Positions 1 through 64,000 of a DNA stretch of 64,000 nucleotides are shown here, piece after piece. Made by a program: the position numbers and the translations under genes. Source of the DNA: Anaerolineales bacterium (GTDB lineage: Bacteria > Chloroflexota > Anaerolineae > Anaerolineales > Villigracilaceae); assembly GCA_014379595.1 (NCBI GenBank), contig JACMLM010000058.1, positions 30,101 through 94,100 of the forward strand, given 5' to 3'. A model generated the notes under the pieces. It searched no databases and had not been told where the DNA came from. It was given only the letters and a program-made list of their open reading frames with translations. Each line of letters begins with the position of its first letter. Position 1 is the first letter of the stretch.

Positions 1-3000
1 TATCTGAAGGGGAATGATTTGAATTTTTTAATTGATAACTTGTTTGATAAGCAAGTTCTTCTAACGCTGTTTCAGTTTTGGCTGATAAAGCAAGAATATG
101 GCGAGGGCGTTTCGGTTCATCTGTTAATGTTTCCGAAACAACCAGCGGCGCTTCTGAAAGAATAATATGAGCATTAGTACCGCCGAAGCCGAATGAACTC
201 ACTCCGGCAAAACGCGGCTGGTCGCGGCGTTTCCAAGGGCGAAGATAAGTTCCAATTTCGAGTCGAGAGTCTTCCAATAAAAGATATGGATTTACTTCTT
301 TTAAATGTAAGTGAGGTGGGATGGCTTCGTTTTGCAGAGCAAGCACGGCCTTGATCAGCCCGGCGATTCCTGCTGCAGACTCCAAGTGACCAATGTTCGT
401 TTTTGCTGAACCCACTAAAACCCTGCCTTTTGATTGCCCATCATCCAGAACCGCACGCAACGATGCGATCTCGATCGGGTCACCAAGCGGCGTACCTGTA
501 CCATGCGCTTCCACATAACTGATTTGATGCGGAGCAACGTTGGCATTCGCAAGAGCCTGCCGAATGACATCCTGTTGAGCCAGTCCATTCGGAGCAGTCA
601 GCCCATTACTGCGTCCATCCTGATTCACCGCAGAGCCGTTAATGAGTGCAAGAATATTATCTCCATCGCGCACGGCATCAGAGAGACGCTTGAGAATTAC
701 AACACCACAACCTTCACCTCGCACATAACCATCTGCACTTGCATCAAATGTTTTGCAACGTCCATCAGGAGACAGCATTCGTGCCTGAGAAAATGTGATG
801 GTCAACTCAGGAGTCAGGATGAGGTTCACGCCTCCGACTAAGCCCAGATCTGATTCGCCGCTTCGGAGACTCTGACACGCTAAATGCACCGCCACTAATG
901 ATGATGAACAAGCAGTATCCACCGCCATGCTCGGACCGCGCAGGTCGAAAAGATACGACAAGCGATTCGCCGCGATGCTATGCGCGTTGCCTGTCCCAGC
1001 ATAGGCATCAATCTTTTCCGGATCGTCGAACTGCAAGCGTGAGTAATCAGAACTGCTGATTCCGATGAACACGCCCGTGCGACTTCCAGCCAAGGATTGA
1101 GGTGGGATAAAGGCATTTTCCAACGCCTCCCAACTCACTTCCAGAAGGAGACGCTGTTGAGGATCCATGCGAGTCGCTTCGCGCGGAGAAATCCCAAAGA
1201 AGTGCGGATCAAACAAATCAATCCCGTCAAGGAAGCCTCCCCAACGAGATGTGACTTTCCCCGGAGTGGCGGGATCCGATGAATAGAAGTCATCTACATT
1301 CCAACGATCAGGAGGGACTTCGGTAATTGCGTCCACACCGTTACGTAACAATTCCCAAAATGCTTGTGGATTTGATGCTTTCGGGAAACGACAACTTAAG
1401 CCAATGATAGCAATCGGTTCGTTCGTGTTTTTCAAAGAAAGTTGAATGGGTGTAGGAGACGGACTTACATGTTTGACTTGTTGTGAATCATTCGCCAAAT
1501 AATTAGCTAACAATTCAATGGTTGGATAATCCCAGGCGAGAGTCGGTGCGAGTGTACGGCTTAGGTAAACTTCCAAGTCTCCCGTGAGGCTGACAGCTTG
1601 AATGGAACCCAATCCATAATAAGTGAATGGCTGGCGCGGATCAATAGACGTAGATTCAATTTCCAACATGGATGCTATGTGTGTCATCAACCAGGATTGA
1701 ATCGCTACTGCTGATTTGTTTTGTTTGATATCTGGGATCGATTTTTGAGCTATTGGTTCTGTTTTCTCAGCCTTTTGAACAGTCACCTGATTCAATGAAG
1801 ATGACCTGACATTCCATTGACCAACGACTTCCAAAGTGTTTTCAAGGAAGGCTTTCTTACACGCGCGGCGTTGGATCTTCCCACTGGAGGTCTTCGGAAT
1901 GCTCATGGGCTTGACCAGGACAATGGCGAATACTTGCAGGTCGTGCTTTTCCGCCACTGCCTGACGAATAGCTGAAGCCACTTCATTGATATCAGGCTTG
2001 CGATTTTGGCGGGTAACTTCTTGAACAATGACAAGTCGTTCCTTGCCGCCATCCGTTACGGAAAAAGCAGCTCCCCCGGCAGGTTGCAAAGCAATGTGAG
2101 AGGACTCCACAGATAATTCAATGTCCTGGGGGTAATGATTGCTTCCGTGAATAATGATCAAATCTTTCAAACGCCCCGTGACAAAGAGCTCCCCATCTTT
2201 TAGAAAGCCCAAATCACCGGTGCGCAGGAACGGCCCGTCACCAGTATCCGATAAATAGGCCCGGAAAGTATTGCGTGTTTCATCTTCCAGGCGCCAATAT
2301 CCCTGTGCGACACTGGGACCTGAAACCCAAATTTCGCCGACTTGATCTGAAGTACTTTGTTCAAGCGTAGTTGGATTTGCAATCACGATCTTTTGATCAA
2401 TGATGGGTTTGCCGCAGTTCACCATTGTCCATGAACCGTCATCATCTGGAGAAGCTGGAACGACAAGATCATGTTCGAGAGATTTTCGGTCAACGGTAAA
2501 GGTGCGCGGTTCGGATGGACCATCACCACCGGATACGATCAGAGTACTTTCCGCCATGCCAAAGCATGGGTAGAAAGAAGATTTTTGGAAGCCGCACCCT
2601 GCAAAAGTGCGTGCGAAGCGTTCCAAAGTCTCCGGGCGAATCGGTTCGGCTCCACAGAATGCTAAAGTCCAGGAACTCAAATCCAGAGTTTCCATCTGTT
2701 CGGGTGTGACTTTATCAACGCACAGATCGTAGGCGAAGTTGGGAGCGCCGCAGGAATTGCCGCGATAGCGGCTGATAGCTTCCAGCCAACGCACGGGACG
2801 CTGCAGGAAGGATACCGGTGACATCCAAGTGGCCGACCCGCCCAGGTACATTGGTTCCAGCATGCCGCCAATGAGTCCCATATCGTGATAACTGGGAAGC
2901 CAGAAGACGCCCACAACGCTGGAGTCGATGTGGAAGCCATGAGAGATGGCTTTCAGGTTGTGCATCAGGTTGCCGTGGCTGACCATAACCCCCTTGGGCT

Positions 3001-3559
3001 GGCTGGTGGAGCCGGATGTGTATTGCAGGAAAGCAAGAGTATCGGAAGTGATCTGCGGGTCACGCCAATCCGCTTCCAGCCCGGCTGGGACCTGATCGGT
3101 GTTTAACCAATGTAACGCCTGCAGATCTGGGGCGTGCTCAAAACGCTGTTCGATGTTTAGGAGAATCGTTGATGTGGTCAATGCGAATGAAGCCCGTGAA
3201 TCATCCACAATGGATTGGATGCGCGGCACTGGACGATTTAGACGCGGCGGGTAGGCAGGCACCGCTGTGACACCGGCATATAAACAGCCCATAAAGGAGG
3301 CGACAAAATCCATACCCGCTGGATACAGAAGCAGGGCCCGCTCACCGCGCGCGCCAAAACTTTCCAACCATGCGCCAATTGCGCGGGCACGGCGATCCAA
3401 TTCGCCATAGGTAATAGAGATGACCTCGGACTGGTCATCTTGAATGAAGCGATAGACAAGTTCATCGGGCTGCTCTTGCGCCCGGGTTAGGAGAATTTTA
3501 ACAAGCGAATTTAATGGAGGGGAAAATTGGGAGGAGGCCAGGCGGGAGGTTTGCTTCAT
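1..3559 (-). CDS. Fatty-acyl-AMP ligase / acyl carrier protein / beta-ketoacyl synthase multidomain (type I PKS-like) protein, truncated by window edge
   Basis: Manual minus-strand reading from ATG at 3559: MKQTSRLASSQFSPPLNSLVKILLTRAQEQPDELVYRF...; AMP-binding motif LQYTSGSTSQPKGVMVSH; ACP-like YYGLGSIQAVSL; KS motifs IAIIGLSCRFP, DTACSSSLVAVHLA, EAHGTGTPLGDPIE, GFGGTNAHIILSEAP. Open to base 1. Confidence 0.9.
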   Translation of the reverse strand, partial: MKQTSRLASSQFSPPLNSLVKILLTRAQEQPDELVYRFIQDDQSEVISITYGELDRRARAIGAWLESFGARGERALLLYPAGMDFVASFMGCLYAGVTAVPAYPPRLNRPVPRIQSIVDDSRASFALTTSTILLNIEQRFEHAPDLQALHWLNTDQVPAGLEADWRDPQITSDTLAFLQYTSGSTSQPKGVMVSHGNLMHNLKAISHGFHIDSSVVGVFWLPSYHDMGLIGGMLEPMYLGGSATWMSPVSFLQRPVRWLEAISRYRGNSCGAPNFAYDLCVDKVTPEQMETLDLSSWTLAFCGAEPIRPETLERFARTFAGCGFQKSSFYPCFGMAESTLIVSGGDGPSEPRTFTVDRKSLEHDLVVPASPDDDGSWTMVNCGKPIIDQKIVIANPTTLEQSTSDQVGEIWVSGPSVAQGYWRLEDETRNTFRAYLSDTGDGPFLRTGDLGFLKDGELFVTGRLKDLIIIHGSNHYPQDIELSVESSHIALQPAGGAAFSVTDGGKERLVIVQEVTRQNRKPDINEVASAIRQAVAEKHDLQVFAIVLVKPMSIPKTSSGKIQRRACKKAFLENTLEVVGQWNVRSSSLNQVTVQKAEKTEPIAQKSIPDIKQNKSAVAIQSWLMTHIASMLEIESTSIDPRQPFTYYGLGSIQAVSLTGDLEVYLSRTLAPTLAWDYPTIELLANYLANDSQQVKHVSPSPTPIQLSLKNTNEPIAIIGLSCRFPKASNPQAFWELLRNGVDAITEVPPDRWNVDDFYSSDPATPGKVTSRWGGFLDGIDLFDPHFFGISPREATRMDPQQRLLLEVSWEALENAFIPPQSLAGSRTGVFIGISSSDYSRLQFDDPEKIDAYAGTGNAHSIAANRLSYLFDLRGPSMAVDTACSSSLVAVHLACQSLRSGESDLGLVGGVNLILTPELTITFSQARMLSPDGRCKTFDASADGYVRGEGCGVVILKRLSDAVRDGDNILALINGSAVNQDGRSNGLTAPNGLAQQDVIRQALANANVAPHQISYVEAHGTGTPLGDPIEIASLRAVLDDGQSKGRVLVGSAKTNIGHLESAAGIAGLIKAVLALQNEAIPPHLHLKEVNPYLLLEDSRLEIGTYLRPWKRRDQPRFAGVSSFGFGGTNAHIILSEAPLVVSETLTDEPKRPRHILALSAKTETALEELAYQTSYQLKNSNHSPSD

Positions 3560-3809
3560 GGAACGATTTTACCTAGTTTATCCGAATTTATTTAAGTTAT
3601 AACACAAAAGATGTTATTAGTTTGATAGCCAAAGGTATAATAGGACATGTAGGGGATTGGATGCACCAGAGCTGAGAAACTTACTTTAAGATCTAGTGAA
3701 TTCTTTAGAGATCGCCCCGCTACATTGTTTAGGCGCAACGATTATCACCTCTTGGACACAATGGAAGTATAATAGCCACTTGGCTCGTCAAAAGTAGTGC
3801 ACCTTGATT

Positions 3810-3851
3810 CTTCTAAGCAGTAGGTTGAAGGTTCGATTCCTTCCGGAGGCA
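3810..3851 (+). pseudogene. 3' half of tRNA-Arg(TCT): anticodon loop CTTCTAA, variable loop, intact T-arm GAAGG-TTCGATT-CCTTC and acceptor strand CGGAGGC-A; no matching 5' half
   Basis: T-arm pairs perfectly. The upstream sequence lacks the expected 5' acceptor GCCTCCG and the anticodon-stem partner ACTGC. Confidence 0.6.
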
Positions 3852-3890
3852 CTGAAAATATAATAAACGAGCATAGGAAGGAGCAGGTTC

Positions 3891-4286
3891 ATGCCTACCG
3901 TTATTCGTAAATCAGTTGCAACACTTCTTGAATCCCGCCGTGAGATTCTTCATGCAGTAAGTTGGCAGGTTCGTTCCAATGGTTGGAGTCCGCCAACAGA
4001 TGAATATGAAACAGAAGAGTCGTACGTTGTACGTATGGAAATAGCGGGGATGCGCGAAGATGATTTTGAGGTTTCCCTCGAAAAAAATACCCTGCTTATC
4101 TCGGGTTCACGAACTGACACTGCACATGAACGCCGTGCATATCAACAAATGGAAATACAATATGGAAAATTTGAAACAGCCATAAGCCTGCCGGGGCCAG
4201 TAAATATTGATCTGACTCGCGCAGAGTATAAAGATGGTTTTTTGATCATTGTCCTCCCAAAAGAAAATCAAAACAAGGTTGAATAG
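3891..4286 (+). CDS. Hsp20/alpha-crystallin family small heat shock protein
   Basis: [32 protein letters not shown]...; C-terminal GFLIIVLPK. Confidence 0.92.
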
Positions 4287-4290
4287 ATAC

Positions 4291-6927
4291 ATGCCCGCAG
4301 AACGATGGCAAAACGGTATTCAGGAATTTTTTCAAACAATTGGCGAAACCGATGATGAACTTATAAAAACGTTCATGTCATCGATGTTTTTAAGTGCCCA
4401 GAAAACTAGCGACGATTCCGCTTCATCCGCACCACAAGAGGCGGAGAAAAACGAGGAGCAGAAGTTTCCCGATGTACTTCCCATCCTGCCGTTGCGTGGC
4501 CTAGTTGTGTATCCGAACACTGCTGTCCCGTTGACAGTGGGTCAAGTACGCTCTATCAAACTTGTGGATGATGTTGTTGGCGGTGACAAACTTGTCGGTT
4601 TGGTCGCCGCACTTAATCCTGAGCAGGAAACTCCCGGTCCTAATGAGTTGTATCAAGTTGGAACTATCGCCACTGTTCATCGTTTGTTGCGTGCGCCAGA
4701 TGGGACAGTTCGTCTATTAGTGCAAGGAATGGAACGCTTTCGTCTCGGTGAATTCGTTGCAGAAGAACCCTATCTTAAAGCACATGTTCACCTGATTCCT
4801 GAAACTCAGGAAACTAATCTTGAGACAAGTGCTTTGGCGCGAAATGCACGTGACCAATTCCAACAGATCACACAAATGATTCCGTCATTTCCTGATGAAT
4901 TGGCTGGTTCCATTACGTCGCTCGAAGACCCTTTGCAAACCGCATATACGATCGCAAACTTTCAAAGAATTGCTTTAAAAGATGCTCAAGAAATCCTTGA
5001 GTTGGATTCTGTATACGAAAAGCTTAAGAAGCTGATTGGTTTGTTGGTACGCGAAGCTGAAGTCTTGCAGATCGGGCAGAAGATCCAAAATGAAGCTCGT
5101 GGTGAGATCGAAAAAGTGCAGCGTGAATATTTTCTGCGCGAGCAGATGAAAGCTATTCAACGGGAGCTGGGGGAGCTGGACGAACAATCTGAGGAAGCCG
5201 AGGAATTTCGCAAAAAGATCGAAGAAGCGAAGATGCCCGAAGAAGCGCATAAGCAGGCCAAACGTGAGTTGGATCGGTTGTCACGTTTACCAACTGCTGC
5301 AGCAGAGTATGGAGTCATCCGTACCTATTTAGATTGGCTGGTTACGCTTCCATGGTCAAAATCCACGCAAGATAATCTAAATATTGCACATGCGCGCGAA
5401 ATTTTGAATAAAGACCATTTTGGGCTTGAGGATGTAAAAGACCGCATTCTTGAGTTTCTTGCAATTCGAAAATTGCGTATTGACCGCAAAGATGACAAGA
5501 AAGCCCCCACAGAGGACATGATCCGCCGCGAACGCGAAGGTGTAATTCTTTGTTTTGTTGGGCCGCCCGGTGTTGGTAAAACATCTTTGGGTCAATCCAT
5601 TGCGCGTGCAATGGAACGTAAATTTATCCGTGCTTCGCTTGGTGGTGTACGTGATGAAGCTGAAATTCGTGGGCATCGCCGAACATATATTGGCGCTATG
5701 CCTGGGCGTATTTTACAATCTCTACGGCGTGTTGATTCTAAAAACCCGGTCTTCATGCTTGATGAAGTGGATAAACTTACTTATGATTTTCACGGTGACC
5801 CCGGGTCTGCACTTCTGGAGGTTTTAGACCCCGAACAAAATGGCGAGTTTCGAGATAATTATCTTGAAGTTTCATATGATCTTTCGCAGGTGTTTTTTAT
5901 TACAACTGCAAATACACTTGAAACTATCCCCGGTCCATTGCGTGATCGTATGGAAATGATCTTTCTTTCTGGATACACCGAGAATGAAAAGATGGCTATT
6001 GCACGTGGTTATCTAATTCCGCGTCAGATCCGTGAGAATAGTTTGCGCGAGGGCGAAATTAAATTTAATGACGATGCTTTGAGAATGATCGTGCGTCAGT
6101 ATACACGTGAGGCGGGCGTACGCAATTTGGAACGTAAGATCGGGACAGTTTGTCGTAAAGTAGGTACAAAAATTGTTGAGGGCAAAGGTAAAAAGATTGT
6201 GATCACGCCCAAGCTGGTGGAAGAGTATCTTGATCATCCAATTTTCTTAGGCCCCGAGGAATTAAATAAACGCACATCCATTCCTGGTGTGGTGCCCGGC
6301 CTTGCATGGACTTCCTTTGGCGGTGATATATTATTTATTGAAGCAACATCCATGCCTGGCGGACGAGGTTTTCAAGTAACGGGTTCGATTGGTAATGTGA
6401 TGCAGGAATCAGCACGTGCCGCAATGTCTTATGTTCGTTCGCGAGCTGCTTCCTTGAATATTCCCCCAGAGTTCTTTGATAAATTTGATATACATATGCA
6501 TATCCCAGCCGGGGCACAACCTAAAGACGGTCCATCTGCCGGTGTGACGATGGCAACTTCTCTAGTATCGTTGATCTCTGGTCGCAAGGTCAAGCCTCAG
6601 GTTGGTATGACCGGCGAGATCACTTTGCGAGGGCAGGTGCTTGCCATTGGCGGCGTCAAAGAAAAAGTTTTGGCGGCGCATCGTAACGGCCTGACAACTG
6701 TGATCCTGCCAAAGCGCAATGAACAGGATATTGATGATGTTCCTGATGAAGTCCGCAATACGATGAAATTTATTTTTGCCGAATCTGTGGATGATGTGAT
6801 CAATGCTGCTTTGGAAAAAGCAAAGCCTCCGAAGAAAAAATCGAAGCAGCCAGTTAAGAAGAAAAAAACTACGCAAACAAAGGCGAAGAAGAATGGCAAA
6901 CCCAAAGATACTGCTCGCAGAAGATGA
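4291..6927 (+). CDS. lon: ATP-dependent endopeptidase La (Lon)
   Basis: Walker [16 protein letters not shown]; protease motif [16 protein letters not shown]-terminal [22 protein letters not shown]. Confidence 0.97.
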
Positions 6928-7255
6928 TGTAACCATGGTCTCGCTATTAAAGACTCTTTTGAAAATGGAGGGATTTGACGTGATCGCTTTGTCTGCAGAT
7001 GCGGATGTATCTGCAGCCGTCCGGAAGGAGAATCCTGACGTCCTTTTATTGGATGTACATTTGGGGCACCAAAGCGGCCTGGATATATTGGACAGCGTTA
7101 CCAATTCTCAGGATACAAACACGCGTGTAGTTATGTCTTCGGGTTCGAATGTTAAAGAAGAGTGTATGCAGCGCGGCGCATTCGGTTTTTTACTTAAACC
7201 ATATATGCCGGATGAACTCATCACAGTCTTAAAGCAAGCCATCAAAGCTGTATGA
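6893..7255 (+). CDS. Stand-alone response regulator receiver (CheY-like) protein
   Basis: KILLAEDD...VLLLDVHLG...VVMSSGS...[11 protein letters not shown]; start MANPKILL overlaps the lon 3' end. Confidence 0.88.
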
Positions 7256-7261
7256 TGCCCC

Positions 7262-7684
7262 GTGAATATTCGTGAATTTCGTTTCCCCGCTGATTATTCT
7301 CAAACTTTAGAGTTATGGGAAAGTATTGAAGCCGGTATGAGTGTTGGGCGTTCAGATACGCCGGAAGAAATACAAAAGAAACTTAAACGTGACTCCGATC
7401 TGTTTTTGGTTGCTGAACTGAATAATGAAATTGTTGGCACGGTTATTGGCGGGTATGATGGCCGCCGCGGAATGATCTATCATCTTGCGGTTCATAAAAG
7501 TGTTCGAAAGCAGGGTATTGGCGGATTGCTCCTTAATGAAGTTGAAAATCGCTTGAAAGCGAAAGGCTGTTTAAAATGTTATCTTCTGGCTTTTGCCGGT
7601 AATACGGATGCCATTCAGCTTTATAAAAAACATGGGTGGTATGACCAAAAAGAAGACATTGTTTTTGGAAAAGAATTTTCATGA
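7262..7684 (+). CDS. GNAT family N-acetyltransferase (RimI/YpeA-like), GTG start
   Basis: IYHLAVHKSVRKQGIGGLLLNEVENRL. Confidence 0.85.
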   Translation: MNIREFRFPADYSQTLELWESIEAGMSVGRSDTPEEIQKKLKRDSDLFLVAELNNEIVGTVIGGYDGRRGMIYHLAVHKSVRKQGIGGLLLNEVENRLKAKGCLKCYLLAFAGNTDAIQLYKKHGWYDQKEDIVFGKEFS

Positions 7685-8175
7685 CGATTCGATTTGGGAT
7701 CTTAACTCTCTCTGATCGCTCATCTCGTGGTGAACGTGAAGATGCCTCCGGTCCCGCTTTAGCGGCTCTTATCCGCGCTCAAAACTGGTTAGTCACCAAA
7801 CAAGCGATTCTCTCAGACGATGAATCTGCCATTCGCGCAATTTTGATCGAGTGGGCAGATAGCGGCAGCTTTGATGTTATTTTAACTACGGGCGGCACAG
7901 GCTTTGCTCCACGTGATGTTACCCCTGATGCCACACGCGCCGTCATTCAACGGGATGCACCCGGTTTAGCTGAAGCCATGCGCGCTGAGAGTTTGAAAAA
8001 AACACCTCATGCCATGCTGTCTCGTGCAGTTGCGGGCATTCGAGGAAGCACGCTCATTGTTAATCTACCAGGCAGCCCAAAAGGTGCAGTAGAAAACTTG
8101 CAAACGATACTGTCTGTTCTTCCTCATGCAGTTCAACTTCTTACAAATTCCCCTGGGTCTGAGGCATCGCATTAA
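7681..8175 (+). CDS. MogA/MoaB family molybdenum cofactor biosynthesis protein
   Basis: FGILTLSDRSSRGEREDASGP; TTGGTGFAPRDVTPDAT; NLPGSPKGAVENL. Confidence 0.92.
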   Translation: MTIRFGILTLSDRSSRGEREDASGPALAALIRAQNWLVTKQAILSDDESAIRAILIEWADSGSFDVILTTGGTGFAPRDVTPDATRAVIQRDAPGLAEAMRAESLKKTPHAMLSRAVAGIRGSTLIVNLPGSPKGAVENLQTILSVLPHAVQLLTNSPGSEASH

Positions 8176-8364
8176 TCTTTCATTATTCTTAAGCAGTTCA
8201 CCTAGCCACTAGGTACAACTCATTGGTATAATCCGCCCGCTTGCAAAGTGCCGCAGAAATATCTAAATTATTCTTCTAGTTTTTATGCGTAAATTCTTCT
8301 AGAAAATTACTTGTAGGTGTAAATAGCGGTAAAAGTAAATCAAACAATTAAGGAAAGAGTAAGC

Positions 8365-8922
8365 ATGATAGATGTAAATGAACTTCGCAAAGGTGTCACA
8401 TTTGAATTGGATGGAAATCTCCTGAAAGTATTGGATTACAGTCATAACAAAACTGGTCGTGGCAATGCCAATATTAAAGTAAAAGCCCGCAATTTGATAA
8501 CTGGCTCCACAATTGAACGCACATTTAGCTCTGGTCAATCAGTTCAGGATGTAGACCTTGATTTCGCCAATGTTTCGTACTTATATAATGATGGCGAGCT
8601 ATACTACTTTATGGACAATGTCACATTTGAACAGCCGGGCATCAAAAGAGAATCTCTCGGTGATAGTGCTAATTATCTAAAAGAAGGCATGGAAGTAAAA
8701 CTTACTTTCTATAAAGGCGAACCGATTGATGTGGAATTGCCAACCTCGGTGGATTTGAAAGTCGTTGAAGCTGAAATGGCCATCCGCGGTGATACTGCCA
8801 CAGGCGTAACAAAGAAAGTCACCACTGAATCAGGGATACAAGTGCAATGCCCGAACTTCGTCAACGTCGGAGATACCATCCGCGTAGATACTCGTACGGG
8901 TGAATATATTACACGCGTATAA
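8365..8922 (+). CDS. efp: Translation elongation factor P
   Basis: VNELRKGVTFELDGNLLKVLDYSHNKTGRGNANIKVKARNL; C-terminal GDTIRVDTRTGEYITRV. Confidence 0.97.
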   Translation: MIDVNELRKGVTFELDGNLLKVLDYSHNKTGRGNANIKVKARNLITGSTIERTFSSGQSVQDVDLDFANVSYLYNDGELYYFMDNVTFEQPGIKRESLGDSANYLKEGMEVKLTFYKGEPIDVELPTSVDLKVVEAEMAIRGDTATGVTKKVTTESGIQVQCPNFVNVGDTIRVDTRTGEYITRV

Positions 8923-8944
8923 ATTTCTCTCTGTAACAAAAAAT

Positions 8945-9274
8945 ATGAAAACACCAGATGGGCGTGAGTGCCCACACTTCTACGGCGATTATTATCGCGG
9001 CCGCAATATAGAAGAATGCCGTCTCCTTAAATTACACGGCCAACAATGGACACGTGACTTGTGCAAAACTTGTCCCGTCCCTGATATTGCACGTGCCAAT
9101 TCATGCCAGCATATGCAGTTGAAGCCTGTAGTTGCACGTCCAATTACAGCTGCTTTTCAACGCCGTGTGCAAGTGAATGCATTTTGTGAAAAGACAAAGC
9201 GTGATGTCTCCGAGCCGCAAATCGGCTGTGGAGAGTGTCACTCTTTGCCGTTTAATTTTGAGATAAAAGAATAA
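8945..9274 (+). CDS. Small cysteine-rich hypothetical protein
   Basis: MKTPDGRECPHFYGDYYRGRNIEECRLL...CKTCPVPDIARANSC...IGCGECHSLPFNFEIKE; in-frame Met gives this start. Confidence 0.7.
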   Translation: MKTPDGRECPHFYGDYYRGRNIEECRLLKLHGQQWTRDLCKTCPVPDIARANSCQHMQLKPVVARPITAAFQRRVQVNAFCEKTKRDVSEPQIGCGECHSLPFNFEIKE

Positions 9275-9309
9275 TCTGAGAGACTCGCGGGGGAGTCCAA
9301 TAAACTAAT

Positions 9310-10500
9310 ATGACGCTGACACTATTGCTTGATCTAGACGACACCCTGCTCAATACCAATTTAGAATCTTTCATCCCCGCTTATTTTCAAGCATTGGCAA
9401 GAGACCTTGCTCCGCAGATCGCTCCTGATCTGATGTTTCGTGCGCTGATTGCTGGTACGAGTTTGATGAATGAAAGCCAGGATTTCTCACATACTTTAAA
9501 AGAAGTATTCGATGCAGAATTTTATCCACAGCTTAATCTTTCCCGTGAAGAACTTGAACCTGCTGTTGAAAACTTTTATGATCATATTTTCCCAACTTTA
9601 TCCGGGCTTACATCTCAAAGGCCCGAAGCCAAATTATTTATTGATTGGGCTTTTGCTCAGGGTTTTCGCATTGCGATAGCCACCGATCCGCTCTTGCCGC
9701 GTAAGGCTACATATCATCGTTTGAGATGGGCAGGCTTGGAACCAGAGCGATTTGAACTTGTTTCAACTTTCGATCATTTTCATTTTTCAAAAACTCATCC
9801 TGCTTATTATGCCGAAGTCCTCGGCCGTATGGGCTGGCCTGACGGTCCAATTCTTATGGTCGGCAATGACATAGATCGTGATATTTTACCGGCGCAAAAG
9901 CTTGGGCTGGCTACATATCATATAGATGACGAACCCGCTTCCAGGTCCGGACCTGATGCGGGCGCGCACGGTAAACTGGCTGACCTGCGTCGGTGGATCG
10001 AATCCACCGATCTGACATCTCTAACTCCATCATTCAAATCAATTGATTCAGTACTGGCAATATTATCCGCCACCCCGGCCGCCTTTAATGGATTATTAGG
10101 TGGATTGGATTCGTTATCATGGTCTCGCGAACCTACCTCGAATGATTGGGCATTGACTGAACTGATTTGCCATATGCGTGATACTGAGCGCGAAATACAT
10201 CATATGCAAATTAAGTTGTTTCGCGCGCAAAAAGAACCATTTATTCCACGGCCTGATACAAGCATATGGGCCAGCCAAAGAGATTATCTGCATGAGAATG
10301 GGGCATCTGCTTTGATCGAGTTTAACGATGCGCGGCGTGAAACATTGCATATGATCAAGGAAATTACACCAGATGAATGGGAACAAAGAGCACGTCACGC
10401 TATTTTTGGGCCCACAAATTTCCTCGAAGTAGCCAGCTTTATTACGGACCATGATCGAATGCATATTCAGCAGGCATGGAGTATTCTGAAAAAAATCTAA
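9310..10500 (+). CDS. HAD-family hydrolase fused to a DinB-like C-terminal domain
   Basis: N-terminal LLLDLDDTLLNTN, GNDIDRDILPAQKLG (HAD motifs); C-terminal ELICHMRDTEREIHHMQIK...FITDHDRMHIQQ (DinB-like). Confidence 0.82.
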   Translation: MTLTLLLDLDDTLLNTNLESFIPAYFQALARDLAPQIAPDLMFRALIAGTSLMNESQDFSHTLKEVFDAEFYPQLNLSREELEPAVENFYDHIFPTLSGLTSQRPEAKLFIDWAFAQGFRIAIATDPLLPRKATYHRLRWAGLEPERFELVSTFDHFHFSKTHPAYYAEVLGRMGWPDGPILMVGNDIDRDILPAQKLGLATYHIDDEPASRSGPDAGAHGKLADLRRWIESTDLTSLTPSFKSIDSVLAILSATPAAFNGLLGGLDSLSWSREPTSNDWALTELICHMRDTEREIHHMQIKLFRAQKEPFIPRPDTSIWASQRDYLHENGASALIEFNDARRETLHMIKEITPDEWEQRARHAIFGPTNFLEVASFITDHDRMHIQQAWSILKKI

Positions 10501-10636
10501 TTTTTTGTGCGTGTCTTCCAGTCAGGTGCAGTGTTATTATTGAAAAGAAGGACAAACCTTTGTCCTTCTTTTCATATTTGAACTATGACCGTATGTTAAC
10601 ATAAGGTTTAAAGTTACAATTTTAAGGAGAACACGA

Positions 10637-11875
10637 ATGAGAAAACGTGTAGTTGTTACGGGGTTGGGCTGTGTAAGCCCAGTGGGAAATAATGTAAAAG
10701 ATACATGGCAGGCTTTACTGGCTGGAAAATCTGGCGCGGCTCCCATCACTGCCTTTGATGCGAGCGCACACAAAACCAAGTTTGCGGCAGAGTTAAAGGG
10801 ATTCGATCCTGTAGCATTATTTGGCACGCGCGATGCCCGTAAAATGGATCGCTTTGCCCAAATGGCTACCGCCGCTACATTGGAAGCCATGGAACATGCC
10901 AACTTTAAAATTGACGAATCAAATCGTGACCGTGTTGGTATTTTGATCGGTACTGGTATTGGTGGGATTATCACCATACTTGAACAATACGATGTTATGC
11001 GTGAACGCGGCCCTGAACGCGTCAGCCCTTTTCTTATTCCCATGATGATCTCTGACAGTGCCTCGGGCAATATTGCCATTCGTATTGGTGCGCGTGGACC
11101 AAACATGTCACTGGCAACTGCCTGTGCATCTGGGACAAATGCATTGGGTGAAGCCGCTGAAATGATTCGGCGCGGTGCAGCAGATGCAATGATCGCTGGT
11201 GCTTCTGAGGCGGCGATCAGTTCACTTTCGATGGCGGGTATGAATGTGATGACTGCTTTGTCTACCCGTAATGATGATCCGCAAAAAGCATCACGTCCAT
11301 TCGACAAGGATCGCGATGGATTTCTAATGGGGGAAGGCGCAGCGATTTTGATTCTCGAATCGCTGGAATATGCACAGGCACGTGGTGCAAATATCCTATG
11401 TGAGTTTGTTGGCTATGGCACTACAGATGATGCACATCATATCTCTGCCCCTGCAGAAAATGGTGCGGGCGCTGCTATTTCCATGAGCCTCGCATTACAA
11501 GATGCAGAATTGAAGCCTGCTGATATCGGTTATATCAATGCACACGGTACTTCAACTTATTTGAACGATAAAAGTGAAACCTCTGCAATTAAGACTGTGT
11601 TCGGCGAACAGGCGTATAAAATCCCCGTTTCTTCCACAAAATCCATGACAGGTCATTTGCTAGGTGCATCCGGTGCGCTGGAAGCAATTATCAGCACGAT
11701 GGCAATTTTGGATAATATCCTGCCTCCCACGATCAACTACGAAACCCCTGATCCAGTTTGTGATTTGGATTATGTGCCCAATCAACCGCGCAAAGCTGAG
11801 CCGAATTATGTCATGTCCAACTCATTTGGGTTTGGCGGACATAATGCCACTTTGATCTTAGGCCGCTACAAATAA
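10637..11875 (+). CDS. fabF: Beta-ketoacyl-ACP synthase II
   Basis: MRKRVVVTGLGCVSPVG; ATACASGTNALGEA; NAHGTSTYLNDKSE; STKSMTGHLLGASG. Confidence 0.96.
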   Translation: MRKRVVVTGLGCVSPVGNNVKDTWQALLAGKSGAAPITAFDASAHKTKFAAELKGFDPVALFGTRDARKMDRFAQMATAATLEAMEHANFKIDESNRDRVGILIGTGIGGIITILEQYDVMRERGPERVSPFLIPMMISDSASGNIAIRIGARGPNMSLATACASGTNALGEAAEMIRRGAADAMIAGASEAAISSLSMAGMNVMTALSTRNDDPQKASRPFDKDRDGFLMGEGAAILILESLEYAQARGANILCEFVGYGTTDDAHHISAPAENGAGAAISMSLALQDAELKPADIGYINAHGTSTYLNDKSETSAIKTVFGEQAYKIPVSSTKSMTGHLLGASGALEAIISTMAILDNILPPTINYETPDPVCDLDYVPNQPRKAEPNYVMSNSFGFGGHNATLILGRYK

Positions 11876-11885
11876 AGGAGATAGA

Positions 11886-12989
11886 ATGCCATTCGCGCAT
11901 ATCACGGGCTGGGGCATGTATGTGCCTGAGCCTGTGCTCACTAACGACGACATTGCCAAACTGGTAGATACGAATGATGCATGGATTCGTGACCGTACAG
12001 GTATTCGCGAGCGCCACATTGCTCGTGAGAATGATTTTCCATCCACACTTGCAGTAGAAGCTTCGATCAAGGCATTACAGGTTGCAAATCTGGCTCCCAC
12101 CGAGTTGGACTTGATCATCTGCTCTACATCTTCGCCAGAATATATTTTTCCTGCCACTGCCTGTATCATTCAAGATCAGATCGGCGCGACGAAAGCTGGT
12201 GCGTTTGACCTGTTGGCTGCATGTTCAGGTTTTATTTTTGCAACGAATATGGCTGCGCAGGCCATTCGCAGCGGCTCTATTAAAAACGCTTTGGTGATCG
12301 GAACAGAAACACTTTCACGTTTCGTCGATTGGAAAGACCGCAATACTTGTATCTTATTTGGTGATGGCGCTGGTGCATTTGTTTTACAGGCTAGTGATAA
12401 ACCAGGCGGTGTTCTTTCTGCTGTAATGCATTCAGACGGCTCCGGTGCAAATTCTCTGACCTTGCTGGGCGGAGGAGCACGTCACCCTGCGACGGAATTG
12501 ACACTCCATGAAGGAAAGCATTTCGTCCAGATGGATGGAAAGGAAGTCTTCCGCTTCGCTACGCGTGTTATGGGGCGTGCCGCAATAGAGGCTCTTGAGC
12601 TCGCAGGCATGACTACCAACGATGTGCAATGGATCATTCCTCATCAGGCAAATTTTCGAATTATTGAAACAGCCGCAAAATATCTAAAAATGCCGCTTGA
12701 AAAATTTATAATCAATGTAGAGAACTATGGAAATACATCCACTGCTTCAATTCCAATTGCAACAGTGGAAGGCGTGGAAAAAGAAAAACTTAAAGTAGGC
12801 GATAAGGTTGTGTTTGTCGGTTTTGGTGCTGGACTCACCTGGGGAGCCATGGTCGTTGAATGGACTGGTCCACTTCCCGCTACAAAGAATGTTCACCCTG
12901 AACAATATCGAAGGTTCGCGCGTTTCCGTTCTTGGATACGTCGTACACTTCGTTTTATAGAAGGCATCTTCTTCCGTAGGGAACTCTAA
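11886..12989 (+). CDS. fabH: Beta-ketoacyl-ACP synthase III with basic C-terminal extension
   Basis: GWGMYVPEPVLTNDDIAKLVDTNDAWIRDRTGIRERH; DLLAACSGFIFA; IIPHQANFRIIE; VENYGNTSTASIP. Confidence 0.94.
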   Translation: MPFAHITGWGMYVPEPVLTNDDIAKLVDTNDAWIRDRTGIRERHIARENDFPSTLAVEASIKALQVANLAPTELDLIICSTSSPEYIFPATACIIQDQIGATKAGAFDLLAACSGFIFATNMAAQAIRSGSIKNALVIGTETLSRFVDWKDRNTCILFGDGAGAFVLQASDKPGGVLSAVMHSDGSGANSLTLLGGGARHPATELTLHEGKHFVQMDGKEVFRFATRVMGRAAIEALELAGMTTNDVQWIIPHQANFRIIETAAKYLKMPLEKFIINVENYGNTSTASIPIATVEGVEKEKLKVGDKVVFVGFGAGLTWGAMVVEWTGPLPATKNVHPEQYRRFARFRSWIRRTLRFIEGIFFRREL

Positions 12990-13046
12990 TCGCTTTTTCA
13001 TTCAGCTATGGTACGATAAGTTTGAAAATCAATAAAGGAGCGTTTT

Positions 13047-13232
13047 ATGATGGGATTACCTCGTGGTGCAGAATGGATCATCATTCTTGTTATCGTTATT
13101 CTCTTATTTGGCCCAGGGCGTATCGGTAAGATCGCCAGCGAACTTGGGCGCAGCATCAAATCCTTCCGTGAAGGATTGGGACCTAAAGATGAGCAGGCTG
13201 AACAGCCTGATGTAAAAGAAGAGGATAAGTAA
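13047..13232 (+). CDS. tatA: Sec-independent protein translocase TatA/TatB family
   Basis: PRGAEWIIILVIVILLFGPGRIGKIASELGRSIKSFREGL. Confidence 0.85.
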   Translation: MMGLPRGAEWIIILVIVILLFGPGRIGKIASELGRSIKSFREGLGPKDEQAEQPDVKEEDK

Positions 13233-13235
13233 ATA

Positions 13236-13272
13236 AAAAAGAAGGACACCTATAGGTGTCCTTCTTTTTTAT
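13236..13272. terminator. Bidirectional intrinsic terminator
   Basis: AAAAAAGAAGGACACCTATAGGTGTCCTTCTTTTTT; perfect stem, A-run and T-run on either side, between convergent genes. Confidence 0.92.
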
Positions 13273-15365
13273 TTACTCAATTGTTTTATTAGTATCTCTG
13301 GGTCATTGGTTGGCTGCTTGCATACAAACCCCTCGCAAACATATGCACTTGCTTTCCCATTTACAAGTGTTCGTTCATTCAATAATGCTGGCGCATCTTT
13401 TGATGGGGGATAAGTGGATGCGGCCACCACCACGCCCGGTCTGTATTCTGCGCGAATCACCTTGAGCATCCGCTCGAAGTTTTCTTCGCCCGCTTCGCCT
13501 ATCACTGCAACCTGTTTCGTGTTTCTCTGTGCATTCTCCGCAGCTGAGAGCCATCTTGCAAACCCTAACGGATACCTTAAAGCAGAATCACCTACAAGTT
13601 TGAGTGCTTGTTCTGCTAGGTCGCGATATTTTCCTTCATCTGTGAATGCTGCTAATTTCAATAACGCTTCACAAGCCAGTGCATTGCCTGACGGTGTGGC
13701 ATTGTCTGTGATATCTTTTGGCCGAATCAGCAAAGTTTCGCTATTATGTGCTGTATCAAAAAAACCACCATTGGGATCGTTGAATTTTTCTATCATTTCA
13801 TCTGTCAACTCTTGCGCTGCTGTAAACCATTTATTGTTGAAATCTGTTTGATACAACTCAAGTAGACCTAATATCAATGCTGCGTAATCTTCAAGAAAAA
13901 CTGCGTCGGTTGTTGTACTATCACGCCATGCACGTTTTAATTGCCCTTTGGGTCTCAAGGCTGATAGTAAAAATTCCGCGCTGCGCGTAGCCACTTGATA
14001 ATACTCATTTTGAAGATTAATATCTTTCTGTTCATCATGCGGAAGCAAACTACCTGATTCCACGTTGATAACTCTTGCTGCTTCTGCAAATGCCGCGAGC
14101 ATGAGACCATTCCATGAAGTGAGGATCTTGTCATCTGTGCCGGGGCGGATGCGTGAGGCGCGAACGGTATAAAGCTTGGAATGGGCTTCTGCCAATTTGA
14201 CGGGAACAGTTTCAACGTCCAACTTGAAGCGGGCAGCGAGGGATGCATCATCCAGGACGCGCTGGAGAACTGTATTGCCCTCCCAGTTGCCATTTGCGGA
14301 GACTCCGTAAGCCGCTTCAAAAAACTCTGATTCATCTTTCAATGCTTCACGAATTTCATCAAGAGTCCAAACATAGAACTTGCCTTCTTCGCCTTCAGAA
14401 TCTGCATCGAGTGAAGAATAGAAGCCGCCTTGTTCGTGAGTCATTTCGCGCATAACAAAGCCCAGCGTTTCTTCAATGATGCGTTTGAATGCAGGTTCTT
14501 TTGTAACTTGCCAGGCATGCAAATAAGCGCGGACGAGCAGGGCATTGTCGTATAGCATCTTTTCAAAGTGAGGTACACGCCAGAATTTATCTGTGCTGTA
14601 ACGTGAGAACCCGCCGCCGACAACATCGTACATACCGCCGAGCGACATTGCTTGAAGACAATGGGTGATGAGTTTTAACATCTTCTCGGTGTTTTCAGTA
14701 TTTTCTTTGGTGAGCGTTACATGTTGAAGTAAAAATTCAAGCACCATGGCTTGTGGAAATTTTGGTGCATCACCCCAGCCGCCAAAACCCCAATCATACG
14801 AAGTGGTGATGGCATTTGCGATGGCATCAAAATGTTCCAAGGAAAGAAGATCATTTTTTTCATTCTTATTTTGATGCTGTAAATGACCAATGATCTGCTC
14901 TCCAACTTTTACAATTTCGGTTCGATCATTCTTCCAAGCGTTCGCAAGCCCGGAAAGAATATCTTTGAATGCTGGCATGTTATAGCGACGCACAGGAGGA
15001 AAATATGTGCCTGAATAAAATGGTTTGAGATCAGGTGCAAGAAAAACAGACATCGGCCAGCCACCCGAGCCTGTCATCGCAATAACGGCCTGCATATAAA
15101 TGCTGTCAATATCAGGACGTTCCTCTCGGTCAACTTTTACGTTGATGAAGTGTTCGTTCATGAAGGCGGCAGTTCCTTCATCTTCAAAAGATTCATGCGC
15201 CATCACATGGCACCAGTGACAGGCCGCATAGCCGATACTGAGGAAAATTGGTTTGTCTTCAGCCTTTGCTTTGGCAAGTGCTTCTTCACCCCACGGATAC
15301 CAGTCCACGGGATTTTCAGCATGTTGAAGGAGATAGGGGGATGCGGATTGGGAGAGTCGATTCAT
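13269..15365 (-). CDS. Thioredoxin domain-containing protein, YyaL/DUF255 (SSP411) family
   Basis: [62 protein letters not shown]. Confidence 0.95.
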
Positions 15366-15470
15366 TTATAAAATTATAGCTTACTATATTTTGTTTCGGG
15401 AAAAATCAAAAAGCGCCAGCAATTTGCAGGTGCTCAAGTATAACGATCCAATCTGCGTTTTGAGATAATT

Positions 15471-17696
15471 TTATGGAAATTGCCAGCCGATATTGCCTTC
15501 ACTAAAATTAATTGTAAATTTCAATTTCGGTGAGTAATTCAAGAAGGCGCTGTTCGCTGAATCATTGACAGTGATAAATGAAAAACTTGCATCGCCAGAC
15601 AAGCTGGAGCTTAAATGGATTCCATCTGTTCCAGCATTTGTGATTTCGATGTTTTCAAAACTTGCAGACGTGATTGGATAACTGCCATCAAGTTGAAGTC
15701 CGCTGAAAGTGGGGGAGTCGATCAAAATATCTTTTACAACTAATCCAGGAATCTCACCTTGTGCAGGCCAAATCTTCAAGGCACCATGTTCGAGATTGAA
15801 CATCGGTCCGCCTGTACGAATTAATGAATTGCGCTGAATACTTGTCGTCCCATCAAATGGATTCGAGTTGAATTGCTGTGCGATGAGAATACCAGGATAA
15901 GTCACCACGTCGTAGCAGAGATTATCTTCAATCTTGTTATCTTTGCCGCCGTAAATCGCAAAACAATTTGCACGCCATGGAATTTGCACGGTGTTAAAAC
16001 GGAAAACGTTATTTGTATTAACTGGGTCGCCTTTTGGAGACCATGAAGCAAGTGCGTCATCGCCTGTGTTGCGGAAGTGTGAATTTTCAATAACAGAATT
16101 GCTCGTCCCGTTGCAGAAATTGATTCCATCTGCAAACAGATTGCGGAAGCGACTGTTTGTGATCACCAGGCCATTCGTCCCGCCGCTGACCCAGAAGCCA
16201 ACCTTTGTATGTTCCACCCAAATATTTTTAAGCCGCGAGCCTGTCCCTGCGCTGCCGTTGAATCCATTTTCAGGTGATTTGTCGTCACGTAGAATCGTCT
16301 CACCCAGGATAGCAAAATCTGCAAAGCGGCAGTTGTTGCCCACACAGTTGAAGCGTGCATATTTTCCATGTATATTTGAATACCACATCCCCGCGCCCTG
16401 GATCGTAACATCAGCCACATCAAACCCGTGAATTTCACTTTCAAAAGTCCCAACTGGAATCCAGACACCTGTTTTCGCGGTTCTCGCTTTTTCAATACAT
16501 GCCTGAATCGCATCGCCAGCGTCTTGTCCGCTGTTGGGTACTGCGCCGCAATCTTCAATTGAGAAATAGCCCTCAGGTTTGGTTTGGGGCGGCGCGACCT
16601 GTTCCAAATCAATCAAATCGATCACATAATATTCGGCGTTGTCATCTTCATCTTTTTGCAGTTTGACAGTTGCACCTGCTGGAATATCGCCAACCAACGC
16701 GCGCGCCTCATCATAGAAATGATGAGCACCGCCCGCTTTGGGAACATTGAACGTCTCTTCCTCGCCGCCATATGACCATGCGTATTTTGAAGTCAACTGG
16801 ATTTTCTTTCGAAAGACATTGTCTACATACAAGCTGATCGTTGACTCTAGTCCTTTGCCATCTTCTGAATCAGGAATCACGAATCGTACTACGACCGAAT
16901 TAGCTGATTCCGTTGAAGTGAATTGGACATACTCCCCAGCCCCGTCCAACTTAACCGCACTGCGGCCAGATGATTCAGATGCAATGGTTCCAAAGATGCG
17001 ATCTGGGGCAATAATTTCGCCATTGGTAGTTTCATTTTCGGCTTCATATTCCATCCACGGGACATCTGCACCTCGACTGCCCACAGGATTTGTCGAAGGT
17101 GGAATGACAAAGACTGGTGTCGGTGTGCTTGCAGCTAAAGCAATGCCATCAACAGATTCTAAATACCAGCGCGCATTTTCTGTTGTGACAGGGACATTTT
17201 CATATTTCACGAGTCCGTTTTCAACATACAGCACTTGCCAGTTGTGCCAGACACTACGAATAACAATCGAGCCTTGAGATGGGTCACTATCAAATGTCCA
17301 GCGTGAACTCATCCATTCGGGAAGAATGGGGATGACTTCAATATATTTTTGGAGGTGTTCAAGGGAAAGATAATTTCCGCTGGCGCGATTCTGAAGACGT
17401 TTGCTGCCTTGATAATCTTCAACGATCCAGAAAGAAGATTCATCTGAAATATCCCCTAATTCAGCTTGTCCATTTTTTTCGTAGAGATAGGTTCCTGTTT
17501 CAGCATTTTTGATGCGGACGATGGGGAATGATTCAGTGGATGAAATTTCCATAGTTGTAGCAGCAGGTATCGGCGTGCGCGAAGCGAGAGCCGTGTAGGA
17601 TGTGCCGGGCGTCGCTGGCGTTTGTACAGACTGAGGCCCGGTACATCCCACGATCAAAAGGAGGAAGAGAATGAAACCAATGGAGCGGTGAAGCAT
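15471..17696 (-). CDS. Predicted GH87-like alpha-1,3-glucanase/mycodextranase lipoprotein with N-terminal carbohydrate-binding modules and right-handed beta-helix
   Basis: Start MLHRSIGFILFLLLIVGC (lipobox); CBM-like WMEYEAENETTNGEIIAPDRIFGTIASESSGRSAVKLDGAGEYVQFT; beta-helix GSRLKNIWVEHTKVGFWVSGG...DGINFCNGTSNSVIENSHFRNTGDDALASWS. Confidence 0.78.
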   Translation of the reverse strand: MLHRSIGFILFLLLIVGCTGPQSVQTPATPGTSYTALASRTPIPAATTMEISSTESFPIVRIKNAETGTYLYEKNGQAELGDISDESSFWIVEDYQGSKRLQNRASGNYLSLEHLQKYIEVIPILPEWMSSRWTFDSDPSQGSIVIRSVWHNWQVLYVENGLVKYENVPVTTENARWYLESVDGIALAASTPTPVFVIPPSTNPVGSRGADVPWMEYEAENETTNGEIIAPDRIFGTIASESSGRSAVKLDGAGEYVQFTSTESANSVVVRFVIPDSEDGKGLESTISLYVDNVFRKKIQLTSKYAWSYGGEEETFNVPKAGGAHHFYDEARALVGDIPAGATVKLQKDEDDNAEYYVIDLIDLEQVAPPQTKPEGYFSIEDCGAVPNSGQDAGDAIQACIEKARTAKTGVWIPVGTFESEIHGFDVADVTIQGAGMWYSNIHGKYARFNCVGNNCRFADFAILGETILRDDKSPENGFNGSAGTGSRLKNIWVEHTKVGFWVSGGTNGLVITNSRFRNLFADGINFCNGTSNSVIENSHFRNTGDDALASWSPKGDPVNTNNVFRFNTVQIPWRANCFAIYGGKDNKIEDNLCYDVVTYPGILIAQQFNSNPFDGTTSIQRNSLIRTGGPMFNLEHGALKIWPAQGEIPGLVVKDILIDSPTFSGLQLDGSYPITSASFENIEITNAGTDGIHLSSSLSGDASFSFITVNDSANSAFLNYSPKLKFTINFSEGNIGWQFP

Positions 17697-17697
17697 C

Positions 17698-18549
17698 CTA
17701 AAAAGTGAGGCCGCCTTTTGGAGCATGTTGCTGTAAATAGAAGGCAGCGATGCTTGGAGGTATCATGGCGATGAAGGAAGCGGCCATGTAAAGGTTCAAT
17801 GGGAATCCTCTCGTGAGAGTATATAAGCGCACGGAAATCGTTTGCAGCTCCGATTCTCGTAAGACCAGGAACGGCCAGAGAAAATCTCCCCAAAAACCAA
17901 TGAACGCAAACAATCCAAGTACAAGAAGAACTGATGATGAAAGTGGAAGTGTGATATTCAAGAACATCCGTATTTCGGAAGCGCCGTCTATTTCAGCGGC
18001 TTCGTAAAGATCTCTTGGGATTTGGTCGAAAGCACTATTCAATACCAAAATCATAAAAGAACTGGCGGCGTAGGGAATCCATAGTCCTACATAGCTATTT
18101 AAAAATCCCATGTTTGCCACCACAACATAACGTGGAACCAGGTAGACAATTCCAGGCACTGCCATGGTGATCAAAAGGATCGCGCGAATGAGATTCTTGC
18201 CGATCGGGTTGAGTCTGGAAAGACTGTAAGCTGCCAGAGATGAAACTGCCATTTGTGCCAGGACGCCCCCGCCCGCGGCAATGATCGTGTTGATAAAAAG
18301 CCTGCTCATTGCAAAACGGTTCCAGGCATCCAGATAATTACCCCAAAGTGGTTTTGCAGGCCATAAATGAATACCAGGTTTAACAACATCAATACTGTTA
18401 TGGAGCCCGGCAGTAAACGAGAATACAAATGGAAAAATGACCACTATGCTAATTAATATCAGCACAATAAGATAGAAAAAGATGATAAGCCGCCCAAACG
18501 GCGAGCGCCACTCTGCATTTGACATGATGCCACGGTTAGCATTGTTCAT
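17698..18549 (-). CDS. Carbohydrate ABC transporter permease (MalG-like)
   Basis: Multiple TM segments; EAAEIDGASEIRMFLNITLPLSSSVLLVLGLF. Confidence 0.93.
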   Translation of the reverse strand: MNNANRGIMSNAEWRSPFGRLIIFFYLIVLILISIVVIFPFVFSFTAGLHNSIDVVKPGIHLWPAKPLWGNYLDAWNRFAMSRLFINTIIAAGGGVLAQMAVSSLAAYSLSRLNPIGKNLIRAILLITMAVPGIVYLVPRYVVVANMGFLNSYVGLWIPYAASSFMILVLNSAFDQIPRDLYEAAEIDGASEIRMFLNITLPLSSSVLLVLGLFAFIGFWGDFLWPFLVLRESELQTISVRLYTLTRGFPLNLYMAASFIAMIPPSIAAFYLQQHAPKGGLTF

Positions 18550-18554
18550 TATTT

Positions 18555-19490
18555 TTAACCTTTACTAAGATCTTCTCTGGTAAACACAACGTACAAAATG
18601 GAGAAGAGTGATAAGGCTACCAGCATGGAGACTCCCCATGCCGATGCCAACCCGAAATCAGTTCGGGTAAAGGCTATGTTATAAATTTCCAAAACAGGTG
18701 ACGTGGTGCTGTTGGCGGGTCCGCCGTTGGTCAAAATAAAAGGTTCGGTAAATACTTGTGCCACAGTGATGATCTGCAAAACCAGCATGATCTGTATCCT
18801 ATAACGCAGCAGAGGCAGGGCAATATAGCGAATGCGCTGCCAAACTGTGAAACCGTCAAGCTCTGCGGCTTCGAAAAGTTCCGGGGGAATTTCCCGAAGT
18901 GCATACATATATAAGAGTGTGGCTCCCCCTGCGCCGATCCAGGTCATGATGACAATCAGCGCTGGCTTGGCCAGAAGCGGATCCTGTAGCCAAAGCTGTG
19001 GCGAAATATTCACAAGTTTTAACAAGCTGTTTAAAATGCCTCCCTCCGGCGCATAGATCTGTCGCCAAACGAGCAGTCCGACGGCGATGGGAATCAACGT
19101 GGGGAGGTAAACAATAGTTTGGAAAAAAGATGACATGCCACGCATCTCATTAATGATCAACGCCAACACAATCGGGACCATCGCTCCCATGACAAGGCTC
19201 AATAATACATAGATAATAGTATTTTCCCAGGCTGTGTAAAAGATGGGATTGCCAAACATGCGGACATAGTTGGAGAATCCAACCCAGCCTTGAACTCCCC
19301 CAACATTAACCCTTTGAAAACTGTAGAGAATAGTATTTACGATCGGATACCAGGTAACCAGTGTAAAAACGATTAATGCCGGCAGGAGAAATAAATAAGC
19401 CACTCCCTGTTTCTGCCAGTTAATCCGCCGGCGTGGTGAGGTTGTGGCCTTGACCTTCGTAGTTGCCGTCATCGTAGTGGTCATATTCAA
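18555..19490 (-). CDS. Carbohydrate ABC transporter permease (MalF-like)
   Basis: FLLPALIVFTLVTWYPIVNTILYSFQ; EAAELDGFTVWQRIRYIALPLLRY. Confidence 0.93.
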   Translation of the reverse strand: MNMTTTMTATTKVKATTSPRRRINWQKQGVAYLFLLPALIVFTLVTWYPIVNTILYSFQRVNVGGVQGWVGFSNYVRMFGNPIFYTAWENTIIYVLLSLVMGAMVPIVLALIINEMRGMSSFFQTIVYLPTLIPIAVGLLVWRQIYAPEGGILNSLLKLVNISPQLWLQDPLLAKPALIVIMTWIGAGGATLLYMYALREIPPELFEAAELDGFTVWQRIRYIALPLLRYRIQIMLVLQIITVAQVFTEPFILTNGGPANSTTSPVLEIYNIAFTRTDFGLASAWGVSMLVALSLFSILYVVFTREDLSKG

Positions 19491-19640
19491 AATTCTCCTT
19501 ATTAATCTAGAGACTGTTTAAGAGTCATTGCGAAAGATTCCTGCATGGGAAGTGCGTAAAAAATGAATTTGATAATGACAACTTTACCGCTTATTGCATA
19601 AATTATAAGGCTTTATTTCAGACAGTTGTTATAAGAGAAG

Positions 19641-19684
19641 TTGTTGGAAGAGGTGACGTAGATTCACGCCGCCTCTTCCAACAA
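19641..19684 (-). promoter_or_regulatory. Intercistronic hairpin between SBP gene and permease genes (possible attenuator/mRNA stabiliser)
   Basis: TTGTTGGAAGAGG ... CCTCTTCCAACAA, 13-bp perfect stem, 18-nt loop. Confidence 0.75.
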
Positions 19685-19703
19685 ATATCAAGTGTTCAAA
19701 AAC

Positions 19704-21194
19704 TTATGGAAGCAGATCGAGAACGTTCGTTTGGAACGTAGCTTGTGCAGCTGTAAGAGCGGCAACTGGGTCAGCAGATTCATCAGTGACGATTAGGCTG
19801 ACTACATCGCCCAGTGCTGCATAGTAATCCTGGCCTGCGATCTGCGGTTCATTCTGCAGACCAATCACGGCATTATTGAACAATGCGTAGTTTTCAACCG
19901 GGAGATTAGCATACTCTGCTGTGAGGGCTGCGATCTTTTCCTGGAATGGTCCCACGTAGATCGGGTAGCTTGGCTCACCAATCACGGCGGTCGGATTGGT
20001 TAATGTAGCCTCATATTTAGCCTTAACTTCACCTTCGTCAAACTGGACGAACAAGCGATAATAGAAACCAGCTTCGATCTCATCCGCGCTAGCGGTGGCG
20101 TTGATAAAAGCCACATCACCACCACCGAGAGAGACCATTTTCCCGTCTGGCCCAGCTGGCAGCGGAGCAAAACCGAACTGGGTCATATCCACATCAGGAT
20201 AAGTCTGTTTGATCCATTCCAACTGACCACCAGCCATCAAAACCATGGCGGCCTGACCGGTGGCAAGCTGATTACCGTTTGTATCCCATTGCAGCAGTTC
20301 TTTCGGCAGAGCATCATACTTCCACTGCATGTCTTTGATGAAGTTTAGTGCAGCCAGTGTTTGAGCATTATCGAAACCAGCAGTGTACTTCCCATCAGCA
20401 TCCTTGGTAACGATAGATGCATCATCTAGGCCAAAATTGTAGCCAATGACTGTACCATGCCAGCCAGCTTGGTGAGCCTCACCTCGAATGAAGGAGAATC
20501 CGGCCACGCCAGCGTCACGATTAGTGAGTTTCTGAGCTACAGGTCCCAACTCTTCCCAAGTTGTGGGAGGAGCATCATAACCAGCATCTTCAAGCATCTT
20601 GATGTTATAGGCTAGACCCATAACATAAGCTTCAATGGGCATGCCGTAGATCTTGCCGTCTGCAGATACAAGCTCCAGAAGGCTGGAGTTATAAACTTCA
20701 TCCAGTCCCGAGGCTTCGTACAAACTGGTCAGATCGGCTGCAAGACCCTGGCTGACCATCAGGTCTCGGTCAGTTAGGTAAGCTTGGAATTGGGTCGGCA
20801 CCTGGTCAGCAGCAACAAGTGCGGGGAACGAGTCTGGGGTATAGGCGTACTCGTCACCGGTGACGGTCACGTTCGGATATTTGGCTTGGAAACGTTCAAC
20901 TGCTGCATGCCAGTCTGCCAAACCGGTAGGATTGGACTCAGCCGGGATGCCAACCACACTGATTTCAACCGGACGACCACCGGCGATTTCATCAGGAAAT
21001 ACGATGGTACCAGCCGGGACTTCCTCCACGGGAGCTTCAGTAGCAGCAGGAACATCGGTAGCAGCCGGGACATCAGTGGCAGCCGGGGCATCCGTAGCAG
21101 GTGCTTCGGTGCCAGCCGCCGGGCTGCAGGCGCTAAGAATCAGCGCGAACAACAGGATCAGATTAAGAAACAGAGCAGACGATTTAACTTTCAT
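19704..21194 (-). CDS. ABC transporter sugar-binding lipoprotein
   Basis: MKVKSSALFLNLILLFALILSACSPA lipobox; repetitive Pro/Ala/Thr linker; extracellular solute-binding fold (ERFQAKYPNVTVTGDEYAY). Confidence 0.92.
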   Translation of the reverse strand: MKVKSSALFLNLILLFALILSACSPAAGTEAPATDAPAATDVPAATDVPAATEAPVEEVPAGTIVFPDEIAGGRPVEISVVGIPAESNPTGLADWHAAVERFQAKYPNVTVTGDEYAYTPDSFPALVAADQVPTQFQAYLTDRDLMVSQGLAADLTSLYEASGLDEVYNSSLLELVSADGKIYGMPIEAYVMGLAYNIKMLEDAGYDAPPTTWEELGPVAQKLTNRDAGVAGFSFIRGEAHQAGWHGTVIGYNFGLDDASIVTKDADGKYTAGFDNAQTLAALNFIKDMQWKYDALPKELLQWDTNGNQLATGQAAMVLMAGGQLEWIKQTYPDVDMTQFGFAPLPAGPDGKMVSLGGGDVAFINATASADEIEAGFYYRLFVQFDEGEVKAKYEATLTNPTAVIGEPSYPIYVGPFQEKIAALTAEYANLPVENYALFNNAVIGLQNEPQIAGQDYYAALGDVVSLIVTDESADPVAALTAAQATFQTNVLDLLP

Positions 21195-21316
21195 GATGTT
21201 TTACTTCTCCTTTTGAATGTGTAAGACAAACGATAAACTTGGGTTTGCAGACCTTGTCTTATTGCCGAGTATATAAAAAAAGAAAACCAATGTGGTCTAA
21301 GTATAGTCTAAATATA

Positions 21317-21330
21317 GTTGAACGTTCAAC
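21317..21330. promoter_or_regulatory. LacI-type operator copy 1, in divergent promoter region
   Basis: GTTGAACGTTCAAC perfect palindrome; overlaps -35 TTGAAC of both divergent promoters (-10 TAAGAT on +, TATACT on -). Confidence 0.85.
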
Positions 21331-21354
21331 CAAAAATGTGGTAAGATAGCCAAA

Positions 21355-22740
21355 ATGGAATCTCTTACCAAACGCCGTCCGCCAATAACAGCTGTCTGGG
21401 ACGAAGAGCATGTCAAAGCTCTTCTACACTTTCCGCGTTTTCCAGCGCGGCTAATTCAGCAGGAACCTTGGCAATCCTGGATCGGGCAGCGGGGCGGCTT
21501 GAAAGCGATCAATAGTTATTTGCAAGGGTATCCATTTCCACCCAGCCATCGCCGCATTTTGGATGTAGTGCTATCCAATCCAGAATCAGTTGCTGGGGTT
21601 TATGCAGACCAATTAAGCATCAGCCGTGCAACTTATTTTTATCAATTGCGTGAACTTGTCACTGCCATTGCTCAGGCTCTTAATTATTGGGAACCTCAAG
21701 CTACAGACATTCAAGAGATTGCTCCTTTCCAAACTAATTTACCCTCGCCCCTAACTAACTTGATTGGTGTAGAGGCACATGTACATACTTTGACCCGTTT
21801 AATGTCGCGCGATGATGTTCGTCTGCTGACACTTCTTGGTCCTGGTGGAATTGGAAAGACCCGCTTAAGTATTGAGATCGCACGTCGTTTGGGAGGCGGT
21901 GCTTGTTTTATTGACTTATCAAATTTGCATGATCCATCCAAGGTAATAACTGTCATAGCTCAAAATCTTGGAGCAAAAGAAGGCACAGTTTCAGGGGTGA
22001 AGTGCTTACTTCGTGCCCGTAAATTTCTACTGATTTTAGACAATTTTGAGCAAATTCTCCCTGCTAGGAGCTTAATTATTGATCTTTTAGGGGTATTACC
22101 CTTGCTTAAAGTCCTGGTTACCAGTCGATCTGCCCTACATATTTATGGCGAACATGAATTTATAGTTCCACCATTGGCAATTGCAGACATCGAATCCGTG
22201 AAGGGCCAACAGCTCTGGGCGCAGTCCCCGGCAGTAGCTTTATTTGTACAACGCGCTCAGGCTATAAATCCCAACTTTTCGCTTAATAATGAAAATGTAG
22301 AAGCCATCACCGAATTATGTCAACGTATGGAAGGACATCCGCTGGCAATCGAGCTGGCTGCCTTCCAGATAAAATATTTCTCGCCTCACGCCATGCTTGG
22401 TTTATCTGACAACCGCCTGGATTTCCTCAGCCAGGATACACAGCGGATGCCGCTTCACCAACAAACCATGCGTGCCATGCTAAATTGGAGTTTTGATCTT
22501 CTCTCTCTTGAGCAGCAAACGCTTTTATGTAAGCTGTCAGCTTTTTCAGGTTGTTTCACTATTTCTGAAGCAAAAGCTGTTTGCTCAGCCGAAAATATTC
22601 GGGCAGGTTTAATATCTCTGGTAGATCAATCCTTGCTTGAGCAGCATCCATCTCAGGGCGAAGAGCCGCGCTTCCAACTGCCTGGCATCATTCGCGAATA
22701 TGCTCATGAAAGACTGATGGAAATGGATAGAATCACATGA
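21355..22740 (+). CDS. STAND/NB-ARC ATPase regulator with short N-terminal HTH-like region
   Basis: LLTLLGPGGIGKTRLSIEIARRLGGG; KFLLILDNFEQILPA; VTSRSALHIYGEHEF; EGHPLAIELAAFQIK. Confidence 0.85.
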   Translation: MESLTKRRPPITAVWDEEHVKALLHFPRFPARLIQQEPWQSWIGQRGGLKAINSYLQGYPFPPSHRRILDVVLSNPESVAGVYADQLSISRATYFYQLRELVTAIAQALNYWEPQATDIQEIAPFQTNLPSPLTNLIGVEAHVHTLTRLMSRDDVRLLTLLGPGGIGKTRLSIEIARRLGGGACFIDLSNLHDPSKVITVIAQNLGAKEGTVSGVKCLLRARKFLLILDNFEQILPARSLIIDLLGVLPLLKVLVTSRSALHIYGEHEFIVPPLAIADIESVKGQQLWAQSPAVALFVQRAQAINPNFSLNNENVEAITELCQRMEGHPLAIELAAFQIKYFSPHAMLGLSDNRLDFLSQDTQRMPLHQQTMRAMLNWSFDLLSLEQQTLLCKLSAFSGCFTISEAKAVCSAENIRAGLISLVDQSLLEQHPSQGEEPRFQLPGIIREYAHERLMEMDRIT

Positions 22741-22841
22741 TGATTTTGGATCAAGCTTCTGTTGAAACATATTATTAGGTTGAGGAAAAGTGGCAATTGC
22801 AACCTGCTTCTTGACAAAAAACCTTTTTTCTCCGATAATGC

Positions 22842-22857
22842 AGTTGAACGTTCAACT
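22842..22857. promoter_or_regulatory. LacI-type operator copy 2, upstream of lacI-family gene; promoter TTGACA-17-GATAAT immediately upstream
   Basis: AGTTGAACGTTCAACT; -35 at 22811-22816, -10 at 22834-22839. Confidence 0.88.
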
Positions 22858-22868
22858 AAGGACACCTT

Positions 22869-23873
22869 ATGAGCATTACTGTTATTCATGTTGCCAAAGA
22901 AGCCGGAGTTTCCCGCACTACTGTTTCAAATGTATTCAGTGGAAAAGGGAAATACTCCGACGAAACGCGTGACGCAGTTTTAACTGCAGCTAAAAAACTT
23001 GGCTATAAGCCTAATCTGGCAGCACGTTCATTAATCACCAATCAATCGAGATTGATCGGTTTGATACTGCCTTCCTATGTTGACACCAATACACTTACCA
23101 ACAGCCCGTTTTACAATATCATTATGGACAGTGTTTACTCTGTCCTGCGCGACGAAGCTTATTATGACCTGATCATTTTTTCGGTTCCTTATAAGGAAAA
23201 ACTTCTGCAGGTGAGCGGTTGGATCGATGCCCGCAATGTAGATGGCATCCTGGCAATCGGTGAATATGACCAAAATTTCCTGAAAGATTTAAATTCTAAA
23301 GACATCCCAGTTGTTTTAATTGATAACTATTCACGCGGAAACTACGCAAATTTCTCTTATGTCAACTCAGATGACGAGACTGGGGGGTATTTAGGCACTC
23401 AGTATCTGATCAATAAAGGCTATAAAAAAATTGCCTTATGTGGTGTAGAGCTGACGGGTCCATTGATGCAAAAACGGTATGAAGGTTATAAACGTGCACT
23501 GAAAGAAGCAGGTTATAAGGAATATGTTTTTGATAAAAGTGATACGCCATTTGAAGCCGGGATGCAATTTTCTGATTTACTAACGGCACAACAAATTGAT
23601 GCTGCCTTTTGCACTGAGGATATGGTGGCGGTTGGCGTGCTTCATGGAATGCTCAGGAAAAACGTGCGCATCGGGCGGGACTTTGGATTGGTCGGCTTCG
23701 ATAACATTTACATTGGACAACAGGTTTTCCCCGAATTGACATCGATTGATCAAACTATCTTCGAAAAAGGTGAGACTGCAACGAAGACCCTTCTGAAAAT
23801 ACTGCAGAAGAAAACTTCACTTGGCAGCCGCTTGATTCTGCCAGTGAGCCTGGTTGCAAGAGAGAGTGCATAG
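22869..23873 (+). CDS. LacI family transcriptional regulator
   Basis: MSITVIHVAKEAGVSRTTVSNVFSGKGKYSDETRDAVLTAAKKLGYKPNLAARSL. Confidence 0.96.
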   Translation: MSITVIHVAKEAGVSRTTVSNVFSGKGKYSDETRDAVLTAAKKLGYKPNLAARSLITNQSRLIGLILPSYVDTNTLTNSPFYNIIMDSVYSVLRDEAYYDLIIFSVPYKEKLLQVSGWIDARNVDGILAIGEYDQNFLKDLNSKDIPVVLIDNYSRGNYANFSYVNSDDETGGYLGTQYLINKGYKKIALCGVELTGPLMQKRYEGYKRALKEAGYKEYVFDKSDTPFEAGMQFSDLLTAQQIDAAFCTEDMVAVGVLHGMLRKNVRIGRDFGLVGFDNIYIGQQVFPELTSIDQTIFEKGETATKTLLKILQKKTSLGSRLILPVSLVARESA

Positions 23874-23885
23874 CTCTCTTTTTTT
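23858..23885 (+). terminator. Intrinsic terminator overlapping lacI 3' end
   Basis: AAGAGAG-AGTGCATAG-CTCTCTT followed by T-run. Confidence 0.65.
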
Positions 23886-23894
23886 AGTTATTTG

Positions 23895-23908
23895 GTTGAA
23901 CGTTCAAC
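23895..23908. promoter_or_regulatory. LacI-type operator copy 3, upstream of GH65 genes; overlaps -35 TTGAAC, 17-bp spacer, -10 TAATAT
   Basis: GTTGAACGTTCAAC perfect palindrome. Confidence 0.88.
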
Positions 23909-23982
23909 AAAAATTACATAATATTCCCAATTTCCAACGTATTTTGGAATATAGGGCATGCATTTTTTAGGAGTCATTATCG

Positions 23983-26217
23983 ATGGCAAAGACGGCTGAT
24001 AAATATTTATGCGTGGATCCATGGAAAATTATTGAAGATGGATTTCACCCGCAGAGAAGCCAGGTATCTGAATCATTATTTTCATTAGCGAACGAGCATC
24101 AGGGTGTGCGCGGATATTTTGACGAGGGCTATTCTGGGGAAAGTTTGACGGGTGTATATCTCAATGGCATCTATGAGGAACGCTTTACTGAAGGCATGTC
24201 ATATAAAGGTATTTCCAATCGTCTGGCGTTTATGGTCAACACAGTTGACTGGTTATACACACGCATTGAAGTAGATGAGGAAATACTTGACCTGGCAAAA
24301 AGCAAATTCTCCAATTTTCGGCGGGAATTGGATTTTCGCACAGGGGAGTTGCAACGTGAATTTGTTTGGGAAACAGCTTCTGGAAAGAAAATTCAGCTTA
24401 TCTTTTTGCGGCTGCTCAGCATGGAAACGAAAGAGCTGGCGTGTCAGCAAATTCGTGTTACGCCGTTAAATTTTTCAGGCAAAGTTACATTAACAATGGG
24501 CATAGACTTTTCCATTCAACATCGCATGTTTGCAGAGAATTTTTGGGATTGTCCGCGCACAGCTGATCGGGCAATTCTTGGCGTTAGCAAGAATATTGGG
24601 CATCGTCTATTTGTAGGTATGAAAATATATAGTGAAACGGAACAAATTTCCATTGAAGCGGATAAGTTTGTGGGGGTTCGTTTAGATGTAGATACTGTCG
24701 AAGATCAAGAAACAGTTATCGGGAAGTGTGTGGCGCTGCACACAGATCGGAATCCTGCTCAAGCGTTGGATGATGCTTGGGAGAGAGGTATGTCTCAGTT
24801 ACAGGCGTCCCCAAAAAAATATGAGGATGTATTAAAAGAGAATCAGGTTTATTGGGGGAACTTTTGGGCGAAATCAGATATCAAGATTGATGGTGATGCC
24901 GATACTCAACAGGGAATTCGATTTTGTATTTTCCAAATGCAGCAGACATATCGGGGCGTAATTGACGGCGCGAACATCGGTGCGAAAGGGTTGACGGGTG
25001 AAGCTTATAACGGTAACGCGTTTTGGGATACCGAGACGTATTGTTTGCCATTTTATTTATTTAGTAATCCGACAGCTGCCAAGGCATTGATTGATTATCG
25101 TTATAAGACTTTACCGCAGGCAATGGAGCGCGCAAAGGATTTGGATTGCGACGGCGCATGTTATCCCGTGGCGACGATTGATGGCACGGAGAGTTGTACA
25201 CTTTGGCAGCATGCCAGTTTGCAATTCCAACCAACGACAGCTGTGGCGTATGCAGTCTGGCATTATGCAAATGTGACAGGGGATAAAGCATTCCTGCAAT
25301 TAGAAGGTGCAGAGTTATTGATTCAAATTTGCCGTTTCCTTGCCAGCCGTGGACAGTGGTCACCGAATGGCAAGTTTGGTTATTACGCAGTGATGGGCCC
25401 TGACGAATTTCAAATGATGGTTAACAACAATGCATACACCAATTACATGGCGAAGCGGACATTTGAATTTGCTTTGAATGTTTTAGATGAAATGAATTTA
25501 TCAACACGGGATTGTTCACCTGCAGAATTGGATTCGTGGCGACGCATGTCAACAGAGATGATCATCCCCTATGATTCAAAAACAAAGCTTTATGAACAAC
25601 ATACAGGCTTCTTCGATCTTCCACACGTTGATGTGGATGCTATTCCTGTAGAAGATTTCCCGCTTTATCACCATTGGTCATACGACCGCATTTATCGCAA
25701 TGACATGATCAAGCAGCCTGATGTATTGATGTTTATGTTTTTGTATAACCAATCATTTTCTTTGGAAGAGAAACAGGCAAATTACGATTACTACGAGCCT
25801 CGCTGTATTCATGAGTCATCGCTTTCACCGTCTGTTCATTCAATACTGGCTTCAGAATTGGGTCGCCATCAGGAAGCATTCGATTTTTTCCGTTTTGCAA
25901 CACGTATTGACTTGGACAACTACAACCGTAATACAGGTGAAGGAATACATACTACATCTATTGCTGCGGCTTGGATGAATATAGTTTACGGCTTCGGCGG
26001 GATGCGCTCGGATGGCAATGTCTTATCTTTCAAGCCATCGATTCCATCACATTGGAACGGATACAGTTTCCAGGTCACGTATCAAGGCTCTGTCTTGCGT
26101 CTGGAAGTTGAACAAAGCAGGGCTACTATCCGCGTGACAGATGGGGAGCCCGTCAGTGTGAAATTCTGTGGGCAGTTGATGAACGTAAATCGAGATAGTG
26201 TCAGCATCGAAATGTAA
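23983..26217 (+). CDS. Glycoside hydrolase family 65 disaccharide phosphorylase (nigerose/kojibiose-type candidate)
   Basis: GLTGEAYNGNAFWDTETYCLPFYLF; YYAVMGPDEFQMMVNNNAYTNYM; YDYYEPRCIHESSLSPSVHSILAS. Confidence 0.88.
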   Translation: MAKTADKYLCVDPWKIIEDGFHPQRSQVSESLFSLANEHQGVRGYFDEGYSGESLTGVYLNGIYEERFTEGMSYKGISNRLAFMVNTVDWLYTRIEVDEEILDLAKSKFSNFRRELDFRTGELQREFVWETASGKKIQLIFLRLLSMETKELACQQIRVTPLNFSGKVTLTMGIDFSIQHRMFAENFWDCPRTADRAILGVSKNIGHRLFVGMKIYSETEQISIEADKFVGVRLDVDTVEDQETVIGKCVALHTDRNPAQALDDAWERGMSQLQASPKKYEDVLKENQVYWGNFWAKSDIKIDGDADTQQGIRFCIFQMQQTYRGVIDGANIGAKGLTGEAYNGNAFWDTETYCLPFYLFSNPTAAKALIDYRYKTLPQAMERAKDLDCDGACYPVATIDGTESCTLWQHASLQFQPTTAVAYAVWHYANVTGDKAFLQLEGAELLIQICRFLASRGQWSPNGKFGYYAVMGPDEFQMMVNNNAYTNYMAKRTFEFALNVLDEMNLSTRDCSPAELDSWRRMSTEMIIPYDSKTKLYEQHTGFFDLPHVDVDAIPVEDFPLYHHWSYDRIYRNDMIKQPDVLMFMFLYNQSFSLEEKQANYDYYEPRCIHESSLSPSVHSILASELGRHQEAFDFFRFATRIDLDNYNRNTGEGIHTTSIAAAWMNIVYGFGGMRSDGNVLSFKPSIPSHWNGYSFQVTYQGSVLRLEVEQSRATIRVTDGEPVSVKFCGQLMNVNRDSVSIEM

Positions 26218-26305
26218 GAACTCTTATAACAAAGCACACGAAGATCAAAAAGGAAAAACTTTTGGTGTTTTCGTGATGAAAAGAATCGCGGATCAAGGAC
26301 TTCAT

Positions 26306-28567
26306 ATGGACTGGAACATCACGGAAACAAATCAACTTACTCCTCAAGATATTGACCGCCAGGGGAACAAACTGCTGATCGGCAATGGCTACATTGGTTA
26401 CCGCGGCACGCTGGAAGAATTTAACAAAGAACAAAAGACCGCCACTATTGTCTCAGGTTTATATGACAAGGTCGGCAATCAATGGCGTGAACCTGTCAAT
26501 TTGCCGAATGGATGCTTTGTACAGATTATCTACAAAGGCGAATCGTTACATGCTCTCACTAGTAAAGTCATTTCTCATGCCCAAAGCGTGGATATGCAAT
26601 CTGCTGTCCACATGCGTGAGACTTTATTTGAGACTTCCGATGGTAACTGCATCACCATCCGCTCACGGCGTTTTGCAAGTTTAGCTCGGCATCATTTACT
26701 TTGCATGGAATATTCCATCAGTGTTGATCATGAATGTGAAGTAGATATTCACACAGGTATTGATGGCGACGTATGGGATATCAATGGTCCCCACTTTGTC
26801 GAAATGGAAACATATGAAAGGGATAATGTCATTTCAGTAAGCGCTATTACACATGAAAATGCAGTTCGAGTCGTAGTTTCTGAAGCTGTATTATTTCCTG
26901 TTGAAAATGAAACAAGGACTACATCCTTTCGTGATTTTGATAAGGTTCCTATTCAAAGTACTCTTACTTTTTATAAATTTATTTCGCACGTCACTGGAAT
27001 TGACTCAACTGATCCAGTGAAAGCTAGCCGCGAACTTTGCAAAGAATCTGCCTTACTTGGTTTTGACTCTTTGCTCGCCGAACATACTGCGCTTTGGTCA
27101 CAGCGCTGGGAAGCTTGTGACATACAAATCACAGGAGATGAAGAAGCACAGCAGGCTTTGCGCTTTAGTATGTATCACTTGCTTTCTATCGTTCCTGCAC
27201 ATACGGAGCGCGCTTCAATTCCTGCACGCGGTATGTCAGGTCAAATGTACAAGGGCGCTATCTTTTGGGATACTGAAATTTTCATGCTCCCATTTTTCAC
27301 ACATGCTTTTCCATCATTAGCGCGCAATCTTTTACTTTATCGTTATCACACGCTTGATGGTGCGCGTCGTAAGGCACATGAATACGGTTTTCGTGGCGCG
27401 TTCTATGCTTGGGAGAGTCAGGATACGGGCGATGATGCCTGTACATTGTTCAACGTCACAGATGTTTTTACCAATCGTCCCATGCGTACATATTTCCGCG
27501 ATAAGCAGGTCCACATCAGTGCAGATGTCGTCTATGCCTTCTGGCAATATTTTTCGTTGACGGGCGACGCATCTATATGGCGCGATGGTGGTACAGAAGT
27601 TGTCTTTGAATGCGCGCGCTTCTTTTTGTCCTATATTTATTACAACCCCGATAAACATCGTTATGAAATTCTCGATGTCACAGGTCCGGACGAATATCAT
27701 GAGCGCGTTCACAACAATGCTTATACAAATCGCATGGCTGCAAATACATTGGAAGTTTGCCGAAAAGTCGTGACCTATCTTCAACAAAATTCTCCAGAAT
27801 TTTTTGAGGAATTGATAACGACTCTAGACTTCGAGTCGGACCTGGCATTTATCAATGATGTTGTCTCGAATCTTTATCTGCCCGATTCAAACCCGACCGA
27901 TGGCCTGATCCCCCAATTTGATGATTATTTCACGCTGGAAAATCTCCCCCTAAAAAGCCTGGTTGAGCGCAAGTTGCATCCGCATGAATATTTTGGCGGC
28001 GGAAGTGGACTCGCCACTACAACACAAATCATCAAACAGGCTGATGTGGTGCTAATGCTTTATCTCTTTGGCGAACAACATTCGCTGGAGACAAAATCCG
28101 TCAATTGGGAATATTATGAACCTCGTACGGAGCATGGCTCAAGTTTGAGCGCCTGCTCTTATTCGCTCATTGCAGCCCAAATCGGCAAAGTGGACTGGGC
28201 TTACAAGTACTTCATGAAAACCGCCACGATAGATCTATCTGGAAAAGGAAAACAATATGTAGGAACTCTCTATATTGGGGGGACACACCCTGCAGGTAAT
28301 GGTGGCGCTTGGATGTCTGCAGTCTTTGGTTTGTGTGGCATCCGCTGCATCAATGACACCATCTCGATCAACCCTCATCTCCCTGCACACTGGGAGCAAG
28401 TCTCTATCCCTTTCATGCTGCATGGGCAGAAATTAAAAATCACATTAACTCATGAAATTATCAGCGTCAAGCCGCTGAGTCCGTTGGAAATTCCACTCAC
28501 TATTTCTGTAGGCGAGTCAATTTATCCACTGCATGCTACGGGCGAGATAAAAATTCAAATTAATTGA
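26306..28567 (+). CDS. Glycoside hydrolase family 65 disaccharide phosphorylase
   Basis: Start MDWNITETNQLTPQD (26276 also possible); GNGYIGYRGTLEEF; GAIFWDTEIFMLPFFT; DVTGPDEYHERVHNNAYTNRM; YYEPRTEHGSSLSACSYSLIAAQIG. Confidence 0.9.
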   Translation: MDWNITETNQLTPQDIDRQGNKLLIGNGYIGYRGTLEEFNKEQKTATIVSGLYDKVGNQWREPVNLPNGCFVQIIYKGESLHALTSKVISHAQSVDMQSAVHMRETLFETSDGNCITIRSRRFASLARHHLLCMEYSISVDHECEVDIHTGIDGDVWDINGPHFVEMETYERDNVISVSAITHENAVRVVVSEAVLFPVENETRTTSFRDFDKVPIQSTLTFYKFISHVTGIDSTDPVKASRELCKESALLGFDSLLAEHTALWSQRWEACDIQITGDEEAQQALRFSMYHLLSIVPAHTERASIPARGMSGQMYKGAIFWDTEIFMLPFFTHAFPSLARNLLLYRYHTLDGARRKAHEYGFRGAFYAWESQDTGDDACTLFNVTDVFTNRPMRTYFRDKQVHISADVVYAFWQYFSLTGDASIWRDGGTEVVFECARFFLSYIYYNPDKHRYEILDVTGPDEYHERVHNNAYTNRMAANTLEVCRKVVTYLQQNSPEFFEELITTLDFESDLAFINDVVSNLYLPDSNPTDGLIPQFDDYFTLENLPLKSLVERKLHPHEYFGGGSGLATTTQIIKQADVVLMLYLFGEQHSLETKSVNWEYYEPRTEHGSSLSACSYSLIAAQIGKVDWAYKYFMKTATIDLSGKGKQYVGTLYIGGTHPAGNGGAWMSAVFGLCGIRCINDTISINPHLPAHWEQVSIPFMLHGQKLKITLTHEIISVKPLSPLEIPLTISVGESIYPLHATGEIKIQIN

Positions 28568-28591
28568 TCTAAAACATTTAAAGGAATTTTT

Positions 28592-29251
28592 ATGATTCGA
28601 GAAATGCGTGCGGCTATCTTTGACCTTGACGGTGTTATTGTGGATACCGCTAAATATCATTATCTCGCTTGGAAACGGCTTGCCAACGAATACGGCTTTG
28701 ACTTCACCGAGAGTGATAATGAACGTCTCAAGGGTGTAAGTCGTATCCGCTCTTTGGAGATTCTGCTCGAAATTGGCGGGCTGACTTTTGATAATATAAA
28801 AAAAACTAAAATGGCTGATAAGAAGAATGATTGGTATGTTGACTCTATAAGTCAGATGGACGCATCTGAAATTCTCCCTGGAGTAGTCGAGTATCTGAAA
28901 AATATTCGCGCTAAAGGTATTAAAACAGCGATTGGGTCAGCCTCAAAAAATGCACCCTTGATTCTTGAACGACTTGGCATTATTTCACTTTTCGATGTGA
29001 TCGTAGATGGAAATAAAGTAAGCAAAGCGAAACCAGATCCAGAGGTCTTTCTCCGCGCTGCCAACGAACTTGCAATTCATCCTTATAACTGTGTTGTATT
29101 TGAGGATGCTGAAGCAGGCATTCAAGCCGCTATTAGCGCAGGTATGGGAGTAGTTGGCATAGGGAAGCCATCCATACTAAAGGAAGCGGATATGGTGATG
29201 GGCGGATTTTATCAACTTGAAATGATTTTGGGTACTTATTTAAAAACTTAA
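28592..29251 (+). CDS. pgmB: Beta-phosphoglucomutase (HAD family)
   Basis: RAAIFDLDGVIVDTAKYHYLAWKRLANEYGFDF; KPDPEVFLRAANEL; VFEDAEAGIQAAISAGM. Confidence 0.95.
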   Translation: MIREMRAAIFDLDGVIVDTAKYHYLAWKRLANEYGFDFTESDNERLKGVSRIRSLEILLEIGGLTFDNIKKTKMADKKNDWYVDSISQMDASEILPGVVEYLKNIRAKGIKTAIGSASKNAPLILERLGIISLFDVIVDGNKVSKAKPDPEVFLRAANELAIHPYNCVVFEDAEAGIQAAISAGMGVVGIGKPSILKEADMVMGGFYQLEMILGTYLKT

Positions 29252-29382
29252 ATAGATCAGCTTGGCATATTGATGGGTGGATTAAAAGCCACTGCTTACT
29301 TATTAAACTATACTGTATGGGGGATTAACATATACTGACCCATGACTATAATCATATTATCTTAATTTAAAGGAGAAAGAGA

Positions 29383-29841
29383 ATGAAGAAATATAGTGTT
29401 TACCTTGCAGTTGTAGTTCTTGTTTTAGCTTCGCTTGCCTGTCAGACAATTATGGGCGGTGGAGATAATAATGATTTTACTCCGCCTACCGCAGATAGCG
29501 GTGATGTAAGTACTCCTGTAGCAGCTACACCTGAATCAAACGATGGCGGTGATATTACAGTTGGCGGTGAATCGCAATTTCCTGTTACCAGTGATGCGTT
29601 TAATGTAGCGAGCACATCTGAGTCGGTAAGTTACCAAACGAATCTAAGCTCTGATGATGTTTTAAAGTTTTATCGTGACGAATTTGGCAAAATGGGCCTA
29701 ACTGAAGATGAGTCCCTGTCTGTTATCTTTGGCAGTACATTTACCATGACATTTACAGGACATGAAAGTGGTAAAAATGTATATCTTGTAGGTGCAGATG
29801 CAGGTGACGGTTCTTTATATATCACAATCGCATTGGGATAA
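29383..29841 (+). CDS. Small secreted lipoprotein, unknown function
   Basis: MKKYSVYLAVVVLVLASLACQTIMGGG lipobox. Confidence 0.8.
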   Translation: MKKYSVYLAVVVLVLASLACQTIMGGGDNNDFTPPTADSGDVSTPVAATPESNDGGDITVGGESQFPVTSDAFNVASTSESVSYQTNLSSDDVLKFYRDEFGKMGLTEDESLSVIFGSTFTMTFTGHESGKNVYLVGADAGDGSLYITIALG

Positions 29842-29848
29842 TTTCTAT

Positions 29849-29888
29849 AAAAAAGCTGACGCTCTCCAGAGAGCGTCAGCTTTTTTAT
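29849..29888. terminator. Intrinsic terminator between convergent genes
   Basis: AAAAAAGCTGACGCTCTCCAGAGAGCGTCAGCTTTTTT. Confidence 0.93.
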
Positions 29889-29961
29889 ACTACAGAGTGC
29901 CGCATAATTATCCAGATCATCATTATATTTTTGTTCTACTTTCTTTCAGAAAATTTAGTGA

Positions 29962-31725
29962 TTATGTAATAAGCGGCAATACTTCAACCCATTTGCGAAC
30001 GGAATTTATCAGGAATATTTTTGAGCATTTCTCTAATTCATCTTTGTGAATAACTTGTTCCTTGATTTTGCCTGTTTCCAACAAATGTGCTCTAAACGTG
30101 CCAGGCAACAGTCCACAGGATATTAGCGGTGTGACTAATTGATTGTTTATTTCAACAACAAGATTGCCGATGGTAAATTCGGTAAGTTGATTATTTTCAT
30201 TATATAGCAGGATGTCATCCGGTTTAGTTTTGGACTTGGAACTTGATTCTGCTATAAATGGATACATCTCGCGTCGGGTGGTTTTATGATATAGAAATAC
30301 TTCCTGGGAATTAATAGGCTGCTCTGCCAAACGGACTTTGAAAGCACCTTTCTGTATCTGAATATCTTTCGTTTCTGAATTAAGTTCACCGAATTTATTC
30401 AATAAAACTCTAACACGCTGAACGGACTTAAATTTGGTCGCAAGTTCATTGAGATGAGTTTCAAATTTTTCTCTTGAAAATGTAAAATCGAAATATTTGG
30501 CAGAATCCTGAATTCTTGCAATATGTTTGTCAAGAAGAAAATATCCCTCTTCTGGAGTCCAGAGTATGGTTTCGATCAGAGAAAATTCTGGCTCGCTTTG
30601 CGTTAATACTTGAGCTTTGAGAATAGCTTCGTCATATTCATCTGTGCTGGTGGAATCCCATACAATGCCGCCGCCCACCCCATATTCTGCTATTTCACTT
30701 TCTCTATCAATGAGCACAGTCCGAATGGTTACATTGAACTGGGCTTTTCGATTTGGCGCGATATAACCAATACTTCCTGTGTAAATTTTTCGCGGCGTTG
30801 TTTCCAACTCAGAGATGATATTCATTGTGCTCACTTTGGGAGCACCTGTGATCGATCCGCACGGAAAAAGCGCGGTAAAGATTTCGTCTATGGAGGCATG
30901 AGTCTTTGCCTGAACCGTTGACGTCATTTGGAAGAGGGTGGAATATTTTTCGATCTTAAATAATTCGGGTACATGCACACTTCCAATTTCAGCAATGCGC
31001 CCTATATCATTGCGGATCATGTCCACGATCATCACATTTTCAGCACGGTTCTTCGCCGAATCATGCAGCCATTCGGCTTGTTCTTTATCTTCACGTGTAG
31101 TTTTGCCGCGCTTAACCGTCCCTTTCATGGGGTTGCCGTAAATTTTATCCCCATCTAGTTTAAAGAATAATTCAGGAGAAGCAGAACAGATCACATTTGA
31201 GCCAGTATCAATATAAGCCGCATATTTATTTTGATTTTGTGTGAGGTTTAAGAAAAGCTCCCATTCTTTATTTTTAAATTCAGAATTCAAGCGCATTGTG
31301 TAATTGACTTGATACGTTCTTCCATGCGCAATGTGATCTTTGATTTTCTCGATTGCTGCGTTATAACTTTCCCGTTCAATACTTGCTCGCCAGTTCAGGG
31401 GAATTAGATTTCCGATGTCTTCGCGTAGCGCCCTGTGGGTAAAGACATCGGAAGTCTTTAGTGTTTGCGGCTCAGAATATAACCCAAACCAAACCAATGG
31501 AAAATCACTCGTCACTCGAACATGTAGAGCATTATCAAATGCAGGTGCAGCTTCATAGCTGACAAATCCCGCCGCGTGCCAATTATTGGCGTTGACCAGC
31601 CTTTCCACCTCTCGCAAACTATCGCGTACATTATCAATGCTTGTCGCGCTTATAATGCAGTGCGGATTCGTAAAATGGAGCCACTCATTGTTGCTCTTTA
31701 ATAAAACTTCATTCTTTTCGATCAA
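29962..31725 (-). CDS. pabBC: Bifunctional aminodeoxychorismate synthase component I / aminodeoxychorismate lyase
   Basis: PabB: HIAHGRTYQVNYTMRL, NPMKGTVKRGKTTREDKEQAEWL, FPCGSITGAPKVSTMNII; PabC-like C-terminus: LLYNENNQLTEFTIGNLVVEIN, LLPGTFRAHLLE. Confidence 0.93.
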   Translation of the reverse strand: MIEKNEVLLKSNNEWLHFTNPHCIISATSIDNVRDSLREVERLVNANNWHAAGFVSYEAAPAFDNALHVRVTSDFPLVWFGLYSEPQTLKTSDVFTHRALREDIGNLIPLNWRASIERESYNAAIEKIKDHIAHGRTYQVNYTMRLNSEFKNKEWELFLNLTQNQNKYAAYIDTGSNVICSASPELFFKLDGDKIYGNPMKGTVKRGKTTREDKEQAEWLHDSAKNRAENVMIVDMIRNDIGRIAEIGSVHVPELFKIEKYSTLFQMTSTVQAKTHASIDEIFTALFPCGSITGAPKVSTMNIISELETTPRKIYTGSIGYIAPNRKAQFNVTIRTVLIDRESEIAEYGVGGGIVWDSTSTDEYDEAILKAQVLTQSEPEFSLIETILWTPEEGYFLLDKHIARIQDSAKYFDFTFSREKFETHLNELATKFKSVQRVRVLLNKFGELNSETKDIQIQKGAFKVRLAEQPINSQEVFLYHKTTRREMYPFIAESSSKSKTKPDDILLYNENNQLTEFTIGNLVVEINNQLVTPLISCGLLPGTFRAHLLETGKIKEQVIHKDELEKCSKIFLINSVRKWVEVLPLIT

Positions 31726-31737
31726 GGTAGCCTCGGT

Positions 31738-32127
31738 ATGAAAAAATTCCTTTTAATTGTACCTCGCTGGTTTCCTGCATTTCTGATGATGACGGTTATT
31801 TTTATTTTCTCCTCACGCTCTGGAGATGACCTTCCCAACTTTCTAGGCTGGGATTATTTTGTAAAAAAAGGAGGCCATATGGTCGGTTATGGCATCCTCG
31901 CTTTGTCTTATTTCCATTTATTGAAAGAGGGCAAAAATCGATATTGGCTGGCATGGATCATGGCTGTAATATTTTCAGCCACAGACGAATTTCATCAATC
32001 CTTTGTCCCCGGTCGCAGCTCGTCAGTTTTTGATGTATTAATATTCGATAATTTTGGAGCGATCCTCGGGCTGTCGTTGTATTATTTCTATCAGAGTAAA
32101 CATAAGAAAGAAAATCACTCACCATAA
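31738..32127 (+). CDS. VanZ family membrane protein
   Basis: MMTVIFIFSSRSGDDLP; KKGGHMVGYGILALSYF; SATDEFHQSFVPGRSSSVFDVLIFDNFGAILG. Confidence 0.9.
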   Translation: MKKFLLIVPRWFPAFLMMTVIFIFSSRSGDDLPNFLGWDYFVKKGGHMVGYGILALSYFHLLKEGKNRYWLAWIMAVIFSATDEFHQSFVPGRSSSVFDVLIFDNFGAILGLSLYYFYQSKHKKENHSP

Positions 32128-32133
32128 ATTTTG

Positions 32134-32168
32134 AAAAGAGCGCGACTATGACTGTCACGCTCTTCCTG
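32134..32168. terminator. Probable terminator between convergent genes
   Basis: AGAGCGCGAC...GTCACGCTCTT hairpin with one mismatch. Confidence 0.55.
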
Positions 32169-32193
32169 TTCTCTGATCACTATTCTCTTTTTA

Positions 32194-32967
32194 TCACTCA
32201 AACTCAATTTCGATCTCTTCGTCTTCTTTCCAATCTTCCATTTTTTCAAATTCGATCTCGCCAAATAGCTCACTTTGAACTGCAGAGATATGATAACGCT
32301 TGATCAACTCAAGCATGGCGAGAAATGTCACTACAATTTCAATGCGCGTGGATTTATCAGTAATGAGTCCGCTAAAGGTCATGCGATGAATATTCTTCAT
32401 GGTCTTGGTAATGAATTCGATCTTCTCGCGAATAGTCACGCGTGGAGCTGCGATCACTGTCCCGAGCGCCTGCTTATCTTTCTCTTTTGAAAAAGCTGAT
32501 TCTGCTGAGGCGAGCAAACCTGCCAGGGTTAAGTTTGAAAGGTCAAGTTTTGCTTCCACTTTTGGCGGAGGCGCAACCCGCAAATAGGTTCGCAAGTTAT
32601 TTTCCTGCCGCTGTACCATCCAGCCTGCGATCTCTTTATAACGTTTATATAAAATCAAAAGTTCAACGAGTGCAGTGCCAGGGTCTTCCTCGCCTGGCTC
32701 GCGTTCAATGGGGCGGGGCAATAATGCTTCTGATTTAATTTGAACTAATTTTGCTGCGATCACAAGGAAGGATGAAATTTCATCGGGCTTCATTTGTTCA
32801 AGCCCGCGCAGGTACGATAAATACTGATCCGTGACTGTTGCAAGCGAAATGGCCGTAATATTTAATTCAGAGTGTTCGATCAAACTTAGCAAAAGATCAA
32901 GTGGCCCCTCGTATTCAGGGGTTTGTACTTTATATCCGCCAGTTTGATTTCCTAAAAGGGTGTCCAT
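32194..32967 (-). CDS. scpA: Segregation and condensation protein A
   Basis: YKVQTPEYEGPLDLLLSLIEHSELNITAISLATVTDQYLSYL. Confidence 0.95.
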   Translation of the reverse strand: MDTLLGNQTGGYKVQTPEYEGPLDLLLSLIEHSELNITAISLATVTDQYLSYLRGLEQMKPDEISSFLVIAAKLVQIKSEALLPRPIEREPGEEDPGTALVELLILYKRYKEIAGWMVQRQENNLRTYLRVAPPPKVEAKLDLSNLTLAGLLASAESAFSKEKDKQALGTVIAAPRVTIREKIEFITKTMKNIHRMTFSGLITDKSTRIEIVVTFLAMLELIKRYHISAVQSELFGEIEFEKMEDWKEDEEIEIEFE

Positions 32968-32999
32968 AGCGGACTGATTATATACGATATAATCCGCTC

Positions 33000-33479
33000 A
33001 TGCCAACCAGGTTAACTCATCTCAATGAACAAGGTCATGTACAAATGGTGGATGTGGGTGCGAAGCCCGAGACCGAACGTGTTGCAATTGCGCGCGGCGA
33101 AGTGCACATGCAGAAAGAGACATTTGACCTGATCCGTGATGGGCAGATCAAAAAAGGGGATGTCTTAACTGTGGCACAGATCGCAGGCATTACCGCTTCA
33201 AAACGGACCTCGGACCTGATTCCGTTATGTCATCCTCTCCAACTCTCAAAGATTGACGTAGACCTCGTTCTCGACGAATCCATACCTGGTGTTGTCATCA
33301 CCGCCACTGTCAAAATAACCGGCAAAACAGGGGTAGAAATGGAAGCTCTGACTGCCGTCTCTGTGGCTGCGCTGACTGTCTATGATATGGCAAAGGCTGC
33401 CGAAAAAACTATGAGGATACAGAATATTCGTCTCATTGAAAAACATGGCGGTCAATCTGGTGATGTACATAATGAATAA
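33000..33479 (+). CDS. moaC: Cyclic pyranopterin monophosphate synthase
   Basis: [64 protein letters not shown]. Confidence 0.96.
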
Positions 33480-33720
33480 AATAAAATTGCTCTTCTTTGC
33501 CACGATCCGTGATCGTGCTGGTGTGAAATCTCTTGAGCTTGATATCCCTGCTGAAATGACCGTCAAAGATTTGAAAGATAAATTATCAACAGATTATCCA
33601 GGCCTAAAAGATTCCATGAAATCTGTATTGGTTGCTATTAATCATGAATACGCTTTTGATGAAGCCATCGTCCCCCAAGATGCAGAAATTGGCATGTTTC
33701 CTCCTGTAAGCGGTGGATGA
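33472..33720 (+). CDS. moaD: Molybdopterin synthase sulfur carrier subunit
   Basis: [25 protein letters not shown]...FPPVSGG (C-terminal GG). Confidence 0.93.
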
Positions 33721-33729
33721 TCTTTAAAC

Positions 33730-34197
33730 ATGCAATCTTCCAACCTTCCAACAATTTTCTCCATCACCGAATCCGAAATTGACTTGAATAATCTGGTTGC
33801 ACAGATCACGCTCACCTCAACAGGTGCGGCAGCAATATTTACAGGCATGGTACGTGGAGTCACATCTCGTGGTGATGAACATGAGACCGAATATCTTGAA
33901 TATGAAGCTTATATTCCAATGGCTGAAGAGAAGATGAAGCAAGTGGCAGATGAGATCCGTGAGAAGTGGCCTGTCATTGAGGGTATTGCCATTGTCCAGC
34001 GGATTGGCAAACTTTATCCCAAAACGCCGACGGTTTTAATAGCGTGTACAGCTGCACATCGTGATACGGGTGTATTCGATGCTGCGCGCTATGGCATTGA
34101 CCGCCTGAAAGAGATTGTCCCTGTTTGGAAAAAAGAAGTTGGTCCGAATGGAGAGGAATGGATCGAAGGAGATTACATTCCCAAGGCTGGGGAATAA
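33730..34197 (+). CDS. moaE: Molybdopterin synthase catalytic subunit
   Basis: TGAAAIFTGMVRGVTSRGDEHETEYLEYEAYIPMAEEKM; IVQRIGKLYPKTPTVLIACTAAHR; VPVWKKE. Confidence 0.95.
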   Translation: MQSSNLPTIFSITESEIDLNNLVAQITLTSTGAAAIFTGMVRGVTSRGDEHETEYLEYEAYIPMAEEKMKQVADEIREKWPVIEGIAIVQRIGKLYPKTPTVLIACTAAHRDTGVFDAARYGIDRLKEIVPVWKKEVGPNGEEWIEGDYIPKAGE

Positions 34198-34204
34198 AGA
34201 GAAT

Positions 34205-34492
34205 ATGTCTTTAATTGGTATTTGGAAGCAAATAGAGCCACCTTCTTTGGAAGAAGAAGATGTATATCTTAAGTTTGAATCTGATGGTATTTTGATTTAT
34301 CAGGCTCAATTGAAAGAAAAAATACAGCAATCCAATCTCGCTTACAAGGTTGTCGGAAATTGTATTGTTTCTGATCAACCTTCGAAGCCGAAACAAGAAA
34401 GCACAGAATTCTTTTTTGAAAACGACGATGTTCTAGTTTTGATTCATGATGGCAGTCAGACAAAGTATTTTCGTCAGAGCCAACAATCCTGA
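34205..34492 (+). CDS. Hypothetical protein
   Basis: Internal Met of the ORF, MSLIGIWKQIEPPSLEEEDVYLKFESDGILIYQ. Confidence 0.55.
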   Translation: MSLIGIWKQIEPPSLEEEDVYLKFESDGILIYQAQLKEKIQQSNLAYKVVGNCIVSDQPSKPKQESTEFFFENDDVLVLIHDGSQTKYFRQSQQS

Positions 34493-34516
34493 GTTTTTAC
34501 AAGTTTATACTATCCA

Positions 34517-35068
34517 ATGTTTATACACACAGCCCGCCTTACCATTCGTAATTTCAAAGACTCAGATATCGACGCTTTTCTTGCGTATCGCAACGATCCT
34601 GAAGTAGCGAAATATCAAGGTTGGGGCATTCCTTATACCCGTGAACAAGGTCTGCAGTATATTTCTGAAATTAAAGATATCGAATCGCCAAAGGCAGGTC
34701 TATGGCTGCAAGTTGCGATTGAATTAAAAGAAACAGGCGAAACGATAGGTGATCTTGGTATTCGAATCAAAAAAGAAGATGCAAGACAAGTTGCAATTGG
34801 TTTTACAATTGCTTCTACTCATTGGCGAAAAGGATATGCTGTTGAGGCGATGACAGCCTTATTGGAATATCTTTTCAAAGAGTTGAATATGCATCGTGTA
34901 ATCGCAGATTGTGACGTGGAAAATATCGCTTCATATCGTACACTGGAAAAGCTAGGCTTTCGCCGCGAAGCACATTTTGTAGAGAGCTTTTTTGCTGACG
35001 GCGTTTACACGAGCGAATATTACTATGGCTTGTTACAGAGCGAGTGGAGCGAAAGAGATCAGGTATAA
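34517..35068 (+). CDS. GNAT family N-acetyltransferase (RimJ/RimL-like)
   Basis: RLTIRNFKDSDIDAFLAYRNDPEVAKYQGW; GFTIASTHWRKGYAVEAMTALLEYLF. Confidence 0.9.
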   Translation: MFIHTARLTIRNFKDSDIDAFLAYRNDPEVAKYQGWGIPYTREQGLQYISEIKDIESPKAGLWLQVAIELKETGETIGDLGIRIKKEDARQVAIGFTIASTHWRKGYAVEAMTALLEYLFKELNMHRVIADCDVENIASYRTLEKLGFRREAHFVESFFADGVYTSEYYYGLLQSEWSERDQV

Positions 35069-35193
35069 CGAATGTTTATGGGGCAGGCAGGCTGAGGCGC
35101 AGTGCGAAGCGGGGTTATATCAACCGACACGTTTTTTATCATTTGGGGTTTTATAGAAGGCAAGCAGTATAGAAATTTATCTCTGGAGGAGAA

Positions 35194-36432
35194 ATGCAGG
35201 AACGAATTGTGATCACGGGGATGGGGACAGTAAACCCTCTTGGCTTGAATGTGAAAGAAACCTGGAGTAATGTAATAGCAGGCGTTTCTGGTGTTGCTCC
35301 GATCACCCTGTTTGACACAACTCCTTTGCAAGTACATATTGCAGCGGAAGTAAAAAGATTTAACCCCGCAGATTATATGGATGCAAAGGAAGCGCGACGG
35401 CGTGACCGCTTTGAACAATTTGCGGTTGCATCAGCAAGAGAAGCTTTGAGTAATTCTGGTTTGCAGATCACAGACTCAAACCGCGGACGTGTTGGTGTCA
35501 TTATCTCATCAGCTATTGGCGGCTTGTATTCATTGCAGGAAGCTATTTTGATGAATCATACAGAAGGCCCGCGACGCGTGAGTCCATTCATGATTCCAAT
35601 GCTAATGGCAAACGGCGGCGCAGGGATGGTGGCAATCGAGTTTGGAATTAAGGGCCCATGTTTTTCAGTAGCCTCTGCATGTGCATCAGGCTCGGATGGA
35701 ATCGGTACTGCATTGATGATGCTGCGCACTGGAATGATCGATGCTGCTCTTACAGGCGCTGCCGAAACAACGATCACATCTACTGGTGTGGCTGCCTTTG
35801 ACCGTGTTGGCGCCATGTCTCGCCGTAATGATGACTATATGATGACGCCGCAGCCCTTTGACAAAAATCGTGATGGCCTTGTGATGGGTGAGGGTGGTGC
35901 AGTTTTGGTGTTGGAGCGGGAGACGGATGCAAAGGCACGCGGTGCGAATATCCTGGCTGAGCTAGCCGGCTATGGTGCCACCGCAGATGCGTTTCACGTG
36001 ACTGCGCCGCATGAACATGGTGAAGGTGGTGCAGCTGCCATTCGTATGGCATTGTCATCTGCTCAAGCGAATGTTGAAGATATTGGTTATATCAGTGCTC
36101 ACGGTACGGGTACACTATTAAATGATCAATCAGAGACGCGTGCCGTAAAAGCTGCTTTAGGTGATTTCGCATATAAGACGCCGATTTCATCCACCAAATC
36201 AATGACCGGCCATATGATGGGCGCAACAGGCGCATTGGAAGCAATTTTCTGCGTTCAGGCAATTCGTGAAGGCATTCTTCCGCCCACGATCCACTATCAA
36301 ACGCCTGACCCTGAATGTGATCTTGATTACATTCCAAACAAAGCACGTGAACAAAAAATATCACTAGCCATTAGCAACGCCTTCGGGTTTGGCGGCCATA
36401 ATGCTGTTCTCGCAATACGGAAATTTTCGTAA
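35194..36432 (+). CDS. fabF: Beta-ketoacyl-ACP synthase II (second FabF paralogue)
   Basis: MQERIVITGMGTVNPLGLNVKETW; SASACASGSDGIGTAL; SAHGTGTLLNDQSE; STKSMTGHMMGATG. Confidence 0.95.
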   Translation: MQERIVITGMGTVNPLGLNVKETWSNVIAGVSGVAPITLFDTTPLQVHIAAEVKRFNPADYMDAKEARRRDRFEQFAVASAREALSNSGLQITDSNRGRVGVIISSAIGGLYSLQEAILMNHTEGPRRVSPFMIPMLMANGGAGMVAIEFGIKGPCFSVASACASGSDGIGTALMMLRTGMIDAALTGAAETTITSTGVAAFDRVGAMSRRNDDYMMTPQPFDKNRDGLVMGEGGAVLVLERETDAKARGANILAELAGYGATADAFHVTAPHEHGEGGAAAIRMALSSAQANVEDIGYISAHGTGTLLNDQSETRAVKAALGDFAYKTPISSTKSMTGHMMGATGALEAIFCVQAIREGILPPTIHYQTPDPECDLDYIPNKAREQKISLAISNAFGFGGHNAVLAIRKFS

Positions 36433-36521
36433 AATTGTCCTTGTACTATCAGAAAATGCGTGCTATACTCCGCAGTCGCGAATTTTAGAGCATCAACCAA
36501 TACGAAGTAAGGAACAGCAAA

Positions 36522-36869
36522 ATGACAGATTTTATCAAGGCCGTTGAGGCCAAAGTTAATGAAAAAATTCCTCAGTTAAGTCCAGGCGATACTGTTAGCG
36601 TACACGTAAAGATCAAAGAAGGTGAGCGCGAACGTATTCAGGAATTCAAGGGAATTGTGATCCGCCTTCGTAAAGGTGGCAATGATGCCTCTTTGACCGT
36701 GCGCCGTATGGCAAGCAATGGCGTCGGTGTGGAACGTACTTTCCTTCTTCGTTCCCCACGCATAGACAAAATTGTGGTCGAACGCCATGGCAAGGTCCGT
36801 CGTGCACAGTTGTACTTCATGCGCGAACGCACTGGCAAGAGCGCACGCCTCAAGCAGAAGTTCGACTAA
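36522..36869 (+). CDS. rplS: 50S ribosomal protein L19
   Basis: [68 protein letters not shown]. Confidence 0.98.
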
Positions 36870-36905
36870 TTTTATAAGACACATTTACCAACAGGGTTCT
36901 TAGAA

Positions 36906-36945
36906 AGACCCTAAAGGTCTTCAAGACCTTTAGGGTCTTTTTGTT
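36906..36945 (+). terminator. Intrinsic terminator after rplS
   Basis: AAAGACCCTAAAGGTCTTCAAGACCTTTAGGGTCTTTTTG. Confidence 0.93.
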
Positions 36946-36957
36946 TTGGAGGTTACC

Positions 36958-37674
36958 ATGGCCAAACCACTTATCGGAATTACCACTCGCAACGGCAAAG
37001 ATTCTGACGGACATCCGCTCACTGCGCTTCAACATTCATATATCAATGCAATTGTAAAAGCTGGCGGTCTGCCTGTTCCCATCCCCGCCATGCTGCCTGA
37101 AGAAGACTTCCTCGATTTATATTCACGCCTCGAAGGGATTCTCTTCTCCGGCGGGGGAGATGTCTCGCTGCAATATTTCAACGGATCAGACCACCCGAGA
37201 ATTGGTGAAGTGGACGAAAAGCGGGATACTACCGAAATTAACTTAATGCGTGCTGCTGCCAACGATGGCAAACCGATCTTAGGAATTTGCCGCGGCGCTC
37301 AAGTAATGAACGTTGCTCTGGGCGGTACACTGTACACTCATATTCATGATCAACTAAAAGGTGCGCTTGATCACGATTACCCCGGCGACTTACGCCGCGC
37401 CATTGTCCATCCTGTAAACGTGGACGAAACCACACGCTCCGCAGAGATCTTTGGTGAAACTCTATTGAATGTAAATAGTTTGCATCATCAAGGCTTGAAA
37501 GATATTGCTCCGAGCTTGCGTGTAGCTGGTCACGCACCTGATGGCTTGGTTGAAGTTGTTGAAATTCCAGATCATCCCTATGCAATAGCTGTCCAATGGC
37601 ACCCAGAGTGGTTAACTGACCAGCCTGCCATGCAGAGATTGTTCAAGTCGTTTGTGGATGCAGCGGGGAAATAA
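36958..37674 (+). CDS. Gamma-glutamyl-gamma-aminobutyrate hydrolase family (class I glutamine amidotransferase-like, peptidase C26)
   Basis: MAKPLIGITTRNGKD; ILGICRGAQVMNVALGGTLYTHI; AVQWHPEWLTD. Confidence 0.93.
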   Translation: MAKPLIGITTRNGKDSDGHPLTALQHSYINAIVKAGGLPVPIPAMLPEEDFLDLYSRLEGILFSGGGDVSLQYFNGSDHPRIGEVDEKRDTTEINLMRAAANDGKPILGICRGAQVMNVALGGTLYTHIHDQLKGALDHDYPGDLRRAIVHPVNVDETTRSAEIFGETLLNVNSLHHQGLKDIAPSLRVAGHAPDGLVEVVEIPDHPYAIAVQWHPEWLTDQPAMQRLFKSFVDAAGK

Positions 37675-37735
37675 TCACCGACTCTTTCTGAATGAATTGT
37701 AAAATCCTATCATCTGTTGGTGGAGATTTCTAAAT

Positions 37736-38188
37736 ATGACAAGAGCAGATACTATATTTGAGAACTTAGAAAAATTTATTAAACATATAAGCCGTTTACG
37801 TAAAAAACGTCGTGGCTCGGTCGTCGAAATTAGAAAGATTAGGGGGCCAAGAAAATCCCCAAACCACATCAGCCGCCAGAGTATTCTTGAAAAGACAGAT
37901 GGTCGATGTCATGTTTGTGGGGGTTTAATTGCACCAGATGATAAATGGCAGGCGGACCATATCTTTGCTTATGCTCATGGCGGCAATGATTCGCTTGCTA
38001 ATTATTTAGCCGCTCATACATATTGTAATAATTACCGTAGAAGTTTTAGCGCTGAAGAATTTCAGTGGGTACTAAAACTAGGAGTATGGTTTCGTACTCA
38101 GATTGAAAAGAAAAACCACCTAGCTCTTGAGCTAGCCGATAAATTTATGAAACACGAAATTCGGCGTGATTCACGCCGTAGGAAGTGA
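37736..38188 (+). CDS. HNH endonuclease domain protein
   Basis: CHVCGGLIAPDDKWQADHIFAYAHGGNDSLANYLAAHTYCNNYR. Confidence 0.85.
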   Translation: MTRADTIFENLEKFIKHISRLRKKRRGSVVEIRKIRGPRKSPNHISRQSILEKTDGRCHVCGGLIAPDDKWQADHIFAYAHGGNDSLANYLAAHTYCNNYRRSFSAEEFQWVLKLGVWFRTQIEKKNHLALELADKFMKHEIRRDSRRRK

Positions 38189-39021
38189 AAAGAATCGTGT
38201 CATTAACTAATAATCCCATCGGCGTATTTGACTCTGGTGTTGGCGGATTATCCGTCTTGAAGGCAATGCGTGAGCAAATGCCTGCAGAGAATATTATCTA
38301 TTTCGGCGATCAGGAGCATGTTCCTTATGGTGCACGTTCAATGGAAGAGATACAGAAATTCTCCGAGGGGATCACACAATTTTTACTCGATAAAAATTCC
38401 AAATTGATAGTGGTAGCTTGTAATACAGCATCAGCCGCCGCGTTGACCTATCTTCGTCAGCGATTCCTTGATGTCTCTTTTGTAGGTATGGAGCCTGCTG
38501 TCAAGCCTGCGGCAGAAATAACAAAGACAGGCAAGGTTGGTGTTTTAGCAACTCCCGCGACATTTCAAGGAGCTTTGTATGCTTCTGTCGTTGAAAGATT
38601 TGGTACAGGAGTAGAGTTATTCCAAGATACTTGTCCCGGGCTGGTGAGTCGAATTGAAAAAGGGGAATTAGATACGGACGCCACGCGCACTATCCTGGAA
38701 AATGCGCTTCATCCCATGCTTGAAAAAAATATTGATACAGTTGTTTTGGGATGCACCCACTATCCATTTGTGATTCCGCTTATTCAACAGATCGTGGGCA
38801 AGGATGTCCGCGTGATTGACCCGGCTCCTTCGGTGGCAAAGCAGGCGAAACGCCTACTGGAGGCAGATGGGATGAGAAGTATCTCTGATACAAAAGGAAA
38901 TATCCAATACTTTACTTCGGGCGATATATCCGTTGTTGAGTCAGTTTTGCCGAAGTTGTTGCAAGAGGATATAACGGTGCAGCAGGTATTTTGGGAGGAT
39001 GATCGGCAAATAGTTGCTTAA
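38185..39021 (+). CDS. murI: Glutamate racemase
   Basis: PIGVFDSGVGGLSVLKAMREQMPAENIIYFGDQEHVPYG; VVACNTASAAAL; VVLGCTHYPFVIP. Confidence 0.96.
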   Translation: MKRIVSLTNNPIGVFDSGVGGLSVLKAMREQMPAENIIYFGDQEHVPYGARSMEEIQKFSEGITQFLLDKNSKLIVVACNTASAAALTYLRQRFLDVSFVGMEPAVKPAAEITKTGKVGVLATPATFQGALYASVVERFGTGVELFQDTCPGLVSRIEKGELDTDATRTILENALHPMLEKNIDTVVLGCTHYPFVIPLIQQIVGKDVRVIDPAPSVAKQAKRLLEADGMRSISDTKGNIQYFTSGDISVVESVLPKLLQEDITVQQVFWEDDRQIVA

Positions 39022-39081
39022 TTCAATTATATGTCTTGTCTACAATATATTGGGCTTGGATTTATAATGAGGCGCGCGCCA

Positions 39082-40092
39082 ATGACTAAAAACACACACA
39101 AACCTTTATTTCTATTATTTATATTAATAGTACTGTGGATATTAATATCTTTAGTAGTGGCTTTCTTCCTTTATACAAAAAACGACTCAAACCAAGATAA
39201 AATTGCCGTTCCTAACCATATTATTTCTACTCAGGAAAATTATCAACTGATTTGGGAAAGGACGAATGTTGATATAGAAAAGGATCATGAATATTTTATT
39301 GCAACGATGGGAGAGAGAGTTGTAATTGCTGGAAATGACGCCTTGCACATCATCAACGAAACAGATACTCAATCAATTAAACTTGTTTGCCCATCAAGCG
39401 TATCAGTTCACAAAGATATGATTTTTGTTGGAAATTGCTTTAGTGAAGTAATAGCTTTGGATGTTATCGGGAATCAGATATGGAAAACCACGATTAAGAA
39501 TGAGGGCAATATAACAAAATTAATTATTACAAACGATTTATTGTATTCTTACACGGAAAATGACAATGTCTATCGCATTTCGCTAACTGGTATAGTTGAA
39601 GATAAAGTTGATTTTGGTTGCTCAAATATATTAATAACATCCACCGCGATATATTCAAGATGTGATGGAGGAATATCCAAATATAATCTCCCATCAAATT
39701 TACTTACATGGAAAATTTACATAGACGAACCTGTACATGGATTGCCGTTATTGGAAAATGCAGATGTGATAGTTACCACAAACAAAGAGTTTCGAAATGT
39801 ATTTGTTTTGGATGGGCTTACAGGTCATACAAAGTGGCACACATCAAGCAATAATATTGTGAGTAACATTGTTTCGCAAAATGGACTACTATTTTACTTA
39901 ACAACTGCTGGAGAATTGATTGGGAAAAATGTTGGAAATGGAGATACAAAGGTAAAAATTCAGTTGACTTCAACAACGGATGAAACTAATTCTTTTACCG
40001 CCAGTTACCATTATTTGCTAGCAAAGGACAAGATAATTTTTATTTACACAGGAGATACTTCTCAATTATTTGCAATTAAGATAATACTATAA
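39082..40092 (+). CDS. Membrane-anchored PQQ-like beta-propeller repeat protein, unknown function
   Basis: N-terminal TM segment (LFLLFILIVLWILISLVVAFFL); repeated propeller-type strands (VIALDVIGNQIWKTTI; VFVLDGLTGHTKWHTSS). Confidence 0.65.
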   Translation: MTKNTHKPLFLLFILIVLWILISLVVAFFLYTKNDSNQDKIAVPNHIISTQENYQLIWERTNVDIEKDHEYFIATMGERVVIAGNDALHIINETDTQSIKLVCPSSVSVHKDMIFVGNCFSEVIALDVIGNQIWKTTIKNEGNITKLIITNDLLYSYTENDNVYRISLTGIVEDKVDFGCSNILITSTAIYSRCDGGISKYNLPSNLLTWKIYIDEPVHGLPLLENADVIVTTNKEFRNVFVLDGLTGHTKWHTSSNNIVSNIVSQNGLLFYLTTAGELIGKNVGNGDTKVKIQLTSTTDETNSFTASYHYLLAKDKIIFIYTGDTSQLFAIKIIL

Positions 40093-40195
40093 CTATCAGT
40101 ATAAGGTACTCTTGAATATTTTTACAGGGGGTTATGTGTGGGAAGCAGAGAAAATCAGCGCATTTGTCTAATTGCTTATCGAAGCATCTCATCGC

Positions 40196-40978
40196 TTATT
40201 TCCCCGTAAATAAAAATTTGTAAAACTTTCCCAAGTCATTCCCTCGCGGCCAGAAGGCTGGTGTGCTTTTGCGATATTCAAGATAAGATTGACCAAAGCG
40301 CTCAATCAATTCTTTTTCTTCCACAAGTCGAATCCAACTTATATACCCTAATGGTAAGATGATGGCAAATGCGATGGCATTTGCATTTCCGTTTAACAAG
40401 GCAAGCCCAATGCCCACACGTAGTGTACCGGCATAAACTGGATGCCTCAGAATACTGTAGATGCTCGATGTGGTAAGTTTGCCTTCTTCGGGATGATAAA
40501 CATACAACTGCGCGAGATGATCCGCACCAAATTCGAAGATACTGCGAATCCACAATATCGCGCCGATGCAGAGCATAAACCAGCCGACTACGAAAAATAC
40601 GATTGTCCACCAGCCTGGAGGAACAAATGGGCCGTTCATGTATCCTGCATGTGCAATAGCCGATAAGATGAGCGCCAGCCCGGGCATTGCGTAATGAGCG
40701 AACGCATTGCGATAAGCAAGTTCTTTATACTTTTCTTTATATATTTGTTTACGGGAGAAAAACAGGCTAAAGACGAGAAATCCCAGCGCAATGATAATGA
40801 TCTGGCTGTCAATACTCCAGGTGGGGATATTATCTGTAATAATGAAATAAGCAGTTGCCAGCGCGAATAAGCCTAATGCATATAGTGCGATACGTACTCT
40901 GCCGCCAAGTGAATTTAATTCTGGAACGTGTTTTGCGAGCATGCTCATACCTTTAACTTCCATTTTGACCTCACGCAT
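40196..40978 (-). CDS. Isoprenylcysteine carboxyl methyltransferase-like (NnrU/ICMT) membrane protein
   Basis: YSILRHPVYAGTLRVGIGLALLNGN; VEEKELIERFGQSYLEYRKSTPAFWP. Confidence 0.85.
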   Translation of the reverse strand: MREVKMEVKGMSMLAKHVPELNSLGGRVRIALYALGLFALATAYFIITDNIPTWSIDSQIIIIALGFLVFSLFFSRKQIYKEKYKELAYRNAFAHYAMPGLALILSAIAHAGYMNGPFVPPGWWTIVFFVVGWFMLCIGAILWIRSIFEFGADHLAQLYVYHPEEGKLTTSSIYSILRHPVYAGTLRVGIGLALLNGNANAIAFAIILPLGYISWIRLVEEKELIERFGQSYLEYRKSTPAFWPRGNDLGKFYKFLFTGK

Positions 40979-41123
40979 TAATATATATTTGCAATTGAAT
41001 AGTAGGAGATGAGTTTCATTATAGTTTATAGTTTCTTGAGTGAGTGAAAATTAATTCCTAGTTTAATGACAAATTTCGTATAAAATTGTGCTGTCTTTAA
41101 AATTTGCCAAAGGAGAAATATGA

Positions 41124-42026
41124 ATGAAAAAGATATTCAAATGGATCGGCATCGTGCTCGGCTCGTTGATTGGCATAGTTCTTGTTTTAGGCGTTGTATT
41201 ATTCTTACTTGGCAATGCTCGTTTGAACAAGGTATATGATTTTCCATCTTCCAACATCGTTGTTCCCACTGATGCGGCCAGTATTGAATATGGCAAACAT
41301 CGCGCTGAGACATTATGCCAGGGTTGCCATGGTGATGATTTAAGTGGGATTGTCAATTGGTTTAGTGCCGGGCCGCTCGGGACGATTGACTCGGCCAACT
41401 TAACTGCTGGAGAAGGCGGTATCGGTAGTGAATATGATACTGAAGATTATGTCCGCGCTATTCGGCATGGTATCAATGCTGAAGGAAAACCCATCTTCAT
41501 GACAGCGGTTACTGCCACAGCGCATTTGAGTAATGAAGATTTAGGTGCGATCATTGCCTATTTGAAAACTATTCCGCCTGTAGACAATACTACCAATGGA
41601 CAAAATTTCACACCATTGGCAAGGGTTTTGCTAGCAGCAGGCGCATTAGGTAAACTACCTGTAGAGGAAGTAAGCCATGAAACAAATGTAGTTGCTCCTG
41701 AACCTGGCGCAACTGTTGAATATGGGGAATATATAGTGAATATCAATGATTGCCGCGTGTGCCATGGAAAAGATTTGAATGGCGGTCCATTTCCTGACCC
41801 GACAATTACAAAAATATCCCCAAACCTAACTAGGGGGAGTGAACTTGCTTTTTGGACAGAGGAGCAATTCATTAATACAATGCGAACAGGTGTCACACCG
41901 AGCGGGCATGAATTGGATGCAGAATTTATGCCTTGGAAAGATTATGCATTGTTTTATGATGATGAATTAAAGGCGATTTGGATGTATTTAGAGACTCTCC
42001 CCAAACTGGAGCAGTATACAGAATAA
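41124..42026 (+). CDS. Membrane-anchored cytochrome c with two haem-binding motifs
   Basis: N-terminal TM; CQGCH and CRVCH motifs. Confidence 0.9.
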   Translation: MKKIFKWIGIVLGSLIGIVLVLGVVLFLLGNARLNKVYDFPSSNIVVPTDAASIEYGKHRAETLCQGCHGDDLSGIVNWFSAGPLGTIDSANLTAGEGGIGSEYDTEDYVRAIRHGINAEGKPIFMTAVTATAHLSNEDLGAIIAYLKTIPPVDNTTNGQNFTPLARVLLAAGALGKLPVEEVSHETNVVAPEPGATVEYGEYIVNINDCRVCHGKDLNGGPFPDPTITKISPNLTRGSELAFWTEEQFINTMRTGVTPSGHELDAEFMPWKDYALFYDDELKAIWMYLETLPKLEQYTE

Positions 42027-42032
42027 AAGTTA

Positions 42033-42070
42033 ATAAGAGCTTCCCTGAATTCAGGGAAGCTCTTATTCTT
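42033..42070. terminator. Intrinsic terminator between convergent genes
   Basis: AATAAGAGCTTCCCTGAATTCAGGGAAGCTCTTATT. Confidence 0.92.
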
Positions 42071-42674
42071 AATCGGCTGCCTGTACATTTAATTCTTCAG
42101 GAGACAGCTTTTTTCCGCGAAGAGCATCGAAGGTCAAATCGCTGGATGGCAAACCATATTTTGAATTGAAATTCTCAAAGATCCTGGAATAACCTGCACC
42201 GACTGCAGCCTCAAATTTTAAGCCCATGATCAAAGTCATTTTGCGTATGGTTGGTGCGTCAATACTCTCAATTTCCACAAAGTCTCCATATGGCAGTTCG
42301 TCCAGCATAATATGGCAATCATTTAGTTCATAGATAGTGCGATATTTTTCATAGATTAGGATTTGAACATAACCCAGCGCGCCCAGCAATTGCTGAGCAG
42401 TGTCGAGGTCGCCGATCGTAGTTTCAAGCTCTGTGCGCGAGAACACCCCGTCAATTATTTCGCTCGGTCCTTTGTACGTCAGAATCACATTGGCATCACG
42501 CCGTATGCGCAGCACTTTTCCATTGGCGCGCAGACTTCCATCGGGTAAGTCGTAGCGATAGTTTACTTCGTGCACTCTTGGGTGAATTAATTGGGCATTC
42601 AAATCACGAAGGCGTGTTTCGATCTTTTTCAGATCTTGTACATAAAACTTAACTTCGGTTTCCTGTCCATTCAT
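42069..42674 (-). CDS. CYTH-domain protein / class IV adenylate cyclase-like
   Basis: MNGQETEVKFYVQDLKKIETRL; LRIRRDANVILTYKGPSE; FVEIES. Confidence 0.88.
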   Translation of the reverse strand: MNGQETEVKFYVQDLKKIETRLRDLNAQLIHPRVHEVNYRYDLPDGSLRANGKVLRIRRDANVILTYKGPSEIIDGVFSRTELETTIGDLDTAQQLLGALGYVQILIYEKYRTIYELNDCHIMLDELPYGDFVEIESIDAPTIRKMTLIMGLKFEAAVGAGYSRIFENFNSKYGLPSSDLTFDALRGKKLSPEELNVQAAD

Positions 42675-42679
42675 TGTAA

Positions 42680-43177
42680 TTAATGCATGCTAAGCAGAGT
42701 TTGTTTTTGTTCCACACTCTCGCCTGCTTTCACGCGGATGCGTCCCATTGTGCCATCGCGCGGAGCTTTGAGTTCATTCTGCATTTTCATAGACTCTAAG
42801 ATCAGCATGACCTGTCCCTTCTTCACTTCCTGACCTTCCTCTATCAAAACCGCGACGACCAGCCCGGGCATCGGTGCTTTAAGATGAAACTCGCCTCCTT
42901 CTGCCACGCCCCCGCCTGCTGCGGCTTTCAAACGCCTTTCTCGTTCATCCTCAATCTTCACCTGATACTGTCGCCCGCGTAACAGAACTTCCCAATCTTC
43001 TTCACCCTGATAAACAAAAGACTCGTAAGACTTGCCGTCAAGAATAAGAGAAAAAACAGGCTGCCCGCTCACGGATTCAAAATCAACTTGAAGTAAGCGG
43101 TCACCAATGCGAACATGGCGTTCATCCACAACCTCGATCTCGAATTCATGATTGTCAATCGTTGTAATATATTTCAT
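42680..43177 (-). CDS. Biotin carboxyl carrier protein (acyl-CoA carboxylase)
   Basis: KAPMPGLVVAVLIEEGQEVKKGQVMLILESMKMQNELKAPRDG. Confidence 0.94.
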   Translation of the reverse strand: MKYITTIDNHEFEIEVVDERHVRIGDRLLQVDFESVSGQPVFSLILDGKSYESFVYQGEEDWEVLLRGRQYQVKIEDERERRLKAAAGGGVAEGGEFHLKAPMPGLVVAVLIEEGQEVKKGQVMLILESMKMQNELKAPRDGTMGRIRVKAGESVEQKQTLLSMH

Positions 43178-43196
43178 TGATCATCCTCATTCGCAA

Positions 43197-44705
43197 TTAG
43201 CGATGCATCCGTTCCCAACGACCAACCCACTTCCAGTTACTTGTATCGCGCTCATTGCGGCGAACCACATTTGCGGTGCGTTCACTTTGTTGATGAGCAA
43301 CCAGAGTAGCGAGAATGGCCGCGATCTCTGCATTGGCTGCGCGAGATTCGACTGCGTCATCCATTGAAAAACGTTCCTCCACAAAGCGCGTATCAAATTG
43401 ACCACCCATGAAGCGAAGTGAATCCATCAAGGTTTGGTGAAATGGAATATTCGTGCGCACGCCAACAATTCGATACTCTTCCAAAGCACGGCGCATCCGC
43501 AAAATGGCTTGCGCGCGCGTCTCGCCCCATACAATGAGCTTCGCGATCATCGGGTCATAGAAAGGTGTGATCTCAAAGCCAGGGTAAACGCCAGTATCCA
43601 CGCGCACACCAGGTCCAGTGGGGATGAGGCTGTGTGTAATTCTTCCCGTAGAAGGCATGAAACCATTGAACGGGTCTTCGGCGTTAATACGGCATTCAAT
43701 CGCATGCCCATTGAATTTAATTTGCTCTTGTGTGTAACTCAATTGTCGGCCGCGTGCGATGCGGATTTGCTCGGCAACGATATCCACGCCTGTCACCATT
43801 TCTGTAATGGGATGTTCCACTTGCAGGCGTGTATTCATTTCAAGAAAGTAAAAATTGCGGTCCTTGTCTACAAGGAATTCAATTGTGCCAGCATTAACAT
43901 AATCCACAGCTTGTGCAGATTTTACAGCGATGCTTCCCATCTTTTCGCGCAGTTCATCATCAAGAAAGGATGATGGAGATTCTTCCAGCAATTTTTGATG
44001 ACGTCGTTGAATTGAACATTCACGTTCGCCCAAGTGAATCACATTCCCAAACGAATCTGCCATGATTTGGAATTCGATATGGCGCGCGCCTTCAATTAAT
44101 TTTTCAAGATAAACATTCCCATCACCAAAAGCGGATTCTGCTTCGCGTCGCGCGGATGCAAGCAGGGTCGGCATTTCATCCAGACTTTTTACTTCCCTCA
44201 TACCTTTTCCACCGCCGCCTGCAGTAGCTTTGATCAGTAGTGGAAACCCAATCGTTGGTGCAATTCGTAGAAGGTCATCATTGGTCATATTACCAACGTC
44301 TTCAGTACCAGGCACAACAGGAACGCCTGCTTTAATAACCGTTGCACGTGCCTCCGCTTTATCTCCCATCGCTGCAATCGACGATGGTTTGGGCCCAATA
44401 AATTTGATTCCAAGATCAGCACATTTTGCAGCGAAGTCTTCACGCTCTGCGAGGAAACCATATCCAGGATGAATGGCATCCGCGTAAGATTTTTTTGCCA
44501 CTTCGAAAATTTTGTCTGCTCGTAGATATGAATCTCGTGACGGTGCAGGGCCAATCAAATAAGCTTCATCTGCGTAACGCACATGAAGGGCGTTGCGGTC
44601 AGCTTCCGAGAAAACAGCAACAGTGGCAATACCGAGTTCGCGGCAGGCGCGAATAATTCGGACAGCGATCTCACCGCGATTTGCGATAAGGACTTTTTTG
44701 AACAT
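43197..44705 (-). CDS. accC: Biotin carboxylase subunit
   Basis: [61 protein letters not shown]. Confidence 0.96.
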
Positions 44706-44728
44706 GAGTGATTTTGTGTTAGGCATGG

Positions 44729-46276
44729 TTATAACGGTATGTTTCCGTGCTTCTTCGCTGGATTTGCATCACGCTTGTTGCTCAACATTTCCAGCGCGTT
44801 GATCAAACGAGGACGAGTCTCTTTCGGCTCGATCACATCGTCCACATATCCGCGTTGTGCCGCTACATATGGGTTGGCAAATTTATCCTTGTATTCTGCT
44901 ACCAATTCGGCTTTTCTTTTCACGGGGTCTTCTGCTGCATCCAATTCCTTGCGGAAGATAATATTCACCGCGCCATCAGGTCCCATAACCGCGATCTCAG
45001 CTGTGGGCCAGGCGAGGTTTACGTCACTGCGAATATGTTTGGATGACATCACACAGTATGCGCCGCCATAGGCTTTGCGAGTGATTACCGTCAGTTTTGG
45101 TACTGTTGCTTCGCAGTAGGCATACAATAATTTTGCGCCTGAACGAATAATGCCGTGATGTTCCTGAAAAGTACCAGGCAGGAAACCAGGTACATCTTCA
45201 AATGTGATAATAGGAAAGTTGAACGCATCACAAAAGCGGACGAAGCGCGCAGCTTTCTCGCTTGCATCAATATCCAATACGCCAGCCAGAACTGCGGGTT
45301 GATTCGCTACAATACCAACTGAGTGACCGCCTAGTCTTGCAAACCCAACCACAATATTTTGTGCATAATTTTCATGGATTTCATAAAACTGTCCGCTATC
45401 CACGATCATGCGAATGACTTCTTTTATATCGTAAGGCTTATTTGCATCATCAGGGACAATGCTATTTAATGCTTCTTCCATGCGCAATGGATCATCACCT
45501 GGTACAAATGGAGAATCCTCCATATTATTTTGCGGCAAATAACCAAGCAGTTTTCGGATGAGATATAAAGTATCCGCTTCGCTGTCAGCAGCTACATGGC
45601 ATACTCCTGATTTTTCAGAATGAACACTTGCACCGCCGAGTTCTTCCTGTGTCACTTCTTCATGCGTTACTGCTTTCACTACATCAGGCCCTGTGACGAA
45701 CATATAAGATGTATCACGTGCCATGAAAATAAAATCTGTAAGTGCAGGGGAATATACTGCACCGCCTGCGCATGGCCCCATAATTGCAGAAATTTGCGGA
45801 ATCACTCCTGAAGCCATTGTATTGCGCAGGAAAATATCAGAGTAACCTGCCAGAGCTACAACGCCTTCTTGAATACGCGCGCCGCCCGAATCATTTAATC
45901 CGATCATGGGAGCGCCATTCTTCATAGCCATATCCATGATCTTACAAATCTTTTCGGCATGTACTTCGCCAAGGCTTCCACCAAACACAGTAAAGTCCTG
46001 TGAATATACATAAACGAGACGGCCTTCAATTGTGCCCCAGCCAGTAACCACCGAGTCGCCCATGAATTTTTGGCCGTCCAGTCCAAAATCATGTGTGCGA
46101 TGAACAACAAAAGCATCCACTTCGCGGAAGGAACCTTTGTCTAACAATAAATCCAAACGTTCGCGGGCAGTTAATCTTCCCTTTTTATGCTGTGCATCAA
46201 TGCGGGCCTGACCGCCGCCGAGGCGCGATTGCATTCTTAATTCATTTAATTTTTCGGTTTTAGATTTTTCGTTCAT
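44729..46276 (-). CDS. Acyl-CoA (propionyl-/methylmalonyl-type) carboxylase carboxyltransferase subunit
   Basis: [76 protein letters not shown]. Confidence 0.95.
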
Positions 46277-46658
46277 AGGCCTCTCGCGCTAGTGATTTCG
46301 TAGTGAATAGGATGAGGATCAGCAAAACCAGATTTACTATAACAGCGAACGGCCAATTTGGACGTGGAGCTTGCCAGATAAGCCGCTCGCACCAATACCA
46401 GACAGTATAGCCTGCTGCAGCGCCAATAAGCAGTTTCGCCGTCCATGCTTTATTCTGCCAAATGCCCCATAAAAGCAGTATCCCAATAGCTGCCCATATT
46501 GCACCGCTGATCGTGGTTATCATATGTATTGAAGGTGCTGAAAATTCATTTAACACAGTGCGCCATGCTAAAGACGTCCACACGCGCAGGGCGTTCCACG
46601 CTGTTAAAGTTAACACCAGCAATAGCACGAGGGTTACACGGAATACAGATCTGTTCAT
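46260..46658 (-). CDS. Hypothetical small membrane protein
   Basis: Several hydrophobic segments; overlaps the carboxyltransferase start. Confidence 0.65.
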
Positions 46659-46752
46659 CTTTTAATTAAATGTCCATCGTAACGGGAGCAGTTCAAAGGT
46701 CCGCACTGGAAGCGTAGCTTGGGATGTGTGAGCTGGCACAGGTAGCAAAATC

Positions 46753-48897
46753 CTATTCATTAAATTTGGGCTCTGCCAAAAGATAATACAAACCTTTGCC
46801 GCCGTATGTATTATATCTTTCCAGATATCGTGTAAATTGACCGTAGTAAGGAGGAACATTCAGTAACTGCGCATTCGCAAATATAATATCCATGTCATGT
46901 TCGTTTAGGTATATAGGCGCTTCTTTATTTTGCAGCGCATGGAAATACTCATTGCTATTGATCAGCCCATCCATATTAACGATTGTGCGATCCTTAATAA
47001 AATATCCCACATTTCCACCGCCTGTCATTCCGATCACACTACCCGTTGGTGTATTCTCTTCGAGAAATGGCAATACTTCCATAAATGGGCGGTCAGCAGG
47101 AAAGTAGTTATGGCGCATGATCGTTGTTACATAATTATTAAATTGATACGCAAAAGATAAGCCAAGTAAGACCGATATAGCTTGAAACGCCACGCGTGCA
47201 TATCTAGTTTTCTCTGGCACTGCCCGCGACATCGGCTTCGCATTCGCGGAGCGATGCCGAAGGAGCAGGTGTTGCAAAGGCTTAAGTATTAAATCAAGTA
47301 GTAAGCTCCCAACTAACGTTACCAATACCATTTGACCGACCCAATACCATTCTTTTGCCCCGCCATAGGCAATGGTGGTGTAGGAAAGAATCTGAATCCC
47401 GCAGCCAGCCGCAAGTGGAATAAGTGCCATATGTGAAATTTTATTTACAGCGCGTCGAGAGTTGAGGACGAAAATAATAAAAGCAAGTACAGCAAAAATA
47501 AACATGGAGAAGAAATATCGTTCATCTACTGTGTCGGAACCAGAATAGGCAGGGCGTAGAATTCTTGCAAACCACAAGAACACGTCTGAGGCGGGTTGCC
47601 ATGCATCAAATGTTCCTCCATAACTAAGCCCGAAAAAGGAAGACCAGTTGGATGCAGGACGCTCATAGACTGTGTTTGTCATGGTTCCCCACCAACGTTT
47701 TATCTGTCCACTGACCGGGCTGGATGTGCCGAATGTTATTTTGTTATATAACATGTATAGCCCAAGCGCACCTCCTAAAATTCCATAATAGGTTATGCCC
47801 TCGTTAAGCCATTTCTTCCAATTTGTTTTTAGTTCTATAATGGGTGCTAATGGCTGGATGCTCGTTGATATATTTTTGCCTATCAAATATGCGGCTAGCC
47901 TGAGTGCAAGGATTAAAATTGTACTAATGCCCCAATCTATGAGAAAGGCACTTCGTGGAAAGTTTTTTCCAATTCCAAATTGAACAAGCAACGTATACAA
48001 GACAACAACAATAATTGTACTGGCAGTGAGCGCCGAAACGGTTTGACGGACCGTTCTCCAAACCGAATTCATACGCGGATGTTGATATGCACCAAAGAAA
48101 TAAAGGAATAAAGTCTTTACGATAAGTGAAAGAAGTACCAATTCTATAGCAGAGGAAACGTAAAAGCTATTGTAAGACTCAAATCCGGTGCGCAGCGCAA
48201 CGGAGGATGTCATTGAAACGAAGATGATAACCATATCCACTGGCAGGAAGAAGCGGATGGCACTGCCGCGAAAAATAATCCAAATTCCGCAAATTACAGC
48301 AAGGAAAACAAGGTCAAGGCGGCTGAACATGGCCATAACTGCTGTAAAAGCTAATATTGCAAGCTGCCTCGTTATCACTGGTTTTGTGCGCCACTCTTTC
48401 TCAAACTGCGACAATTTGTAAATAAATAAAACAATTGCAAAAGCAGCAATTGGAGTTTCCAGACCAAACTCATATACTACAGAGTGAATGTATATATTGA
48501 ATGCCCAAAACATTGCAGCGAGTAAAGCAACAGCATGTGAGAGATTGCTTTTCACCAATCTATAGATTAATATGGCCGTTACGGCGTTAAGCCCGGCCAT
48601 AACCATCAATAAAATTCGTAAGGGCAAAATCAGGTCGAAGCGGGCAAGAGCGAAAATAGGAATACATATCATCATCCATAAAGGATGATAACCATTCGTT
48701 AAGTTAATGCCATCGAATGTGCTGCCTAACCCTTCGGTTATATTTTGCGCAACTTTGAAATAATAAAATGCATCGTCGCGTGAGAACCATGAGTTGGGAA
48801 AATTATATGCATCGGAAAGAGCGGCATACAAGTGAACGCTTAACACTACTACAGTCAATAACGTTTCAAATAAGGAGAATCTTTTCAGAAAATTCAT
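46753..48897 (-). CDS. Multi-TM glycosyltransferase-like (ArnT/PMT-type) membrane protein
   Basis: ~12 TM segments; N-terminal SWFSRDDAFYYFKVAQNITEG...TNGYHPLWMM; large C-terminal periplasmic part. Confidence 0.8.
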   Translation of the reverse strand: MNFLKRFSLFETLLTVVVLSVHLYAALSDAYNFPNSWFSRDDAFYYFKVAQNITEGLGSTFDGINLTNGYHPLWMMICIPIFALARFDLILPLRILLMVMAGLNAVTAILIYRLVKSNLSHAVALLAAMFWAFNIYIHSVVYEFGLETPIAAFAIVLFIYKLSQFEKEWRTKPVITRQLAILAFTAVMAMFSRLDLVFLAVICGIWIIFRGSAIRFFLPVDMVIIFVSMTSSVALRTGFESYNSFYVSSAIELVLLSLIVKTLFLYFFGAYQHPRMNSVWRTVRQTVSALTASTIIVVVLYTLLVQFGIGKNFPRSAFLIDWGISTILILALRLAAYLIGKNISTSIQPLAPIIELKTNWKKWLNEGITYYGILGGALGLYMLYNKITFGTSSPVSGQIKRWWGTMTNTVYERPASNWSSFFGLSYGGTFDAWQPASDVFLWFARILRPAYSGSDTVDERYFFSMFIFAVLAFIIFVLNSRRAVNKISHMALIPLAAGCGIQILSYTTIAYGGAKEWYWVGQMVLVTLVGSLLLDLILKPLQHLLLRHRSANAKPMSRAVPEKTRYARVAFQAISVLLGLSFAYQFNNYVTTIMRHNYFPADRPFMEVLPFLEENTPTGSVIGMTGGGNVGYFIKDRTIVNMDGLINSNEYFHALQNKEAPIYLNEHDMDIIFANAQLLNVPPYYGQFTRYLERYNTYGGKGLYYLLAEPKFNE

Positions 48898-48937
48898 TTT
48901 TTAATTTTACGCATTGGCAAACGCCTCTGCACATATC

Positions 48938-49969
48938 CTATGGAATATCAAGTATGATCTTGCCAAAATTTTCACCGCGCCATAATCGTTCCTGTGCGGC
49001 TGCGGCTTCTTTGAGTGGAAAAGTTTTATCAATCACTGGTTTGAGTTTGCCTGCAACAATCAAGTCCATTACCTCAACGAAATCTGAAATTGTGCTCATG
49101 GTTGAACCAATGATGGAAAGGTGTTTTGCAAAAATAAAACGATTATCAATTTCAAAGCGTGGTGAACCACTGTTACCAACTGTGAGCAAACGTCCGCCTT
49201 TTCGTAAAGCACGTAAACTTAATGGAAATGTTGTACCGACATTATCAACAACTACATCCACGCCGCGTTTTTCAGTTGCAAGAAATACCGCTTTTGACCA
49301 ATCTTCCTCTTTTGATCGATCTATCGAAACGTCTGCTCCAAGTGACTCGGCTTCTTTTAACTTTTTCGCACTAGACCCAATGACGATGACATGCGCACCA
49401 AGATATTTTGCGACTTGAATACTCGCAGAGTTCACGCCTCCTCCCGCGCCGACAATTGCTACTGTTTCCCCAGCTTGTACGCCCCCGCGCTTGACCATTG
49501 AATGCCAGGCTGTCTGGTAAACCAATGCAGCTGCCGCTGATCTATGGAAGTCAAAATCCTGTGGCAACTTATATAGTTGACGAATAGGTAGACAAATATA
49601 TTCTGCATAAGTACCGCGGATCGTTTCTCCGAGTAGATGCCAGTTGCGGCACATATTATCTTGCTTATTCTGACAAAATTCACATTGTCCGCAACCAATA
49701 TTGGCATTGATCGCGACCCTATCACCGATATTAAATTCAGTTATACCTTCTCCAAGCCCAGTTACTTCTCCAGAGCCATCTGCTCCATTGATGTGGGGGA
49801 GCTCCAGTTTTAAGCCCGGCCAGCCGTTTCGCACCATAACGTCCATACGGTTCAGTGCTGCGGCACGCAAACGAATTAACACCTCACCTGCTTTTGGCTG
49901 AGGTGTAGGGAAATCTGTATATTGAAGGACTTCAGGCCCGCCGTGTTGGTGGAAGACGACTGCTTTCAT
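48938..49969 (-). CDS. Zinc-dependent alcohol dehydrogenase/quinone oxidoreductase (MDR) family
   Basis: MKAVVFHQHGGPEVLQYTDFPTPQPKAGEVLIRLRAAALNRMD; CGQCEFCQNKQDNMC; VAIVGAGGGVNSASIQVAKYLGA. Confidence 0.94.
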   Translation of the reverse strand: MKAVVFHQHGGPEVLQYTDFPTPQPKAGEVLIRLRAAALNRMDVMVRNGWPGLKLELPHINGADGSGEVTGLGEGITEFNIGDRVAINANIGCGQCEFCQNKQDNMCRNWHLLGETIRGTYAEYICLPIRQLYKLPQDFDFHRSAAAALVYQTAWHSMVKRGGVQAGETVAIVGAGGGVNSASIQVAKYLGAHVIVIGSSAKKLKEAESLGADVSIDRSKEEDWSKAVFLATEKRGVDVVVDNVGTTFPLSLRALRKGGRLLTVGNSGSPRFEIDNRFIFAKHLSIIGSTMSTISDFVEVMDLIVAGKLKPVIDKTFPLKEAAAAQERLWRGENFGKIILDIP

Positions 49970-49971
49970 GG

Positions 49972-50859
49972 CTATTTTTTGCGGGCGATCGCGGTCAATG
50001 AGCCATTATCAGAATAGATACTAAAACGATTTAAGAAATTGATGATTGTTGAAATAAGCTTGCCAGGATTCCCACTTAAGCGAAATACACGACGAAATAA
50101 AAAGCCAAGCGTGGCATATTGCCCGGCACTCCGAATTTCAAGTACGTCAAAATCTTTTTCCAAGATTCGTCGAATAGTTTCAGGTGACCAATAAAAAACA
50201 TGCTCGGGAAGTTTATATGAGACCCAATTTTTGCCAGAAATTTTCGAGAGTGTGCTTGTTGGATCTGGTGTTGTGATGGCCAGCACACCACCGGGTTTTA
50301 AGAAGCTATGAATAGCTTGTAAAAATTTATTTGGGTCATAAATATGCTCAAATGTATCGAAGGCAACGATAAGATCAAAACTTTCAGGTTCATAGTTTGC
50401 AGATTCTATTAAACCAAGTTGTACACGCTCACCCCATGATTTCTTTGCGATCTCTACGATGTAATCAGACGGGTCGAGACCATATACGTCGAATCCCATT
50501 TTTTGTGCGGCTGTGAGGAAGTAGCCCGGGCCGCAGCCAATATCTAATGCGCGGCCCGATGATTTATAAGGCGCAATCTGCTTTAATCGGCGTGTAAAAG
50601 TCTTTTCCCAATTTTCACTGATCTCAAGATATTCATCATAGCCTTGACCAGAGATGTTGGAATTGTAATACGCTTCATCTTTGTATAATTTTAGAATCGC
50701 ATCCTGGGTTAAACGAGGCGAAAGATAATTTAATCCGCAAGATGAGCAGGCTACAACTTTGTATGGGTCGAAGCTATAGCGGAGAACTGCTGATGGGCTG
50801 GGGCCGCAAATTGGGCAGGTGGCAGGTTCGAGGTCCAAGGGTGATGCGTTGGTTGTCAT
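49972..50859 (-). CDS. Class I SAM-dependent methyltransferase with N-terminal zinc-binding CXXC pairs
   Basis: CPICGPSP...ACSSCGLNYLSPR; GRALDIGCGPGYFLTAAQKMGFDVYGLDPS. Confidence 0.92.
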   Translation of the reverse strand: MTTNASPLDLEPATCPICGPSPSAVLRYSFDPYKVVACSSCGLNYLSPRLTQDAILKLYKDEAYYNSNISGQGYDEYLEISENWEKTFTRRLKQIAPYKSSGRALDIGCGPGYFLTAAQKMGFDVYGLDPSDYIVEIAKKSWGERVQLGLIESANYEPESFDLIVAFDTFEHIYDPNKFLQAIHSFLKPGGVLAITTPDPTSTLSKISGKNWVSYKLPEHVFYWSPETIRRILEKDFDVLEIRSAGQYATLGFLFRRVFRLSGNPGKLISTIINFLNRFSIYSDNGSLTAIARKK

Positions 50860-51878
50860 TTTCTTAATATCCCTGCCAGATCGCCGCGATCTTTTCGAGC
50901 GAAGGCATGTAGTAAACTTTTATTTAATTGGATTAATGCGATCAACAAAATCAATGTGCCACCTATGGCTAACAGCCTGTCCCGCAGCGCTGTGGGAATG
51001 AATTGTAAAAAGATATAGTATGCAATTTCGTTGAATGGCGGTTTTAAAATTACGGGCGTAAGCAGTTTTGAAAAGCCTACGCCTGCAAGGAATACCCCTA
51101 CTACGAAAATAATCATCCAAAACTGTGTACCGTAACTCGGTTCCAGCCACCTCCAAAAGCTTGCACGAAAATAAACAGCGAAAGTATCGAGGAATGTGCC
51201 AAATAAACTGCCGAATTTCATGCGGCCAAATTTACCTTTGCGGACATATGAAACTTCAACAGGATATTCAGTAATCGTGTATCCGAAGCGGGAAGCTGCA
51301 ACAAGTAATTCAATATCAAATGCGAAACGACTTACACGCAAACGAGGTACAGCCGATTCTAAAACTTCGCGTTTAAAGATCTTTATGCCTGTTTGTGTAT
51401 CCGTGATATTAAGACCGAATAAAAAACTGATCACTGCACGATAAAGAGCGCTCATGAAACGACGTTGTAAGGGAAAATGATTCATGACAGGATCTTTGAC
51501 ACCTGCCACTACATCGGCTTTGGTCTTTTTCAGGGCGGCCAGCAATTTTACTATGTAGTGAGGAGAGATTTCCAGATCCGCGTCAAAAAAGACAATGAGT
51601 TCGCCGATTGCTTCTTCAAATCCGCGAAACAAGGATGCACCCTTGCCACTATTGGATTCGAGTTGAACGACTTTTACAGGATATCCGTTTTTTGCGGCAC
51701 GGTTGCTTTCCAAAAAAGTGTTGTCGGAACTGCCATCATCTACAACGATGATCTCGAAGTCATCTGTCTTTAATACTTTACAAATTTTCAAAAGATTTTC
51801 ATAAATATGTGCGCCTTCGTTATACGCAGGCAGAATGATCGAAACTTTGTTTGATCGTTTTTTATTTGTATTCAGCAT
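50856..51878 (-). CDS. Family 2 glycosyltransferase (dolichyl-phosphate glycosyltransferase-like) with C-terminal TM segments
   Basis: VSIILPAYNEGAHIYENLLKI; IIVVDDGSSDNTF; VFFDADLEISPHYI. Confidence 0.92.
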   Translation of the reverse strand: MLNTNKKRSNKVSIILPAYNEGAHIYENLLKICKVLKTDDFEIIVVDDGSSDNTFLESNRAAKNGYPVKVVQLESNSGKGASLFRGFEEAIGELIVFFDADLEISPHYIVKLLAALKKTKADVVAGVKDPVMNHFPLQRRFMSALYRAVISFLFGLNITDTQTGIKIFKREVLESAVPRLRVSRFAFDIELLVAASRFGYTITEYPVEVSYVRKGKFGRMKFGSLFGTFLDTFAVYFRASFWRWLEPSYGTQFWMIIFVVGVFLAGVGFSKLLTPVILKPPFNEIAYYIFLQFIPTALRDRLLAIGGTLILLIALIQLNKSLLHAFARKDRGDLAGILRK

Positions 51879-51914
51879 TTAATCATTGACCAAAAATTGA
51901 AATGGTTTCAGCAT

Positions 51915-53084
51915 TTATTTAATCCCCAATTCACTGCGCGAAATGACCAGCCGTTGAATTTCACTTGTGCCTTCGTAGATCTCTGTGATCTTGGCATCAC
52001 GGAAATATCGCTCCACGGGTAATTCCTTGCTGTAGCCCATGCCACCATGAATTTGTACAGATTGATGGGTGACGAACATGGCAGTTTCAGATGCAAATAG
52101 TTTTGCCATGGATGCTTCGAGTGAATATCTTTCGCCTGTTTTTTTTGAATTTTCTCTTGCAATGGCAGCATTATAAATAAGAAGACGGGAGGCTTCGATG
52201 CGTGTCTTCATATCGGCGATTTTAAAGCCTGTCCCTTGGAAGGCACCAATTGGCTGACCAAACGCCTCGCGTTGACCGGCATACTGGCGCGCGGCTTCGT
52301 AAGCAGCCTCAGCAATTCCAAGCGCTTGCGTTGCGATTCCTATGCGGCCGGCATCCAGAATTGTCATCGCGATTTTGAAGCCTTCACCTTCCTCGCCAAT
52401 CCTGTGCTCAACAGGTACACGGCAATCTTCAAAGCTCAACTCGCAGGTTGCCGAGGCTCGAATACCAAGTTTAGGTTCTTTCTTGCCACGTACTAAGCCC
52501 TTTGCATTACCTTCCACAAGAAAGGCACTGATGCCTTTTTGTTTTTTCTCAGGATTGGTCACCATAAACACTACAAAATAATCAGCTACTGGTCCGCTGG
52601 TGATCCAGACCTTGCGCCCGTTCAACACATACGAATCGCCATCCCGTACGGCGCGGCTTTTCATTGTGCCGGCGTCTGATCCGCTTTGAGATTCTGAAAG
52701 AGCATATGCCCCAATGCTCTTGCCAGATGCGATTGGTGTGACAAACTTTTTCTTTTGTTCTTCCGTCCCAAACTTTAAAATACCCTGACAATAGAGTGAA
52801 CTGTTTACAGACATGATCACCCCATGTGATGCATCCACTTTACAGATCTCCTCCAGAGCTAGTACAAAAGCGAGCGTATCCATAGCTGAGCCGCCATACT
52901 CTTCGGGAATTTCGATGCCCATAAATCCCAGTTCCCCCATTTTTTTAATAGTGGTATGAGGAAACTCGCCACTCTCGTCTAATGCTGCTGCAATAGGGGC
53001 GATCTCATTTTGCGCGAAATCGCGTGCCGCATCACGAAGCATTTTGTGTTCTTTTGTGAGAGGATATATGGGAAGATCAGTCAT
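51915..53084 (-). CDS. Acyl-CoA dehydrogenase
   Basis: YALSESQSGSDAGTMKSRAVRDGDSYVLNGRKVWITSG; HGGMGYSKELPVERYFRDAKITEIYEGTSEIQRLVISR. Confidence 0.96.
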   Translation of the reverse strand: MTDLPIYPLTKEHKMLRDAARDFAQNEIAPIAAALDESGEFPHTTIKKMGELGFMGIEIPEEYGGSAMDTLAFVLALEEICKVDASHGVIMSVNSSLYCQGILKFGTEEQKKKFVTPIASGKSIGAYALSESQSGSDAGTMKSRAVRDGDSYVLNGRKVWITSGPVADYFVVFMVTNPEKKQKGISAFLVEGNAKGLVRGKKEPKLGIRASATCELSFEDCRVPVEHRIGEEGEGFKIAMTILDAGRIGIATQALGIAEAAYEAARQYAGQREAFGQPIGAFQGTGFKIADMKTRIEASRLLIYNAAIARENSKKTGERYSLEASMAKLFASETAMFVTHQSVQIHGGMGYSKELPVERYFRDAKITEIYEGTSEIQRLVISRSELGIK

Positions 53085-53320
53085 TATGCAGACTCCAGAA
53101 TAATTTTTAGAATTATATCTTATGTCTTATTCGGAAATTAGAGATTGACTTTTAATCTTGCTCTTAAATATAATGATGGAATTCAAATGCGTACCTTTGT
53201 ATGCATATTGGGGTACATATATTTACCTTGAGAAAGGAGGCAGCCGGGTTATTTTTTTCCTGAAGGCTCGTTTTAGTTCAAAAGATTTAGACAACTTTTA
53301 TTAAAAGGAGAGAGAGACTA

Positions 53321-54562
53321 ATGAAAAAATATACTTTTAATTTGTTGGCACTACTTGCCTTAGCCAGCCTTATCCTTTCCGCTTGTGGAAGCCCCCCTCC
53401 CGCTGCTACGGAAGTGCCCACCGTTGAAGAACCTGCTGCAACAGAAGCACCTGCCGTTGAAGAGCCTGCTGCAACAGAGGCACCTTCCACGGAACTTGAG
53501 GGTGAGGTCTCAATTGTTTCATGGGCTGGTTATATTGAACGAGGGGAGACTGACCCCGCATTCGACTGGGTAACCCAATTTGAAGCAGAGACAGGTTGTA
53601 TCGTTACGAACAAAACCGCTGCCACCTCTGATGAAATGGTTGCGTTGATGAACGAAGGCGGCTTTGATCTTGTGACCGCTTCCGGTGATGCTTCCAATCG
53701 TTTGATCGCTGGTGGTCGTGTTCAAGCAATTGATATTTCCAGAATCCCCAGCTATGGAGAAATTGACTCGCGTTTACAAGATGCTCCCTGGCACACTGTG
53801 GATGGTGTTCATTATGGCGTGCCATATTCATCTGGGCAAAATATCTTGATGTATAACACCGAAATTTTTGGTGACCAGCCTCCAACAAGTTGGGATGTAG
53901 TATTTGAAGAAATGACCCTGCCAGATGGCGAATCGAACTCTGGCCGTATTCAAGCCTATGATGGCCCGATCTATGTTGCAGATGCCGCACTTTACTTGAA
54001 ATATCATAACCCTGAATTGGGCATTACTGACCCCTATGCATTGAACCGCGATCAATTTAATGCGGCAATCGAATTACTCCGTGGACAACGCAAATTGATC
54101 AACCGTTATTGGCATGATGCCTTCATCCAAATGGATGACTTCACTAATGAAGGTGTTGCTGCCTCTGGTTCATGGCCTTTCCAGGCAAATTTGTTAAAGG
54201 GTGGCGGTGCTCCAATTGAAAAAGTTGTCCCAGTTGAAGGCGCAACCGGCTGGGCTGATTCCACTATGCTGCACGTAGATTCAGAGCATCCAAATTGTGC
54301 TTATGCCTGGTTGGAATGGTCACTCAATCCCAAAGTACAAGGTGACCTTGCTGCCTGGTTCCAAAATATTCCAGTCCGTTTGGATGCTTGTGACGGCAAC
54401 GATTTATTAGGCCCGGATGGCTGTGTGAACAACGGTCTTGATAATTTTGACAAGATCGTTTGGTGGCGCACACCAACCTCTGATTGTGGTGATGGCCGTT
54501 TGGAATGTGTACCCTACCATGAATGGGTCACAAACTATGTAGCTGTTATTGGTGGACGTTAA
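53321..54562 (+). CDS. potD: Spermidine/putrescine-type ABC transporter substrate-binding lipoprotein
   Basis: LLALLALASLILSACGSPP lipobox; VSIVSWAGYIERG; followed by potABC. Confidence 0.88.
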   Translation: MKKYTFNLLALLALASLILSACGSPPPAATEVPTVEEPAATEAPAVEEPAATEAPSTELEGEVSIVSWAGYIERGETDPAFDWVTQFEAETGCIVTNKTAATSDEMVALMNEGGFDLVTASGDASNRLIAGGRVQAIDISRIPSYGEIDSRLQDAPWHTVDGVHYGVPYSSGQNILMYNTEIFGDQPPTSWDVVFEEMTLPDGESNSGRIQAYDGPIYVADAALYLKYHNPELGITDPYALNRDQFNAAIELLRGQRKLINRYWHDAFIQMDDFTNEGVAASGSWPFQANLLKGGGAPIEKVVPVEGATGWADSTMLHVDSEHPNCAYAWLEWSLNPKVQGDLAAWFQNIPVRLDACDGNDLLGPDGCVNNGLDNFDKIVWWRTPTSDCGDGRLECVPYHEWVTNYVAVIGGR

Positions 54563-54575
54563 TCTTTTAGCTTTC

Positions 54576-54622
54576 AGATTCAGGCGAGCGGGCGCCTGAA
54601 TCTCTTTATTAAAAATAAAGAG
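54576..54622 (+). promoter_or_regulatory. Two tandem hairpins between potD and potA
   Basis: AGATTCAGGCG-AGCGGG-CGCCTGAATCT followed by CTCTTTATT-AAA-AATAAAGAG. Confidence 0.7.
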
Positions 54623-54632
54623 ATTTTTACTT

Positions 54633-55673
54633 ATGACAAATAACCCATCAACACCTGCAATTCGCTTTAATAAAGTCAGTCGCCACTTTGGTGACGTTAA
54701 AGCAGTAGATGAAGTAGATCTTGAAATTATTAATGGTGAATTTTTTTCCATGCTTGGGCCTTCTGGCTCTGGCAAAACAACTTGTCTGAGAATGATCGCA
54801 GGGTTTGATAGGCCGACCTCTGGCTCAATTTATTTATATGGGCAAGATGTTTCCAACTTACCACCTTATGAAAGAGATGTAAACACGGTTTTTCAAGATT
54901 ATGCATTGTTCCCTCATATGAATGTGGGCGATAATGTTGCTTATGGTTTGATGATTAAAAAAGTTTCAAAAGCAGAAAGAACGAAACGCGTGGACGAGAT
55001 GCTCGAACTGGTTCAGCTTAAAGGATTTGCTGGACGTAAACCATCTCAGCTTTCCGGCGGGCAACGCCAGCGCGTCGCTCTTGCCCGAGCCTTGATTAAT
55101 CACCCCAAGGTTTTGCTTCTCGACGAGCCGCTCGGCGCATTAGATTTGAAACTTCGCCAGCAAATGCAGATCGAGCTAAAAAATATTCAGAAGCAAGTCG
55201 GTATTACATTTATCTTCGTCACTCACGATCAGGAAGAAGCTATCACGATGAGTGACCGTATTGCTGTGTTCAATCAGGGGAAAATTGAACAGATCGGTTC
55301 ACCCTCTCAAATTTACGAAAGACCCGCATCCACATTTGTGGCTGGCTTTGTTGGCACATCCAATCTCATTCAGGGAGAAGCTGCAAAGCGCATCAATGGT
55401 TCAGATCAAACTTTTTCCATACGACCTGAAAAAATTCATTTGGGTTCGTTGGGCGAGAAAAATGGATCAGATATGATTTCATTAGATGGTGTTGTTCGTG
55501 ATGTCGTTTATCTGGGTTTATACACACGCTATCTTGTGGACATAGATGGCGGTGGAGACCTTATAGTCATTCAACAGAATCTCAAGACCACATCTATGGA
55601 CGTGCTCTCCATAAAAGGACAAAAAGTTAGGTTGTCCTGGCACAAAGAGCATATGGTTAGCATAGGAGTCTAA
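54633..55673 (+). CDS. potA: Spermidine/putrescine ABC transporter ATP-binding protein
   Basis: [50 protein letters not shown]. Confidence 0.96.
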
Positions 55674-55674
55674 A

Positions 55675-56580
55675 ATGCTGACTCGCATCTCAACATACTT
55701 TTATCAACGTCAACGTTTGGTTTTATTTTTACTGCTTGCGCCACCTTTGCTCTACATGTTGGTGGTTTATCTTGGTTCGTTATTTTCCTTGTTAATTAAT
55801 AGCTTTTATTCCATTGATGATTTTTCAGGTATGCTTATTCGTGAATTTACCTTGAAAACATACGGACAGATCTTCAGCCCAGCCAATCGTGAGATCTTTC
55901 TTCGAACGGCCTCGATGGCATTATCCGTTACTTTTGCTTCTGCATTGATAGCCTTTCCACTTGCTTATTACATTGCAAAATTTGCACCACCACGGCTTAA
56001 GACCTGGCTTCTTATTGGAGTGACCATTCCCCTCTGGTCAAGTTATCTTGTTCGTGTGTATGCTTGGAAATTAATTCTTGCGAAGGAAGGCATCTTATCC
56101 TGGTTCATCAACTTGCTTCATCTTAATGGACCGTTAGATTGGTTATTGAGCTTTGAAAATATCGGCGGGTCATCGCTTGCTCTTTCACCTATTGGAATGT
56201 TTATTGTCTTTGTTTATATCTGGCTTCCTTATATGATCATCCCCATTCAAACAGCGTTGGAGAGAGTACCCGGTTCATTAGTCGAAGCCTCAGGTGATTT
56301 GGGTGCGAAGCCTTTGCAAACATTCCGCACGGTTATTTTGCCCTTGTCTTTCCCGGGCGTAATTGCAGGTTCAATATTTACCTTTTCATTAACCATGGGC
56401 GATTTTATTATCCCCCTTGCCATCGGCAATTCGAAATTTTTTATTGGTCAGGCTGTTTACTCTTATCAAGGCACAGGCGGAAATGTCCCACTTGCTGCTG
56501 CAATGACGATGGGACCTGTAGTCATTATGATCGTGTATCTTCTGATTGCGCGCAAACTTGGAGCATTCGATGCCCTCTAA
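55675..56580 (+). CDS. potB: Spermidine/putrescine ABC transporter permease
   Basis: TM segments; [30 protein letters not shown]. Confidence 0.93.
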
Positions 56581-57391
56581 TACCAGCTCTCGCCCAAAAG
56601 CGTCCTTAGGTCTCACATTGGCTGCATTCGGCACATTGTTATTTTTACATGTTCCCATGTGGATTATTTTTCTTTACACCTTTACTCCCGATGAGACGAC
56701 ATATAAGTTTCCGCTTCCGGGCTTTACTACCAAATGGTTTGGGATCGCCCTTCAAAGAGCTGACCTCTGGCGTTCGCTAACTTTATCTCTTCAAGTTGCA
56801 GCGATTGCGACATTTATCGCCCTTATTCTCGGTACTCTTGCAGCTGCGGCTGTTTATCGCAGTAAATTTTTTGGACGCGAATCCATCTCCTTTTTACTTG
56901 TTCTGCCAATCGCATTACCAGGTATCGTCACTGGAATTGCCCTTCGCTCAGCCATAGGCGGACTTGATATTCCATTCTCCTTTTGGACAATTGTCATTGG
57001 CCATGCCACATTTTGTGTGGTGGTTGTCTATAATAACGTGCTTGCGCGTTTTCGCCGTACAAGTGCCACCATGATAGAAGCATCTATGGATTTGGGCGCT
57101 AACTCGTTTCAAACATTCCGTCATGTTGTCCTGCCAAATATAGCAACCGCTTTGCTGGCAGGGGGGATGTTGGCTTTCGCGCTTTCATTCGATGAAGTAA
57201 TTGTCACGACATTCACTGCCGGTCAGCAAACCACGCTTCCAATTTGGATCTTTAGCCAGTTATCACGTCCACGTGACAGGCCAGTTACAAATGTGGTTGC
57301 CACTTTTGTAATTCTGATTACTTTCATTCCGATCTTTATCGCGCAAAAAATTTCCGCTGACGCTTCAGATACAGAGGGTGATTCAAAATAG
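56570..57391 (+). CDS. potC: Spermidine/putrescine ABC transporter permease
   Basis: TM segments; [45 protein letters not shown]. Confidence 0.93.
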
Positions 57392-57429
57392 TATTGCTCT
57401 CGCGCCGTCCCCGGCGCTGAGAATCTTAT

Positions 57430-57464
57430 GAGCGACGAGGTTTTCCTTGTCGCTCGTTTTCTTT
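57430..57464 (+). terminator. Intrinsic terminator after pot operon
   Basis: GAGCGACGAGGTTTTCCTTGTCGCTCGTTTTCTTT. Confidence 0.75.
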
Positions 57465-57477
57465 GTATAATGAACGT

Positions 57478-57987
57478 ATGATGAAACAATCTTTTTCCTA
57501 TCTAAATAACAAATGTGAAGCTCGCGAGAATTCTCGTGGCGGCTGTGGAGTCTTCGCGCATGAATTCATTTTCAAAGGCGAATTGATATCATTATGGGGC
57601 GGACGTATTATTCATAAAGATGAGCTAGACCCGTCCATGCCGCGCTTTACCCAGCGAGTGCTTCAAGTTGATGAAGAATTATATTTATTGACCACTGAAG
57701 AGAAAGAGTCAACTGATTGTTTTAACCATTCGTGCAATCCTAATCTAGGTCTTACTGGGCAAATTGGTTTGATCGCCATGCGTGATATTCAAACAGATGA
57801 GGAATTAACTTTTGATTATGCTATGACTGATGGTGAACCGTACGACGAATTTGAATGTCATTGCGGCTCGTTGAATTGCCGCAGGAAGATCACGGGGAAT
57901 GATTGGAAACTTCCCGAATTATGGGGTAAATACAAAGGCTATTTCTCACCATACCTTACAAGGCGGATTGAAAAAATAACCAAATGA
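57478..57987 (+). CDS. SET-domain protein (putative lysine methyltransferase)
   Basis: ENSRGGCGVFAHEFIFKGELISLWGG; DCFNHSCNPNLGLTGQIGLIAMRDIQTDEELTFDYA; post-SET-like CHCGSLNCRRKI. Confidence 0.9.
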   Translation: MMKQSFSYLNNKCEARENSRGGCGVFAHEFIFKGELISLWGGRIIHKDELDPSMPRFTQRVLQVDEELYLLTTEEKESTDCFNHSCNPNLGLTGQIGLIAMRDIQTDEELTFDYAMTDGEPYDEFECHCGSLNCRRKITGNDWKLPELWGKYKGYFSPYLTRRIEKITK

Positions 57988-59657
57988 AGCTCTCGTTTCC
58001 AGTTCGGATCTATTTTGTTGCATTGATTCTAAGGCTGATTCCTATCTTGCTCACCAGTGGGCTTGGTATTGGTCTCGACGACATGTTTCAGTACGACATG
58101 CTTGCTCGCAGTATCTCGTCAGGTAATGGCTTTCGCTGGTATGCACAGGATGATTTAAAATTACTCGCACCATATGTTGATTTTGATCTGGCTACTGCAA
58201 ATGGATATGATCCTGAACACGGGTTATATACATCATTTCGTGCTCCCTTGTATCCAGCGTTTCTTGCCATCGTTTATTTTTTTAGCGGCGAAGGATTTTC
58301 TCGTTTCCTTGCTGCTCGTCTGGTGCAAGTCATTTTTCTTGGAGCACCACTTGCTCCATTAACTTATTTTGTTGCAAGATACTTTTTCACTGCAGCTCAT
58401 CTCAAAAATGTCTCCCTGAGCGATAGCGAAGGGTCTCTGATACCGAAAGTACGAGACTCTCACCTGCATGATTTGCTAAGCAAATCACGTGCGGCGCAAG
58501 TGTCGGTCGCGGAGAACGCTCCCTCAGAGCGACATAGTATTTTTGAGATAAGTAATACTAAGGACAATGAACGTACCGCAAAAGTTTCAGCTTGGGTTGT
58601 AGCATGTTATCCGATGCTCCTTGTTTATCCTCTCGGTTTAGGAACTGAAAATCCATTTTTTATTTTGCTTCTTTCGTCTTTCTACTTTCTTTTAAAATCC
58701 ATTCAAGAACCGTCAAAGCAAAATTTTATTTTTTCTGGAATCTTCCTTGCACTCACTGCCCTCACACGATCAGTTATTTTGCCATTTGCTGGATTGGCGA
58801 TACTTTATTTAATTTTTCTGCCCAGACTCCGGAAGTCTGTTGGGAATCTTTCTGGTCTGGGCGAATCAAAGCAGACTTCCGAAGTCTTTCCCATAAAGGC
58901 TTTGCTTATTGGTGTCGCATTTGCTATTGTGATTGCACCTTGGATAATTCGCAATTCTCTTTTACATAACAAACCAACAGGTATCGAAACATCCATGGGA
59001 TACAACTTATATCTCGGCTATCACCCCGACGGAAATGGATCGTTTGTCTTTGGCCCCTCTCTTGACCTGCTAACTATTATGGATGATGCCGAACGTGATG
59101 AAGTGGGTACGAGCCAAGCGGTTGAATTTATTAAAGAACAGCCTGAAAGGTTTATCCCGCTTGCCATTAACCGCCTCGGATATTTCTTTGGGTTGGAGAA
59201 ACGTGTGCTGATGTATTTCTATGCAAATGACATCATCGGCTTTATTCCAAAACCGCTGTTGCTTACCATCGCTGCAATATTGCTTTTGCCATTTGTATTT
59301 GTTTCGATATCTGCCTCATTAGGCCTATCTCTTTTAAAATGGAAGCCACAGACTATACTTTTGTTTTTACTTTTTGCTTTTTACTTGCTACCTCATATCT
59401 TTATCTTATCCGAGGACAGGTTTCATCTTGCGTTGATTCCGTATTTAGCAATTCTTGCTGCACATTTTTGGTCTGTAGGATTTGGAGCGATTTCAAGACG
59501 TTGGAATGAGTCAAATATGGGGAAGTGGATGGTCACGTTTGCGATTCTCGGCGTTTTCCTGCTCTCCCTGAATTGGGGATTTGAGCTGTCGCGAGATGCA
59601 GATAAAATTGCAGCCTTACTTGGCCCAGACGGTAATAAATCCTACTTTCCATATTGA
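57984..59657 (+). CDS. Multi-TM glycosyltransferase-like (ArnT/PMT, family 39) protein carrying in-frame palindromic inserts
   Basis: TM segments; GLGIGLDDMFQYDMLARSISSGNGF; TSFRAPLYPAFLAIVYFFSGE. Confidence 0.85.
   Translation: MKLSFPVRIYFVALILRLIPILLTSGLGIGLDDMFQYDMLARSISSGNGFRWYAQDDLKLLAPYVDFDLATANGYDPEHGLYTSFRAPLYPAFLAIVYFFSGEGFSRFLAARLVQVIFLGAPLAPLTYFVARYFFTAAHLKNVSLSDSEGSLIPKVRDSHLHDLLSKSRAAQVSVAENAPSERHSIFEISNTKDNERTAKVSAWVVACYPMLLVYPLGLGTENPFFILLLSSFYFLLKSIQEPSKQNFIFSGIFLALTALTRSVILPFAGLAILYLIFLPRLRKSVGNLSGLGESKQTSEVFPIKALLIGVAFAIVIAPWIIRNSLLHNKPTGIETSMGYNLYLGYHPDGNGSFVFGPSLDLLTIMDDAERDEVGTSQAVEFIKEQPERFIPLAINRLGYFFGLEKRVLMYFYANDIIGFIPKPLLLTIAAILLLPFVFVSISASLGLSLLKWKPQTILLFLLFAFYLLPHIFILSEDRFHLALIPYLAILAAHFWSVGFGAISRRWNESNMGKWMVTFAILGVFLLSLNWGFELSRDADKIAALLGPDGNKSYFPY
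58409..58534. repeat. Palindrome-rich element inserted in-frame in CDS (126 nt)
   Basis: TGTCTCCCTGAG...CTCAGAGCGACA ends; internal TGATTTGCT-A-AGCAAATCA hairpin; length divisible by 3. Confidence 0.55.
58821..58893. repeat. Second palindromic element inside the same CDS
   Basis: CAGACTCCGGAAGTCTG and CAGACTTCCGAAGTCT, with nested CCCAGAC/GTCTGGG and TGGGAA/TTCCCA. Confidence 0.6.
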
Positions 59658-59665
59658 GAGACTCT

Positions 59666-60280
59666 ATGAAATATTTGCTTGGTGAAAAACTAAACTTTGA
59701 TTGGAAAATTGTCACAGTAACGATTGTCAGCACTTTGTTGTTGATGATCGATCATTACCATAAACTCACTGCCTATAAATACTGGGATCGAGTCATTCTT
59801 TATCTCGTTATTCCGCTTTTGATTATCATCATTTTATTTCGCGAAAACCCAAAAGATTATGGTTTTTCTTTTGGAGATTGGAAGTTAGGATTAACCTATA
59901 CTGCATTAGGCATTCTTTTCATGGCTCCCATTATATATTTTCTCGGAAGTGGCGATGCATCTATGCAGAAATATTATGAAAGATTTCTCTCGGGCTTACC
60001 GTGGACGACATTTCTTGATTTGATTGGCTGGGAATTTATCTTTCGTGGTTGGATTCTATTTGCTTATGTGCGAAAATTTGGACCTGAAGCCTTATGGCTG
60101 CAAGCCGTCCCATTTGCAATTGCGCATATCAGCAAGCCAGAGATAGAAACACTTTCAACTATTTTCGGCGGCTTTGCATTTGGCTGGGTTGCGTATCGTA
60201 CAAAGTCGTTTGTGTGGCCGTTTCTTATCCATTGGTTCATTTCCTCTTTTATTATTATCGTCGCGGCAGGTGTGCTATGA
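59666..60280 (+). CDS. CPBP (CAAX-type) family intramembrane protease homologue
   Basis: LDLIGWEFIFRGWILFAYV; PFAIAHISKPEIETLSTIFGGFAFGWVAYRT. Confidence 0.85.
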   Translation: MKYLLGEKLNFDWKIVTVTIVSTLLLMIDHYHKLTAYKYWDRVILYLVIPLLIIIILFRENPKDYGFSFGDWKLGLTYTALGILFMAPIIYFLGSGDASMQKYYERFLSGLPWTTFLDLIGWEFIFRGWILFAYVRKFGPEALWLQAVPFAIAHISKPEIETLSTIFGGFAFGWVAYRTKSFVWPFLIHWFISSFIIIVAAGVL

Positions 60281-60720
60281 CAAATTATGCTTTGCGCCCT
60301 GCATTGGAATCAGAGTCCGCTCAAATTAAGGCGTTAATTAATTTAGTTGAGATCAACTCGATGGGTCTGGATTGGAAGCGTTTTATCGTGGCTGTGAATG
60401 ATAGTGGGCGGGTAATTGGCTGCGGACAGATCAAGCCTCACGGAGGAGACATCCAGGAGCTGGCTTCTATTGGAGTTTTACCTGAGCATCGCAGGCAGGG
60501 AATTGCACGCGCGGTGATCGAAATGCTGTTACGTGAAAGCACAAGGCCGCTTTATTTAATGTGTATCGCGCATAATGGGCCGATGTATGAAAAATTTGGG
60601 TTTAAATTAATTGATGTGGATGACATGCCGCGATATTTTCGCCGAATAAGGAAGTTGTTTGATGTTGCGGATGTATTTCGAAAATCTGACGAAGATTTAT
60701 GGATCATGAAGTTAGAGTAA
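60277..60720 (+). CDS. GNAT family N-acetyltransferase
   Basis: MTNYALRPALESESAQIKALI; LASIGVLPEHRRQGIARAVIEMLL. Confidence 0.9.
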   Translation: MTNYALRPALESESAQIKALINLVEINSMGLDWKRFIVAVNDSGRVIGCGQIKPHGGDIQELASIGVLPEHRRQGIARAVIEMLLRESTRPLYLMCIAHNGPMYEKFGFKLIDVDDMPRYFRRIRKLFDVADVFRKSDEDLWIMKLE

Positions 60721-60730
60721 AATCATTCTT

Positions 60731-61342
60731 ATGAAGAATGCGTTATATGCTTTACTCGGTGTGATGGCAGGTTTTGTATTGGCGGGCGTACTTGTATTTG
60801 TATCGCGCGCGCCTGCGGGTCAGTCGATCATTTTGCAGCCTGCGCCTACTGCCGCGCCCATCGCTGTGCATGTGATCGGTGCAGTGCCCCGCCCTGGCTT
60901 ATATGAATTTCCAGAAGGCGCACGCGTGCAGGATGCGATTGATGCTGCAGGCGGTATGCTTGCAGAAGCGAATGTAGAGGCGCTAAATGTTGCTGCATTG
61001 CTTGAAGATGGCCAGCAGTTGGATATTCCTTTTAATGATGGAAGCGAGCCAGCTGCAGATGACACGTCAACATTTGACCTGCCTTCCTCTGCAACCGAAA
61101 CTCCCACTGACGATTCGGGGAACAATTCGGAAGAAACGAACTCAGATGTAGAGCTTGTCAACATCAATACTGCTTCATTGGAAGAACTGGATACACTGCC
61201 TGGCATTGGCCCAACCACCGCTCAAAAAATAATTGATTATCGGGAAGAGAACGGCCCGTTTGCCACGCTTGAAGATATTATGAATGTTTCGGGAATTGGC
61301 CCTGCTACATTTGAAGAGATCCAGAATTTGATCACAACTTAA
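60731..61342 (+). CDS. ComEA-like DNA-binding protein (SLBB plus helix-hairpin-helix)
   Basis: VHVIGAVPRPGLYEFPEGARVQDAIDAAGG; VNINTASLEELDTLPGIGPTTAQKIIDYREENGPF. Confidence 0.93.
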   Translation: MKNALYALLGVMAGFVLAGVLVFVSRAPAGQSIILQPAPTAAPIAVHVIGAVPRPGLYEFPEGARVQDAIDAAGGMLAEANVEALNVAALLEDGQQLDIPFNDGSEPAADDTSTFDLPSSATETPTDDSGNNSEETNSDVELVNINTASLEELDTLPGIGPTTAQKIIDYREENGPFATLEDIMNVSGIGPATFEEIQNLITT

Positions 61343-61546
61343 TGTAGACGCTTCACGCTTCGCGTAAATTCAAGCTGGGCAGAGCAATCCTGAATCATGT
61401 ACTTTCTTTGTAACTATTCAAATGTACTTAATAAGGCTAAACTTATAGGGAAAATTAATCTTTTGCCATCTAATCCGCTGTTTAGGTGATTAGATGGCGG
61501 CCGTCTATAAGCAGAGTTATACGGCAGGTGACCGTCTAAACACTAA
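61311..61546 (+). repeat. Copy A of imperfect direct repeat: comEA 3' end plus downstream region, ending ..CCGTCTAAACACTA
   Basis: Shares TTTGATCACAACTTAA..AGACGCTTCACGCTTCGCGTAA, GAAAATTAATCTTT and CCGTCTAAACACTA with 62764-63017; contains GCCATCTAAT...ATTAGATGGC hairpin. Confidence 0.85.
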
Positions 61547-62763
61547 TTGGGCGGATATTACGGAGGCGGATTGCCATCAAACATGTTTTGTCTTATACTG
61601 AATTTTCCGTAGCTTCAACCTTTAGCAGCCATTACCAAGGAAAATATGCAACAAACTTCTTTAAATAAAAATGAACAAGAACGTCCATCTGCGCTTTCTC
61701 GTCTTTGGCGAATCCTGCGTTGGATGCCCATCACAACGATGCTATTGACCAGCGCGATCCTTTTAGTTCTTTTTCTATTAGGAGGAACAAACAAAATCAA
61801 TGGATGGTTTTTGTCGCAATTACTTACTCCTGCTTTGGGATTGATCTTCCTCGTGGTAATCATAATTTATGTTATCGTGAAGAGAAGGTTTAGCAGACTC
61901 CTGATCATGACGTTGCTGGTCGCAGTGCTCTCTTTATTCCCTATCATTCTCTTGATTAAGCCAGTTGCTTATCCAGCATCGATTGCATCTACTACACCTT
62001 CTGCCACCGTCCGTCTCCCTGCAAACGTGCCTCTGAAGGTGCTTTGGGGCGGGGATAAATTGGAGAATAACTATCATGCCAAAACTCCTGACCAGAGATG
62101 GGCATACGACCTGGGTGTGGCTCCATACTTGACTGGAAGTTCGAACTTGGAAGATTATGGTTGTTACGGGATTCCAGTGGTCGCCCCCGTGGACGGTCTT
62201 GTGACATATGCTCATGATGGGGAACCAGATATGACACCTGGGGTGCTCTCAAAAAATTTTCAGGCTCCTTTGGGTAATCATGCTGTGATCCAATTGAAAA
62301 CAGGAACCTATTTGGTTATAGCTCACTTAAAAGAGGGAAGTGTCGTTATAAAGACAGGCAATACAGTACAAGAAGGACAGGTGATCGGTCAATGTGGAAA
62401 CTCCGGTAACACGAGTGAACCCCATATCCACATTCATCATCAACGTCAGGATCCTGTTGTGTACCCAGGGGACCTTTCAGAAGGTCTACCGCTTTACTTC
62501 AGAGATCACGATGGCGCGCCAATGCCTGAAGGAGGCGGACACATGGAAGAAGATAAAGTGATTGCCACAGGTGACATAGTCAAACACATTGGTAAGTAGG
62601 TGACAATAATTTGTAGGAATTCACGCAAGCATCAATTTCAAATTCAAAACCCCTTTACAAAATCTGCCCAACAAAGTGTGTAGTGGATTTTTGGGAGTCT
62701 GCACGATTTATAAGTATTTTCTGGCTTCGAGTTTTTTCTGCTCCAAACAGAGTCCACGCCATG
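61547..62763 (+). mobile_element. Candidate integron-type gene cassette 1 (M23 peptidase cassette)
   Basis: Begins TTGGGCGGAT; attC-like R'' core GCCCAACAAAG at 62666, its complement; ends at G^TTGAAA. Confidence 0.55.
61646..62599 (+). CDS. Membrane-anchored M23 (LytM-type) peptidase family protein
   Basis: N-terminal TM segments; YGIPVVAPVDGLVTYAHDGEP; GNHAVIQLKTGTYLVIAHLKEGSVVIKTGNTVQEGQVIGQCGNSGNTSEPHIHIHHQ. Confidence 0.9.
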   Translation: MQQTSLNKNEQERPSALSRLWRILRWMPITTMLLTSAILLVLFLLGGTNKINGWFLSQLLTPALGLIFLVVIIIYVIVKRRFSRLLIMTLLVAVLSLFPIILLIKPVAYPASIASTTPSATVRLPANVPLKVLWGGDKLENNYHAKTPDQRWAYDLGVAPYLTGSSNLEDYGCYGIPVVAPVDGLVTYAHDGEPDMTPGVLSKNFQAPLGNHAVIQLKTGTYLVIAHLKEGSVVIKTGNTVQEGQVIGQCGNSGNTSEPHIHIHHQRQDPVVYPGDLSEGLPLYFRDHDGAPMPEGGGHMEEDKVIATGDIVKHIGK

Positions 62764-62769
62764 TTGAAA
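62666..62769 (+). repeat. attC-like recombination site
   Basis: GCCCAAC (R'') ... AGTGGATT (L'') ... AGTCCAC (L') GCCAT GTTGAAA (R'); L''/L' complementary. Confidence 0.55.
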
Positions 62770-63017
62770 GAATTTCAGGATTTGATCACAACTTAAAGCA
62801 GACGCTTCACGCTTCGCGTAAGCCTGTGTACGGCGATTCTGAATCATTCGTTTTCTTTGGAGCTATTCAAATATGTCTGATAGAGCTACACTTAATGAAA
62901 ATTAATCTTTGACCGTCTAACGTCCTAATTGAATTAGGCGATTCCCCTAAAGGGGACGATGTAGTTGGAACGGTCTGTCTATAGGCAGTTAGTTGGAACT
63001 GGCCGTCTAAACACTAG
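62764..63017 (+). repeat. Copy B of imperfect direct repeat, including a fragment of the comEA 3' end
   Basis: Imperfect match to 61311-61546. Confidence 0.85.
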
Positions 63018-64000
63018 TTAGCCCGCTCGTAATGAGTTTATTATTTCATGTTGCAGAAAATTCGCACCATTGCCCAGCCTGAAATTTCAAACAAACATAA
63101 GCCTCGTCTGTTTTGGCTAGGTTATTTTCAGTTGTTTCCTATTGCTTTATTAGTTGGGCATGTTCTATTTCAAGTTTTATTTTTGCGTCCGTATTATGAA
63201 AAAGTAAAAACCCAGCTTGAGATGGAGGCTAAAAATATATTAGCGCCACCTTCTGCTCAAGAGAGTACCTATGAAAGTTGGTTCACCGAATCTAACGCCA
63301 GCATCACCATAGGGTATGTTGCCAAAGATTTAGGCTTCACAGAGATTCGTCAACATTATGATGGTATCTTACAAAACAATGGGTGGCTTTACTACGATGA
63401 AAGTGATACAACAGTAAAATATTGTAAACGTGATTTTACAGCAACAATATTCTATAACGGACATGGTTTTTACCCAACTGATTACGATATCAACTTTGAA
63501 AGTGGACATGGCAGGTTAGTAAATGTTAGTGAGTGCGAGCGCCTTTATGGTCTCGGACCAAAATCACTCAACAATCTTATATCGGTATCGGTTTTCTTTA
63601 TATGGTCGTGGCTATATGGGGGTATCCTTATTTTGACCTCATTCTTTAATTATGAAATCTACTATTTCATACAAGACAGATTAGTTTATAAACATAAAGA
63701 CTTTTGGAACGCAAGAGTTAGTGGTATAAAATGGATACTAATCGGTTCTGTAAGTTTAGCTGCCATTGTCTACACTCTATTTTTCTTTGAGGTCTACGCA
63801 TGACGTTCTTAAGTCTTGTCAGTAAATCTGTTTCTTAATTAGAAACGCGGGCTAACAAAGCGTTCTCAGAAACAACATGTTTAAGAACCTCCCTGAGATT
63901 GCTATGAGATGACATAATCCATGCAAATTCAGACTAAATTGCAAACTGCAACACTAAAATCGAATAAAAATCTCACACTTGATTAAATCAAAACAGGGCG
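63018..64000 (+). mobile_element. Candidate integron-type gene cassette 2, extends past window end
   Basis: Begins G^TTAGCCCGC at 63017; GCGGGCTAACAAAGCG at 63847, perfect 10-bp complement. Confidence 0.55.
63048..63803 (+). CDS. Hypothetical membrane protein (cassette-borne)
   Basis: Long ORF with N-terminal and two C-terminal TM segments; no family recognised. Confidence 0.75.
   Translation: MLQKIRTIAQPEISNKHKPRLFWLGYFQLFPIALLVGHVLFQVLFLRPYYEKVKTQLEMEAKNILAPPSAQESTYESWFTESNASITIGYVAKDLGFTEIRQHYDGILQNNGWLYYDESDTTVKYCKRDFTATIFYNGHGFYPTDYDINFESGHGRLVNVSECERLYGLGPKSLNNLISVSVFFIWSWLYGGILILTSFFNYEIYYFIQDRLVYKHKDFWNARVSGIKWILIGSVSLAAIVYTLFFFEVYA

Follow-up and report, generated by a model that had tools for sequence, protein, structure and literature searches.

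Two consecutive genes behind a comEA-like gene in a Chloroflexota genome look like integron cassettes, and no integron integrase is encoded beside them. This raises the question of which kind of sites these cassettes occupy and how they could have arrived there. The window, that is the whole stretch of 64 kb which was analysed (G000:C71:30101-94100), belongs to an Anaerolineales (Chloroflexota) MAG of 4.47 Mb in 72 contigs, which is 95% complete. The end of the contig coincides with window position 64000. The relatives in which matches were found are Anaerolineales MAGs as well. The features discussed in this paper are summarized in Table 1. No match was obtained in an Rfam scan of the 64-kb window, and the ORF of cassette 2 has no match in Pfam. 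Further upstream (57463-57987) a small ORF of 174 aa resembles, when read by eye, a SET-domain methyltransferase, which is unusual in bacteria.

Table 1. Positions of the features at the end of the window, with the evidence for each of them.
Feature	Position	Strand	Evidence
comEA-like gene (SLBB and helix-hairpin-helix), host gene upstream of attI site 1	60731..61342	+	Pfam SLBB 7.9e-12, HHH_3 1.2e-24; conserved in relatives
Methyltransferase remnant, 5' part deleted	61343..61440	+	Alignment with G027, G023, G007
attI-type site 1, crossover A61546^T61547	61454..61552	+	nhmmer without own-genome sequences E=2.7e-14; R1 62.2 bits
Cassette 1 ORF, 317 aa, M23 peptidase domain	61646..62599	+	Pfam PF01551, 5.7e-13
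attC1, left arm and loop only	62666..62760	+	R2 model match E=1.1e-16; alignment with intact attC; no end-to-end fold
Second copy of comEA tail and methyltransferase remnant	62760..62900	+	75% identity over matched stretch; alignment
attI-type site 2, crossover G63017^T63018	62901..63022	+	nhmmer without own-genome sequences E=3.4e-25; MAG-267 intI-adjacent site alone 1.1e-16
Cassette 2 ORF, 251 aa	63048..63803	+	ORF list; Pfam search
attC2 left arm	63847..64000	+	Motif position; contig end at 64000

In the initial annotation both genes were described as delimited by matching inverted core sites. All four motifs are present at the positions given there: cassette 1 starts with A(61546)^TTGGGCGGAT and carries the R' sequence GCCCAACAAAG at 62666, cassette 2 starts with G(63017)^TTAGCCCGC and carries the R' sequence GCGGGCTAACAAAGCG at 63847. 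A bare inverted pair of 10 bp is by itself insignificant in 64 kb. The motifs nevertheless exceed chance, because an attC model made from other sites of the genome and an attI profile made without the own genome both match here.

The left ends of the cassettes had been regarded as attC ends; what precedes both cassettes are instead sites of the attI type. The 100-125 bp in front of each cassette start recur before cassettes elsewhere in the genome and in relatives, and end like GACCGTCTAAACACTAG^TTRGGC. A profile without own-genome sequences identifies exactly two places in the 64-kb window, both of which end at the cassette starts. In MAG-267 (JAEURC010000096), a member of another genus of the family, the same attI lies close to an intI gene for a full-length IntI of 328 aa, with about 145 bp between the site and the start codon. 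When this site alone is used as query both window sites are found (1.1e-16 for site 2 and 5.4e-7 for site 1; 8.8e-19 and 1.2e-10 for the window sites with blastn). The intI-bearing contig of G011 terminates inside an attI site of the same kind, and other members of the genus contain a diverged attI adjoining intI, for example CTGTATAAACACTAGTTAGGC in G016. The homology of the window-type sites spans 65-125 bp and matches the intI-adjacent site. Due to this homology to the sites of MAG-267 and G011, both pre-cassette sites of the window are, as judged from their sequences, attI-type sites. The crossover of site 1 is ATT and not GTT. Extra small palindromes, CCTAATTGAATTAGG and TTCCCCTAAAGGGGA, occur at 62919-62968 of the window, in the orphan sites of contigs C43 and C35 and partly in that of C62; they are partly or wholly absent from other attI copies. 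In a sequence titled uncultured Chlorobiaceae (CAIQGA010000170, locus L137, 4267-4337) an attC-like site is immediately followed by half an attI of this type, as though the attI were carried as a gene-less cassette, and a binning error is possible in this case.

The attC sites of the genome have the sequence GCCCAACAAAGCGTGC...GCAGAGTCCACGC...AACGCAAACCGTTRGGC. An attC model was built from eight of these sites, none of which is from the window, and was run on the genome. The covariance structure obtained with RNAalifold is poor (11 pairs), and the model works mainly by sequence. It gives 29 matches on many contigs of the genome, the weakest of which are uncertain, and it matches the window at 62666-62780 (E=1.1e-16). 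All of the 21 attC matches in the examined attI-bearing loci are located downstream of attI on the same strand. Contig C43 contains four of such matches and no intI; in the window there are a truncated attC and, of a second one, the left arm. For cassette 2 only this left arm of attC2 is visible before the contig ends at 64000. Its R' sequence GGCTAAC at 63850-63856 is complementary to the start of cassette 2. This arm is not picked up by the R2 attC model, and the remainder of the site is either not recognisable or cut off by the end of the contig. The alignment with intact attC sites indicates that attC1 has retained the left arm and the loop and has lost the right arm. An attC is expected to form an imperfect palindrome in which the R' and R'' ends pair. 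In a minimum-energy fold test, which has no z-score support and is weak overall, an intact attC of C43 folds end to end, another attC (C40) and attC1 do not. In arrays of three relatives (L205, L206, L208, L209, L102, L214 and L215 of G021, G071 and G061) the attC sites of cassettes are interrupted by a conserved sequence of about 150 bp, CCGATAAATAGGAGTGTCAAGG.... The interruption directly follows GCCTA, as might result from a short element with a preference for the left end of attC. Beside an attC-bearing array on contig C40 (L006, about 1-480) a reverse-strand frame reads by eye like an IS110-type transposase.

The stretch from 62666 to 63017, which had been taken for a single attC1 of 350 bp, is composed of half an attC, a copy of the comEA tail and an attI. 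From 62760 onwards it represents a diverged duplicate of the comEA tail, the methyltransferase remnant and the attI, with 75% identity over about 155 bp. In at least six relatives, blastn with the second copy as query points to the corresponding position. In most of the relatives checked a methyltransferase gene comes after comEA; a fixed synteny of both cassette genes, which the initial annotation had named as an argument against its own reading, was thus not found. According to the alignment both window copies share the deletion of the same 5' part of the methyltransferase gene, so the loss of this gene preceded the duplication. An origin of the second comEA tail from a species with an intact locus is not favoured, since the methyltransferase deletion is the same in both copies. 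The junction of attC1 and the second copy reads CATG^TTGAAAG. It would fit our hypothesis that attC1 recombined with a position resembling G^TT within the tail of comEA. Joining of such a comEA-tail/attI duplication into attC1 would have produced the order attI1, cassette 1, half attC, attI2, cassette 2. A comparable order of attI, cassette, interrupted attC, attI and cassette is found in G071 inside a contig of 1.96 Mb.

The window was initially supposed to contain a CALIN or the edge of a larger chromosomal array; instead of such an edge, the locus is better described as one of several attI-headed loci in the genome. The profile search of the own genome revealed eight attI matches (C43, C71 twice, C35, C62, C22 twice, C68), of which the last one on C22 and the one on C68 are weak. 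Only the two window copies are found by plain BLAST in the own genome, the other sites needed the profile. Six of the seven independent loci are situated close behind a co-directional host gene, a count which alone is weak evidence. On C43 the left flank is formed by an intact, divergently oriented gene for an ABC-transporter ATPase, and no intI separates this gene from the attI. The closed genome G021 contains six attI matches, all at least 120 kb apart from its single intact intI, and the closed genome G026 three, none of them near its sub-threshold IntI-like matches. Matches to the attI profile were detected in 48 of the 389 genomes of the order, mainly in one family, whereby the counts per genome and for the order mix orphan and intI-adjacent sites and were inspected in part. 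The plasmid and phage collections gave no blastn match to attI.

IntI proteins are encoded in 34 of the 57 genomes of the genus. In the own genome, a 95% complete MAG, no IntI above the cut-off could be identified, and none is found beside the window sites. Together with the attC matches on many contigs this agrees with the assignment of integron-type cassettes without a nearby integrase. A CALIN would have two or more attC sites in the absence of a nearby intI, and with one truncated attC and half of a second the window may or may not qualify; the term falls short, because an attI-type site heads each cassette. A complete integron would have a functional intI in cis, which the window sites lack.

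Five attI copies of G021 and three of G071 have at least about 265-277 bp in common at about 95% identity. In these copies about 35 codons of the 5' end of intI are kept with the spacing of intact integrons; the individual E-values of these matches are weak (0.02-0.3), the position is identical each time. The copies also comprise a TTGACC-17-TATAAT promoter which points toward the cassettes. The attI copies of the own genome have no detectable remains of intI, and most of them are without this promoter. That several copies in one genome have the same truncated unit in common suggests on the sequence level that the unit has spread, rather than that intI was lost independently. Because no consensus promoter precedes the window sites, the expression of the window cassettes probably depends on read-through from comEA. 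Read-through into the other cassettes of the own genome is plausible, since their loci are located close behind co-directional host genes.

The sister species G021 and G071 have two orphan sites in orthologous positions. Between the two species the left flank is 98.8% identical over 3.2 kb at one site and 96.9% identical over 3.0 kb at the other, and the attI at both sites is about 95% identical. Beyond the crossover the homology is lost, and the proteins of the first cassettes are not related to each other. Each of the two genomes carries one full-length IntI elsewhere. This turnover supports an insertion at orphan sites by an IntI which would act in trans, although homologous recombination or insertion sequences could account for part of it. 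One of the first-cassette proteins behind an orphan attI of G071 (L211, 3370-4887) has 505 aa and by eye a CHAT-type protease-like domain and pentapeptide repeats; it is possibly the product of a defence gene.

The best reading, to which we assign a fair degree of probability, is that these loci are dispersed attI landing sites which are either served by IntI in trans or were left after the loss of intI. A multi-locus integron, in which one IntI would serve many dispersed attI in trans, with cassettes behind different chromosomal genes and docking sites spread as compact units, has in our estimate not quite an even chance. The orphan sites might instead be decayed integrons, each the relic of a separate complete integron without its intI, and the cassettes frozen CALIN leftovers with an attI. 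The persisting intI codons in G021 and G071, the broken attC1 and the A^TT crossover of the window, and the lack of an IntI in the own genome would all be expected from such a decay. We regard it as rather unlikely, since one truncated unit is present in several copies per genome which are about 95% identical, two species have different first cassettes at their orthologous orphan sites, and no intI remnant stands beside the own-genome copies.

Two further explanations are given little weight. Off-target insertion of cassettes into genomes has been reported (cited in PMC12901181), and the sites of the own genome are close behind host genes, as might be the case for ordinary secondary sites (attG) with nothing but a short IntI-binding core resembling attI. 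An attG has no attI homology at the insertion point, whereas the 65-125 bp found here exceed a core and match the intI-adjacent site, and the G021 copies have in addition the promoter and the intI 5' end in common; we disfavour attG sites as very improbable. Equally slim is the chance that the assembly broke at repeats, with loss of intI and of the true attI, and that the tandem copy of the window is chimeric. The window contig indeed ends at 64000, and in relatives several contigs with intI break off a few hundred bases or less from this gene. The two window copies, however, differ at about 25% of the positions and yet have the same deletion, the comparable order of G071 is found well inside a long contig, orphan sites and intI are far apart in the closed genome G021, and the left flank of C43 is complete without an intI.

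Following the reading as dispersed landing sites, an integron integrase would have placed both window cassettes at attI-type sites without an adjacent intI. Such orphan sites are dispersed in the own genome and its relatives, with attC cassettes following on the same strand. The intact IntI proteins elsewhere in G021 and G071 most likely act on the orphan sites in trans; the arrays of the own genome would be served by an unassembled intI or be frozen. Cassette 1 is probably fixed, because the crossover is A^TT and attC1 is broken; attI site 1 at least may be dead, in view of this crossover and of the promoter that most own-genome copies lack. Site 2 retains G^TT and looks, together with cassette 2, canonical up to the contig end.

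The usual description of an integron comprises a single intI, a single attI and a single array. If several attI without intI in cis are indeed used, the capture and expression of cassettes could be distributed over the chromosome. With these sites, attI sequences also become available from a phylum that has been studied little, and the action of IntI in trans can be tested directly. Chloroflexota carrying sul4 in the context of an integron integrase were reported earlier (PMC12772301). In the freely accessible literature searched, we found no account of a chromosome with several dispersed attI sites that lack intI. The detection of attI by IntegronFinder 2.0 is limited to class 1 (PMC9024848), and current finders would therefore call these attI-headed loci CALINs or miss them.

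With complete chromosomal integrons (intI-attI-array) the loci share the attI and attC sequences, the orientation of the cassettes and, in relatives, the promoter beside attI; they differ by the absence of intI beside the sites and by several attI per genome. In a CALIN, attC sites are clustered and an integron integrase is missing (PMC9024848), and attC cassettes without intI in cis are present here as well. What sets the loci apart from a CALIN is the attI-type site at the head of each array, its recurrence at many loci, and the duplication of one block within an attC. Like attG sites, the loci place cassettes at chromosomal positions away from an integron; attG sites are without a long shared sequence, whereas the sites described here are homologous to intI-adjacent attI. 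Delta-attI-type gene cassettes are known from class 1 and class 2 integrons, and IntI1 recombines such sites (PMC12901181). They likewise contain an attI away from intI and inside a cassette array, but are mostly short attI remnants which replace attC inside mobile integrons (PMC12901181), whereas the sites described here measure 65-125 bp and stand at the head of arrays in separate parts of the chromosome.
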